In this document: positions 1 to 49,521 of the stretch, in pieces
Layout: each line of letters begins with the position of its first letter
How positions within the stretch are numbered: the first letter of the stretch is position 1
NCBI GenBank assembly: GCA_017412715.1
Contig: JAFPWU010000026.1
Location: 1-49,521 of the forward strand
Reading direction: 5' to 3'
DNA length: 49,521 nt
DNA from: Clostridia bacterium
GTDB lineage: Bacteria > Bacillota > Clostridia > Christensenellales > Aristaeellaceae
Notes under the pieces: generated by a model
Database searches by the model: none
What the model saw: the letters and a program-made list of their open reading frames with translations, nothing else
What the model was told of the DNA's origin: nothing
Position numbers and translations under genes: made by a program

Positions 1-1
1 C

Positions 2-961
2 CACGACCGGTGGTTCCTGAACAATATCTGCACCCATATCGTGGACATCGATTTTAACCAGGTCAAGCTCTACGTAGGCAACTACGACTTCTGGTACGAG
101 AGCAGCAAGATGATGCAGAGCCTGATGAACGACCAGAAGAAGCGCCGGGAGGACAAGATCCGGGAGCTGCAGGCCTTCATCCAGCGGTTCTCCAGCAACA
201 AGAGCAAGGCCAAGCAGGCCACCAGCCGGCGGAAGCTGCTGGACCAGCTGACCATCGAGCAGATGCCCGCCTCCAGCCGGCGGTATCCCTATGTGGCCTT
301 TACCCCAGACCGGGAGGCGGGGAAGGACATCCTGCAGGTGACGAACCTGAACTACGCGCAGGACGGCGTACAGCTGCTGAAGGACGTCAGCTTCCTGGTG
401 ACCAAGGGGCAGAAGATCGCTCTGGTGGGGAACGAGCAGGCGGCCACCGCCCTGTTCCGCATTCTCGCGGAGGAGATCGAGCCGGACAGCGGCACGGTGA
501 AGTGGGGCGTGACCATTTCCACCAGCTACTTCCCGAAGGATAACAGCTCCTTCTTCGACGGATGCGACCTGAACATGATGCAGTGGTTCGCCCAGTACTC
601 TCCCGAGCAGCTGGAGACCTACATGCGGGGATTCCTGGGACGGATGCTGTTCAGCGGGGACGATGTGTACAAGCCCGTGAGCGTGCTGTCCGGCGGCGAG
701 CGGGTCCGCTGCATGCTGAGCCGGATGATGCTGAGCGGAGCCAACTTCCTGATGCTGGACCAGCCCACGAACCACCTGGATCTGGAATCCATCACGGCGG
801 TGAACAACGGGCTGATCAACTTCCCCGGGAACGTGATCTTCACCAGCCAGGACCACCAGTTCATCTCCACCGTGGCGGACCGGATTCTGGAAATCCATGA
901 GGACGGCACCGTATCGGACTATCTGTGCAACTACGAAGAGTATCTGGAAAAGACAAAGTAA
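2..961 (+). CDS. ABC-F family ATPase, YbiT-like (5' end outside window)
   Basis: Partial gene: the reading frame is open from base 2, so a GTG at 41 is internal, not the start. The first residues (SHDRWFLN-like) are the end of the first ATPase domain. They are followed by the charged inter-domain linker (KSKAKQATSRRK) and a second ATPase domain with signature LSGGERVRCMLSRM and Walker B FLMLDQPTNHLDLES. ABC-F proteins have two ATPase domains and no membrane segments; known members act on ribosomes, as translation factors or antibiotic-resistance proteins. The linker and the PYVAFTPDR stretch fit the YbiT-like branch. The second Walker A is degenerate (LVGNEQAATALF, no Lys). TAA stop at 959-961. 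Family call is firm; the cellular role is not. Confidence 0.9.
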   Translation, partial: HDRWFLNNICTHIVDIDFNQVKLYVGNYDFWYESSKMMQSLMNDQKKRREDKIRELQAFIQRFSSNKSKAKQATSRRKLLDQLTIEQMPASSRRYPYVAFTPDREAGKDILQVTNLNYAQDGVQLLKDVSFLVTKGQKIALVGNEQAATALFRILAEEIEPDSGTVKWGVTISTSYFPKDNSSFFDGCDLNMMQWFAQYSPEQLETYMRGFLGRMLFSGDDVYKPVSVLSGGERVRCMLSRMMLSGANFLMLDQPTNHLDLESITAVNNGLINFPGNVIFTSQDHQFISTVADRILEIHEDGTVSDYLCNYEEYLEKTK

Positions 962-1063
962 TTCATACAGGACGACAGACGAGGAGACAGGGACGGCCCC
1001 CTGCCTCCTGTTTATATTGAAGGGCCTCGACATGGAATATCCATAACGAAGTCTCTTCTGAAC

Positions 1064-1102
1064 AATGATAAACGAGGATAAAAGAAAATAAAAATGATAA
1101 AA
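1064..1102 (+). repeat. 39-bp GATAA-rich direct repeat, copy A
   Basis: A 39-bp AT-rich unit beginning AATGATAAACGA and ending AATGATAAAA. It recurs at 1173-1211 with one mismatch (GAGG here, GAAG there). It contains three GATAA cores. It lies in the 241-bp gap before the AAA ATPase gene. Confidence 0.9.
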
Positions 1103-1143
1103 GAGAAAACCATGCTTTTCCTGCTGTACAAGATCTTGACACG

Positions 1144-1162
1144 AATGATAAACGATGATAAA
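1144..1162 (+). repeat. partial 19-bp copy of the GATAA-rich repeat
   Basis: AATGATAAACGATGATAAA matches the first half of the 39-bp unit with one difference. It lies between the two full copies. Confidence 0.85.
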
Positions 1163-1172
1163 TTCATTTAGG

Positions 1173-1211
1173 AATGATAAACGAAGATAAAAGAAAATAA
1201 AAATGATAAAA
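1173..1211 (+). repeat. 39-bp GATAA-rich direct repeat, copy B
   Basis: Second full copy, 38 of 39 bases identical to 1064-1102. Its last nine bases (ATGATAAAA, 1203-1211) coincide with the first three codons of the longest reading of the downstream ATPase gene. The repeat therefore either overlaps the coding start or shows that the true start lies further in. Confidence 0.9.
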
Positions 1212-2327
1212 CAGGCAGAAGAGTTAAAGAAAAGGGAAACGCACGGGGGGATGGGAAAGAAGATGGCGGAACAGCGCAGCGTGAAAAACAATCCATACAG
1301 CCTGATATTCGGCAGGGAACCCCGGGAGGTGATTCCGAGACTTATGCAGGCGGATGAAATGATCCAGGGATTTACAGGGGATCCGCCGTCTCAGCAGATA
1401 TGTATGCTTACCGGTGTCCGCGGCTGCGGGAAAACAGTCCAGATGACATTGATCTGCAAGCATTTTATGACCCAGGAAGACTGGGTCGTGTTGGAGCTGA
1501 ACCCGGAAGGGGATATTTTACAAAGCCTGGCCTCCAGGCTAGCCAGCCAGAATACGCTGGCAAAGATCTTTCAGGGAGCTAAGATTAATCTTTCCTTTTT
1601 CGGCATCGGACTGGAAGTAAAAGATTCTGTTCCTGTTACAGATATTGAGATGGCATTGAGCCAGATGCTCGCCAGCCTGAAAAAGCGGGGGAAAAAGGTG
1701 CTCATTGCGCTGGATGAGGTAACCAATACTCCGCAGATGAGGCAATTTGCAGCAGCTTTTCAGATTTTTCTCCGGCAGGATCTTCCCCTGTTTCTGATCA
1801 TGACCGGTCTGTATGAAAACATATACGAGCTCCAGAACGAGAAATCCCTGACCTTTCTTTACCGGGCGCCAAAGGTTCAGCTCCAGCCGCTGAATATTGG
1901 CACCATGATGGAAAATTATCAGAAGGTGCTTCAGATCGATCAGGATAAAGCCCTGAGGATGGCCCAAATGACCAGAGGGTATTCTTTTGCTTTTCAGGTG
2001 CTCGGGTATTTTTCCTGGCTGTATCCAAAGGATGATGAGAGGGTATTTACAGCATACAAACAGCATCTTCAGGAATACGTTTACGAGAAAATGTGGATGG
2101 AACTGTCGGAGAAGGACAGAAAGATTCTTTGGGCGATGGCCAAAGAAAAAGAAGGTAAGGTCAGTGCAATCAAGGAAATGTTAAACCTGAAGAACAACGA
2201 GTTTACCCCCTATCGGGAGCGACTGATCCGGAAGGGCATTATCGAAAGCAATGGCAGAGGCTATGTCCGGTTCGTACTTCCGCTGTTTGAAGAATTTGTG
2301 ATGGAACGGACATTCCTGGAGGAGTAA
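1203..2327 (+). CDS. AAA/P-loop ATPase with C-terminal winged-helix region
   Basis: Longest reading is 374 residues. Walker A is GVRGCGKT, 14 residues or so after IQGFTGDPPS; Walker B is KKVLIALDEV. The C-terminal 70 residues (DRKILWAMAKEKEGKVSAIK, then RERLIRKGIIES) look like a winged helix. This is the layout of standalone STAND/Orc1-like ATP-binding proteins, often found in many copies in gut bacteria; the function of those proteins is generally unknown. The start is uncertain: the ATG at 1203 lies inside a repeat and has no ribosome site, and ATGs at 1251 and 1263 leave the P-loop intact and are equally possible. The gene is visibly richer in A/T, including at third codon positions, than its neighbours, which suggests acquisition by transfer. 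Confidence 0.8.
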   Translation: MIKQAEELKKRETHGGMGKKMAEQRSVKNNPYSLIFGREPREVIPRLMQADEMIQGFTGDPPSQQICMLTGVRGCGKTVQMTLICKHFMTQEDWVVLELNPEGDILQSLASRLASQNTLAKIFQGAKINLSFFGIGLEVKDSVPVTDIEMALSQMLASLKKRGKKVLIALDEVTNTPQMRQFAAAFQIFLRQDLPLFLIMTGLYENIYELQNEKSLTFLYRAPKVQLQPLNIGTMMENYQKVLQIDQDKALRMAQMTRGYSFAFQVLGYFSWLYPKDDERVFTAYKQHLQEYVYEKMWMELSEKDRKILWAMAKEKEGKVSAIKEMLNLKNNEFTPYRERLIRKGIIESNGRGYVRFVLPLFEEFVMERTFLEE

Positions 2328-2394
2328 TACTTTGTTGGCGGGTGCGGGCACAGTTTTAAAACGAGACACATAGAATTACAAGGAGGAAGAATCG

Positions 2395-3885
2395 ATGGCA
2401 TTTCCGTATGATCAGGAAGCATGGCTGAAGAAAATTGACCGGGTGATTGCGCAGGGGCCGTATGAGGCGGAATGGGAGAGCCTTTCCGCCCACGAGACGC
2501 CCAGATGGTTCCGGGACGCGAAGCTGGGCATCTTTATCCATTGGGGGATTTACAGCGTGCCCGCCTTCGCCAACGAATGGTATTCCAGGAACATGTATCA
2601 GCAGGGAACGAGGGAATTCGAGCACCATGTGAAGACCTACGGGCCCCACAAGGACTTTGGATACAAGGACTTTATTCCCATGTTCAGGGCTGAGAAGTTC
2701 GACCCGGAAAAATGGATCAGCCTGTTCCGGAAGGCGGGGGCGAAATATGTGGTGCCGGTAGCGGAACACCATGAAGGCTTCCAGATGTATAAGAGCGAGC
2801 TGTCCCACTGGAACGCGGCAGAGATGGGGCCGAAGCGGGACGTGATCGGAGAGCTGACCGGGGAGGCCCGGCGGCAGGGGCTGGACTGGGGCGTATCCAC
2901 CCACCGGATTGAGCACTGGTTCTTCATGGGCGGCGGAAGGGCCTTCGAGAGCGATATTACCGAGGCGGAGGGCCCGGGGGACTTCTACTGGCCCGCGGTG
3001 AAGGAGCAGCCGGAGAACATGGACAGCCTGTTCTTCGAGCCGGTGCCCTCGGAGGAGTTCCTGAATGACTGGATGATCCGGACCTGCGAACTGATCGACC
3101 GGATGCGGCCGAAGGAGCTGTATTTCGACTGGTGGATCCAGCAGGCGGCGGCCCGGCCTTATCTGAAGAAGATTGCCGCCTACTATTACAACCGGATGGC
3201 GGAATGGGGCATGGAGGGGCTGATCGCCTACAAGCATGACGCCTTCATGTTCGGCACGGCGCTGGTGGACATCGAGCGGGGCCAGTTCTCCGACGTGCAG
3301 TCCTTCCCCTGGCAGACGGATACCGCCATCGCGAAGAACTCCTGGTGCTACACGGAAGGGAACGACTTCAAGAAGCCCTGGAGCATCCTGTGCGACCTGG
3401 CGGACGTGGTCAGCAAGAACGGCACCATGCTGCTGAACGTGGGCCCCAAGGCTGACGGTACGATTTCCCCGGAGGATACCCGGGTGCTGGAGGCCATCGG
3501 GGAGTGGCTCGCCGTGAACGGGGAAGCCATCTACGGAAGCCGGCCCTGGCGGTACGCTGGGGAAGGCCCCACGAAGCAGGAAGGCGGCCAGTTCTCCGAC
3601 GCAAAGGACAAGATCTATACCGGAGAGGATTTTCGCTTTACCGTGAATCACGGAAAGCTGTACGCCATCGCCCTGCGGTATCCGGAGGAGGGGCGGATCC
3701 TGATCAAATCCCTGGCCCGGGCTGCTGAGACGGCCAAATCCCCCAGCTTCACCGTTGTGGAAAAGGTAGAGGTTCTCGGATTTGACGAGGAGCCGGAGTT
3801 TGCCCAGACGGAGGAAGGGCTGGAGATTCGGACCGGGCGCGTCAGGAGCGAGAACCCGGTTGTATTCAGGATTACGCTGAAATAA
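2395..3885 (+). CDS. alpha-L-fucosidase, GH29
   Basis: 496 residues, the usual size for a GH29 catalytic domain plus a small C-terminal beta domain. The N-terminal block WFRDAKLGIFIHWGIYSVPAF, EWYSRNMY, and KAGAKYVVPVAEHHEGFQMY are GH29 hallmarks. The nucleophile position is Asp245 in ELYFDWW. NGTMLLNVGPKADGTI marks the end of the barrel. The enzyme removes alpha-linked L-fucose from glycans with retention of configuration. No signal peptide is visible, so it probably acts on imported oligosaccharides in the cytoplasm. AAGGAGGAAG lies just before the ATG. A 67-bp gap separates it from the ATPase gene, so shared transcription is possible but not shown. Confidence 0.93.
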   Translation: MAFPYDQEAWLKKIDRVIAQGPYEAEWESLSAHETPRWFRDAKLGIFIHWGIYSVPAFANEWYSRNMYQQGTREFEHHVKTYGPHKDFGYKDFIPMFRAEKFDPEKWISLFRKAGAKYVVPVAEHHEGFQMYKSELSHWNAAEMGPKRDVIGELTGEARRQGLDWGVSTHRIEHWFFMGGGRAFESDITEAEGPGDFYWPAVKEQPENMDSLFFEPVPSEEFLNDWMIRTCELIDRMRPKELYFDWWIQQAAARPYLKKIAAYYYNRMAEWGMEGLIAYKHDAFMFGTALVDIERGQFSDVQSFPWQTDTAIAKNSWCYTEGNDFKKPWSILCDLADVVSKNGTMLLNVGPKADGTISPEDTRVLEAIGEWLAVNGEAIYGSRPWRYAGEGPTKQEGGQFSDAKDKIYTGEDFRFTVNHGKLYAIALRYPEEGRILIKSLARAAETAKSPSFTVVEKVEVLGFDEEPEFAQTEEGLEIRTGRVRSENPVVFRITLK

Positions 3886-3938
3886 GGATGACCGTTCTTC
3901 TCCCCGGGCGGAGGCCAGGGGACGGGGAGCGGGACAGG

Positions 3939-3955
3939 CGCGGCCGCAGGCCGCG
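3939..3955 (+). terminator. weak terminator-like hairpin after the fucosidase gene
   Basis: CGCGGCC and GGCCGCG arms around a GCA loop. A TTTTT run follows only after 9 bases, so termination would be inefficient. It lies upstream of the PAP2 promoter. Confidence 0.4.
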
Positions 3956-3984
3956 GAGGGATGTTTTTGACTGACACGTTCGTC

Positions 3985-4013
3985 TTGAAGGACGGGAATT
4001 CCTGTGGTACAAT
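3985..4013 (+). promoter_or_regulatory. sigma-70 type promoter for the PAP2 gene
   Basis: TTGAAG (3985-3990), exactly 17 bases, then TACAAT (4008-4013). The TTG start at 4049 lies about 30 bases downstream of the expected transcription start. Confidence 0.75.
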
Positions 4014-4048
4014 AGGGCCCGTAATGAGAGAGGAGCGTGTTTTTTTTC

Positions 4049-5071
4049 TTGAGCCAGCTTGCAATTGCTACAATGCCTTTTCTGGATACCCTGGCGGGAG
4101 CGCGGACGGAGGCCCTGACGAAACTGTTCAACCTCCTGACCTGGTTTGGGGATGAAAAGCTGTTTGTCGTCATCTCCCTGATCGTGGTATGGTGTTTCTC
4201 CAAGCAGGGCGGATGGTACATGCTGACGGTGGGCTTCGGCGCCAGCAGCATCGGGCAGATGCTGAAGATGGTCTGCCGGATTCCCAGACCCTGGAACCTG
4301 GGGGAGAAGCCCTTTGAGCACGCGGATCCCATCGCCCGGGGCTCGGAAGCCTCCGGGACCGGCGGCAAGCTGAACAAGCTGCTGGGCGGCGGGGCGGACG
4401 GATGGGCCTTTCCCAGCGGACACACCCTGATCTCCGTCGGAACCTACGGCGGCATGGCAGCCTGGTTCCGGCAGAAGGGGCTGCGGATTGCCGGCATCGT
4501 GCTGGCGGTGCTGATTCCCTTTACCCGGCTGTACCTGGGGGTGCATACGCCCCTTGATATTCTGGCGGGCGCGCTGATTTCCCTGATCCTGGTGATCGTG
4601 CTGCGGCCCGTGTTCGCGGGGGATAACCGGAAGGCGATTCGCGGCGTTCTGATCGGAAACTTTGTCCTGGCTGTGCTTCTGACCCTGTGGGCGAGCCTGG
4701 CGGTGCCCGCGGGCCTGGAGGGGGAGGACATCGGGAACTACGCCAGCGGGGTGAAAAACCTGTGGCAGCTGGTGGGTGCCACCCTGGCGGTGGTGATCGC
4801 CTATGAGGCGGATCAGCGGTTCCTGCATTATGAAACGAAGGCGGTCTGGTGGGCCCAGCTGCTGAAGATCGCCGGCGGAAGCGTCATCCTGCTGGGGCTC
4901 CAGATGGGGACCCAGAAGATCTTCGGATACTCCAGCTCCAACCTGACCCTGGAGAACATGACCCGGATGGGCGTGATAGCAGCCTTTGCCAATCTGCTGG
5001 GGCTGACGGGGGGCATGGTATGCTGGCCGATGACCTTCGGATGGTTCTCCCGGCTGGGAAAGAAAGAATAA
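4049..5071 (+). CDS. PAP2-family membrane phosphatase
   Basis: About 340 residues with several hydrophobic segments. All three parts of the PAP2 catalytic signature are present: KMVCRIPRP (K-x6-RP), AFPSGHT (PSGH) and TRLYLGVHTPLD (R-x5-H-x3-D, with Thr in place of the usual Ser). Relatives dephosphorylate lipid phosphates such as undecaprenyl pyrophosphate or phosphatidic acid at the membrane; the substrate cannot be read from sequence. The TTG at 4049 sits 13 bases after AGAGGAG. A GTG at 4037 is in frame but only one base after that site. The promoter at 3985-4013 serves it. Confidence 0.88.
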   Translation: MSQLAIATMPFLDTLAGARTEALTKLFNLLTWFGDEKLFVVISLIVVWCFSKQGGWYMLTVGFGASSIGQMLKMVCRIPRPWNLGEKPFEHADPIARGSEASGTGGKLNKLLGGGADGWAFPSGHTLISVGTYGGMAAWFRQKGLRIAGIVLAVLIPFTRLYLGVHTPLDILAGALISLILVIVLRPVFAGDNRKAIRGVLIGNFVLAVLLTLWASLAVPAGLEGEDIGNYASGVKNLWQLVGATLAVVIAYEADQRFLHYETKAVWWAQLLKIAGGSVILLGLQMGTQKIFGYSSSNLTLENMTRMGVIAAFANLLGLTGGMVCWPMTFGWFSRLGKKE

Positions 5072-5147
5072 ATAATGGAAAGCGCCGGGGAAAGGCTCCG
5101 GGGAGCGCCATGAAGAATAACTAAAATTATGAGGAGGATGGAAGAAC

Positions 5148-6563
5148 ATGAAGGCTTTTCTGGATCAGAACTTTCTGCTGAACACGGAGGAGGCCCGGAC
5201 GCTGTATCATGAGGCCGCGAAGGACTGCCCCATCATCGACTACCACTGCCACCTGAATCCCCGGGAGATCTGGGAGGACATCCGGTATGAGAATATCACC
5301 CAGGTATGGCTGGGGGGCGACCACTACAAGTGGCGGCTGATGCGCTCCGCGGGCGTGCCGGAGAAGTATATCACCGGGGACGCCAGCGACTACGAGAAAT
5401 TCCTGAAGTACGCGGAAGTGCTGGGAAAGGCCATCGGCAATCCCCTGTATCACTGGAGCCACCTGGAGCTGCGGCGCTATTTCGGATATGAGGGCATCCT
5501 GAACAAGAATACCGCGGACGAAGTATGGAAACTGGCCAACGAGAAGCTGGCCTCCGACGGATTTACCAGCCGGGGCCTGATCATGCAGAGCAACGTGGAT
5601 ACCATCTGCACCACGGACGATCCGGTGGACAACCTGGAATACCATGAGAAGCTGGCGGCGGACAAGACCTTCCCCGTCACCGTGCTGCCCGCCTGGCGGC
5701 CGGACAAGGCCATGAACCTGGAGAAGGAGACCTGGACGGATTATATCGCCCAGCTGAGCCAGGTATCCGGCGTGAAGATCGACTCCTTTGCCGCCCTGAT
5801 GCAGGCGCTGCACAGCCGGCTGGACTTCTTCGCGGCCCATCAGTGCACCCTGAGCGACCACGCGCTGAACTACGTCATGTACGCTCCGGCCAGTGAGGAG
5901 AAGGTGGAGGAAATCTTCGCCGCCCGGCTGGCGGGCAAGCTGCCCTCCGCGGAGGAAGAAGCGATCTTCAAGTTCGCCTTCATGAACTGCATGGCGGAAG
6001 AATATACGAAGCGGAACTGGGTGATGCAGCTGCATTACGGCTGCCGCCGGGACAACAATCCGCCCATGTTTAAGAAGCTGGGCCCGGATACCGGATTCGA
6101 CTGCGTGGACAACTCCGCTCCGTCCACCCAGACCGCGGCCTTCCTGGGACACCTGGAGGAGAACGGCCGGCTGCCGAAGACCATCCTGTACTCCCTGAAC
6201 ACCAACGACAACTCCGCCATCGACACCATCCTGGGCTGCTTCCAGAACGATCGGGCGGTGGGACGGATTCAGCACGGTTCCGCCTGGTGGTTCGACGACC
6301 ACTTCGACGGAATGATGGACCAGATGAAGTCCCTGGGGAACCGGGGCTATCTGGCGGGATTCGTGGGCATGCTGACGGACAGCCGCTCCTTCCTGAGCTA
6401 TCCCCGGCACGAGTATTTCCGCCGGATCCTGTGCCGCCTGTTCGGCGAATGGGTGGAGGAAGGTTTCTATCCGGAGGATATGGACACGCTGAAGGAAATC
6501 GTGAAGGGCATCTGCTACGGCAATGCCAGGAACTACTTCAACTTCGCAAAGAAGGAAATCTGA
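5148..6563 (+). CDS. uxaC: glucuronate isomerase
   Basis: 471 residues, the family length. It isomerises D-glucuronate to D-fructuronate (and galacturonate to tagaturonate), the first step of hexuronate breakdown in the cytoplasm. The amidohydrolase-fold histidines are seen early as DYHCHLNPREIW (His33, His35). RNWVMQLHYGCRRDNNP and the C-terminal GICYGNARNYF are typical of UxaC. GAGGAGG lies 8 bases before the ATG. No uxaB, uxuA or kdgK is in the window, so the rest of the uronate pathway must be elsewhere. The neighbouring fucosidase and PAP2 genes on the same strand are not obviously linked by function. Confidence 0.95.
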   Translation: MKAFLDQNFLLNTEEARTLYHEAAKDCPIIDYHCHLNPREIWEDIRYENITQVWLGGDHYKWRLMRSAGVPEKYITGDASDYEKFLKYAEVLGKAIGNPLYHWSHLELRRYFGYEGILNKNTADEVWKLANEKLASDGFTSRGLIMQSNVDTICTTDDPVDNLEYHEKLAADKTFPVTVLPAWRPDKAMNLEKETWTDYIAQLSQVSGVKIDSFAALMQALHSRLDFFAAHQCTLSDHALNYVMYAPASEEKVEEIFAARLAGKLPSAEEEAIFKFAFMNCMAEEYTKRNWVMQLHYGCRRDNNPPMFKKLGPDTGFDCVDNSAPSTQTAAFLGHLEENGRLPKTILYSLNTNDNSAIDTILGCFQNDRAVGRIQHGSAWWFDDHFDGMMDQMKSLGNRGYLAGFVGMLTDSRSFLSYPRHEYFRRILCRLFGEWVEEGFYPEDMDTLKEIVKGICYGNARNYFNFAKKEI

Positions 6564-6596
6564 TCCCGAATCACGCAAAAATGGGTATCTTCGGAA

Positions 6597-6621
6597 GGGG
6601 GAGGGTTATGAATCCTCTCCC
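6597..6621 (+). terminator. imperfect hairpin between uxaC and cysE
   Basis: GGGGAGG pairs with CCTCTCC across a short loop, followed by TTCTTTG. It is a possible weak terminator or attenuator. The ribosome site of the next gene begins just after it. Confidence 0.35.
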
Positions 6622-6646
6622 TTCTTTGAAGGAGAAGGAAGGGACC

Positions 6647-7600
6647 ATGGGAAAAGAAGGCTTTGAGGCCAGGATTCAGGAGCTGACGGGGCTGATTCTG
6701 GAGGATTATGGAAACGGAAAGGTGATCGACCGGCTGGAAACCTATACCCAGCCGGACCGGCAGACCATCGAGGAACTGATCGGAAAGCTGCTGCGGCTGG
6801 TATTTCCCGGATATTATCGGGATTATACCTATCGGATTTACAATCCCCGGAACAGCCTGTCCGCGCTGATCGAGGATGTGGCCTACCACCTGAACCGGCA
6901 GATCGCCATCGCCCTGCAGTGCGGGAATCCGGAATTGAAGCAGGAGGCCCGGAGCCGGGCGGAGGAGATTACGGAGGAATTCCTGAGAAGGCTGCCGGAG
7001 ATCCGGGCCTATGTGGAGACGGACCTGCAGGCGGCCTATGACGGGGATCCGGCGGCCTCCAGCAAGCCGGAGGTGATCATCGCCTATCCGGGACTGTACG
7101 CCATCACGGTGAACCGGCTGGCGCATGTGCTGTTCCAGCTGGAGGTGCCCCTGATTCCCCGGATCATGACGGAATACGCCCACAGCCGGACGGGCATCGA
7201 CATCCATCCCGGGGCCACCATTGGCCGGTACTTCTTTATCGACCACGGGACCGGCATCGTGGTGGGAGAAACCACGGTCATCGGGGATCACGTGAAGATC
7301 TATCAGGGGGTGACCCTGGGGGCTCTTTCCACCCGGGGCGGGCAGAAGCTGCACGGGAAGCGGCGGCATCCCACCATCGAGGATAACGTGACCATCTATG
7401 CCGGAGCCTCCATTCTGGGCGGGGAGACGGTGATCGGCCATGACAGCGTCATCGGATCCAACGTCTTTATTACCCATCCGATTCCGGCGGGAACCAGGGT
7501 CAGCATCAAGAACCAGGAGCTGATCTACAAGAACGGCGAGGGATATGTGATTCAGCCGGAGGTTCCCGGAGATGACCGGATCTGGTACTATACGATTTAA
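6647..7600 (+). CDS. cysE: serine O-acetyltransferase, long form
   Basis: 317 residues. An N-terminal helical domain (about 1-180) precedes a left-handed beta-helix built of hexapeptide repeats, seen as GATIGRYFFIDHGTGIVVGE, TTVIGDHVKIYQGVTLGA and NVTIYAGASILGG. Serine acetyltransferase makes O-acetylserine from serine and acetyl-CoA, the committed step to cysteine. The catalytic-type His is in FIDHGTG. The ATG at 6647 is chosen because AAGGAGAAGGAAGGG lies directly before it; the frame is open further upstream but overlaps uxaC. No cysK is adjacent. A strong terminator follows. Confidence 0.9.
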   Translation: MGKEGFEARIQELTGLILEDYGNGKVIDRLETYTQPDRQTIEELIGKLLRLVFPGYYRDYTYRIYNPRNSLSALIEDVAYHLNRQIAIALQCGNPELKQEARSRAEEITEEFLRRLPEIRAYVETDLQAAYDGDPAASSKPEVIIAYPGLYAITVNRLAHVLFQLEVPLIPRIMTEYAHSRTGIDIHPGATIGRYFFIDHGTGIVVGETTVIGDHVKIYQGVTLGALSTRGGQKLHGKRRHPTIEDNVTIYAGASILGGETVIGHDSVIGSNVFITHPIPAGTRVSIKNQELIYKNGEGYVIQPEVPGDDRIWYYTI

Positions 7601-7620
7601 TCCTGATATCGCAACAGATG

Positions 7621-7655
7621 AAGACCCCCCTCCGGCGCAGCCGGAGGGGGGTCTT
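7621..7655. terminator. bidirectional intrinsic terminator between cysE and glgP
   Basis: Perfect 16-bp stem: arms 7621-7636 and 7640-7655 around a GCA loop. The outer AAGA/TCTT pairs give a T-rich side on each strand. The flanking genes converge here. Confidence 0.9.
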
Positions 7656-7676
7656 TGGGCTTTATACGCATTTCGG

Positions 7677-10040
7677 TTATACGTGCCAGATTTCGGCGGC
7701 ATACTGCCGGATGGTCCGATCGGAGGAGAACTTGCCGGCGGAAGCGATGTTCATCAGGCACTTCCGGGCGAAGTCTTCCGGATGCTTTCCGCAGTCCGTG
7801 ATGGCGGCCAGCTTCGCCTCCAGATAGGAGGGGAAATCCTGCAGGACGAAATAATGGTCCGGGGCATGCCAGCTGGTGCCCTCCAGGATGGCGGTTTTCA
7901 GCTCTGCCAGGGAGCCCTCCTGCCCGGCGGGGATGGCCTCATCCTCCGGGAAGGTGCCGTCATCCAGGGTATCCAGGGCTTTCTTCAGGGCGCGATTCTT
8001 CCGATAAATGGCCTTGGGGTTGTAGGAAGCCTTCAGGGCGTTCAGCTCGGCCACGGTGGCGCCGAAGATGTACTCGTTTTCCCGGCCGGCTTCCTCGGTG
8101 ATCTCCACATTGGCGCCGTCAAAGGTGCCCAGGGTCACGGCGCCGTTGAGCATCAGCTTCATGTTGCCGGTGCCGGAGGCCTCCGTGCCGGCGGGGGAAA
8201 TCTGCTCGGAGATATCCGCGGCGGGAATGATCTTCTCCGCCCAGGAGCAGTTATAATTCTGGACGAAGACCACCTTCAGTCGGTCCGCCGTTTCCGGATC
8301 CGCGTTCACCTTTTCGGCGATCAGGTTGATCCAGCGGATGACGGCCTTGGCCCGGGCATAGCCGGGGGCCGCCTTGGCGCCGAAGATAAAGGCCACGGGG
8401 GGCAGATCCTTCAGGCGGCCGGATTTCAGCCCGTCATAGATCACCAGGATGGACAGGGCGTTCATGAACTGGCGCTTGTACTCATGTAGGCGCTTCACCT
8501 GCACATCGAACACCATCTCCGGGGAGAGGAAGATTCCTTCCCGGCGCTGGATTTCCCGGGAAAGCTGTTCCTTCTTTTCCCGCTTGACGGCCAGGAATTC
8601 CCGGCACAGATCCCCGTCGATCTTCGGGACCAGGGCCTTCAGGCGATCCAGATCCGTCTCGAAGCCGCGACCGATTTTTCCTTCGATCAGGCTGCAGAGC
8701 TCCGGATTGCAGAGCCCGAGCCAGCGGCGCTGGGTGATGCCGTTGGTCTTATTCTGGAAGCGGTCCGGATAAAGCTCGTACCATCTGGCGAAAACATCCT
8801 CCTTCAGGATCCGGGAATGGAGCTCCGCCACGCCGTTGGTGGCATGGGTGGCATAAACCGCCAGCTGGGCCATATGGACCCGGCGGCCCTCGATGACGCA
8901 CCGGTCAGGAAGGACTTCCTTGCCCAGGGCCTTCATCTCCTCCCGGAAGCGGGCGTCGATCCGGCGGATGATGGCCACGATATCCGGGCAGACGGAGGAC
9001 AGCAGGCTCAGGTCCCATTTTTCCAGGGCTTCCTGCATGACGGTATGATTGGTATAGGAGAAGGTATCCCGGGCCATGAGGAAGGCGGTTTCAAAATCCA
9101 CGCCCCGGAGGCCCAGCAGGCGGATCAGCTCCGGAATGGCCATGACGGGGTGGGTATCGTTCAGCTGGATGGCGGCTTCCTTCGGGAAGAAGGAATAACC
9201 GCTGCCGTGGCGGGTCTCGTACTTCCGCATCAGATCCTGCAGGGAGGCGGAGACCAGGACATACTGCTGGCGAACCCGGAGCTGTTTTCCGGCCCGCTTC
9301 GTATCGTTGGGATAGAGGAACTTGACAATATCCTCCGCCCGGTTCTTGTCCGCGGCGGCCCGGGCGTACTGCTGATCATTGAAGAGAGGGAAATCCACCT
9401 CGTGGAGGCTCTCCGTCTGCCAGAGGCGGAGAGTGCCCACGTTCTTCATGCCATAACCCACGACGGGCATGTCATAGGGCACGGCCAGCACATCCCCGGT
9501 CTTCATGGGAACCACCACGGCCTCCTCCGTGCGGCGGATGGACCAGGGATCCCCCAGGCGGGACCAGTCGTCCGGCTCCTCCACCTGCTTTCCGCGGACG
9601 AACTTCTGCTTGAAGAGGCCGTAGCGGAAGCGGAGACCGTAGCCGGTCAGGGGGACATCGCAGGTGACCGCGCTGTCCAGGAAGCAGGCGGCCAGCCGTC
9701 CAAGGCCTCCGTTGCCGAAGGCATCATCCTCGATATCCTCCAGGGCGGCCAGATCCACCCCTTTTTCTGCCAGGAGGGCGCGGGTTTCTTCCAGGAGACC
9801 CATGCAGTACAGATTGTTATAGACCAGCCGGCCCATCAGGTATTCCATGGACAGGTAATAGGCCTGACGGGCGGGGAAGCGCTCCGCTTCCTTCCGCTGC
9901 CAGAGGGGGGCCAGGGCTTCCATGGCGGCGGCGGACAGGGCGTTATGGAGCTCGGCCGCCGTGGCTTCCGGCAGGGTCTTATGGGACTGGGTCAGCAGAT
10001 TGCGCTCCGCCGACTGAATCAGTTCTTTAGCGTTCATCAT
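7677..10040 (-). CDS. glgP: glycogen/alpha-glucan phosphorylase
   Basis: 787 residues, typical of GT35 phosphorylases. It splits alpha-1,4-glucans with phosphate to glucose-1-phosphate. The substrate-side motif YYLSMEYLMGR lies near the N-terminus, and the PLP-lysine region EASGTGNMKLMLNGAVTLGT near residue 640. EYKRQFMNAL and QLNDTHPVMAIPELIR are also family blocks. GGAGGAAATCA precedes the ATG. It lies downstream of malQ on the same strand with a 208-bp gap. The pairing of MalQ and GlgP is the usual maltodextrin/glycogen breakdown set. Confidence 0.96.
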   Translation of the reverse strand: MMNAKELIQSAERNLLTQSHKTLPEATAAELHNALSAAAMEALAPLWQRKEAERFPARQAYYLSMEYLMGRLVYNNLYCMGLLEETRALLAEKGVDLAALEDIEDDAFGNGGLGRLAACFLDSAVTCDVPLTGYGLRFRYGLFKQKFVRGKQVEEPDDWSRLGDPWSIRRTEEAVVVPMKTGDVLAVPYDMPVVGYGMKNVGTLRLWQTESLHEVDFPLFNDQQYARAAADKNRAEDIVKFLYPNDTKRAGKQLRVRQQYVLVSASLQDLMRKYETRHGSGYSFFPKEAAIQLNDTHPVMAIPELIRLLGLRGVDFETAFLMARDTFSYTNHTVMQEALEKWDLSLLSSVCPDIVAIIRRIDARFREEMKALGKEVLPDRCVIEGRRVHMAQLAVYATHATNGVAELHSRILKEDVFARWYELYPDRFQNKTNGITQRRWLGLCNPELCSLIEGKIGRGFETDLDRLKALVPKIDGDLCREFLAVKREKKEQLSREIQRREGIFLSPEMVFDVQVKRLHEYKRQFMNALSILVIYDGLKSGRLKDLPPVAFIFGAKAAPGYARAKAVIRWINLIAEKVNADPETADRLKVVFVQNYNCSWAEKIIPAADISEQISPAGTEASGTGNMKLMLNGAVTLGTFDGANVEITEEAGRENEYIFGATVAELNALKASYNPKAIYRKNRALKKALDTLDDGTFPEDEAIPAGQEGSLAELKTAILEGTSWHAPDHYFVLQDFPSYLEAKLAAITDCGKHPEDFARKCLMNIASAGKFSSDRTIRQYAAEIWHV

Positions 10041-10156
10041 TGATTTCCTCCAAGATTTGTTTTCCGATGCCTCTTCCCCTGCACCCCTTCCCCGCGCAGA
10101 AGCGGGATTGATTTTGCCGGAATCCGGCGCGGGGACGGGGAAAGTTTGCTTTTCTG

Positions 10157-10173
10157 GGGGCTTCGCCCCCCAT
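10157..10173. other. GC-rich hairpin in the malQ-glgP gap
   Basis: GGGGGC-TTC-GCCCCC makes a strong hairpin in the 208-bp gap between malQ and glgP. A second, longer pairing (CCCCGCGC near 10092 with GCGCGGGG near 10128) lies closer to glgP. Read on the minus strand, no T-run follows the first hairpin, so it is not a classical terminator of malQ. It could affect mRNA processing. Nothing else is seen in the gap. Confidence 0.5.
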
Positions 10174-10248
10174 CCCCGAGATAATCGGCGGGCAGGATGC
10201 GGCCGGATAGGAACAGTTCAGGGATATGCCGGCGTGGAATGCTTCCAG

Positions 10249-11721
10249 TCAGCTTCTTCCGTACATCAGATTCAGGGCACTCAGCCAGGCGGCGGTCTCC
10301 GGGCCGGCGGCGCCGGGCTTCATGCGCCAGCGCCAGTTATCCTTCGTGGTGCCGGGAAGATTCATCCGGGCGGAGCCGTCCAGCCCCAGCACATCCTGCA
10401 TGGGGAGGATGACCGTCTCGGCGGGGGATTTCAGGGCGGCCTGGATAAAGGCCCGGGGCGCTTCCGCGGGGCCGGAGAAGCCAAGGGTTTCCTCCGCGAA
10501 CCGGAGGGCTTTGGGATCCGCCTTTTCCGCCCAGCCCCGGACGGTATCGTTATCGTGGGTGCCGGTATAGAGCACCATATGCTCCGTATAGTTGGCGGGG
10601 AAATGGGGATTATCCTCCCCGCCGTCGAAGCCGTAGCACATGACCCGCATGCCGGGGAAGCCGGTTTCGGCCATCAGGTTCAGCACCCGGTCCGTCACCT
10701 CTCCCAGATCCTCCGCCACGATCCTCAGCCCGGGAAGCTGCCGTTTCAGCTCGGCGAAGAGCTCCCCGCCGGGGGCGTTGATCCATTCTCCCTGCCGGGC
10801 ATTCGGCGCGCCGTAGGGAATGGAATAATAATTGGCGAAGCCGATAAAATGGTCCACCCGGACGATGTCGAACAGCTCCGACATGGCCCGCATCCGGTCC
10901 AGCCACCAGGCGAAGCCGGTTTTCCGCAGATAATCCCAGTTATAGAGGGGATTTCCCCACAGCTGGCCGTCCTCGGAGAAATAATCTGGCGGCACTCCGG
11001 CCACCCGTGTTGGGAGCCGGCGCCGGTCCATCTGGAACACCCGGGGATGGGCCCAGGTTTCGGCGGAATCCTCCGCCACGTAGATGGGCATATCCCCCAG
11101 GAGGGAGATGCCCCGATCATTGCAGTATTTCTTCAGCGCCAGCCACTGCCGCCGGAAGAAGACCTGGCAGAAAAGACGAAAATCCGCCTCCTCCTTCAGT
11201 CGGTGCCCGTAGTACCAGCGGGACAGGAGCCAATGATTCCGGATGCCATGGGCCGGCCATTTGCTCCACATGCCGCCGCCGAAATGATCCTTCAGGGCGG
11301 AGAAAAGGGCATATTCCTTCGCCCAGGGATTGGCGGCGGAAAAGTCGCTGATCTCCTCCGCCAGCTTCTCCCGGGACTGGCGATAGGCCCGGCGGAGCAG
11401 CATCATCCGGTTTTCCATGGCGGGGCCGTAGGCCGCCCGCTCCGGATTCTCCGGCACATACAGCTCGCTGTCCTCGAAGGACAGAAGCCCTTCCTCCCGC
11501 AGCCTGGCCGGCGAGATCAGCAGGGGATTGCCCGCGAAGGCGGAGGAGGACTGATAGGGGCTTTCCCCGTAGCCGGTGGGGCCCACGGGAAGCACCTGCC
11601 AGACCTTCATGCCGCTCTGGCGGAGAAAGTCCGCGAAGGCATAGGCCTCCGCGCCCAGATCCCCGATGCCGCCGGGGGAGGGAAGACTGGTAATATGCAT
11701 CAGAATGCCGCTCTGCCGCAT
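10249..11721 (-). CDS. malQ: 4-alpha-glucanotransferase (amylomaltase), GH77
   Basis: 490 residues, standard for GH77. It transfers maltosyl units between alpha-1,4-glucans. Catalytic blocks in order: IVRVDHFIGF (nucleophile Asp), RIVAEDLGEV (acid/base Glu) and YTGTHDNDT (third Asp). The N-terminus SGILMHITSLPSPGGIGDLG is diagnostic. The ATG at 11721 is preferred because AAGGAGAAAAC lies just before it; a reading seven codons longer has no such site. A GCACCCGCCC/GGGCGGGTGC hairpin and a TATAAT box lie just upstream, and element copy 1 beyond them. Confidence 0.95.
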   Translation of the reverse strand: MRQSGILMHITSLPSPGGIGDLGAEAYAFADFLRQSGMKVWQVLPVGPTGYGESPYQSSSAFAGNPLLISPARLREEGLLSFEDSELYVPENPERAAYGPAMENRMMLLRRAYRQSREKLAEEISDFSAANPWAKEYALFSALKDHFGGGMWSKWPAHGIRNHWLLSRWYYGHRLKEEADFRLFCQVFFRRQWLALKKYCNDRGISLLGDMPIYVAEDSAETWAHPRVFQMDRRRLPTRVAGVPPDYFSEDGQLWGNPLYNWDYLRKTGFAWWLDRMRAMSELFDIVRVDHFIGFANYYSIPYGAPNARQGEWINAPGGELFAELKRQLPGLRIVAEDLGEVTDRVLNLMAETGFPGMRVMCYGFDGGEDNPHFPANYTEHMVLYTGTHDNDTVRGWAEKADPKALRFAEETLGFSGPAEAPRAFIQAALKSPAETVILPMQDVLGLDGSARMNLPGTTKDNWRWRMKPGAAGPETAAWLSALNLMYGRS

Positions 11722-11738
11722 GTTTTCTCCTTGACAAT

Positions 11739-11763
11739 GCACCCGCCCAATCCGGGCGGGTGC
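11739..11763 (-). promoter_or_regulatory. 10-bp perfect hairpin in the malQ leader
   Basis: Arms 11739-11748 and 11754-11763 around a 5-base loop, ending about ten bases before the ribosome site of malQ. A TATAAT on the minus strand (11773-11778) would place the hairpin at the 5' end of the transcript. No good -35 box is seen. The hairpin could stabilise the mRNA or tune initiation. Confidence 0.5.
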
Positions 11764-11783
11764 GTAAGTGTTATTATATTGCC

Positions 11784-12005
11784 GCTCCGCTCTCTGCGGT
11801 ATTCCATTCCGGGGAACGCCTCTCCTGCCCAGGGCTGCCGCCCGTTTCTCACTGAAAACTGTCCACTGGACAGTTTTCCGGGCGTTCGAAACCCCCGCTC
11901 ACTTACGCAGCGGTTCTAAGCTTTGTCTGCGCCTTACGGCTTGCCAATCGCTAAGAACCGGCGAGAATCGAGGCCCCCGGGTATGGAACACCTCAGCGCT
12001 CCGCT
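11784..12005. repeat. dispersed structured element, copy 1 (222 bp, long form)
   Basis: Fills most of the 313-bp gap between malQ and the zinc-ribbon gene. It begins GCTCCGCTCTCTG and ends CAGCGCTCCGCT. The ends pair as an imperfect stem (with TTCCA near 11812 and TGGAA near 11983). Inside are a perfect 11-bp hairpin (GAAAACTGTCC at 11854-11864, GGACAGTTTTC at 11868-11878) and a second stem, CGGTTCT (11911-11917) with AGAACCG (11954-11960). Near-identical inner sequence recurs at 14311 and 32376; shorter forms are at 19791 and 41315. Confidence 0.92.
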
Positions 12006-12034
12006 GGCTGGGCTATGGACTATCGTTGTTAAGC

Positions 12035-12733
12035 TTACTGGATAATCATCCGTCCGCAGGTTTCGCATTCCACCAGGGCTCCGCTCCGGATCTTGCTGAG
12101 GGTCGCGGAGGGAAGGCTGGTATTGCATCCGGAGCACTGTCCGTACTGAAGGCGAACCACAGGCGGGATGGTATGTTTTCGGATGGACAGGTATTCGGCC
12201 ATCAGCTCGGGATCTACCGTGCTTTCCAGGCTCTTCACCCTGGCCCGCTGCCGCTCCAGCGCCTCCTTTTTTACCTTGCTTTCGGTTTCGTAATCCGCCT
12301 TCAGCTGGTCAAAATTCTGTTTGGCCCGGGCGGCTTCCACCCGCACGGAGCGGAGCTGCTTATCGAAATTGCCGGAATCGGCGTTCATCTGGGTCAGTTC
12401 CTTTTCGAAGGAGCGGATCTCGTTCCTGGCGCGGGCCACATCCTCCCGCAGGGCGGCGATGGCATCCTCATCCTCCGGATCGATGGAGGCCATGCGCTCC
12501 TTCTGAGCTTCGATTTCGGAAATGGTGCTTTCCAGCGCCTTGAAAAGAAAATCCTTCCGATCCGCGATGGCGGTCACGCTGTCCTCAATCTGCTTGTACT
12601 GCTTCTGGCGATCCATGATGAAATCACGGGCCTTTTCCAGCTTGAGCCGGATCGGAGAACGCTTAATCTCCGTGGCGATGGCTTCCGCCTTCAGATCTTC
12701 TGTCTGAAATGTCCACAACGCTTCAAAATCCAT
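12035..12733 (-). CDS. zinc-ribbon coiled-coil protein (C4 zinc-ribbon, DUF164-like)
   Basis: 232 residues. About residues 20-185 are charged heptad-like helix, predicted as a long coiled coil. The C-terminus carries a four-cysteine zinc ribbon, CSGC then CETCG. This is the layout of the C4-type zinc-ribbon family (PF02591), whose role is poorly defined; nucleic-acid or protein binding is assumed. It follows the nif3-like gene on the same strand with a 36-bp gap and is the last gene of the trmK-nif3 group, a neighbourhood common in Firmicutes. Element copy 1 lies just past its stop. Confidence 0.85.
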   Translation of the reverse strand: MDFEALWTFQTEDLKAEAIATEIKRSPIRLKLEKARDFIMDRQKQYKQIEDSVTAIADRKDFLFKALESTISEIEAQKERMASIDPEDEDAIAALREDVARARNEIRSFEKELTQMNADSGNFDKQLRSVRVEAARAKQNFDQLKADYETESKVKKEALERQRARVKSLESTVDPELMAEYLSIRKHTIPPVVRLQYGQCSGCNTSLPSATLSKIRSGALVECETCGRMIIQ

Positions 12734-12769
12734 GGTACAACCTCCGTTCTAGCGGGGGTCTGAACGATC

Positions 12770-13552
12770 TCAGGTCTCCCGCCGGGATGCAAAGGCGGAA
12801 GCATAGGCTCCGGCCTTTGACTTAAAGATCTCCAATCTGTATTGTACCTGATCCAGGGCGTTTTGTAAAGCATCGGCCAGGGCGAAGATCCCGGGCTGCT
12901 CCGTGGCGAAATGGCCGCATTCGAAGCAGGGGATGCCCTGATCCGCCATCTCCAGGGCGATATGATGCTTGATCTCCCCGGAGAGGAAGGCATCCGCCCC
13001 CAGGTCCGCGGCCAGAGGCCATTCCCCGCCGCCCGCGCCGGAGCACAGGCCCAGCCGGGTTACGGAAATCTCCGGATCGCCCATGAGGCGCACATCCGTA
13101 TCCAGAGCCGCGGCCAGGTACTCCTTCAGGTCCCCGGCGCGCATGGGCTGGGGCAGGGCGCCGACCCGGACGAAGCCCTCTCCGGTCACGTCCAGCAGGG
13201 CGCAGCACTCCGCCAGGGCGTCGTTGATGCCGCCGGGCGCCATATCCAGGGGGGTATGGCAGGCGATGAGCCCGATGCCGGCCCGGATCAGGCTTAGCAT
13301 CAGCCGGCCCTCGTAAGTTTCCGCGGTGATCCGCCGGATGGGTTCAAACATCAGGGGATGATGGGTGACGATCAGATTGGCCCCCAGGGAAATTGCCTCC
13401 TGAATGACCGTCTCCGTCACATCCAGGGCCACGAGGATGGCGGAGACCTCCTGGGCGGGATCACCGATCAGCAGGCCGGAATTGTCAAAATCCGCCTGGG
13501 TGGAGAAGGGCGCGACAGCGTCCAGCAGATCATGGATATCCTGGATAGTCAT
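12770..13552 (-). CDS. Nif3-like dinuclear metal center protein
   Basis: 260 residues, the short (single-domain) Nif3 form. Metal-ligand regions are seen: ANLIVTHHPLMF (His pair) and GLIACHTPLDMAPGGINDAL, with a C-terminal CFECGHFATEQPG block. Family members form hexamers with two metals per subunit; the biochemical role is unsettled (GTP cyclohydrolase I type 2-like in older annotation). The start overlaps the trmK stop by 4 bp, so the two are translationally coupled. Confidence 0.9.
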   Translation of the reverse strand: MTIQDIHDLLDAVAPFSTQADFDNSGLLIGDPAQEVSAILVALDVTETVIQEAISLGANLIVTHHPLMFEPIRRITAETYEGRLMLSLIRAGIGLIACHTPLDMAPGGINDALAECCALLDVTGEGFVRVGALPQPMRAGDLKEYLAAALDTDVRLMGDPEISVTRLGLCSGAGGGEWPLAADLGADAFLSGEIKHHIALEMADQGIPCFECGHFATEQPGIFALADALQNALDQVQYRLEIFKSKAGAYASAFASRRET

Positions 13553-14223
13553 GGGTGAATTCTCCTTTCCAGATAGTCTATGTCCTCAGCCAGTAGGCTG
13601 ATGGCGGCGGTATCCGGCTCCGCGGCCTTTTCCAGCCCGGAGAGTTTGGCCCGGAGCACCTCCCTCCGCTTCAGGAGGTAAGGCTGCAGCACGGGGCTGC
13701 GGGATTCGAACAGGAGGCTGCCCAGGCGGATTTCCCGGGGAGAGAGTTCCGCCTGACCGGGGGCGGCCCGGAGCAGCAGATAATACCGGCCCGCGTCCAG
13801 GCAGGGTTCCTCCGCGGTCAGATGATACCCAAGGTCCCGCAGGGCGGCCCGGACCAGGGGCAGGTCCGTATGGGCGGAAAGCAGCAGGCAGGCGCCCTGC
13901 AGGGCCGCCCGGTCCTGCAGCAGCATCTCCGAAATGGTGCGGCCGCCCATCCCCAGGACGGAAATCATGGGAACCGGCTCCCGGAGGACGGCGAGCCCGT
14001 CCCCCAGGCGGAAGTCCACCCGGTCCGTCAGGCGGGCCCGGGCAATATTTTCCCGGGCATTGTTCAGGGCGTCCGGGCTGATGTCAGTGAGAATCATCCG
14101 CCCGCAGGCGCCGCCTTTCAGCAGCGCGATGGGCAGGTGGGCATGGTCCGTGCCGATGTCGGCGGCGAGGGGGACGGGGGGATAGAGGTCGCAGGCCAGG
14201 GACAGACGGGGATCCAGCGTCAT
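13549..14223 (-). CDS. trmK: tRNA (adenine-22-N1)-methyltransferase family
   Basis: 224 residues. SAM-binding block LAADIGTDHAHLPIAL (Asp22) and later VLGMGGRTISEML are the TrmK motifs. TrmK methylates N1 of adenine 22 in some tRNAs. First gene of the trmK-nif3-zinc-ribbon run; it overlaps the next start by 4 bp. A clear promoter lies at 14260-14288, and AGGAG about 8 bases before the ATG. Confidence 0.9.
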   Translation of the reverse strand: MTLDPRLSLACDLYPPVPLAADIGTDHAHLPIALLKGGACGRMILTDISPDALNNARENIARARLTDRVDFRLGDGLAVLREPVPMISVLGMGGRTISEMLLQDRAALQGACLLLSAHTDLPLVRAALRDLGYHLTAEEPCLDAGRYYLLLRAAPGQAELSPREIRLGSLLFESRSPVLQPYLLKRREVLRAKLSGLEKAAEPDTAAISLLAEDIDYLERRIHP

Positions 14224-14259
14224 GGCAGTTCTCCTGAGATGATAATTTGCTCCTCAGAA

Positions 14260-14288
14260 ATTGTACGATGGATTTGCTTTTTTCGCAA
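14260..14288 (-). promoter_or_regulatory. sigma-70 type promoter for trmK
   Basis: Read on the minus strand: TTGCGA (14288-14283), 17 bases, TACAAT (14265-14260). It lies between element copy 2 and the trmK start. Confidence 0.75.
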
Positions 14289-14310
14289 TATTTCAGAAGA
14301 ATGATCCTCC

Positions 14311-14532
14311 GCCTCGCTCTCGAGATCGTTTCATTTCGGGGGACGCCTCTCCTGCCCAGGGCTGCCGCCCGTTTCTCACTGAAAACTGTCCACTGGACAG
14401 TTTTCCGGGCGTTCGAAACCCCCGCTCACTTACGCAGCGGTTCTAAGCTTTGTCTGCGCCTTGCGGCTTGCCAATCGCTAAGAACCGGCGAGAATCGAGG
14501 CCCCCGAGAACGAAACATCTCTGCGCTCGGCT
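14311..14532. repeat. dispersed structured element, copy 2 (222 bp, long form, diverged ends)
   Basis: Lies in the roughly 400-bp divergent gap between trmK and dgt. The interior is almost identical to copy 1. The terminal arms have drifted: left arm 14322-14342 and right arm 14501-14521. Compared with copy 4, five positions of the left arm have changed, and the paired bases of the right arm changed with them, so the stem remains. The rest of the gap holds the trmK promoter on one side and, on the dgt side, no promoter that I can define. Confidence 0.92.
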
Positions 14533-14633
14533 TACAGGCTTTGCTACAAAAACACTTTCTCTGCGCAGCAGGAAAAAGGGAGCCGGACGGAGTATTAAAA
14601 GAAGGTAAACCGAAGGCGGAAGGGGGGATGCGG

Positions 14634-15647
14634 GTGACGATTCGGGAACGGACGGAACAGAATGAGGCGCTGCTGTTGTCCCCCTACGCGGCCAGGTCGG
14701 CGGAAACCCGGGGACGGGAGCGGCCCCTGGAGAGATGCGAAATCCGGACGGAATACCAGCGGGACCGGGATCGGGTGATCCACTGCAAGGCCTTCCGCCG
14801 GCTGAAGTTCAAGACGCAGGTGTTCCTCTCCCCGGAGGGGGATCATTACCGGACCCGCCTGACCCATACCCTGGAGGTGGCCCAGGTGGCCCGGACCCTG
14901 GCCCGGGCCCTGAGGCTGAACGAGGATCTGACCGAGGCCATCGCCCTGGGACATGATCTGGGGCACACGCCCTACGGGCATATCGGGGAGCGGACGCTGG
15001 ACAGCCTGCTGGCCGGGGGATTCCGGCATAACGAGCAGAGCCGCCGGGTGGTGGAGAAGCTGGAGAACAGCGGGGAGGGACTGAACCTGACCTGGGAGGT
15101 GCGGGACGGCATCGAGCACCATTCCGGCCGGGTGATGCCGGCCACCCTGGAGGGGGAATGCGTCCGCCGGGCGGACCGGATCGCCTACCTGAACCATGAC
15201 CTGGACGACGCGCTGCGGGCGGGGATACTGCGGGATTTTGAAATTCCGGGGGACTGTCTGCATGTGCTGGGACAGACCCACGGAAAACGGATCGACACCA
15301 TGATCCGGGACATCGTGAACGAAAGCGACGGGAAGCCCCATCTGGCCATGAGCGCCCGGGTGGGGGCCGCCATGGACGCCCTGCGGGAATTCATGTTTGA
15401 GCGGGTGTACCGAGACGGATGGCGGGATCCGGAGGAGCGCAGATGCGACTTTATCATCCGGACGCTGTTTGAATACTTCTGCGAGCATCCGGGGGAGATG
15501 CCGGAAGAATACATCATGATCACCTATCAGGACGGGCTGGAGCGGGGCGTGACGGACTTCCTTTCCGGCATGACGGACCGGTACGCAACCAGGAAGTTCC
15601 GGGAGCTTTTTGTTCCGGGAGAATTTGCCCCCCGGAATACGGGATAA
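14634..15647 (+). CDS. dgt: deoxyguanosinetriphosphate triphosphohydrolase-like HD protein
   Basis: About 337 residues. HD-domain metal ligands are in YRTRLTHTLEV (His) and IALGHDLGHTPYGH (His-Asp), with a later NHDLDDA. The N-terminus TIRERTEQ...LLSPYAARSA followed by RDRDRVIHCKAFRRLKFKTQ is diagnostic of the Dgt family. It hydrolyses dNTPs to nucleosides and triphosphate. GTG at 14634 gives the usual MTIRE start and sits 6 bases after GGAAGGGGGG; the ATG at 14628 directly abuts that site. The frame is open upstream through element copy 2, but that part is not coding. It heads the dgt-dnaG-rpoD block, a common Clostridia order. Confidence 0.93.
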   Translation: MTIRERTEQNEALLLSPYAARSAETRGRERPLERCEIRTEYQRDRDRVIHCKAFRRLKFKTQVFLSPEGDHYRTRLTHTLEVAQVARTLARALRLNEDLTEAIALGHDLGHTPYGHIGERTLDSLLAGGFRHNEQSRRVVEKLENSGEGLNLTWEVRDGIEHHSGRVMPATLEGECVRRADRIAYLNHDLDDALRAGILRDFEIPGDCLHVLGQTHGKRIDTMIRDIVNESDGKPHLAMSARVGAAMDALREFMFERVYRDGWRDPEERRCDFIIRTLFEYFCEHPGEMPEEYIMITYQDGLERGVTDFLSGMTDRYATRKFRELFVPGEFAPRNTG

Positions 15648-15730
15648 GGCGGCGGGGAACATGAACCGCCGGGGGTGAAGCCCTCAGCGTTTTTCCGGCA
15701 GGAGCCGGAAACAGAATCGGAGGAAAAGAC

Positions 15731-17617
15731 ATGGCGGAGCGATATCCGCCCGCGTGGCTGGAGGAGCTGCGGACCCGCAGCGACCTGGTGCAGGTAGTAT
15801 CCGGCTACGTGGCGCTGAAAAAGAAAGGGAAGAGATATTGGGGCCTTTGCCCCTTCCACGGGGAGAAAACGGCCTCCTTCTCCGTGGATGAGGAAGCGCA
15901 GCTGTACTACTGTTTCGGATGCAAGGCGGGGGGAAGCGTATTCACCTTCGTCTCCGAGATGGAGCATCTGAGCTTTTCGGAGGCGGTGGAGTACCTGGCG
16001 GACCGGGCCCATATGGCTCTGCCCCAGATGATGAACGATGAGGAATACGAGCGCCGCCGCAGCCGCCGGGAGCGGCTGCTGGGCATCAACCGGGAGGCGG
16101 CACGATTCTTTCACGATACCCTGTTCACCCCGGCGGGAGCCGCGGCCCTGGCCTATCTGCGCGGAAGAGGACTGAACGACAGCGTGATCCGGAAATTCGG
16201 CCTGGGGGCCGCGCCGGACAGCTGGGACGCCCTGACCAGGCATCTGACGGAGAAGGGATATACCCTGGACGAGCTGAGCTCCCTCTTCCTGACCCGGGTT
16301 CGGGAGGCGGAGCCCGCCACGGAGAACACTCCGGCGAGGCCACGGAGGGTCTACGATATCTTCCGGAACCGGGTGATGTTTCCCATCATCGACCAGTACG
16401 GAAATGTGATCGCCTTCAGCGGGCGCATCCTGGAGAAGGGCGGGGAACAGAAGTACGTCAATACCTCCGATACCCCCGTGTTTAACAAGGGGAAGAATAT
16501 CTTCGGCGCCAACCTGCTGAAGAAGGAGCGGCGGCTGGAGCGGGTGATCCTGGTGGAGGGCAACCTGGACGTGGTGAGCCTGACCCAGTTCGGCATCCGT
16601 GGGGTCTGCGCCACGCTGGGTACGGCCCTGACGGAGGAGCAGGCCCGGCTGATCCGGCGTTTCGCCCCGGAAGTATGCCTGGCCTATGACGGGGACGCGG
16701 CGGGGCAGAAGGCGATCCTGAAGGGGCTGGAGATCTTCCGTCAGGAAGGAATTCCCTGCAGGGTGCTGGATTTTCCCGCCGGGATGGATCCGGACGACTT
16801 CATCCGCAGGGAAGGCCCGGAGGGGTTCGCGGCCCTGAAGGCGCTGACCCCGGAGGCTTATCGGATCCGCCTGCTGAAGGCGGGGGCGGACCTGTCCACC
16901 CGGGAGGGGAAGGTTCAGTACGCCCGGAAGACGGTAGAGATTATCGCGGGGCTGGATCCGGTGGAGCGGGACGGATACATCTGGGATCTGTCGCTGCAGA
17001 CCGGATTCGGACGGGATGTGATCCTGGCTCAGCTGGAGCAGGAGACGAAAAAAAGGAAGGATGCCGCGGAGAATCCCTGGGCGGCCAGGGACGCGGCCAG
17101 GGGCGGGGGCCGGACGAAGCAGGAGGATCCGCTGGAGGCCATGGGGCTGGAAAAGCCCGGCCAGCGCCCGTCCCGGGAAAAGGCCCGGGAGCCCAGGCTG
17201 ACGGACGCGGAATGGAAGATGCGGAAGGCGGAGGAGCTGCTGATCGGCCTGCTGGCCACGGGACTGCTGCCGAAGGACCTGGCCCAGGAGGATGATTTCA
17301 CCGATCCGGAGCTGAAGGAGATCTACCGGGCGCTGGGCCAGGGGATCCCCGCGGCCGCCCTGATCGAGCAGTCCACCGACGGGGAAACCCGGTCCAGGCT
17401 GACCAGACTGCTGATGCCGCCCGCCGCGGAAAGCACGGATGAGCTGATCGCCATGGCTCAGGACTGCGCGGCGGGAATTCGTGAAGGCAGATATGAAATG
17501 AAATTGAAGGAAATTGAAGAACGGATGGCGAATTGTACTGACGACGCGGAACTGGCAAGGCTGATGGCAGAGTACCAGGCACTGGACGGAATGCGCCGAA
17601 AGACCAAGGGACAGTAA
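15731..17617 (+). CDS. dnaG: DNA primase
   Basis: 628 residues, full length. N-terminal CHC2 zinc finger: [11 protein letters not shown] and [10 protein letters not shown]. The catalytic core has the primase basal region ([19 protein letters not shown]) and the TOPRIM motifs [10 protein letters not shown] and [11 protein letters not shown]. The C-terminal part (about 470-628) binds DnaB helicase. It makes RNA primers for lagging-strand synthesis. GGAGGAAAAGAC precedes the ATG. rpoD starts 14 bases after the stop, so they are cotranscribed. Confidence 0.97.
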
Positions 17618-17631
17618 AAGGAGAGATCTTT

Positions 17632-18762
17632 TTGAACCAGGAAAAGACGGAAAAAAAGAGCAGGCTGGAAGAACTCTATGAAGTGGGCAAAAAGAAGGGC
17701 GTTCTGACCTCCAAGGAGGTCATGGATTACCTGACGGAAGCGGAAATGGAGCCGGAACAGCTGGATCGGATTCTGGAGACGCTGGACGCCTACGGAATTT
17801 CCGTGGTGAACGACGAGAAGGATATTCAGCTTGCGGACGAGCTTGCCGATGAATCCGCCACGGATGCTGCCATCGCCCAGGAAAAGGAGATTCCCATCGA
17901 GGATCAGCTGGATCTCTCCGTGCCGGAAGGGGTCGCTATTGACGACCCGGTTCGCATGTACCTGAAGGAGATCGGCAAGGTTCCGCTGCTGACGGCGGAC
18001 CAGGAGATCGAGCTGGCCAAGCGCCTGGAGGATGGGGACGAGGAGGCGAAGCAGCAGCTGGCGGAGGCGAACCTGCGGCTGGTGGTTTCCATCGCGAAGA
18101 GGTACGTGGGCCGGGGCATGCTGTTCCTGGACCTGATCCAGGAGGGCAATCTGGGCCTCATCAAGGCGGTGGAGAAATTCGATTACCGCAAGGGATTCAA
18201 GTTCTCCACCTATGCCACCTGGTGGATCCGGCAGGCCATTACCCGGGCTATCGCGGACCAGGCCAGGACGATCCGGATTCCCGTGCACATGGTGGAAACC
18301 ATTAACAAGCTGATCCGGGTTTCCCGGCAGCTGCTGCAGGAATACGGCCGGGAGCCCACGCCGGAGGAGATCGCGAAGGTGATGAACATCTCCGAAAACA
18401 AGGTGCGGGAAATCATCAAGATCGCCCAGGAACCGGTATCCCTGGAAACCCCCATTGGCGAGGAGGAGGACAGCCATCTGGGAGACTTTATCCCGGATGA
18501 GGATGCGCCCGCCCCGGCGGAAGCGGCTTCCTTCGCCCTGATGAAGGAACAGCTGATGGAGGTGCTGGATACCCTGACCCCCCGGGAGGAGAAGGTGCTC
18601 CGGCTGCGCTTCGGCCTGGATGACGGCCACCAGCGGACGCTGGAAGAGGTGGGAAGGGAATTCAATGTAACCCGGGAGCGCATCCGCCAGATTGAGGCCA
18701 AGGCCCTGCGGAAGCTGCGCCATCCTTCCCGCAGCAAGAAGCTCCGGGACTATCTGGATTGA
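17632..18762 (+). CDS. rpoD: primary RNA polymerase sigma factor
   Basis: 376 residues with region 1.1-like N-terminus (about 1-60), region 1.2 ([12 protein letters not shown]), region 2 ([18 protein letters not shown], then [16 protein letters not shown]), region 3 and region 4 ([20 protein letters not shown]). No non-conserved insert, as in other Gram-positive SigA proteins. It uses a TTG start 9 bases after AAGGAGA. It ends the dgt-dnaG-rpoD block and converges with ispE. The -35/-10 boxes seen across the window fit this sigma class. Confidence 0.97.
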
Positions 18763-18813
18763 ACTAATCTGTTGAACAGCTCCGCCCTCCGCCTTTATGG
18801 CTGTGATGGCTGA

Positions 18814-19683
18814 TCAGCTATCGGTCATGACAATGCTCTCCGCGCAGGTTCCGGTCAGGAAGGCGGAGGGCCAGAGGGTGGCAAGGGAGGAGAAGGCGGC
18901 CCGGGCCCGGGCCGGGGTGCGGAAGACGCCGAAGACGGCGCTGCCGCTGCCGGTCATGAGGGCCAGCTCCGCGCCGGATTCCTTCAATTTCTGAATTGCA
19001 CGCCCGATCTCCGGGCGCATACGGACGGAGACGGGCTGCAGCACATTCCCCAGGCTTTTCCGCAGGGGAGCCAGATCGCCCCGGATCAGGGCATCGGCGG
19101 ACAGATTCGTGTCCGGATGCCTGGTTTCCGGGGCTTCGTGATATGCCTGGAAAACCTCCCGGGTGGAAAGACCCCGGCAGGGCTGGATGACGATCAGGGG
19201 GTAGGTTCGGGCGCAGGGGAGATTTTCCATCTCCTCCCCGATGCCCCGGGTGCGGGTCAGTCCGCCCCGCAGGCAGAAGGGAACATCCGCCCCCAGCTCC
19301 AGCCCCAGTTTTTCCAGCTCCGGCAGGGACAGCCCCGTGTTCCAGAGCCGATTGAGCCCCCACAGGACGCCGGCGGCATCGGCGCTGCCCCCGCCCATGC
19401 CGGCTCCCACGGGAATCCGCTTGAAGACGGTGATGGCGGCGCCGCCGGGATAGCCGGTATGCTCCTTGAGCAGGCGGGCGGCCCGCAGGGCCAGATGGCG
19501 GTCATCCGCCTTCAGCTTCGGAAAGCCCCCGGAGACCAGGGAAAGATCCTCCCCGGGGAGGAGGGTAATCGTATCGGACAGGGTGACGGGCTGCATCAGC
19601 ATATCCATCAGATGATATCCGTCTTCCCGAAGACCGGTGATATCCAGGGACCAGTTGATTTTGCCGCGGGCTTCCAGCTGCAT
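18814..19683 (-). CDS. ispE: 4-diphosphocytidyl-2-C-methyl-D-erythritol kinase
   Basis: 289 residues of the GHMP kinase fold. N-terminal KINWSLDITGLREDGYH, the ATP loop IPVGAGMGGGSADAAG and the C-terminal ALMTGSGSAVFGVF are the three family blocks. It phosphorylates CDP-methylerythritol in the non-mevalonate isoprenoid pathway. It stands alone on the minus strand with its own promoter (19745-19773) and a weak GAGAGG site before the ATG. The gap to rpoD is only 51 bp, and no terminator hairpin is seen in it. Confidence 0.95.
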   Translation of the reverse strand: MQLEARGKINWSLDITGLREDGYHLMDMLMQPVTLSDTITLLPGEDLSLVSGGFPKLKADDRHLALRAARLLKEHTGYPGGAAITVFKRIPVGAGMGGGSADAAGVLWGLNRLWNTGLSLPELEKLGLELGADVPFCLRGGLTRTRGIGEEMENLPCARTYPLIVIQPCRGLSTREVFQAYHEAPETRHPDTNLSADALIRGDLAPLRKSLGNVLQPVSVRMRPEIGRAIQKLKESGAELALMTGSGSAVFGVFRTPARARAAFSSLATLWPSAFLTGTCAESIVMTDS

Positions 19684-19744
19684 GGGGGTACCTCTCTTTT
19701 TTGGAACGCCGATGGTTCGGCAGGTTTCATAAGTTCACAGAACC

Positions 19745-19773
19745 AGTATACTCAAGCAGAAAAGAACATGCAA
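19745..19773 (-). promoter_or_regulatory. sigma-70 type promoter for ispE
   Basis: On the minus strand: TTGCAT (19773-19768), 17 bases, TATACT (19750-19745). It lies between element copy 3 and the gene, with a leader of about 55 bases. Confidence 0.8.
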
Positions 19774-19790
19774 GGGATCACTTTTTATCT

Positions 19791-19946
19791 GCTCCGCTCT
19801 CTGAGGTATTCCACACCGGGGGACGCCTCGCGGCTCCGTTCACTTACGCAACGGTTCTAAGCTCTGTCTGCGCCTTACGGCTTGCCAGTCGCTAAGAACC
19901 GGCGAGAATCAAGGCCCCCGGAAGTGGAACACCTCAGCGCTCCGCT
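19791..19946. repeat. dispersed structured element, copy 3 (156 bp, short form)
   Basis: In the 356-bp divergent gap between ispE and the DUF1934 gene. It has the terminal stem (CTGAGGT, TTCCAC and CCGGGGG on the left pairing with the right arm) and the inner CGGTTCT/AGAACCG stem. It lacks the approximately 65-bp middle module with the 11-bp hairpin. The gap also holds the ispE promoter on the left and the DUF1934 promoter on the right. Confidence 0.9.
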
Positions 19947-19977
19947 TACAATAATGCACATGCCGTGCAGGAAGTTC

Positions 19978-20006
19978 TTGCGCGGGAAGGGAAAACTGGT
20001 TACAAT
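19978..20006 (+). promoter_or_regulatory. sigma-70 type promoter for the DUF1934 gene
   Basis: TTGCGC (19978-19983), 17 bases, TACAAT (20001-20006), 33 bases before the ATG at 20040. Confidence 0.75.
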
Positions 20007-20039
20007 GGCGTCGCACAAAGACGCGAAGGAGTTTTCAGC

Positions 20040-20489
20040 ATGAAGGAAAAAAACCGGGAGATTCCCGTGATGATTAATCTGGCCTCCCTGATCAGCTATA
20101 ACGGGATGAGCGATGACCCGATTCAGGTGATGACCACCGGGAAGCTGATCCCCCGGGAGAAAGATCTGCTGCTGCAGTACCGGGAGAATATGGAGGATAC
20201 GGAGTCCGGCGAGACGATAGAGGAGGAGGTCCAGCTGATCCTGAAGAAGGACGAGGTGACCGTGAACCGGATGGGGGATTATGCCAATACCATGATGTTC
20301 CAGCAGGGAAAGCGGTTTGAGACCGTGTACCGGACCCCCTTCGGGGAGATGCCCATGTCCGTGTTTGCCCGGGACGTGAAGTGCGACCTGAAGAAGGAGC
20401 GGGGGAAGGTTCACCTGCGGTACGAGATCAGCATGGAGGGAGCCTATGCTTCCACCAATGAGCTGAACCTGGAATACTGGCAGCGGTAG
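20040..20489 (+). CDS. DUF1934 (YwiB-like) protein
   Basis: 149 residues. VQLILKKDEVTVNRMGDY and FETVYRTPFGEMPMSVFAR followed by a beta-rich end with RYEISMEGAY match the calycin-like DUF1934 family of small cytoplasmic proteins of unknown role. The ATG at 20040 is chosen for AAGGAG nine bases before it and a promoter upstream; the frame is open further up but has no ribosome site. The GH2 gene follows after 60 bp and is probably on the same transcript, with no evident functional tie. Confidence 0.8.
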   Translation: MKEKNREIPVMINLASLISYNGMSDDPIQVMTTGKLIPREKDLLLQYRENMEDTESGETIEEEVQLILKKDEVTVNRMGDYANTMMFQQGKRFETVYRTPFGEMPMSVFARDVKCDLKKERGKVHLRYEISMEGAYASTNELNLEYWQR

Positions 20490-20549
20490 GGCGGATCTGA
20501 GGCCCCGGTACGGGAAAATACGGTCAGGAAAAGCAGGAGGCAGGGAAAG

Positions 20550-23500
20550 ATGAGCAGAACGGGAACATGGAAGCTGAATCACGGATGGGAGTTTGTCAAA
20601 ATGCCCCTGGAGAGCCGCCGGGAGGAGGCCCTTTCCGCCCGGTGGCAGCGGGTGACGCTGCCCCATGACTGGCTGATCTGGCAGGCCGGGGATCTGTACG
20701 AGAGCGCGGACGCCTGGTACCGGCGGATCCTGCGGCCGGAGGAGACGGACGGGGAGACCGTGATCCTGTGCTTCGACGGGGTCTATATGGACTGCGACGT
20801 GATCCTGAACGGAGAGGTGCTCTGCACCCATCCCTACGGATATACCGCCTTCCAGGTGAACCTGACCGGCCGGCTGAGGGATGGGGACAACGAGCTGATG
20901 GTGCATATCCGGCACCGGAGCCCCAACACCCGGTGGTATTCCGGAAGCGGCATCTACCGGGACGTGACACTGCGGCTGCTTCCGAAGGAATACATGATTC
21001 CCGACAGCCTGTATACCGTGACGGAGCGGGAAGGGGACGGATGGCGGATCGATCTTTCCGTGGAAACGGCCGGGGAGGGCCTGGTCCGGGCCCGGCTGCT
21101 GGATCCGGCGGGGTCCCCGGCCGCGGAGGCTGAGGGCGCTTCCTCCGGGGGAAAGGCGAACCTGACGATGCGGATTGCCGGCGGGGAGACCTGGAGCCTG
21201 GATCACCCCAGGCTCTATACCCTGGAATACGGCATGGGGGAGCAGATGGAGTCTGCCCGAATCGGGCTGAGGACCACCCGGTTCGACCCGGATGAGGGGT
21301 TCTTCCTGAACGGGGAACATGTGAAGATGAAGGGGGTCTGCCTCCACCATGACCTGGGAGCCCTGGGCGCCGCCTTCCATCCGGACGCGGCCCGGCGGCA
21401 GCTGCGGATCATGCAGGAGATGGGGGTCAATGCCCTGCGGACCAGCCATAACCCTCCCGCCCGGCTGATGCTGGATCTCTGCGACGAGATGGGCATCCTG
21501 GTGGTGGACGAGCTGCTGGACATGTGGGAGCGTCCCAAGACGACCTACGACTACGCCCGCTTCTTCCCGGAGCATGAGGCGGAGGACGTGGCCAGCTGGG
21601 TCCGCAGGGACCGGAACCACGCCTGCGTGGTGATGTGGTCCATCGGGAACGAGATCTACGATATGTTCGCGGACATGCGGGGGACGGAAGTGACCAGGAT
21701 GCTGCGGGACCAGGTCCGGGCCCACGACCCGGCGGAGCACGCGAAGGTGACCTTCGGCAGCAATTATATGCCCTGGGAAGGGGCCCAGCGCTGCGCGGAG
21801 GAGGTGGGAATCCCCGGATACAACTATGCGGAGAGGTTCTACGCGGAGCACCACGCGAAGCATCCGGACTGGGTCATCTACGGCAGCGAGACCGCCAGCG
21901 TGCTGAGCAGCCGGGGAATCTATCATTTCCCCATGAGCCGGACCATCCTCAGCGACGCGGACCTGCAGTGCTCCGCCCTGGGGAACAGCTCCACCAGCTG
22001 GGGCGCCAGCGGCCTGAAGAAAATGATTACGGAGGACCTGAAGACCCCCTACAGCATGGGGCAGTTCGTCTGGTCCGGCCTGGACTATATCGGGGAGCCC
22101 ACTCCCTATCATACCCGCAGCTGCTACTTCGGCCAGGCGGACACCGCCGGCTTCCCCAAGGACGCCTACTACCTTTTCCAGAGCCTGTGGGGAGACCGGC
22201 CCATGGTGCATCTGGGCGTGAGCTGGGACTGGAACCCGGGACAGATGATCGATATTCCCGTGATGACCAGCTGCCCCCGGGCGGAGCTGATTCTTGACGG
22301 GGTCAGCCAGGGTGTGCAGGAAATCGATCCCCTGGACGAGGAAAAATGCGCCGGCCTGTGGCGGCTCCCCTTCCGGGCGGGAAGGCTGGAAGCCCTGGGC
22401 CTGGACGAAGAGGGCCATGTGCTGTGCAGGGACGTGCGGGTGACGCCCGGGGAAACCGCCGGGCTGCGGCTGCTTCCGGAGCGGAGCAGCCTGCATACGG
22501 ACGGCCGTGACCTGGCCTTCATCGCCGTTCAGGCGGTGGACGCGGCGGGAAACCCGGTGGAGAATGCCCGGGACCGGCTCCATGTATCCGTAACCGGCGG
22601 CGGGATGCTGCTGGGACTGGATAACGGGGACGCGGCGGACACGGACGAATACAAGGGCACCTGGAAGCGGCTGTTCGGCGGAAAGATGCTGATCATCGCG
22701 GGCGGCAGCGGAAAGGCGGAGCCCGCGGTGATTACGGTCCGGTCCACGGCCGGGCTGGAGGCAGGCATCGTGATTCCCACGGAAGGGGAGGCCTGCGAGG
22801 CGCCCTTCTGCCCGGAGACCCCCGACCGGGAGGGCACCGGGGAAATCCCCGTGCGAAAGGTGGAAATCCTTCCCCTGGAGGGCTGCACCCTGACCCCGGA
22901 GCAGCCGGAGGCCGTCTTTGCCTGGCGGAGCTGCCCGGAGAACGCGACGCCCTTCAGCCTGGAATGGCAGGCGACCACGGAGACCGGCATCCCTTCCCCC
23001 TGGGCGGAGGTGCTTCCGGAGGAAAACCACCGGGTCCGGGTGCGGGCGAAAGGAGACGGAGAGGTGCTGCTGCGGGCCCTGTACGGCAACGCGGAGGACC
23101 ACCCGGAGCGCATCAGCCATATGGAAATTCATCTGCAGGGATTCGGGCGGATGATGACGGATCCCTACGGGTTTGTGACCGCCGGCCTGCATGACCTGCA
23201 GGAGGGGAACGTGGGCGCAGGAAATGAGCAGGGCATCGCCTTCGCCCGGGACAGCGGGGACAGCATGGTGGGATTCTCCCGGCTGGACTTCGGCTCCGCG
23301 GGCAGCGATACCGTGACCCTGTCCATCTTTGCCCTGGACGGCAATCTGTACAAGCTCCGCCTGTTCGACGGGGATCCCCGGGACGGGGGACGGCTGATCA
23401 CGGTGCTGGAATACCAGAAGCCCAGCATCTGGAACGTCTATCAGGATGAAACCTACCGGCTGCCGGAGCGGCTGACGGGGGTGCATACCCTCTGCTTTGT

Positions 23501-23921
23501 GGCGGGGAAAAAGTTCCATTTCAGGGGATTCCGCTTTGAGAAGCAGAGCCGGGCCTTCCGCTGGCAGAACGCCGGGGAGGCGGACGCGGTCTACGGGGAC
23601 AGCTTCCGCCGGGAGGGCAGCCGGGTCCTGGAGATCGGGAATAACGTGACGATGACCTGGGAGAATATGGATTTCGGCAGCCTGCGGGAAGCGGGGCTGA
23701 CGGTGGAAGGATCTACGCCCCTGGAGGTCAACGCCATAACCCTCCGGATGGAGAATGAGGCCGGGGAAACCGTGACGGAGGCGGTGCGCTTCCGGGGGAC
23801 GGAAGCGGGCCGGCAGCGGTTCCGGGTGCCGGTTCCCGGAGGAGTTGCGAAGGTCAGCTTCGTTTTCCTGCCCGGAAGCCAGTTCGACTTCCATGGGTTC
23901 CAGTTTGAGAAGGAAGTCTGA
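20550..23921 (+). CDS. GH2 glycoside hydrolase (beta-galactosidase/glucuronidase-like), large
   Basis: 1,123 residues. Order: N-terminal sugar-binding jelly roll (about 1-165, with YSGSGIYRDVTL at its end), immunoglobulin-like domain (about 165-260), TIM barrel (about 265-560), then beta domains including a DUF4982-like region and two C-terminal carbohydrate-binding-like stretches (about 840-1123). The acid/base is Glu368 in MWSIGNEIYDM and the nucleophile Glu447 in VIYGSETASV. Other barrel hallmarks are GVCLHHDLGALG and NALRTSHNPPA. No signal peptide, so cytoplasmic. Specificity among beta-galactosides, glucuronides or others cannot be read. AGGAGG lies 11 bases before the ATG. Confidence 0.92.
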   Translation: MSRTGTWKLNHGWEFVKMPLESRREEALSARWQRVTLPHDWLIWQAGDLYESADAWYRRILRPEETDGETVILCFDGVYMDCDVILNGEVLCTHPYGYTAFQVNLTGRLRDGDNELMVHIRHRSPNTRWYSGSGIYRDVTLRLLPKEYMIPDSLYTVTEREGDGWRIDLSVETAGEGLVRARLLDPAGSPAAEAEGASSGGKANLTMRIAGGETWSLDHPRLYTLEYGMGEQMESARIGLRTTRFDPDEGFFLNGEHVKMKGVCLHHDLGALGAAFHPDAARRQLRIMQEMGVNALRTSHNPPARLMLDLCDEMGILVVDELLDMWERPKTTYDYARFFPEHEAEDVASWVRRDRNHACVVMWSIGNEIYDMFADMRGTEVTRMLRDQVRAHDPAEHAKVTFGSNYMPWEGAQRCAEEVGIPGYNYAERFYAEHHAKHPDWVIYGSETASVLSSRGIYHFPMSRTILSDADLQCSALGNSSTSWGASGLKKMITEDLKTPYSMGQFVWSGLDYIGEPTPYHTRSCYFGQADTAGFPKDAYYLFQSLWGDRPMVHLGVSWDWNPGQMIDIPVMTSCPRAELILDGVSQGVQEIDPLDEEKCAGLWRLPFRAGRLEALGLDEEGHVLCRDVRVTPGETAGLRLLPERSSLHTDGRDLAFIAVQAVDAAGNPVENARDRLHVSVTGGGMLLGLDNGDAADTDEYKGTWKRLFGGKMLIIAGGSGKAEPAVITVRSTAGLEAGIVIPTEGEACEAPFCPETPDREGTGEIPVRKVEILPLEGCTLTPEQPEAVFAWRSCPENATPFSLEWQATTETGIPSPWAEVLPEENHRVRVRAKGDGEVLLRALYGNAEDHPERISHMEIHLQGFGRMMTDPYGFVTAGLHDLQEGNVGAGNEQGIAFARDSGDSMVGFSRLDFGSAGSDTVTLSIFALDGNLYKLRLFDGDPRDGGRLITVLEYQKPSIWNVYQDETYRLPERLTGVHTLCFVAGKKFHFRGFRFEKQSRAFRWQNAGEADAVYGDSFRREGSRVLEIGNNVTMTWENMDFGSLREAGLTVEGSTPLEVNAITLRMENEAGETVTEAVRFRGTEAGRQRFRVPVPGGVAKVSFVFLPGSQFDFHGFQFEKEV

Positions 23922-23931
23922 GAGAATCCGA

Positions 23932-23965
23932 TCAGACGCTCCGCTCTCAGGGCTGAATCGTCTGA
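23932..23965 (+). other. hairpin with a fragment resembling the end of the dispersed element
   Basis: TCAGACG and CGTCTGA arms enclose a 20-base loop, GCTCCGCTCTCAGGG-like. The loop matches the outer flank of element copies 4 and 5 (GCTCAGCTCTCAGGG and GCTCCGCTTTCAGGA). It lies in the 107-bp gap between the GH2 and GT4 genes. It may be a terminator-like hairpin or a decayed element end. Confidence 0.4.
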
Positions 23966-24028
23966 AAGGTGGACAGAAAGGCAAGTTTCCGGTATAATCA
24001 TCCTATCACCTGAATCAGGAGGATTATC

Positions 24029-25177
24029 ATGATTATCGGCGAGCTGACCGAAACCTATCCCCCCATGCAGGACGGGGTAGGCCGGGTTTGCTGGGCGTAT
24101 TGCAACGCGCTGGAGAAACGGGGTCATACCGCTTATTATATTGCGCCGGAGGATCCGGCCCATTCCCATTTCGAAGGGCTGAATACGCTGCTGTACAAGG
24201 GAATCCAGATTCCCGGGCAGAACTATCGCTTCGGCGTGCCGGACATGAGCTTCGAATTCCGGAAGGAAATCAGACAGATTCCCTTCGATATCCTGCATAT
24301 TCATTCCCCCTTTCTCAGCGCCCGGGTCGCCTTTGAGATCCAGAAGGTGAATCCCAGGATCCCCATTATCGTCACCTTTCACAGCAAGTATTACGACGAC
24401 GCCATGAAGATTACCCGCAGCAAGCTGATCTCCAGCGGCGTGGTGAACGTGGTGCTCTCCGTATACGATAAATGCGACGCGGTCTGGGCGGTGAACCACG
24501 AGACAGCCCAGGTACTGCGGGACTACGGATTCCGGGGAGAAATCGACGTCGCCCCCAACGGGACGGACGTGTACAACATTGACTACGACCGGGCTCGGGA
24601 GACCCGGGAGCGGCTGGGCATTCCCCCGGAGAGAAAGGTGCTGCTTTTTGTGGGGCAGATTGACCGGAAGAAGAATATTCCCTCCATCCTGCAGGCAGCG
24701 GCGCTGCTGAAGCGGGAGGGAGAGGATTTTGTGCTGCTGCTGGCGGGCGAGGGCCCGGACCGTTCCGCTCTGGAGAAGATGACGGATGAGCTGGATCTCC
24801 GGGACCGGGTGGGCTTCCTTGGCTTTATCCGGGGCGGGGAGGAGCTGCGGGCGCTGTACGCCCTTTCCGACCTGTTCGTCTTCCCCTCCATCTATGACAA
24901 TGCCCCCATGGTGGTCCGGGAGGCGGCGGCCAGCGGGACGCCGGCGGTGCTGGTCCGGGGAAGCTGCAGCGCAGAGGGCGTCGAGGACGGGGTGAACGGT
25001 TTTCTATGCGAGAACCGGCCGGAGGATATCGCCCGGGTGATTCGGGAAGCGCTGCCCAGGGCCCGGGAAGCGGGAATCGAGGCCCGGCGGACGATTCCGA
25101 AGCCCTGGGACGAGATTATTAATGACGTGATTGAAAAATATGAGAAACTGATCGCACGGAAGAGAGCGGGAGCATGA
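24029..25177 (+). CDS. glycosyltransferase family 4
   Basis: 382 residues, two Rossmann-like domains (GT-B). N-terminal block MIIGELTETYPPMQDGVGR, then PFDILHIHSPF; C-terminal nucleotide-sugar site LLFVGQIDRKKNIPSILQA and the DLFVFPSIYDNAPMVVREAA block with the conserved Glu. It transfers a sugar from an activated donor, probably to a lipid. AGGAGG lies before the ATG. Its stop overlaps the start of the next gene (ATGA), a membrane protein of the YbhN/MprF type, a pairing often seen in glycolipid synthesis. The exact product is not predictable. Confidence 0.9.
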   Translation: MIIGELTETYPPMQDGVGRVCWAYCNALEKRGHTAYYIAPEDPAHSHFEGLNTLLYKGIQIPGQNYRFGVPDMSFEFRKEIRQIPFDILHIHSPFLSARVAFEIQKVNPRIPIIVTFHSKYYDDAMKITRSKLISSGVVNVVLSVYDKCDAVWAVNHETAQVLRDYGFRGEIDVAPNGTDVYNIDYDRARETRERLGIPPERKVLLFVGQIDRKKNIPSILQAAALLKREGEDFVLLLAGEGPDRSALEKMTDELDLRDRVGFLGFIRGGEELRALYALSDLFVFPSIYDNAPMVVREAAASGTPAVLVRGSCSAEGVEDGVNGFLCENRPEDIARVIREALPRAREAGIEARRTIPKPWDEIINDVIEKYEKLIARKRAGA

Positions 25178-26235
25178 AGGTAAGCCTGCGGAAGCTGCTG
25201 AGCACCGGGCTGGTGGTAATCAGCCTGGCGGCGGTGCTGATTATCGCCTTCGCCAACGAGGAGCTGGAAAACGCCTGGGAAGCGCTGGGAAGCCTGGACC
25301 CGAAATGGGTGCTGGGCATTTTTGGCTGCTGGTTTGCCTATATGTTTTTTGACGCGTTCGGCGGATGGGTCTATCTTCGGCGGGAGGGTTTCCGGCTGGC
25401 CCTGCACAGGGCGGTCACGGCCTGCCTGATCGGGTTTTATTACAGCAATATCACCCCCTCCAGCGCCGGCGGTCAGCCCATGCAGGTGAACAGCCTGCGG
25501 AAGGCGGGGGTGCCGGTGGCCTACGGAACCATGATTGCCACGGTCCGGTTCGCCTGCAACCAGTTCGCGGTCACCGCCATGAGCCTCGTCTTCTGGCTGC
25601 TGAACAGGGATTTTGTCCGGCATCAGCTGGGGGACGCCATCTGGTTCGCCCGGGTCGGGTGGATCATCAATTTCGCGGGGGTGCCCCTGTGCCTGATGGC
25701 CGTCTGCCAGCGAAACCTGATCCAGAAGATCGCACTGGGGGTCATTCATCTGGGAAAGCGGCTCCACCTTGTGAAGAACGAGGAGGAGGCCATCGTCTCC
25801 ACCACCAATGTGCTGGATACCTATCATGCGGCGCTGCGGGCGCTGAGCCAGCGGCCGGGACAGATTCTGATCCAGCTGCTCTGCTCCTGCGGCAGCATGC
25901 TGGGGCTGATGAGCTCCATCTATTTTGTCTACCGCGCGTTCGGCTTCTCCGGAACCCCCTGGTATCAGCTGCTGACCATCAGCTTCCTGCTGTTCGTCAG
26001 CGCCAGCTATACGCCCCTGCCCGGGGCCAGCGGGGCCCAGGAGGGCGGCTTTCTGCTGTACTACCAGGGAATTATCCCCGGGGACCGGATCGGCCTGTCG
26101 CTGCTGGTCTGGCGGTTTTTCACCTATTATCTGTTCCTCATCGTGGGAGCGGTGGTCCTGGTCTGGGAGCGGGTGCTGCTGGCCATAGAGGAACGGCGGA
26201 AGCGGAATCAGGAGACCAAGGAGGAAGGAAAATGA
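25174..26235 (+). CDS. YbhN/MprF-type lysylphosphatidylglycerol synthase transmembrane-domain protein
   Basis: 353 residues with about 8 hydrophobic helices. NITPSSAGGQPMQVNSLRKAGVPV and YTPLPGASGAQEGGFLLYY are the two conserved motifs of this family (UPF0104). Only the membrane part is present; the aminoacyl-transferase domain of MprF is absent. Such proteins are thought to flip or handle lipids. It overlaps the GT4 gene by 4 bp and the next small gene by 4 bp, so it belongs to one operon. Together with GT4 it suggests glycolipid production and movement across the membrane. Confidence 0.85.
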   Translation: MKVSLRKLLSTGLVVISLAAVLIIAFANEELENAWEALGSLDPKWVLGIFGCWFAYMFFDAFGGWVYLRREGFRLALHRAVTACLIGFYYSNITPSSAGGQPMQVNSLRKAGVPVAYGTMIATVRFACNQFAVTAMSLVFWLLNRDFVRHQLGDAIWFARVGWIINFAGVPLCLMAVCQRNLIQKIALGVIHLGKRLHLVKNEEEAIVSTTNVLDTYHAALRALSQRPGQILIQLLCSCGSMLGLMSSIYFVYRAFGFSGTPWYQLLTISFLLFVSASYTPLPGASGAQEGGFLLYYQGIIPGDRIGLSLLVWRFFTYYLFLIVGAVVLVWERVLLAIEERRKRNQETKEEGK

Positions 26236-26441
26236 ATGCCAAGGCGCTGAAACAGCTGTTCGATTATCAGAAATTCGAGGGAAACAAGGACCTGGACGAT
26301 GTGATCCAGTCCGTCCATGCCCGCTACGGGATGGCGAAGCCCAAGCTCCGGGAGCTGACCCTGGACGAGATGGAGTGGGTAGCAGCGGGCGTCGGAACGC
26401 CGGAACAGAAGCAGGAGCAGAAAAAAGATGAGCGAATTTAA
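26232..26441 (+). CDS. 69-residue small protein upstream of a sigma factor
   Basis: Starts at ATG 26232, overlapping the previous stop by 4 bases, after AAGGAGGAAGGAA. The sequence begins MNAKALKQLFDYQKFEGNKD, is acidic and helical, and near the end has LRELTLDEMEWVAAGVG, which resembles the leader end of secreted or modified peptides. After that only 15 charged residues follow, with no Cys and one Thr, so a modified core is unlikely. It overlaps the sigma gene by 14 bp. The tight coupling suggests a partner or modulator of the sigma factor, but this is inference. Small proteins with a FDYQKFE-type start recur in Clostridia in my recollection. Confidence 0.7.
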   Translation: MNAKALKQLFDYQKFEGNKDLDDVIQSVHARYGMAKPKLRELTLDEMEWVAAGVGTPEQKQEQKKDERI

Positions 26442-26907
26442 CATGGAGCAGATCTACCTGGAGTACAACCGGAAGGTGACAGGGTATCTGCGGGCCAGGG
26501 TGAACAATACGGCGGTGGCGGAGGATCTGGCCTCCAGCGTATTCGAGAAGATTCTGCGGAAAATCGACAGCTTTGATTCCACGAAGGCCTCGCTGAATAC
26601 CTGGATCTTTTCCGTGACCCGGAATACGCTGATCGACTACTTCCGGCGGAACAGGCCCTCGGAGGAGCTGGACGAGAATCTTTCCGATGATACCCAGGTG
26701 GACGAGAATCTGCTGAGCTCGGAAACCCTGACGGAGCTGAGCGTCGCGCTGCGGAAGCTGCCCCAGCAGCTGATGGATATCGTCGTGCTGCGCTATTACG
26801 ACGGCAAGCCCCTGACGGAAATCGCCCAGATGATGAACCTGAGCTACGGCGCCGTGAAGCTGCGCCATCAGAATGCCCTGGCGCTGCTGAAGGAATACAT
26901 GCGCTGA
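26428..26907 (+). CDS. ECF-like sigma-70 family sigma factor
   Basis: 159 residues. Region 2 is seen as VAEDLASSVFEKILRKIDSF and WIFSVTRNTLIDYFRRNR; region 4 as LRKLPQQLMDIVVLRYYDGK and LSYGAVKLRHQNALALLKEY. Regions 1 and 3 are absent, as in ECF sigmas. The ATG lies 14 bases inside the upstream small gene, after GGAGCAGAAAAAAG. No recognisable anti-sigma membrane protein follows. It is the last gene of the GT4 - YbhN-like - small protein operon, so it may control that operon or an envelope response. Confidence 0.88.
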   Translation: MSEFNMEQIYLEYNRKVTGYLRARVNNTAVAEDLASSVFEKILRKIDSFDSTKASLNTWIFSVTRNTLIDYFRRNRPSEELDENLSDDTQVDENLLSSETLTELSVALRKLPQQLMDIVVLRYYDGKPLTEIAQMMNLSYGAVKLRHQNALALLKEYMR

Positions 26908-27040
26908 AATCCTGCGGAGGAGTACGGAGCGAAAAAACGCGGAGCGGTTGAACCGCATTACTTGCATTTTTTACATTGCCTGAGGAAAGACGAGGACCGC
27001 CGGGATGGTTTCAGTCAGCGTCATCTCGGGCATTTTTTTG

Positions 27041-27069
27041 TTGAAAATGGGAAAATGCTGTGATAGAAT
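27041..27069 (+). promoter_or_regulatory. sigma-70 type promoter for dctP
   Basis: TTGAAA (27041-27046), 17 bases, TAGAAT (27064-27069), about 50 bases before the dctP start. The rest of the 219-bp gap before dctP shows nothing else. Confidence 0.75.
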
Positions 27070-27126
27070 AATAAAAAAAGCGGGAGCTATCTGACTTCCG
27101 CAGAAAAAAACAGGAGGGAATTATTT

Positions 27127-28122
27127 ATGAAGAAACTGGTTGCTCTGTTCCTGTCTCTGATGATGCTGGCCGGCTGCTGCGCGGCGCTGGCGGACGATCC
27201 TGTGACGCTGACCTACGCGGAAGTGAACCCCATCGAGGGTACTATCGTGGGCGAACTGGCCAAGGCTTTCAAGGAAAAGGTAGAAGAGCTGTCCGGCGGC
27301 TCCGTGGTGATCGACATTCAGGCCAGCGGCGTGCTGGGCTCTGAGGATCAGATCCTGGACAACCTGCTGGGCTACGGCACCGTGACGGACATCAGCCGGA
27401 TTTCCGCCTTCGCGCTGAGCCAGTATGGCTGCAGCAAGGCGACGCTGCTGTCCCTGCCCTATGTGTTCGAGAACCGTGACCATTTCTGGAATTTCGCCAC
27501 CAGCGATCTGGCCAAGGAATTCCTGAATGAGCCCCAGACCGTGGGTCTGCCCCTGCGGGGCCTGTGCTACGGCGAGGAAGGCTTCCGTCATTTCTTCTTC
27601 AAGAACGAAGTGACTGACATCAACAGCCTGAAGGGCCTGAAGATCCGCGTTTCTTCTGACCCCATCATGACCGGCCTGGTGTCCGCTCTGGGCGCCTCCG
27701 CCACCACCGTTCCCTTCACTGAACTGTACAGCGCGCTGCAGACCGGCGTTGTGGACGGCGCCGAGCAGCCCACCGCCAACTACAAGTCCAACGCTTTCCA
27801 GGAAGTTGCTCCCTACTTCATGATGGACGGCCATACCCTGGGCGCCGTGCAGCTGATCATCACCGATACCGCCTGGAACAAGCTGAGCGCAGAGCAGCAG
27901 GCGTGGGTGCAGGAAGCTGCCGATTACGCCTCCCAGGTCTGCCGTCAGGTCAGCGAAGCCAAGGAAGCCGAGACCCTGGAAGCCCTGAAGGCTGAGGGCA
28001 TCAACATCATCGAAGTCACCGACAAGGCTCCCTGGGTGGAAGCCGTGGCCGGCGCGGAGGCGATTGCCAACGCCATCGCGGCCCAGCAGGAAGCCTACGA
28101 CCAGATTGTGAACATGAAGTAA
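27127..28122 (+). CDS. dctP: TRAP transporter substrate-binding lipoprotein
   Basis: 331 residues. An N-terminal signal with lipobox LAGC (about residue 17) predicts a lipid-anchored extracytoplasmic protein. The DctP-family conserved arginine is Arg174 in GLKIRVSS, which binds the carboxylate of ligands in known members; FTELYSALQTGVVDGAEQP is a family block. The substrate is an organic or sugar acid, not identifiable further. CAGGAGG lies before the ATG. First gene of the TRAP operon, with its own promoter. Confidence 0.94.
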   Translation: MKKLVALFLSLMMLAGCCAALADDPVTLTYAEVNPIEGTIVGELAKAFKEKVEELSGGSVVIDIQASGVLGSEDQILDNLLGYGTVTDISRISAFALSQYGCSKATLLSLPYVFENRDHFWNFATSDLAKEFLNEPQTVGLPLRGLCYGEEGFRHFFFKNEVTDINSLKGLKIRVSSDPIMTGLVSALGASATTVPFTELYSALQTGVVDGAEQPTANYKSNAFQEVAPYFMMDGHTLGAVQLIITDTAWNKLSAEQQAWVQEAADYASQVCRQVSEAKEAETLEALKAEGINIIEVTDKAPWVEAVAGAEAIANAIAAQQEAYDQIVNMK

Positions 28123-28143
28123 TCATCGGGAAAAAGTATTCCA

Positions 28144-28174
28144 GGGGGATATGGGACATCGGCCTGTGTCCCCC
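28144..28174 (+). terminator. hairpin between dctP and dctQ (attenuator or processing site)
   Basis: GGGGGATATGGG pairs with CCTGTGTCCCCC (12 pairs, three G-U) around a 7-base loop, followed by TTCTTCTG. A partial terminator or 3'-protecting hairpin here would give more binding protein than membrane subunits, as is common in binding-protein transporter operons. Confidence 0.6.
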
Positions 28175-28200
28175 TTCTTCTGTGAAAGGTGGGCTTGAAC

Positions 28201-28764
28201 TTGTCTGAAACGAAGGTGCCTTCTGTTTTTCGGTCCCTCGAAAAAATCAAGCCGCTTTACGACTGGACCTACAAGATTCTGATGTTCGTTTGCAAGATCC
28301 TGCTGATCGGGGACATTGTGATTACCTGCTGGTCCGTCGCGGGGCGCTATATTCCCTTTATTACGGATCCTCACTGGAGTGAGGAGGTCGTGCTGACCCT
28401 GATGGTCTACATGACGGTGCTGTCCGCCTCCCTGGCCATCCGCCGGATGGCGCATATCCGGATGACCGCGTTTGACAATTATCTTCCGAGAAAAGTGCTT
28501 CTGGTGCTGGACCTGCTGGCGGATATCGCCGTGATGGTGCTGGGAATTTACCTGGTCGTTTACGGGATCCGGTTCTGCAACTCCCCGCTGAGCATAAACG
28601 GGAAGTACGCGTCCATCCCGACCCTGAGCAAGTTCTGGCAGTATCTGCCGGTGCCCGTGGCCGGGGTCAGCATGATCATCTTTGAGCTGGAACAGATTTT
28701 CCGGCACCTGGAGGCCTTCTGGCTTCCGGCGGACGATAAAAATGAAAAGGAGGCGAAGGCCTGA
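28201..28764 (+). CDS. dctQ: TRAP transporter small membrane subunit
   Basis: About 187 residues with four hydrophobic helices. The DctQ block WSEEVVLTLMVYMTVLSASL and AHIRMTAFD are seen. The TTG at 28201 (MSETKVPSV) is preferred because AAAGGTGGG lies 8 bases before it. A GTG at 28189 and a TTG at 28195 are in frame but overlap that site. The stop shares a base with the dctM ATG. Confidence 0.9.
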   Translation: MSETKVPSVFRSLEKIKPLYDWTYKILMFVCKILLIGDIVITCWSVAGRYIPFITDPHWSEEVVLTLMVYMTVLSASLAIRRMAHIRMTAFDNYLPRKVLLVLDLLADIAVMVLGIYLVVYGIRFCNSPLSINGKYASIPTLSKFWQYLPVPVAGVSMIIFELEQIFRHLEAFWLPADDKNEKEAKA

Positions 28765-30068
28765 TGGATGCTGAAACCTTATCCACCATCATTCTGCTGG
28801 GCAGCTTCCTGATCATGATTCTGCTCCGCTTCCCCATCGCCTACGCGGTGGGACTGTCCACCCTGTTCTGCATGATGTCCATGGGTCAGCCCCTGCAGAC
28901 CATCTCCCAGCAGATGGTAAAGGGCGTCTGGTCCTTCTCCCTGATGGCGGTTCCCTTCTTCATAACCATGGGGGTTCTGATGGGGACCGGAGGCATATCG
29001 GATAAGCTGATCGCTCTGGCCAACTCCCTGGTCGGCTGGATGCGTGGCGGCCTGGCGATGGTGAACATCGTGGCGTCCTATTTCTTCGGCGGCATTTCCG
29101 GTTCCGCTTCCGCGGATACGGCCTCTCTGGGCTCCATCCTGATTCCCATGATGGTGGACCAGGGATATGATGCGGATTTCTCCACGGCGGTGACGATCAC
29201 CTCCTCCTGCGAGGGTCTGCTGGTGCCCCCGAGCCACAACATGGTCATTTATGCGACCACGGCCGGCGGCATATCCGTGGGCGCCCTGTTTATGGCGGGA
29301 TACCTTCCCGGCGCCCTGCTGGCCATCTCCCTGATGGTAGGCTCCTACATCATCTCCGTGAAGCGGAACTACCCGAAGGGCGAGCGTTTCTCCATCAAGA
29401 ATTTCTTTAAACAGCTGGGATCCAGCATCTGGGCGCTTCTGGCGGTGCTGATCGTTGTGGTCGGCGTCGTGGGCGGCGTGTTCACGGCCACGGAATCCGC
29501 GGCTATCGCGGTCATCTACTCCCTGTTTGTGTCCGTGTTCATCTATAAGGGACTGAACTGGAAGGGCGTATGGAAATCGCTGGAGGGATGCGTGGAAACC
29601 CTGTCCATCGTGCTGATCCTGATCGCCTTCTCCGCAGCCTTCGGAAACTGCCTGACGCTGCTGCATGTGCCCGCCAAGGCGGCGAACCTGATTACCTCCA
29701 TTTCCTCCAATCCGATCGTGATCGCGCTGCTGCTGAATGTGATTCTGCTGGTGCTGGGCATGATCATGGATATGGCTCCCATCATCCTGATCGCCACGCC
29801 GATCCTGCTGCCCGTGGCCATGAGCATCGGGATCAACCCGATTCAGTTCGGCATCATGGTGGTGCTCAATTGCGGCATCGGCCTGCTGACTCCGCCGGTT
29901 GGCGCGGTTCTGTTTATCGGTTCCGCCGTGGCGAAGCGGCCCATGGAAAAGGTAGTCAAGGCGACGATGCCCTTCTATCTCTGCATGCTGGTGGCGCTGC
30001 TGCTGATCACCTTTATTCCGCAGATCAGCCTGTGGCTGCCGCAGCTGACCGGATATAACGTCATGTAA
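28764..30068 (+). CDS. dctM: TRAP transporter large membrane subunit
   Basis: 434 residues with about 12 hydrophobic helices. Family blocks are VPFFITMGVLMGTGGISDKL, GGISGSASADTASLGSILIP and ATPILLPVAMSIGINPIQFG. It is the cation-coupled translocation subunit that works with DctQ and DctP. Its start overlaps the dctQ stop by one base. A terminator hairpin lies 12 bases after the stop. Confidence 0.95.
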   Translation: MDAETLSTIILLGSFLIMILLRFPIAYAVGLSTLFCMMSMGQPLQTISQQMVKGVWSFSLMAVPFFITMGVLMGTGGISDKLIALANSLVGWMRGGLAMVNIVASYFFGGISGSASADTASLGSILIPMMVDQGYDADFSTAVTITSSCEGLLVPPSHNMVIYATTAGGISVGALFMAGYLPGALLAISLMVGSYIISVKRNYPKGERFSIKNFFKQLGSSIWALLAVLIVVVGVVGGVFTATESAAIAVIYSLFVSVFIYKGLNWKGVWKSLEGCVETLSIVLILIAFSAAFGNCLTLLHVPAKAANLITSISSNPIVIALLLNVILLVLGMIMDMAPIILIATPILLPVAMSIGINPIQFGIMVVLNCGIGLLTPPVGAVLFIGSAVAKRPMEKVVKATMPFYLCMLVALLLITFIPQISLWLPQLTGYNVM

Positions 30069-30080
30069 TTTCAGCGGTGG

Positions 30081-30101
30081 AGGCGGGCTTTGAGCCCGCC
30101 T
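30081..30101 (+). terminator. intrinsic terminator after dctM
   Basis: AGGCGGGCT-TTG-AGCCCGCCT, a 9-bp perfect stem followed by TTCCC. The T-tract is short, so read-through to the YcxB-like gene is possible. Confidence 0.7.
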
Positions 30102-30126
30102 TTCCCGAATGGAGAGAACGGAAAGA

Positions 30127-30687
30127 ATGACCAGGGATATTGTGATTCCCGTGAAGCTGGATCAGAAGACCTTCCGGCGGTTTGCCAGGTTCGACATGCT
30201 GCGCCTGCGCAGAAGGTGGGTTCGGCCGGCGGTGTTTGCCCTGATCCTCTGCGGGTTTGCCTATGCGGCTCTGTGGACCCGGCTGCCCCAGTCGGGAATG
30301 ATCGCGGCGGTGCTGCTGGCGGTTGGCCTGGGCCTGCCCATCGTCTATGTGGGCATGTTTCTCAGCCAGGTGAATGTGCAGGCGGAGAAAAGCGGTTTGG
30401 GGAAGGGAAAGCTGGTATATACCGTGACCCTGCGCACCAGGGATTTTTCCGTGGTGAACCATCAGAAGCAGGGGGAAGCCGTGACGGTTTCCTGGCAGGA
30501 AGCGCGGCAGGCCTTCCGCATGAAGGGCTGCATCTATCTCTATGCATCGCCGGTTCGCGCCTTTTTGCTTCCGGACGGGCAGGCCAGCGTGCCGGATGAG
30601 GAGGTATGGCAGGCCATCCAGCAGCGGCTGGGAAAGGATAAATGCAGGATCAGCCTCTGGATGAGGCTGAAGCATCGGGTTTCCTGA
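30127..30687 (+). CDS. YcxB-like membrane protein
   Basis: 186 residues. Two hydrophobic helices (about residues 32-50 and 56-78) after a basic N-terminal stretch. The soluble C-terminal half has the beta-rich pattern YTVTLRTRDFSVVN and GEAVTVSWQEARQAFRMKGC, then YLYASPVRAFLLPDG, typical of the YcxB-type C-terminal domain. Function unknown. The ATG at 30127 is preferred for GGAGAG ten bases before it; an ATG at 30109 is also in frame. Confidence 0.7.
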   Translation: MTRDIVIPVKLDQKTFRRFARFDMLRLRRRWVRPAVFALILCGFAYAALWTRLPQSGMIAAVLLAVGLGLPIVYVGMFLSQVNVQAEKSGLGKGKLVYTVTLRTRDFSVVNHQKQGEAVTVSWQEARQAFRMKGCIYLYASPVRAFLLPDGQASVPDEEVWQAIQQRLGKDKCRISLWMRLKHRVS

Positions 30688-30844
30688 GGCCGGAGGGCCG
30701 CGGGATCAGAGTTACCGTTTGTAAAGTTTATGAAGATTTTTGCCGGAGGCTGCCACCGGAGGACGGAGCAGCGTATCAACAGTTGCCAGGAGTAAGATGT
30801 TCCAGGGCGGAAGAGAAAGCTTCGGCGAGAGGAGGAAACGATAA

Positions 30845-31081
30845 ATGAAAGAAAAGCTTGAACTGAATCTGGATGAACTGAAGGACGTGACCGGCGGGAT
30901 GATCGTGGAAGAGGGAGAGGAAGAGAAGAAGTTCTGGCTGATCCGGCAGGACGGCTCCGTCATCGCTCCCATCCCCTCCAAAGAAATGGCGGTTCAGTTC
31001 GCGCATTCCATGAACGTGAGCCCCGACGTGATCACCAAGGAAGAGTACAAGGAGCGCTTCGGCCGGGAGATGGTCTGGTGA
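30845..31081 (+). CDS. 78-residue small protein with double-glycine leader-like motif
   Basis: AGGAGGAAACGATAA before the ATG gives a strong start. The N-terminus has LELNLDELKDVTGG (about residues 5-18), which matches the leader end of peptides cleaved and exported by C39-peptidase transporters. The remaining 60 residues are charged (EEGEEEKKFWLIRQDGS, then KEEYKERFGREMVW) and lack Cys, so a lanthipeptide-like core is not apparent. No modification enzyme or C39 transporter is in the window. It is either an exported small peptide or an unrelated small protein with a chance motif. A strong terminator follows. Confidence 0.65.
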   Translation: MKEKLELNLDELKDVTGGMIVEEGEEEKKFWLIRQDGSVIAPIPSKEMAVQFAHSMNVSPDVITKEEYKERFGREMVW

Positions 31082-31168
31082 GTCAGCGGGAACGCTCCCG
31101 ACGACTCATCCCGGTACAGGCCGACCCAGGATCAAGGGGCCATGCCTGCTGACCGCAAAACAAAAATA

Positions 31169-31195
31169 CGGGACTTCCTGATGAAGGAAGTCCCG
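31169..31195. terminator. bidirectional terminator between the small peptide gene and galM
   Basis: CGGGACTTCCT (31169-31179) and AGGAAGTCCCG (31185-31195) around GATGA: an 11-bp perfect stem. ATTTTTG follows on the right and CAAAAATA lies on the left, so it works for both convergent genes. Confidence 0.9.
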
Positions 31196-31261
31196 ATTTT
31201 TGTTGGCTCAGGGAGCATGCAGGCCGCCTTTTTCCAACCCGGCCGCGGCCGCCCCTCCGGC

Positions 31262-32329
31262 TCAGTCATCCGCGCGGAAGGCGTAGATGGTGGTGGTGTC
31301 ATACTTTTCGCCGGGACGGAGCACGGTGGTTCCGGGGAAGTTGGAATGGTTCGGATCATCCGGGCAGTGCTGGGTCTCCAGGCAGAAGCCGGAATAATTG
31401 CCGTAGGAGGCGCCGTCCTTGCCGCCCTCCAGATTGGTGGTGCAGGCGGAATAGAACTGAATGGCGGGCTGATCCGTCAGAACCTCCATGTAGCGGCCGG
31501 ATTCTTCATGATAGACGCAGGCCGCGAAGCCCATGGCGCTGCCCTTGGTGAGGACGAAATTATGATCATATCCGCCGGCGGGAATCATCTGGGGGCAGGA
31601 ATCCATGACCGCCAGGCCGTCCTCCACCAGCAGGCCCTCCCGCAGGTCCAGGGGCGTTCCCAGCACGGGCATATAATCCCCGGTGGGAATCAGGCCCGCG
31701 TCCACCTTGGTGACCACATCCGCGTCGATGGAGACCACATGGTCCCGGATGGTGCCGTGGTCATGGCCGGCCAGGTTGAAGTAGGTATGGTTCGTCAGAT
31801 TGCAGAGGGTGGCCTTGTCCGTGGTGGCTTCGTAGCGGATGATCAGGTCGCACATATCGTTCCAGGTATAGGTGACGGTGACATCCAGGGTGCCGGGATA
31901 GCCTTCCTCGCCGTCCGGGGAGACCCGGTGAAAGGAGACGGAATCCTCATGATCCCCCTCCTTGGGGGTGCCGGTCCAGAAATGGGAGGCAAAGCCCACC
32001 TTGCCGCCGTGCAGGTGATTGATGCCGTGATCGTTCAGGGCCAGCTGATAATCCACCCCGTCCAGGGTGAAGCGGCCGGCGCCGATCCGGTTGCCGTAGC
32101 GGCCCACGGTATCGCCCATGCTGCCATGGGGCTTCAGGTAGGCTTCCAGATTGTCGAAGCCCAGGGCCACATCGTCCATGTTGCCGCCGGCGTCCGGGAC
32201 GATGATGCTCTGCAGGATGGCACCCCATTCAATGACCGAGATGGAGGCGCCCATGGCGTTGGTCAGGGTAAAGCGGTGCACGTCCTTGCCCTTGGGGGAT
32301 TTTCCCCAGATTTCAGTTTTGACAGACAT
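31262..32329 (-). CDS. galM: aldose 1-epimerase (mutarotase)
   Basis: 355 residues. YGNRIGAGRFTLDG, INHLHGG (His), LTNHTYFNLAGH (His) and the C-terminal FPGTTVLRPGE are GalM-family motifs. It interconverts alpha and beta anomers of galactose and other aldoses. AAAGGAG lies before the ATG. It is monocistronic: a terminator lies downstream and element copy 4 starts about 47 bp upstream. It fits a galactose/glucose-using cell with GH2 and GlgP enzymes. Confidence 0.95.
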   Translation of the reverse strand: MSVKTEIWGKSPKGKDVHRFTLTNAMGASISVIEWGAILQSIIVPDAGGNMDDVALGFDNLEAYLKPHGSMGDTVGRYGNRIGAGRFTLDGVDYQLALNDHGINHLHGGKVGFASHFWTGTPKEGDHEDSVSFHRVSPDGEEGYPGTLDVTVTYTWNDMCDLIIRYEATTDKATLCNLTNHTYFNLAGHDHGTIRDHVVSIDADVVTKVDAGLIPTGDYMPVLGTPLDLREGLLVEDGLAVMDSCPQMIPAGGYDHNFVLTKGSAMGFAACVYHEESGRYMEVLTDQPAIQFYSACTTNLEGGKDGASYGNYSGFCLETQHCPDDPNHSNFPGTTVLRPGEKYDTTTIYAFRADD

Positions 32330-32375
32330 CGAAAATCATCTCCTTTATCGCAATTAATTGGGGTCTGTTTTTTCA

Positions 32376-32598
32376 GCTTCGCTCTCTGAGGTTATTCCAC
32401 TCCGGGGGACGCCTCTCCTGCCCGGGGCTTCCGCCCGTTTCTCACTGAAAACTGTCCACTGGACAGTTTTCCGGGCGTTCGAAACCCCCGCTCACTTACG
32501 CAGCGGTTCTAAGCTTTGTCTGCGCCTTGCGGCTTGCCAATCGCTAAGAACTGGCGAGAATCGAGGCCCCCGGAAGTGGAATACCTCAGCGCTCAGCT
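32376..32598. repeat. dispersed structured element, copy 4 (223 bp, long form)
   Basis: Fills the 304-bp gap between rmuC and galM. This copy has the best outer stem: left arm 32388-32408, right arm 32567-32587, about 20 pairs with two single-base bulges. The 11-bp perfect hairpin is at 32447-32457 and 32461-32471. It reads in the same direction as all other copies. No separate galM promoter is evident between it and the gene. Confidence 0.93.
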
Positions 32599-32633
32599 CT
32601 CAGGGATGGTGTTACATTGATTATATCCAAAAC

Positions 32634-33668
32634 TCAATCCGTGTCCAGCTCCTTCAGCGTGCGCTGGAGGGAGCGGGAACGGGAGAGGGCGGCATCCAGG
32701 GCGTCCTGTGCCTGATTCATGCGGCGGCGGGCTTCCTCCAGGCTGTCGGTGTAGCGGGAAAACTCGCTTTCCACCTGCTGCAGGAGACGCCAGACCTCCG
32801 CGGAGCGCTGCTGGATGGTCATGGTGCGGAAGCCCATCTGCAGGGCATTGAGCATGGCGGAGAAGGTGCCGGGACCGGTGATGATCACCCGGTACTCCCG
32901 CTGAAGGCTCTCCACCAGATCCGGGGACTGGAGCACTTCGCCGTACAGGGCCTCCGTGGACAGGAAGAGCAGGCCGAAATCCGCCGTATAGGGCGGGGCG
33001 ATGTATTTTTCCGAGATGTCCTTCGCCTCCGCACGGATCCGCCTGATCAGCTGTTTCCGGGCCTCTTCCGCGGCGCCCTGATCCCCCCGCTGGGAGGCCT
33101 CCACCAGACGGAGGTAGCTCTCCTGGGGAAACTTGCTGTCCACCGGAAGCCAGGCACACTCCCCGGACTGATCCGGCAGGCGGATGGCAAACTCCACCCG
33201 CTCCCCGGAGCCGGGAACCACCTCCACATTTTCTCCGTACTGATCCGGCGCCAGGGACTGGCGGATCAGGTTGCCCAGCTGCATTTCCCCCCAGATGCCC
33301 CGGGTTTTCACATTGGTCATGACCTTCTTCAGGTCGCCCACACCGGAGGCCACGGACTGCATTTCTCCCAGCCCCTTATAGACGGAGGCCAGCATGTTTT
33401 CCAGCAGGGTGGACTGATTCTGGCCCAGCTGGGAGAGGGTGTTCATCAGATGCTGATTCCCCTGATAGAGGGAATCCATGGTCTGATCCCGCTGGGCATC
33501 CAGCTCATCCAGCAGCTGATTTCCCAGGGATTCCAGATCCCGCTCCTGGCGGAAACGGGCTTCCTCCTGCCGATGCAGTCCGGCGTTCTGGCGGACCAGC
33601 AGGACGATCAGCAGCGCCACCGCGGCCAGGAGCAGCAGGGCGATGAGCAGGGTCAGATCATTCGTCAT
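32634..33668 (-). CDS. rmuC: DNA recombination protein RmuC
   Basis: 344 residues. An N-terminal membrane helix (about 6-25), a coiled coil (about 30-110), then the RmuC nuclease-like domain: VKTRGIWGEMQLGNLI, CAWLPVDSKFPQESY (PD-(D/E)xK-type Asp-x-Lys) and YIAPPYTADFGLLFLSTEAL. In E. coli RmuC limits recombination at inverted repeats. The start overlaps the recR stop (TGATG), so it is translationally coupled. Last gene of the topoisomerase-ybaB-recR-rmuC run. Confidence 0.93.
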   Translation of the reverse strand: MTNDLTLLIALLLLAAVALLIVLLVRQNAGLHRQEEARFRQERDLESLGNQLLDELDAQRDQTMDSLYQGNQHLMNTLSQLGQNQSTLLENMLASVYKGLGEMQSVASGVGDLKKVMTNVKTRGIWGEMQLGNLIRQSLAPDQYGENVEVVPGSGERVEFAIRLPDQSGECAWLPVDSKFPQESYLRLVEASQRGDQGAAEEARKQLIRRIRAEAKDISEKYIAPPYTADFGLLFLSTEALYGEVLQSPDLVESLQREYRVIITGPGTFSAMLNALQMGFRTMTIQQRSAEVWRLLQQVESEFSRYTDSLEEARRRMNQAQDALDAALSRSRSLQRTLKELDTD

Positions 33669-34267
33669 CAGATCTCTCTTCTTCCTTCCAGCGCCTTCTG
33701 CAGGGTTACTTCGTCCGTATACTCCAGATCGCCGCCTACCGGCACGCCGTGGGCGATCCGGGTGGTGCGGATCCCCAGGGGCTTCAGCAGCCTGGCCAGA
33801 TAGGAGGCGGTGGCTTCGCCCTCCACGTCCGGATTGGTGGCCAGGATTACTTCCTCCACCTTTTCGGTGCCCAGGCGGGCCAGAAGCTCCTTCACCCGGA
33901 TCTGATCCGGGCCGATGCCGTCCATGGGGGAGAGGGTTCCGTGAAGCACGTGGTACAGCCCGCCGTATTCATGCATGCGCTCGATGGCGGCCACGTCCCG
34001 GGGATCCCGCACGACGCAGAGCTGGCCGTTATGCCGGGAGGGATTCCCGCAGATGGCGCAGGTATTCGAGGCGGCATAATTGCCGCAGGTTTCACAGAAG
34101 CGGATGGCCTTGCGCCCTTCCCACAGGGCTACGGCCAGGGCGCGCACGTCCTCCAGGGGCATGGAAGCCACGAAATAGGCCAGCCGCTGGGCGGTTTTCT
34201 TGCCGATTCCCGGCAGGCGGTTCAGCTCCGCGGCCATATTGGCGATGGGTTCAATCTGTTCGCTCAT
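33668..34267 (-). CDS. recR: recombination mediator RecR
   Basis: 199 residues, family length. N-terminal helix-hairpin-helix LPGIGKKTAQRLAYF; a four-cysteine zinc finger, CETCGNYAASNTCAIC; TOPRIM domain with VVRDPRDVAAIE; C-terminal Walker-like RIAHGVPVGGDLEYTD. It loads RecA at gaps together with RecO/RecF. It starts 2 bp after the ybaB stop, the usual ybaB-recR pair. Confidence 0.97.
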   Translation of the reverse strand: MSEQIEPIANMAAELNRLPGIGKKTAQRLAYFVASMPLEDVRALAVALWEGRKAIRFCETCGNYAASNTCAICGNPSRHNGQLCVVRDPRDVAAIERMHEYGGLYHVLHGTLSPMDGIGPDQIRVKELLARLGTEKVEEVILATNPDVEGEATASYLARLLKPLGIRTTRIAHGVPVGGDLEYTDEVTLQKALEGRREI

Positions 34268-34269
34268 GA

Positions 34270-34605
34270 TCAGAACAGCCCACCCATGCCCGGCGCCACG
34301 CGGCTCATGGCGGTTTCCTGGGCCTCCGCGCCCTTGCGGACGGCCTCATTGACGGCGGCCAGGATCAGATCCTGCAGCATGTCGATATCGTCCGGATCCA
34401 CTACCTGGGGATCGATGGTGATGGAAACCAGCTCGTGCTTTCCGTTCACCTTCACCTGTACCATGCCGCCGCCGGAAGAGGCTTCGTATTCCGCCTCCTC
34501 AAGCTTTGCCTGGGTTTCCTGCAGCTGCTGCTGCAGTTTCTGGGCCTGGCGCATCATCTGCTGCATATTGCCGCCGCCGAAGCCGCCGAAATTCTGTCTG
34601 GCCAT
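34270..34605 (-). CDS. YbaB/EbfC nucleoid-associated protein
   Basis: 111 residues. NMQQMMRQAQKLQQQLQETQ is the helical N-terminus; the centre VQVKVNGKHELVSITIDPQV and QDLILAAVNEAV are family hallmarks. It is a dimeric DNA-binding protein that accompanies recR in most bacteria. GGAGGAAG lies before the ATG. The gyrA/parC-like gene ends 30 bp upstream. Confidence 0.95.
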   Translation of the reverse strand: MARQNFGGFGGGNMQQMMRQAQKLQQQLQETQAKLEEAEYEASSGGGMVQVKVNGKHELVSITIDPQVVDPDDIDMLQDLILAAVNEAVRKGAEAQETAMSRVAPGMGGLF

Positions 34606-34635
34606 TGTTTTCTTCCTCCTGATTATGATCGTATT

Positions 34636-37137
34636 TTATGATTCCCGGGTTCTGTCCGGCACGGGCTCCGCGCCCTGGAGGCCGGTAACCACGTCGTCCA
34701 GAATGGCCATGATATAGGGCATCCCCTTGCCCTGCCGGTTCTGGAGAAGGATTTCATCCCGGCTGAGCCGGGAGAGGGGAGAGCGAACCTGGGTAATCAG
34801 CAGCTCCTCCCGGGATTCCGGGGCGAAGCGCCGGATGCCGGCCAGGATCCGGCCGTTGGAGCCGTTCCTGTTGAAGTAGAAGCAGCGCACGCCCTTGCCG
34901 CCCCGATTCTGGGATTCAAACTGATCCGCGGGGAGACGCTTGCCCCAGCCCCGGTCGGAGAGGAGCACCAGCTCGTCCTTTTCGGCCAGGGGGCTGAACC
35001 AGCAGACCTCATCTCCCTCCTCCAGGGCCATGCCCTTCACGCCGCCGGCGGTTCTCCCCTGGGCGGGGACGGATTCGAGGGGGAAGCGGATGCTCATGCC
35101 GCCCCGGGACAGGAGCAGCAGATCGTTTTCCCCTTCCGCGAATCGGACATCCAGCAGCCGGTCATCCTTCTTCACCGACAGGGCGGGATATTTCCGGCTG
35201 CGGACCGCGTATTCCGCGGCGGCGGTGCGCTTGATGACGCCGTGCGCCGTGACGAAGATCAGGTCCGGCATCTTTTCCAGGGCGGCAGGGGCGGCGGTGA
35301 ACATCAGCAGCGCCTTTTCCCCTTCCTCCAGGTCAGCCAGCACGCCGGAGAGCAGCTGTCCCCGGTCCCGGGGACGGAATTCCTGCAGCCTGCCCACCTG
35401 AACCGGATAGCAGTTTCCCCGATCCGTGAAGATATAGAGGGTTTCCGCCGTGGTGGTCTGGAGCAGCCAGCGGGGGCTTTCCTCCAGGCTTTCCTGGGGC
35501 ATGGGCAGGGGCGTCCGCTTCAGGGCGGCGGGGGAGATCCGCTTCAGGTATCCGCCCATGGTATAGCACAGGACGGCATCCTCCGCAACCACTTCCTCGG
35601 CGGGCATCTCCACGGGACCTTCCTCCGGATCCTCGAAGGCGGTGCGCCGACCGTCGGCGTACTCCTCGGCGATTCCGGACATTTCCGTCCGGATGACCCC
35701 GAGCAGCTTCTTCTCGCTCTTCAGGATGCCCTCCAGCCGGGCGATCAGCTTCAGGATGTCCGCGTATTCCCTGCGAAGGGCTTCCACTTCCAGATTTGTC
35801 AGCCGCTGGAGCCGCATATCCAGGATGGCCTGGGCCTGCACCTCCGAGAGGGAGAAGCGCTCCATCAGGCCCGCTTTCGCCTCCTTTGGGCTTTTGCTGG
35901 CCCGGATCAGCGCGATGACCTCGTCCAGATTGTCCAGGGCGATCATCAGGCCCTCCAGAATATGGGCCCGGGCCTTCGCCTGGTTCAGCTCGTACCGGGT
36001 GCGGCGGGTGACGACCTGCTTCTGGTAATCCACGTAGGCGGAGATCATCTGCTTCAGCCCCATCAGCACGGGTTTGCCCCCCGCGATGGCGACCATATTG
36101 ACGCCGAAGGTAACCTGCAGGTCGGTATACTTATAGAGATAAGCCAGCACCTTGCGGGCGTCCGTATCCTTCTTCAGCTCCACCACGGCCCGCATGCCGG
36201 TCCGGTCGCTCTCGTCCCGGATATCGTAGATGCCGCCCAGGACGGCCTTCTTTTCCTCGCTGAGCTTCTGAATCTTTTCCAGGAGGGCTGCCTTGTTCAC
36301 CTGATAGGGCACCTCGGAGATGACGAGGAGTTTGCGCCCGGCCAGCCCGTCCTCCAGATCGACCTTCGCCCGGAGAATCAGCTTTCCCCGGCCGGTCTGA
36401 TAGGCATTCCGCAGCTCCTCATTCCGCAGCAGGATGCCCCCGGTGGGAAAGTCCGGCCCCGGCATGATCTTCATCAGATCCTCCAGGGGGATGTCCGGAT
36501 CCTCCATCTGGGCGATGACGGCCCGGATGGCTTCCCCCAGATTATGGGGCGGAATATTGGTGGCCAGGCCCACGGCGATGCCGTTGGCCCCGTTGACCAG
36601 AAGATTCGGGAAACGGGCCGGCAGCATGTCCGGCTCCTTCAGGGTGTCGTCAAAATTGAGACGGAAGGGCACCGTATCCTTTTCCAGGTCCCGGAGCATT
36701 TGCATGGCCAGGGGGGCCATACGGGCTTCCGTATACCGCATGGCGGCGGCGCTGTCCCCATCGATGGAGCCGAAGTTTCCGTGCCCGTCCACCAGGGGCG
36801 CCCGCATGGAGAAATCCTGGGCCAGATGCACCAGGGCGCCGTAGACCGAGGAATCCCCGTGAGGATGATATTTACCGAGGCAGTCGCCCACGATACGGGC
36901 GCATTTCCGATGGGGCTTATCCGGGGTGTTGCCCAGCTCCATCATGGTATAGAGAATCCTCCGCTGCACCGGCTTCAGCCCGTCCTCCACCCGGGGGAGG
37001 GCCCGCTCCAGAATGACGTGTTCCGCGTAGGGCATCATGCTGTTATGCATGACGTCCTCCATGGTGGTGTCCAGAATGCGGGAGGGATCGTCCTTCACGA
37101 TGGGCCGCTGATCGCTGGTCTTTTTCTTTCCTGCCAT
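34636..37137 (-). CDS. type II topoisomerase subunit A (GyrA/ParC family)
   Basis: 833 residues. The breakage domain has [16 protein letters not shown] and the active Tyr in [17 protein letters not shown]-terminal beta-pinwheel has repeated blades such as [24 protein letters not shown] motif near residue 755 resembles the GyrA box (Q-x-RGG-x-G), which is needed for wrapping and negative supercoiling. The protein could thus be a gyrase-like paralogue or topoisomerase IV. The ATG at 37137 follows GAGGGAG; a GTG at 37149 overlaps the stop of the B subunit. Cotranscribed with the B subunit upstream. Confidence 0.92.
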
Positions 37138-37145
37138 CCGCTCCC

Positions 37146-39131
37146 TCACGCTCCTTCCGCGGAGGCCAGCTGGGCCTCCGGCAGCTCAAAGTCGTCCGGC
37201 CGGTTAAAGTCCGCGTGCTCGCTGATATAATCCCGGCGGGGCTCCACCTTGTCCCCCATGAGAATCGTGGTCAGCCGGTCCACCAGGGCGGCATCCTCAA
37301 TGCTGACCCGCATCAGCTTCCGCTGGGAGGGATCCATGGTGGTCTCCCACAGCTGCTCCGGGTTCATCTCTCCCAGTCCCTTATACCGCTGCAGGGTATA
37401 GCCCTTGCCCAGGGCCCGGGTGGCTTTTGCCAGCTCCCGGTCGTCATAGGCATAGATGATTTTCGAACCCTTCTGCACCTTATAGAGGGGCGGCATGCCG
37501 ATATAGACATGGCCGGAGGTGATCAGATCCCGCATATACCGCAGGAAGAAGGTCAGCAGGATGGCCCGGATATGGGCGCCGTCCTGGTCCGCGTCGGAGA
37601 GGATGATGACCTTTCCGTACTTCAGGGAATCCAGGGAGAAGGATTCCCCGATGCTGGTGCCCAGGGCGGTGATCAGGGAGCGGAACTCCTCGTTGGCCAG
37701 CACCTGATCCAGATGCTTCTTTTCCACGTTCAGGGGCTTGCCCCGCAGGGGGAGGATGGCCTGGAAACGCCGGTCCCGGCCCTGCTTGGCGGAACCGCCG
37801 GCGGAGTCCCCTTCCACGATGAACAGCTCGTTATCCTCCCATTTCCGCCCGGTGCAGGAGGCCAGCTTGCCCACCAGGGGCGCGGCTTCCAGGGCGCTGG
37901 CCTTGCGCATGTTATCCCGGGTTTTCCGGGCGGCCTCCCGGGTCTGGGCGGCCCGGATGGCCTTGGAGACGATGGCGGTGGCGGTCTCCTGATTCTTCAG
38001 GTTGTCCAGCCAGTCGGTCATCTGCTGGGTGATGACGGCCTCCACGATGGGCCGGACCTCGCTGTTGCCGAGGCGGCCCTTGGTCTGCCCCTCGAACTGG
38101 GGATTCCGGACCATGGCCGTCAGCACGCAGGTAAGCCCCTCCCGGAAGTCCTCCCCGGCCAGGTTGGCATCCGTATCCTTCAGGAGGCCAACCTTCCGGG
38201 CGTAGTCGTTGAGGCATTTGGTGAAGGCGGCCTTGAAGCCAGTCTCGTGGGAGCCGCCCTCCGGCGTATTGATATTGTTCACATAGGAAAAAAGGGATTC
38301 GTTAAACCCGTCGGTATACTGGATGGCGGCCCGGCATACGACTTCGTCCCGGCGGCCTTCCAGATAGATGACCTCGGGATGCAGGGCGGTCTTGCCGGCG
38401 TTCAGATACTGGACATAGTCGGTGATGCCGCCGTTATAGCAGAAAACCCGGGTCCGGCTCTCCGGATCCGTCACCCGCTCGTCGGTAAAGGTGATCCTGA
38501 TTCCCTGATTCAGATAGGCCAGCTCCTGCAGCCGGCGGGCCACCTGCTCCCCGTTGAAGCGGATATCCTCAAAAATCTCCTCATCCGGCAGGAAGCGGAC
38601 CAGGGTTCCCTTTTTACGGGTATTCCCCAGCACCTGGAGGGGCCCGGAGGGTTTGCCGGCCTCCACCTTTCCCTGCTTCGGATCGAATTCGCTGGTAAAC
38701 TCCATGCGGTAATGGGTCCAGTTCAGGAACACGTCCACCGTCAGCCAGCGGCTCAGGGCGTTCACCACGGAGGCGCCCACCCCGTGGAGGCCGCCGGAAT
38801 AGCTGTAGTTCTCGTGATTAAACTTGCCCCCGGCGTGCAGCACGGTAAAGATGACCTCCACCCCGGGAATCCCCATGGTGGGATGCGTATCCACGGGCAT
38901 GCCGCGGCCGTTGTCGTACACGCTGGCGGACCCGTCCTTATGCAGGGTGACCATGACCTCGGAGGCATAGCCGTTGGAGGCTTCGTCGATGGCATTGTCC
39001 ACGATCTCCCACAGCAGATGATGCAGCCCGCGGGAGGAGGTGGTTCCGATGTACATGCCGGGGCGCATCCGGACGGCTTCCAGCCCTTCCAGAACCTGAA
39101 TGTTCCCGGCATTATAGGTTTGAGACGCCAA
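37146..39131 (-). CDS. type II topoisomerase subunit B (GyrB/ParE family)
   Basis: About 661 residues. ATPase domain: [15 protein letters not shown] (Asn/Glu), [33 protein letters not shown] domain: [19 protein letters not shown] and [14 protein letters not shown]-terminal [20 protein letters not shown]. No insert, as in Gram-positive GyrB/ParE. The TTG at 39131 is chosen because AAGGGAG lies about 9 bases upstream; a TTG at 39149 is 18 bases further but precedes that site. TATAAT on the minus strand at 39165-39160 gives a plausible promoter. Confidence 0.93.
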
Positions 39132-39159
39132 AAAATCCACTCCCTTCAATTACCGGGTG

Positions 39160-39179
39160 ATTATACCACAGAATGTGGT
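39160..39179 (-). promoter_or_regulatory. -10 box and operator-like palindrome before the gyrB/parE-like gene
   Basis: On the minus strand, TATAAT (39165-39160) is preceded directly by ACCACA-TTC-TGTGGT (39179-39165), 6-bp arms. The palindrome lies in the -35/-10 spacer; no good -35 box is visible. A repressor site there is possible. Confidence 0.45.
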
Positions 39180-39228
39180 CGAAGGGAAGCGGAACCACAA
39201 GAAAGGTTAAGACTTTTTTAAGAAATTC

Positions 39229-39256
39229 TTGCACAAACATAAAATAAATGTATAAT
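39229..39256 (+). promoter_or_regulatory. sigma-70 type promoter for the SH3-domain protein
   Basis: TTGCAC (39229-39234), 16 bases, TATAAT (39251-39256). Gives a leader of about 60 bases before the ATG at 39323. Confidence 0.8.
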
Positions 39257-39322
39257 AAAAAGTACGTCGGCGGGCTGGGGAAAAAAGGGAGGTCCCTCCG
39301 GCAAGAAAAGGAGGAACGAAAG

Positions 39323-39916
39323 ATGTCCAGAAAGATCCTTACCCTGTTGGTTGCTGCGGTAATGGCGGTGGGAATGGCGGTCCCCGCGGTGTCCCATGCC
39401 TGGTATTACATGTATGTTTACACGGAAAACGGCGGAAGCCTGAACGTCCGCAGCGAGCCGAAAACCGGCAATAACGTGCTGTGGACCATTCCCTTCGGCA
39501 CCCAGGTGGGCGTGGATTACAACCTGGGGAACGGCTGGACCGCGCTGGTCGGGGCGGGCGCCTACGACACGGTCTATGTTCAGACCCGCTTCCTGGTCAG
39601 CACCCAGCCTTCCAGCAAGCCCAGCGGCGGAAGCTCCGGCAGGAACACCTCGACGAACGCCTCGACCGCGTCCGAGCTGAACGTGATCTTCCGGAAGTAT
39701 ACGGCGGTGACCCCCTATCGGGTGACGGTGCGGCCGGTCCGGGCCAGCGGCTGGGTGAACCTGCGCTTCGCCCCCAGCAAGGAGACGGAAGTCATGGCCA
39801 CCTTCCGGGCGAACGAGTCGGTGACGGTGATCGCGGAGCTGGGCGACTGGCTCCAGGTGGAGGATCCCAACACCGGCAAGGTGGGCTACATGAGCAAGCA
39901 GTTCGTGGCCCAGTAA
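39323..39916 (+). CDS. exported protein with two SH3b-like domains
   Basis: 197 residues. A signal peptide (about 1-26, ending PAVSHA) predicts export. Two bacterial SH3 domains: about 30-90 (GGSLNVRSEPKTGNNVLWTI) and about 135-197 (GWVNLRFAPSKETEVMATF, then GKVGYMSKQFV), joined by a Ser/Gly/Thr-rich linker. SH3b domains usually bind cell-wall peptides. No catalytic domain is present. AAGGAGGAACG precedes the ATG. A second exported protein gene follows after 46 bp, so the two may be an operon. Confidence 0.85.
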   Translation: MSRKILTLLVAAVMAVGMAVPAVSHAWYYMYVYTENGGSLNVRSEPKTGNNVLWTIPFGTQVGVDYNLGNGWTALVGAGAYDTVYVQTRFLVSTQPSSKPSGGSSGRNTSTNASTASELNVIFRKYTAVTPYRVTVRPVRASGWVNLRFAPSKETEVMATFRANESVTVIAELGDWLQVEDPNTGKVGYMSKQFVAQ

Positions 39917-39962
39917 ACCGGACGAAAACAGCCGGAAAGAATCATACAGGAGGTTTTAATCC

Positions 39963-40532
39963 ATGAAAAAGATCATTGCGCTCATAATTTGCCTGGCCCT
40001 GATGGCCGGCGCCGCTCTGGCGGAAGGGGAGCAGAAGGAAAGCCTGGGTACCCTGAACGTGAACAACGCCTTCGACATCCGCTGCAGGATGCCGGAAGGC
40101 TACAAGCTGTCCATCCTGTCCAGCGACGGCACCAGCGTGCTGGCCCTTGTCAGCTCGGAGGAGGCAGGAAAGCCCCAGCTGAGCCTGAGCATCGCCTTCA
40201 ATGACATGTTCACTGCCGAGGACGGGACCGCGCTCCGGTTGAACGACGTGAGCGATGAAGGCATCGAATTTATCAAGAACAGCTTCCAGGACCAGATGGC
40301 GGAAGGCGTAACCTTTGAGGACGGGGAGACCGCCCTGGGAACCCGGCTGCTGATCGTCAAGGGAGCCGTGGATGAGAATACCCACGCGGTGATTTTCTAC
40401 TCCGTGTACCAGAGCTATGAGATCGAGCTGGTGGCGACCATGGGCATGGACGACGACGGAGACCTGACGGAAGAGCAGACCCAGATGATCATTGACTTCC
40501 TGACGGGTCTGGACTTCGTGCCCGCAGCCTGA
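39963..40532 (+). CDS. exported protein of unknown function
   Basis: 189 residues. Signal peptide about 1-21 (ending GAALA) and a soluble remainder with two alternating beta-strand stretches, FDIRCRMPEGYKLSILSSDG and YQSYEIELVATMG, ending TGLDFVPAA. I recognise no family or motif. AGGAGG lies 9 bases before the ATG. A strong terminator follows, so it likely shares the promoter at 39229 with the SH3b gene. Confidence 0.7.
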   Translation: MKKIIALIICLALMAGAALAEGEQKESLGTLNVNNAFDIRCRMPEGYKLSILSSDGTSVLALVSSEEAGKPQLSLSIAFNDMFTAEDGTALRLNDVSDEGIEFIKNSFQDQMAEGVTFEDGETALGTRLLIVKGAVDENTHAVIFYSVYQSYEIELVATMGMDDDGDLTEEQTQMIIDFLTGLDFVPAA

Positions 40533-40560
40533 GTTATCCCTGAATCATTCATCATAAGAA

Positions 40561-40602
40561 CGGAGAGGCGGCATGCCGTGAAAAAAGCATGCCGCCTCTC
40601 CG
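40561..40602. terminator. strong intrinsic terminator between the exported-protein genes and the ECF gene
   Basis: Perfect 16-bp stem: 40561-40576 (CGGAGAGGCGGCATGC) and 40587-40602, loop of 10 with AAAAAA, followed by ATTTTTTC. It stops transcription from the left and, less strongly, from the right. Confidence 0.92.
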
Positions 40603-40630
40603 ATTTTTTCATTGAGTTCGTGAAAACAGA

Positions 40631-41200
40631 TTATTTGCCGATCACGCCCATGCGATGCAGGGGAGAATGCAGCGCGCTCATGAGGATGGGCGCGGCGATG
40701 ACGGTGAAGACCCCGTTGATCAGGGAGGCCGGCAGCTTGGTGAGCATTTTTGCGACGGCCCCTTCCGAGGTCAGGCCGTTCACGGTGATGCCCAGTACAT
40801 AGGTTTTCAGCATATACAGCGCGATATACGCAACGGCCCCCAGGGCAGCGCCAAGAACCAGCAGGACATAATCCTTTCTTTCCAGCTTCGGCCTGCGCAC
40901 CACGGAACTGGTTACCAGCCCGGCGATCAGGGCGATGGCCCCCTTGGACCCCAGGGTGATGAACCCTTCGACGCCGTATCCCGCGATCAGATCGTACAGA
41001 AAGCTGCCCAGGCCGGCCGCGGCAAACCCGTACCAGGGGCCCAGAATCATGCCGCAGAGGGCGCAGAGGGCGTTGCTGATGGCAATCTGGGAGCCCAGGA
41101 AGGGAATCCGGATATAATTTCCTACAAAGACGACCGCCGTCATCAGACCCAGGGCGGTCAGGAGGTAGGTTTTGCGAGATGATGGAATATGAACCGCCAT
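40631..41200 (-). CDS. ECF-type transporter S component
   Basis: 189 residues, about six hydrophobic helices. IRIPFLGSQIAISNALCALC followed by GPWYGFAAAGLGSFLYDLI is the pattern of ECF substrate-binding subunits, which capture vitamins or metals and work with a shared EcfA/EcfT module. The substrate is unclear. No riboswitch that would name it was seen upstream. The ATG at 41200 is preferred for AGGGAG ten bases before it; a TTG at 41209 abuts that site. Element copy 5 begins about 115 bp upstream. Confidence 0.8.
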   Translation of the reverse strand: MAVHIPSSRKTYLLTALGLMTAVVFVGNYIRIPFLGSQIAISNALCALCGMILGPWYGFAAAGLGSFLYDLIAGYGVEGFITLGSKGAIALIAGLVTSSVVRRPKLERKDYVLLVLGAALGAVAYIALYMLKTYVLGITVNGLTSEGAVAKMLTKLPASLINGVFTVIAAPILMSALHSPLHRMGVIGK

Positions 41201-41314
41201 AATGTACAACTCCCTTTCTTTTGAGGATTGAAGGAATTGTACCCCAGAAATGGTCAGATAAAAATGATCAGAAATGAATAATTTTATATAACCAGATTTT
41301 GTGCCTGTTCAGTC

Positions 41315-41524
41315 GCTCCGCTCTCTGAGGTTGTTCCACTCCGGGGGTAAGGAATCGCACGCGCACCGCGGGCGCAAGCGCCTCGCGCACCGCACGCGGC
41401 AGGCCTCTCGGCTCCGTTCACTTACGCAGCGGTACTAAGCTCTGCCTGCGCCTTCCGGCTTGTCAATCGCTAAGTACCGGCGAGAATCAAGGCCCCCGGA
41501 AGTGGAACACCTCAGCGCTCCGCT
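41315..41524. repeat. dispersed structured element, copy 5 (210 bp, variant middle)
   Basis: In the 376-bp gap between yggS and the ECF gene. It keeps the outer stem (CTGAGGTTGTTCCACTCC on the left). The inner stem has changed on both sides: CGGTACT (41430-41436) with AGTACCG (41473-41479), against CGGTTCT/AGAACCG elsewhere. The middle module with the 11-bp hairpin is absent; instead about 70 bases of very GC-rich, CGCGCACCGCG-like sequence are present. Confidence 0.9.
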
Positions 41525-41576
41525 TTCAGGACTGAATAGTTGCCAGGTTTTTGAAAACTGAAATGGAAACGATGAA

Positions 41577-42338
41577 TCAGCGGGCAATGCCTGCGGCATC
41601 TCTCCGGCCGAAGATGGCGGTTCCGATCCGGACCATCGTAGCCCCTTCCTCCACGGCGGTTTCAAAGTCCCCGGTCATGCCCATGGAGAGCACCGGCCCG
41701 CGGAATTCCGGATCCCCGGTGTCGATCAGCCCCTTGGCCGCCAGGTCCATGGCCAGGATCCGCAGCTCCCGGAAGAATCCCCGGTTGCTTTCCGGGTCCT
41801 CCGTGGGCGGGGCGGAGGTCATCAGCCCCAGTACCTTCACGTGGGGCAGGGCGGAGATCTCCTTCGCGGCCTCCCCGGCTGCATCCGGAGCAAAGCCGAA
41901 TTTGCTGGCCTCCCCAGCGGCGTTGACCTCCAGCAGCACCCGGACCGTCAGATCCCTTTTGGCAGCTTCCTTTTCGATCTGCTCCGCCAGGGAAACCGAG
42001 TCCACCGAGTGAATCAGCGCGGCCCGGCCCATCAGGTATTTCACCTTGTTTTTCTGCAGGTGGCCGATCATGTGCCACCGGATGGAAGACGGGTTTTCCG
42101 AGGAATCGTGACGATCCATCTTTGCCGCCATCTCCTGGACATAGTTTTCCCCGAAATCCTCGGCCCCGGAGGCCCGGGCTTCCAGAATATCCTCATAGGG
42201 CTTCAGCTTGCTGACGGCGATCAGGGTCACGTCCTCCGGATCCCGCCCTGCTCTTTTACAGGCCGCCCGAATCCTTGCGCGGACCGTTTCCAGGTTTTTT
42301 CCGATTTCCGATTCCTGATGGTTTTCATGGGGTGTCAA
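41577..42338 (-). CDS. YggS-type pyridoxal-phosphate homeostasis protein
   Basis: 253 residues. The PLP-binding Lys is in VTLIAVSKLKPYEDI; EDFGENYVQEMAAK, WHMIGHLQKNKVKYL and the C-terminal LSMGMTGDFETAVEEGATMVR are hallmarks of the YggS/PROSC family. It buffers PLP supply in the cytoplasm and has no known catalytic activity. The TTG at 42338 is preferred because AAGGAAGG lies 7 bases before it; a start 30 codons further gives an unconserved tail. Its upstream region is shared with the divergent MocR-like gene. Confidence 0.92.
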   Translation of the reverse strand: MTPHENHQESEIGKNLETVRARIRAACKRAGRDPEDVTLIAVSKLKPYEDILEARASGAEDFGENYVQEMAAKMDRHDSSENPSSIRWHMIGHLQKNKVKYLMGRAALIHSVDSVSLAEQIEKEAAKRDLTVRVLLEVNAAGEASKFGFAPDAAGEAAKEISALPHVKVLGLMTSAPPTEDPESNRGFFRELRILAMDLAAKGLIDTGDPEFRGPVLSMGMTGDFETAVEEGATMVRIGTAIFGRRDAAGIAR

Positions 42339-42365
42339 GGGGGATCCTTCCTTTCCTGCGCGCCA

Positions 42366-42394
42366 TTGCGGTTCTTTCTTACCTGCGCTATACT
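42366..42394 (+). promoter_or_regulatory. sigma-70 type promoter for the MocR-like gene
   Basis: TTGCGG (42366-42371), 17 bases, TATACT (42389-42394), leaving a leader of about 120 bases. It overlaps the start region of yggS on the other strand, so divergent regulation is possible. Confidence 0.7.
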
Positions 42395-42522
42395 TGTGCC
42401 GGAATCCGTTCAGGGAACGCTGAATCAATGCCCCGGGGCGGTCCGCCGGAGGGAGGGCGGCTTTCGGCGCTTCCTACAAAATGAGTCCATGGGGCCGTCC
42501 CATGGACGGGGGAGGGGAAAGC

Positions 42523-43611
42523 ATGGGCAGAACAGCCTACGGGGAACTGTATGAAAAAATCCGGCGGGAGATCATCTCCGGGGGATATCCTTACGGCAGC
42601 AGGCTTCCGGGCAAACGCGTTCTGGCGGAGCAGAACGGCATCAGCGTCATTACGGCGGCCCATGCCCTGGAGATGCTGGCGGACGAGGGATACGTGGAAA
42701 TGCGGGAACGCAGCGGATGCTATGCCGCCTACCGGGCGTCCGACGATTTCCCCGGCCGGGAGCCTGAGGAGCCCTCCCGCAGGGAGATGCCGGAGGTTCC
42801 TTCCTCCGCGGATGTGGACGGGATTTCCTTCGCGCTGCTGGCAAAAAGAATTCGCGGGGTGCTGGCGGAGCAGGGGGAAAAGCTGCTGGAGAAAACGCCG
42901 AACCAGGGGCTGTTGCTCCTTCGGCAGTCCCTTTCCGGATACCTGGCCAGATCCAGGGGCATCCTGGCGGAACCGGAGCAGATCATCCTGGGGGCCGGAG
43001 CCGAATACCTCTACGGCCTGCTGACGGAGATCCTCGGCGGGGAGCGGATCTGGGCCATCGAGCAGCCGTCCTACGAAAAGATCGAACAGGTTTACGCGGC
43101 ACGGGGCATCCGCCTGGACCGGCTGCCCCTGGGCCGGAACGGGCTTCAGTCGGAGCCCCTCAGGCGGACGAAGGCCGGCGTGCTGCATATTTCTCCTTAC
43201 CGCTCCTACCCCAGCGACGTGACGGCCTCCGCGTCCAAACGGGCGGAGTATCTGAAATGGGGCGAGGAGGAAGGGCGGGTGATCATCGAGGATGATTATG
43301 AAAGCGAATTCGCCATTCAGCGGAAGCCCATGGATACCCTTTTCTCCCAGGCCGTCCGGGGGAATGTGATCTATCTGAACAGCTTCAGCCGGACCATCTC
43401 CTCCTCCCTGCGGGCGGGATACATGGTGCTGCCGAAGAACCTGCTGCCCCTGTATCACGAAAGGGCTGGGTTCTATTCCTGCACGGTGCCCGCGCTGGAG
43501 CAGTATCTGCTGGCCTCGCTCCTGGACAGCGGTGATTTTGAGCGGCATATCAGGCGGGTCAGGAGAAAACTGAGAGCGGGAGAGGTCGGACAGGGAAAAC
43601 AGGAAAGATGA
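42523..43611 (+). CDS. MocR/GntR-type regulator, short, with altered PLP site
   Basis: 362 residues. N-terminal GntR winged helix (about 1-75: LYEKIRREIISGGYPYGSRL, EMLADEGYVEMR) followed by an aminotransferase-like fold (about 115-360: GAGAEYLYGLL, VIIEDDYESEF). The family normally has a Schiff-base Lys in S-K-T; here Arg290 stands in that place (SFSRTISSSLR). The protein also ends about 80 residues early, just after ERHIRRVRRKLR, so the last domain is missing. Both changes argue against PLP chemistry, so it may be a repurposed regulator or a decaying gene. The ATG at 42523 follows GGGAGGGG; the frame is open further upstream. Confidence 0.82.
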   Translation: MGRTAYGELYEKIRREIISGGYPYGSRLPGKRVLAEQNGISVITAAHALEMLADEGYVEMRERSGCYAAYRASDDFPGREPEEPSRREMPEVPSSADVDGISFALLAKRIRGVLAEQGEKLLEKTPNQGLLLLRQSLSGYLARSRGILAEPEQIILGAGAEYLYGLLTEILGGERIWAIEQPSYEKIEQVYAARGIRLDRLPLGRNGLQSEPLRRTKAGVLHISPYRSYPSDVTASASKRAEYLKWGEEEGRVIIEDDYESEFAIQRKPMDTLFSQAVRGNVIYLNSFSRTISSSLRAGYMVLPKNLLPLYHERAGFYSCTVPALEQYLLASLLDSGDFERHIRRVRRKLRAGEVGQGKQER

Positions 43612-43614
43612 AAG

Positions 43615-43685
43615 CGGCGGGCGCCGTTTTTCTCAGCAGACGCCCGCCGGAGGAGACCGGAATCAGCGTTTCATCGGGAAACGCT
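43615..43685 (+). terminator. double-hairpin terminator after the MocR-like gene
   Basis: First hairpin: CGGCGGGCG (43615-43623) with CGCCCGCCG (43641-43649). Second: AGCGTTTC (43665-43672) with GAAACGCT (43678-43685), then GTTTTTTTATT, a good intrinsic terminator. Confidence 0.85.
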
Positions 43686-43691
43686 GTTTTT

Positions 43692-45338
43692 TTATTCTGA
43701 TGATTCCGCGCTTTCCTGCGGCTGCGGTTTTTCCTGACCGGAGGCGGGACCGTGGTAGCGCATGCCCAGCATGGTGATATCGTCAAACTGCGGGGCCTCG
43801 CCGACGAAGGCGTCAATGGCCTGCCGGACATTGCCCAGCAGCGTTTCCGGATCCGCGTCCGGATCCCGGTTCATCGCCGCCAGCATGCGGTCCGTTCCGA
43901 ACAGCTCATCCCGGGCATCCGTGGCCTCCGGCACGCCGTCGGTGTAGACGAAGAGGCTGTCCCCGGGGTGCATCTCGAATTCATGCTCCCGGAAGCGGAT
44001 GCCATCCATCACCGCCACCACGGGAGAATGGCGGTAGACCACCAGCTCGTACTGGCCGCCGGCGCGGCGGATGACGGGATGCTCATGGCCGGCGTTGGCC
44101 GCCAGGCCCTTGCCGGTGGAAAGATCCAGAATGCCGATCCAGACCGTGACGAACATCTCCGCTTCGTTGCCGTCGCAGAGCTGGCTGTTTACGCTGGAGA
44201 GAATCTGGGTGGGGCTTTCGCCCAGCAGTGCCCGGTTCTTGATCAGCGTTTTGGCGATCACCATGAACAGGGCCGCGGGAACGCCCTTGCCGCTGACGTC
44301 CGCCATCACCATGCACAGATGATTGTCATCCACAAAGAAGAAATCGTAGAAGTCTCCGCCCACTTCCTTGGCCGGGTTCATGGTAGCGTAGATATCCAGC
44401 TCCTTCCGGTCCGGGAAGGGCGGGAAGATTCGGGGCAGCATGTCCGCCTGAATCTGGGTGGCCACGTTCAGCTCCGTGCCGATGCGCTCCTTATCCGCGG
44501 TGATGACCCGGATATTCTCAATATAATTACGGATATCCGATTCCATGTGGGTAATGGATTCCGACAGCTCCTGAATTTCGTCCCTGGTCCGGATCCCTTC
44601 CAGGGAAGTGGTGGTGACCGTTTCGTTCTGGGCGAACTCCGTTACGTTGTCCCGGATCCGCACCAGGGGCTTGACGGCGTTCCGGCGCAGGATGAACCAG
44701 TAAACCGCGCTGAAGATCGCCAGCACCCCCAGGGAAGCCAGAATCATATTGAAGATATAGGAGTTCAGCGTGGAGATGATGACGGGCATGAACACGTCCA
44801 CCAGCAGCAGCGCCACCGTTTTTCCCTGGCTGTCCTTGACGGGCAGCAGGCTGGAGGAGAGGTAGCCGTATTTCGGGGATTTGCGGATGAGATAGCTCTT
44901 TGGCCGGGTGCCCTGGGTATAGGAGTCCCAGACCTCATCAAAATATCCGCCGATGGGATCCAGGCTGCCCAGGGGAGTGCCGGTGGAATCAAAGACGTAG
45001 CGGATGGTATGATCCTCATTCACGGTGACCATGTAGATCCACGCCACGTTTGTGTTCTCCGCCACGGAGCGGATGAAATCCGAGATCTCCGCGTAGTGCT
45101 CATCCTCGGTCCAGGTCTGGGTATATTTGGCCACCTGATCGTGGTCGATGTTCGCGAGAATCACGTCTCCGATCTGATAGCCGTGATCGTTATAGAGCTT
45201 TCGGATGGTGTGCTCGTACTGGTAATAGCCGATGAATGTGGAAACCGCGCAGATCAGGGCGGTCAGCAGCAGGATGCTCAGGAGCAGTTTTTTGCTGAGA
45301 CCGAAGCGGAAACGCATTGGTTTTTTCTTAGAACTCAT
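43692..45338 (-). CDS. membrane sensor SpoIIE/RsbU-type protein phosphatase
   Basis: 548 residues. Two membrane helices (about 19-41 and 190-213) flank an extracytoplasmic sensor region (about 42-188), then a HAMP-like linker (about 214-275), a coiled coil and a PP2C-type SpoIIE domain (about 310-530). Metal ligands are in VGGDFYDFFFVDD and MVMADVSGKGVPAALFM; QFDDITMLGM ends the domain. Such phosphatases act on STAS anti-anti-sigma proteins in partner switching. It is the third gene of the MATE-HATPase/GNAT operon and overlaps the GNAT gene by 4 bp. No STAS protein is nearby. Confidence 0.92.
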   Translation of the reverse strand: MSSKKKPMRFRFGLSKKLLLSILLLTALICAVSTFIGYYQYEHTIRKLYNDHGYQIGDVILANIDHDQVAKYTQTWTEDEHYAEISDFIRSVAENTNVAWIYMVTVNEDHTIRYVFDSTGTPLGSLDPIGGYFDEVWDSYTQGTRPKSYLIRKSPKYGYLSSSLLPVKDSQGKTVALLLVDVFMPVIISTLNSYIFNMILASLGVLAIFSAVYWFILRRNAVKPLVRIRDNVTEFAQNETVTTTSLEGIRTRDEIQELSESITHMESDIRNYIENIRVITADKERIGTELNVATQIQADMLPRIFPPFPDRKELDIYATMNPAKEVGGDFYDFFFVDDNHLCMVMADVSGKGVPAALFMVIAKTLIKNRALLGESPTQILSSVNSQLCDGNEAEMFVTVWIGILDLSTGKGLAANAGHEHPVIRRAGGQYELVVYRHSPVVAVMDGIRFREHEFEMHPGDSLFVYTDGVPEATDARDELFGTDRMLAAMNRDPDADPETLLGNVRQAIDAFVGEAPQFDDITMLGMRYHGPASGQEKPQPQESAESSE

Positions 45339-45931
45339 ATTTGACCTCCATTCTCCGGATCGGCCAGTTCCTTCATGTAGAAAACCGCGTCGCAGATGCA
45401 GTGGACCTGCCGGCAGTAAATGCAGTAGATTTCCAGATGATGCCAGGGGCGGATCAGCTCCGAGATGACCCGGTACCCGTGGGTATCGAAGATATGCCGC
45501 ATGGGAACCACTCCCGCGGGGGAGCGCATGGCCGTGGCCAGGATCATCTTCGCGCCCCGGTCCCGCATGACCGGCTCCACGTCCCGGATGAAGGAGGTGC
45601 AGATGCCGTGCTGCTGATACTCCCGGAGGACGCTGGAGGTTTTATAGACCCCCACCGGGGTTTCCGGGTCCCAGCCGCGCAGCGCCTCGGGAGGCTGTGC
45701 GGCGTGCAGATCGGAGAGGGCCTCCCGGAGGGGGGCCACATAGGCGTAGAAATAGGACACGATGATGCCTTCCCGGTCTGCGTCCGTCATTACGTAGAAC
45801 AGGGTACCCTCCCGGCGGAGAATCTCCTGAAGATCCTCCAGGGTATAGTAATCCGGGGAGATGTATTCGTCAATCTGACGCTTAATCTCCGGCAGATCCT
45901 GCTGCTCGGCGAAGCGAGTTTCCAGCTTCAT
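45335..45931 (-). CDS. GNAT-like acetyltransferase with Cys-rich tail
   Basis: 198 residues. The pattern GTLFYVMTDADREGIIVSYF, VYKTSSVLREYQQHGICTSF and GAKMILATAMRSPAGVVPMR fits a GNAT fold, though the acetyl-CoA loop is weak (REYQQHGICT instead of R/QxxGxG/A). Near the C-terminus is C-x2-C-x4-C-x-C (CIYCRQVHCICDA), unusual for GNATs and possibly metal binding. It starts 3 bases after the MATE-HATPase stop and overlaps the phosphatase start by 4 bp. Substrate unknown. Confidence 0.72.
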   Translation of the reverse strand: MKLETRFAEQQDLPEIKRQIDEYISPDYYTLEDLQEILRREGTLFYVMTDADREGIIVSYFYAYVAPLREALSDLHAAQPPEALRGWDPETPVGVYKTSSVLREYQQHGICTSFIRDVEPVMRDRGAKMILATAMRSPAGVVPMRHIFDTHGYRVISELIRPWHHLEIYCIYCRQVHCICDAVFYMKELADPENGGQI

Positions 45932-45934
45932 GGC

Positions 45935-47725
45935 TCAGTCTCCTTTCAGGGCGATCTGAAGCGTATTGACGCCGAAGGTGCTTTGATAATTGATATTCTC
46001 CACGATCTTCATAATGATGTGGACGCCCATATACATATCCTCCCGGAGCCCGTCCGATTCGGGCAGGGAGACAAAGGGGTTGAAGGGAATTCCGCTGTAG
46101 CGGATGCGGATGCCTCTGGCAGCGCCGAAGCAGTAGGCCCGAAGATCGAACCGAAGCTCCCGGATGCCCCGATCCTCGTTCACCTGGCGGATGAGGGTCA
46201 TCACTTCCTCCATGCTCATTTCCAGCTGCATGGTGGAGCGGGGACTCATGCCGTTGGCCTCGCAGAAGCGGCTGATCCGCTCGCTGGCGGTTACGATATT
46301 CTCCAGATCCGCCTCCACGGAGAAATTCAGCACCCGGCCTTTTTTCTCATCCTCCAGATCGTTCATCAGATAACGGGAATCCGAGGGATGGCGCCGGTGA
46401 TGGAGTCCCGTCGCCGCCCACCAGACCAGGACCGCCCCCAGCTCCGCCGTCAGCAGGAAGGAGAACAGGGAGGCGCCGGTGAGAATGGTCAGGCGCAGGG
46501 CGATCCAGGCGGTCAGAATCGTCCGCAGGAAGATCAGCGCATTGGCCCAGATGTTCCGGTAGGTCATATTATAATACGTGGACAGCAGATTCAGGAAGAG
46601 GGCGGGAAAAAGAGAGAGGGACAGCCACAGCAGGGGAATCAGGATATTGCCGGGCAGACCGTACATCTTCGTGATGACGCCGGACAGCGCCAGGGACAGC
46701 ACAAGGAAAACAGCGCCGGAGACGCAGCCTGTCTTCCATTCCTCCCGGAGAAGCAGGCGGCAGCTTCCGTGATCTTTTTCCCCGCTGAAAACGCTCAGCA
46801 TGACGCCCCCCGCGGCGGGAACTCCCAGGGTTACGCAGTCCCCGAAGCCGGAAAGGCCGTTGACGGCGGTAAAGACCGCCACCAGACCGGAACCTCCGTG
46901 GCGAAGGAGAATTCCGTTGATGATCAGCAGCCGGACCGTGGCGCAGAGATTATTGAAGGCGGAGGGGAAACCCGCGGAAGCCACGTGATGCCAGTCCGCC
47001 CGGCGAATCCACTGCAGGCGCCAGCGATAGGGGCTCCCCTTTGCAAAGAGGCGGAACATTCCGAAGAGAAAGGCGGCGGCGGTGGCCAGAACGCTGGCCA
47101 GCCCCGCGCCGAAGACGCCCATATCCAGGAAATAGACAAAAAGCACGTCCAGCACGATATTGATGACGGTCATGCCGGTCATCATCCAGGTGACGTCGGC
47201 ATTTTTGCCGTCCAGGCGCAGATACCAGAAGGGAATATAGAGCCCGATTTTGGGCAGGGCGCCGATCAGCGTGATGACCACATACTGCATGACGTAGTCC
47301 CGGGTGGCCCCCTCCGCCCCCAGAAAGGAGACGATGGGTTCCCGGAAGAGGAGACCCAGCAGGGTGATCAGGAGGGAGACCAGCAGGGAGGTGTTCAGCC
47401 CGGTGCAGAAATAAGCGTCCCGCTGCTGGGAATTGCCCATCCCGATGGCCCGGGCGGCGGGAATCTCGGTGCCGGCGGCGAGAAAGGAACCCACGACGCA
47501 CAGCGCCCAATAGACCGGCAGGCTGAGGGTGATGGCCGCCAGGGCGTCCTGGCCCAGACGACGGCCTACCAGGATTCCGTCCACCACGACATTGATATTT
47601 ACGCTCAGGATAGAGAGCATCCCCGAGATGACGGCCTTGCGGTACGTGCTTTGGATGAAAAGGGCATTCTGGGCCAGCCCGGTGTCCTCCCTGGATTCCC
47701 GGATCGTACTCATGGGCGGATTCAA
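45935..47725 (-). CDS. MATE efflux transporter fused to a HATPase (RsbW-like) domain
   Basis: 596 residues. About 1-450 are a MATE-type transporter with 12 helices (early SILSVNINVVVDGILVGRRL; LGVPAAGGVMLS later). About 460-596 resemble a HATPase_c_2 domain of anti-sigma kinases (STMQLEMSMEEVMTLIRQVN; IRYSGIPFNPF; DMYMGVHIIMKIVENINYQS). Asn of the N box and Asp of the G1 box are not in their expected places, so ATP binding is doubtful. First gene of a three-gene operon with GNAT and SpoIIE phosphatase. TTG at 47725 or ATG at 47713 are both possible. Promoter at 47771-47800. Confidence 0.85.
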   Translation of the reverse strand: MNPPMSTIRESREDTGLAQNALFIQSTYRKAVISGMLSILSVNINVVVDGILVGRRLGQDALAAITLSLPVYWALCVVGSFLAAGTEIPAARAIGMGNSQQRDAYFCTGLNTSLLVSLLITLLGLLFREPIVSFLGAEGATRDYVMQYVVITLIGALPKIGLYIPFWYLRLDGKNADVTWMMTGMTVINIVLDVLFVYFLDMGVFGAGLASVLATAAAFLFGMFRLFAKGSPYRWRLQWIRRADWHHVASAGFPSAFNNLCATVRLLIINGILLRHGGSGLVAVFTAVNGLSGFGDCVTLGVPAAGGVMLSVFSGEKDHGSCRLLLREEWKTGCVSGAVFLVLSLALSGVITKMYGLPGNILIPLLWLSLSLFPALFLNLLSTYYNMTYRNIWANALIFLRTILTAWIALRLTILTGASLFSFLLTAELGAVLVWWAATGLHHRRHPSDSRYLMNDLEDEKKGRVLNFSVEADLENIVTASERISRFCEANGMSPRSTMQLEMSMEEVMTLIRQVNEDRGIRELRFDLRAYCFGAARGIRIRYSGIPFNPFVSLPESDGLREDMYMGVHIIMKIVENINYQSTFGVNTLQIALKGD

Positions 47726-47770
47726 ACCTCTTTCCTGTCAGCGCTCTTTCGCGGTTAAATAAGCAGAGCG

Positions 47771-47800
47771 ATTATAGCATTTCGGGCGGGAGGGCGTCAA
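47771..47800 (-). promoter_or_regulatory. sigma-70 type promoter for the MATE-HATPase operon
   Basis: On the minus strand: TTGACG (47800-47795), 18 bases, TATAAT (47776-47771). It overlaps the tail of the mscS intergenic space, so the operon is separate from mscS. Confidence 0.8.
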
Positions 47801-47820
47801 TGAAAACGCCCCCCATGGGC

Positions 47821-48654
47821 TCATCTCATATGCACATTGAGGTGAGGATAGGTCATTTCCACGCCGTGATCGGCGAAGGCGGCATACAGGGCTTCGTTCA
47901 GGGCGCGCTTCACCGTAATAAAATCCTCGCCGTCGGACCAGACCAGCACGGAATACTCGATCGCCGAGTCCCCGTATTTTTCCAGCGCGACCACCGGAGC
48001 CGGATCCGGCAGAATCCCCTCCACCCGGGAAATCGCGATCATGACGGCCTCCCGAACCCGGGCGGGAGGACTGTCATAGGAGGCGGAAACCGTCAGGTCC
48101 ACCCGCCGCTTTCCCGCTTCGCTGTAATTGATGACCCGGCCGGAGGAAATGCTGCTGTTGGGAATATAGATCATCTTTCCGTCGGGGGTGGCCAGGCGGG
48201 TATGCATCATGCGGATTTCCTGCACGGTGCCGGTGATGCCGTCATGCTCGATAAAATGCCCCGTTTCGAAGGGATGGGTGGCCAGAATAATAAAGCCGCC
48301 GGCCAAATTGCTCAGAACGCCCTGCAGCGCCAGGGAGACGGCCAGGCCGAAGAGCCCCAGCAGGGCTACGAAGGAGGTGACAGGAATGCCGATATAGTTC
48401 GCGACCGTCAGGACCACCACCAGATCCAGCAGAATCCGCAGCATGGTTCGGAGCATGGTATGCATGGTCTGGGGCACCGAGGTGCGGTTCAGACCTTTTT
48501 CGACCAGCTTCAGCACCAGCCGGACCAGCAGCAGTCCTCCTGCCAGCCCTCCCGCAGCGATCAGGGCTGTTTTCAGATCCGTATTTTTGAAGATATCCAC
48601 GTATTCCTGCACGGTTTCCTCGGTGGGGACCTGCACGACTGAATCCAGGCTCAT
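47821..48654 (-). CDS. MscS-type mechanosensitive channel
   Basis: 277 residues. N-terminal helices (about 30-50 and 70-100), then the pore-lining TM3 GLFGLAVSLALQGVLSNLAG with the Gly/Ala pattern, followed by the beta domain (FEHDGITGTVQEIRMMHTRL-like, IYIPNSSISSGRVINYS) and the C-terminal alpha-beta cage. It opens on membrane tension to release solutes at osmotic downshock. GGAGGTGC lies before the ATG. It precedes the MATE operon on the same strand, which has its own promoter. Confidence 0.93.
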   Translation of the reverse strand: MSLDSVVQVPTEETVQEYVDIFKNTDLKTALIAAGGLAGGLLLVRLVLKLVEKGLNRTSVPQTMHTMLRTMLRILLDLVVVLTVANYIGIPVTSFVALLGLFGLAVSLALQGVLSNLAGGFIILATHPFETGHFIEHDGITGTVQEIRMMHTRLATPDGKMIYIPNSSISSGRVINYSEAGKRRVDLTVSASYDSPPARVREAVMIAISRVEGILPDPAPVVALEKYGDSAIEYSVLVWSDGEDFITVKRALNEALYAAFADHGVEMTYPHLNVHMR

Positions 48655-48932
48655 GCTTGCTGCACCTCCGAATATTGATGGGGAAGGACGGCGGAAGATT
48701 ATTATCCGATCAAAACATCAGGGTGAACCCCCGGGGAACATTTCCCGCATCATCATAGCACAATCCTGCCAAAGGTTCCATACGGATGCTGCGACAGAAC
48801 CAGGACGGGGCCGGGAGCCAAAAAATTTTCTCGGAAATGAACAAAAATATAGTAGCGAAACGGAGGTCTTTTATTGTATACTTGTTCAGGACAATCCAAT
48901 ATCTTTGATACGAACAGGAGGGAAATGGTCAC
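48655..48932. other. divergent gap between mscS and the Fe-S scaffold gene
   Basis: 278 bp, AT-richer than the genes. It holds the mscS ribosome site on the left. Near the right end is TTGTTCAGGACAATCC (TTGT/ACAA arms, from about 48892) and a TATACT at about 48880; no clear -35/-10 pair with good spacing is seen. AGGAGGG at 48916-48922 is the ribosome site of the next gene. Confidence 0.5.
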
Positions 48933-49521
48933 ATGCAATACACAAAGGAAGTTGAAGACATGGTTTGTGTCGCGAAGGGCCCGAACCATGGCCCCGCCCC
49001 CATTCCTGAGGAAGGTAAGTGGGTTCAGGCGAAGGAAATCAAGGACATTTCCGGCTACACCCACGGCATCGGCTGGTGCGCTCCGCAGCAGGGCTGCTGC
49101 AAGCTGAGCCTGAATGTGAAAGACGGCGTCATCGAGGAAGCCCTGGTGGAAACCATCGGCTGCTCCGGCATGACCCATTCCGCGGCCATGGCCAGCGAAA
49201 TTCTCCCCGGCAAAACCATTCTGGAAGCGCTGAACACCGACCTGGTGTGCGACGCCATCAACACCGCCATGCGCGAGCTGTTCCTGCAGATCGTTTACGG
49301 CCGCACCCAGTCCGCCTTCTCCGATGACGGTCTGCGCGTCGGCGCCGGCCTGGAGGACCTGGGCAAGGGCCTGCGCTCCATGGTGGGCACCATGTACGGC
49401 ACCCGCGCCAAGGGCACCCGGTACCTGGAAATGACCGAGGGATATGTCGTGAAGATGGCCCTGGACAAGGATGACCAGGTCTGCGGCTATCAGTTCCTGA
49501 GCCTGGGCAAGATGATGGACG
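48933..49521 (+). CDS. NifU/IscU-like iron-sulfur scaffold protein (3' end outside window)
   Basis: Partial: 196 codons, open to the window end. GWCAPQQGCCKL (three Cys), then VETIGCSGMTHSAAMASEIL resembles the IscU/NifU cysteine motif of scaffold proteins; the later KGTRYLEMTEGYVVKMALDK is a C-terminal beta part. IscU-type proteins hold an Fe-S cluster during assembly. The early Cys cluster and long N-terminus are unlike classical IscU and fit a Clostridia variant that, in my recollection, lies beside a GGGtGRT protein. That partner would be beyond the window. AGGAGG at 48916-48921 lies 11 bases before the ATG. Confidence 0.75.
   Translation, partial: MQYTKEVEDMVCVAKGPNHGPAPIPEEGKWVQAKEIKDISGYTHGIGWCAPQQGCCKLSLNVKDGVIEEALVETIGCSGMTHSAAMASEILPGKTILEALNTDLVCDAINTAMRELFLQIVYGRTQSAFSDDGLRVGAGLEDLGKGLRSMVGTMYGTRAKGTRYLEMTEGYVVKMALDKDDQVCGYQFLSLGKMMD

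Follow-up and report, generated by a model that had tools for sequence, protein, structure and literature searches.

Members of the IS66 family are characterized, in the available part of the literature, by a terminal repeat of 20-30 bp starting with GTAAGCG and by 8-bp repeats (PMC11946415). Prokaryotic MITEs are described, in the accessible portion of another account, as typically AT-rich and as giving stable stem-loop transcripts, and the same source portion describes Acinetobacter integrons flanked by MITEs, in which passenger genes are bounded by a MITE (PMC10969869). The element analysed here occurs in five copies within the window, which is the whole stretch of DNA under study (49,521 nucleotides of contig JAFPWU010000026.1, assembly GCA_017412715.1, from a Clostridia bacterium of the family Aristaeellaceae). 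In its best-preserved copies the ends start with GTAA and are flanked by an 8-bp target duplication, both as in the IS66 description available, and a congener IS encoding a PF03050 transposase carries the same 14-bp ends. However, the element contains no transposase gene, and its ends start with GTAAC instead of the longer GTAAGCG given for IS66 in the part of the source available. With a unit size of about 150-260 bp, multiple copies, target duplications, stable predicted stem-loops and, in part of the copies, recognizable terminal inverted repeats, it resembles prokaryotic MITEs, whereas its cores are modular, contain 51-70% G+C and covary genus-wide, unlike the typically AT-rich MITEs of the portion consulted (PMC10969869). 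A core that is modular, mostly rich in G+C and covarying throughout the genus is unusual for a MITE. No IS66-derived MITE was found among the literature matches listed, and a literature query combining covariation with miniature inverted-repeat returned no match. The element is probably a non-autonomous MITE, with IS66-type ends in its own species and nearest relatives, that is mobilized in trans and whose stem pairing is kept at the DNA level.

All five copies reported in the initial annotation (at 11784, 14311, 19791, 32376 and 41315) lie at these positions, and the pairing ends that it had described correspond to a terminal stem in the predicted fold of each copy (5/5). The spans given there were too short for copy 5, which has a 7/8 target duplication outside its full extent, and probably also for copy 4, whose likely ends, placed by eye, were missed by the fixed-motif end test described below (Table 1). 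Module B, of approximately 70 bp, is present in copies 1, 2 and 4 and missing from copy 3, while copy 5 carries a different insert, and modules B and C are scattered separately across the genus. In congeners, module B was seen alone at the centres of L016, L020, L022, L026 and L043, and its inner stem is replaced wholesale with pairing kept (e.g., AAAACTGT, AGAAAGAGC, AAAACGAT and AAAAAGCGC), the CCACTGG/CCAGTGG loop staying constant. In addition, L135 holds tandem core copies (1327-1461 and 1501-1635) that are 174 bp apart.

Table 1. Coordinates of the element copies, their parts and the related compound segments (window positions unless a locus is named).
Feature	Position	Strand	Basis or remark
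Copy 1	11784..12005	+	repeat comparison in window and own genome; empty-site matches
Copy 2 (stem lineage unlike copy 4, interior nearly the same)	14311..14538	+	arm and interior comparison
Copy 3 (shorter, module B absent)	19791..19946	+	repeat comparison, predicted fold
Copy 4 with its decayed IS66-type ends, probable limits	32361..32615 (approximate)	+	ends by eye; possible 8-bp duplication ATTAATTG/ATTGATTA, 6/8
Copy 4 terminal stem, left arm	32388..32408	+	arm comparison and predicted fold
Copy 4 module B (nested palindrome; dispersed alone in congeners)	32419..32488	+	query 44-113 of congener search
Copy 4 module C (inner hairpin; has other stems in congeners)	32498..32556	+	query 123-181 of congener search
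Copy 4 terminal stem, right arm	32567..32587	+	arm comparison and predicted fold
Copy 5 left target duplication, CAGATTTT	41293..41300		7/8 match
Copy 5, full extent with IS66-type ends	41301..41543	+	end-motif test
Copy 5 right target duplication, CAGGTTTT	41544..41551		7/8 match
Compound transposon	L103 221-6027; L104 1081-6825		two congeners, different sites

The element is commoner than the five copies initially annotated: in its own genome (1.77 Mb, 55% complete), 34 matching pieces correspond, when grouped by eye, to about 14 places that are nearly full and 5 that are partial. A sequence search found matches in 18 of 24 congener genomes; 16 genomes representing other families of the order gave none. 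A covariance model built from alignment A1 (below) matched 30 of 45 genus genomes and, in an order-wide search, 5 of 296 drawn genomes, all belonging to this one genus among the 125 genera covered. The lack of matches in other genera is provisional, at most 11 candidates having been scored per genome under strict filters. Several copies are located at contig ends (G048:C83; G057:C11, C30 and C31; G043:C90), as repeats that break assemblies would be, and copy numbers in draft genomes are therefore probably underestimates. The initial annotation had not recognized the family, and Rfam indeed returned nothing at gathering score across the window, with one weak match around copy 4 falling far below its gathering score; the ends of the best copies, however, match those of an IS66-family IS.

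These best-preserved copies extend past the limits first given to GTATCTGTTCAGTC ... GACTGAATAGTTAC ends, of the form GTAAC(T)NTTCAGTC, with 8-bp target duplications outside, and at L004 CAAAACAG flanks the element ends on both sides. When a fixed 14-bp motif with up to 5 substitutions was applied, two recognizable IS66-type ends were observed in 36 of 123 copies, including one of the five in the window (copy 5), and were not found by this test in the other 87. Among the 36, the flanks match at 6 or more of 8 bases in 16 copies, two of which (L163 and L184) represent one shared site, and perfectly in 6, compared with 1.5% of mispaired flanks reaching the same match. Searching freely for GTA..TAC ends accompanied by 8-bp repeats yielded many probable chance hits outside the species with IS66-type ends, so only the fixed-motif test was relied on. 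Other outer ends, of the GCAGCCC...GGGCTGC or CGCTCGCT type, occur in L122, L126, L128, L134, L140 and L223-L225, and no mobilizer was found for the many congeners with such ends.

Two insertion sites in the window were compared with their counterparts in congeners. The neighbours of copy 4 are rmuC and an aldose epimerase gene; comparison loci for its site came from an rmuC search, in which the nearest relatives were uncultured Clostridia MAGs, several of them from ruminants. No model match was present at this site in any of 20 congener loci, and in 8 of these the joined flanks align as a single piece over the junction. For copy 1, eight congeners were searched; in five the joined flanks match over the junction, and the alignment was inspected for four of these. 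The sites of both copies are thus empty in congeners.

Matches to an IS66-family transposase (PF03050) were obtained in 17 of 41 genus genomes, 16 of them above cut-off, and no PF03050 match was obtained in the 55% of the own genome that is represented. In two congeners, G046 and G054, the matching gene was observed inside an IS with the same ends as the element. The transposase of G046 is a single 490-aa frame, with GTAACTATTCAGTC and GTAGCTATTCAGTC as IS ends, and the match in G054 is split into two pieces. The copies in the window would have been moved by this IS66-family transposase, which may act in trans on the element and duplicate 8 bp of target. The earlier reading of a dispersed element with a covarying stem stands, with pairing extending genus-wide, but the annotation had itself named a match to a known IS or MITE end as grounds against its interpretation, and the ends of the best copies do match those of an IS.

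The covariation first noted among copies in the window is real and general in the genus. In A1, a 10-row MAFFT alignment of own-genome and congener sequences with a structure hand-written from those ten rows, both sides have changed in 19 of 41 pairs, and the covariation score is 0.317; shuffles gave 0.126 and slid partners 0.054-0.133. The model-wide score, from 107 aligned matches (104 distinct rows) in an alignment fitted to the model, is 0.332, where shuffles reach 0.115 (sd 0.004) and slid partners 0.055-0.096, and double changes occur at all 17 pairs of the terminal stem across the 104 distinct rows. A plain dispersed repeat with compensated changes arising by chance, for which nothing speaks beyond the kinship of the copies, is rejected by the scores of both alignments, which lie far above the shuffled and slid controls, and its probability is negligible. 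While the stems vary, all ten rows of A1 share the same loop motif, CTAAGCTCTG, and this constant loop amid changing stems suggests selection on a structure, although the G055/G057 consensus differs at the CTAAGCTCTG position. Two orthologous pairs compared between G055 and G057 show 13 single pair changes and no double change, so that recent change is one-sided in this small sample.

Within the window, the arms of copies 2 and 4 behave as originally described: left positions 4, 7, 10, 13 and 15 are altered on both sides with Watson-Crick pairing kept, and position 12 shows the uncompensated change from A-T to A-C. The terminal stem of copy 4 comprises 20 pairs (counted by eye from a position-by-position arm listing, with a 1-nt bulge allowed per arm), and copy 2 differs at 6 of them. 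The interiors of the two copies differ at 3 of 158 positions, compared with 16 of 41 in the arms (Fisher p 4.2e-10). Near-identical interiors inside divergent arms make the stems look older than the interior that they share, and interiors have probably been exchanged between older stems or homogenized among copies. The claim that the fold itself is maintained is borne out for pairing across the genus, but the contrast between copies 2 and 4 cannot be read simply as compensating point mutations accumulated within a single fold.

Selection on a fold in a single RNA strand should leave G-U in excess among one-sided changes, and this expectation separates the readings of the covariation. Scored against the usual pair of each of seven species groups with alignment folds, one-sided changes in the element comprise 29 G-U and 29 A-C, alongside 75 doubles and 46 other mismatches (80 of 123 copies, the other 43 being too long or outside the seven groups). 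RNase P of the same genus gave 21 G-U and 7 A-C, with 37 doubles and 7 others (26 of 29 loci, in 26 genomes, three loci cut by contig ends having been dropped), the two sets being compared as raw counts. An earlier count on single-sequence consensus folds had given 63 G-U and 64 A-C for the element; because this crude fold gave only 28 and 18 for RNase P, the count was repeated with alignment folds. The TPP riboswitch proved too conserved to serve as a strand control (2 and 2 unique events), and RNase P was used in its place. The observed covariation has no strand preference, so that an RNA fold does not follow from it alone. An element with textbook covariation and many double changes can thus be a mobile DNA repeat, and the one-sided G-U versus A-C count offers a simple check on such covariation readings.

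The reading in which selection acts on a structured RNA, alone or within an mRNA (e.g., close to the 3' ends of operons), and transposition merely spread it would account for the strong covariation in both alignments and for the loop motif that is fixed in ten rows amid changing stems. It also draws on orientation, since among copies between codirectional genes sense outnumbers antisense by 52 to 24 (binomial p 0.0018), and by 23 to 6 in species outside the main groups. Gene strands were assigned with a codon score that had 11 genes of the window as its training set and was checked on those alone (52/52 pieces). This sense-strand bias leaves room for an RNA or single-strand role in other congeners. 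However, the one-sided changes are strand-symmetric, unlike those of RNase P, and do not support an RNA fold; between codirectional genes the own genome has no sense and five antisense copies; and Rfam yielded, as noted above, only a sub-threshold match in the window, which together leave this reading unlikely. A related possibility is that the hairpin core is a selected nucleic-acid structure, either a regulatory element associated with operons or a substrate for recombination, which borrowed transposon ends to disperse within a single bacterial genus and whose stem is rebuilt per lineage while key loops stay fixed; this is a tentative and rather unlikely view.

Covariation could also arise without selection if template-switch (quasi-palindrome) repair kept the hairpin perfect, changing both sides in each event, a mechanism published, in the portion of the source available, for RNA hairpins (PMC8794818). 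Strand-symmetric one-sided changes and the many doubles agree with it, but one-step repair is not favoured by the small sample of two orthologous pairs with single changes exclusively, nor does it accord with a loop motif fixed in ten rows while stems change, and it is very improbable as the whole cause. The preferred reading of a non-autonomous MITE whose pairing is kept as DNA would instead have a core inside the transposon ends that consists of the terminal stem, the inner hairpin C and, in some copies, the nested palindrome B. Terminal stems would diverge among lineages with pairing kept, interiors would be exchanged or homogenized among copies, and template-switch repair perhaps contributes to stem pairing. 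Against this reading weigh the 87 copies in which two IS66-type ends were not recognized, the different outer ends of many congeners, the lack of a PF03050 match in the incomplete own genome, the split match in G054, the fixed loop motif and the overall sense-strand bias. Symmetric one-sided changes together with long-kept pairing point to maintenance that involves both strands, for example as an inverted repeat or cruciform, and the cause of the covariation would accordingly most likely lie at the level of DNA rather than of an RNA fold.

The two congeners with the IS also bear on the capacity of the element to act as a transposon end. In each, the IS has an 84-bp relative of the element about 4 kb away, and the two stand at opposite ends of a segment of 5,807 bp in one genome and 5,745 bp in the other. 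Between G046 and G054, the segments share 99.3% and 98.3% identity in two blocks, and the similarity stops at the outer ends. They occupy different sites and are flanked by perfect 8-bp duplications, one genome showing CCGGAAAT and the other CAAAGAAT. The segment is a compound transposon, one end of which is a MITE, and this implies that the MITE end can function as a transposon end. As in the Acinetobacter integrons described in the available part of that account, passenger genes here are MITE-bounded, but a MITE forms one end and an IS66 element the other, with an operon for thiamine uptake as cargo. This cargo comprises a TPP riboswitch, a thiamine-binding protein, a permease, an NMT1/THI5 protein, an ABC ATPase and a thiamin pyrophosphokinase. 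In two species, the same ends thus enclose, at different sites, a thiamine uptake operon linked to a riboswitch, providing a concrete case of vitamin-uptake genes carried by a MITE/IS pair.
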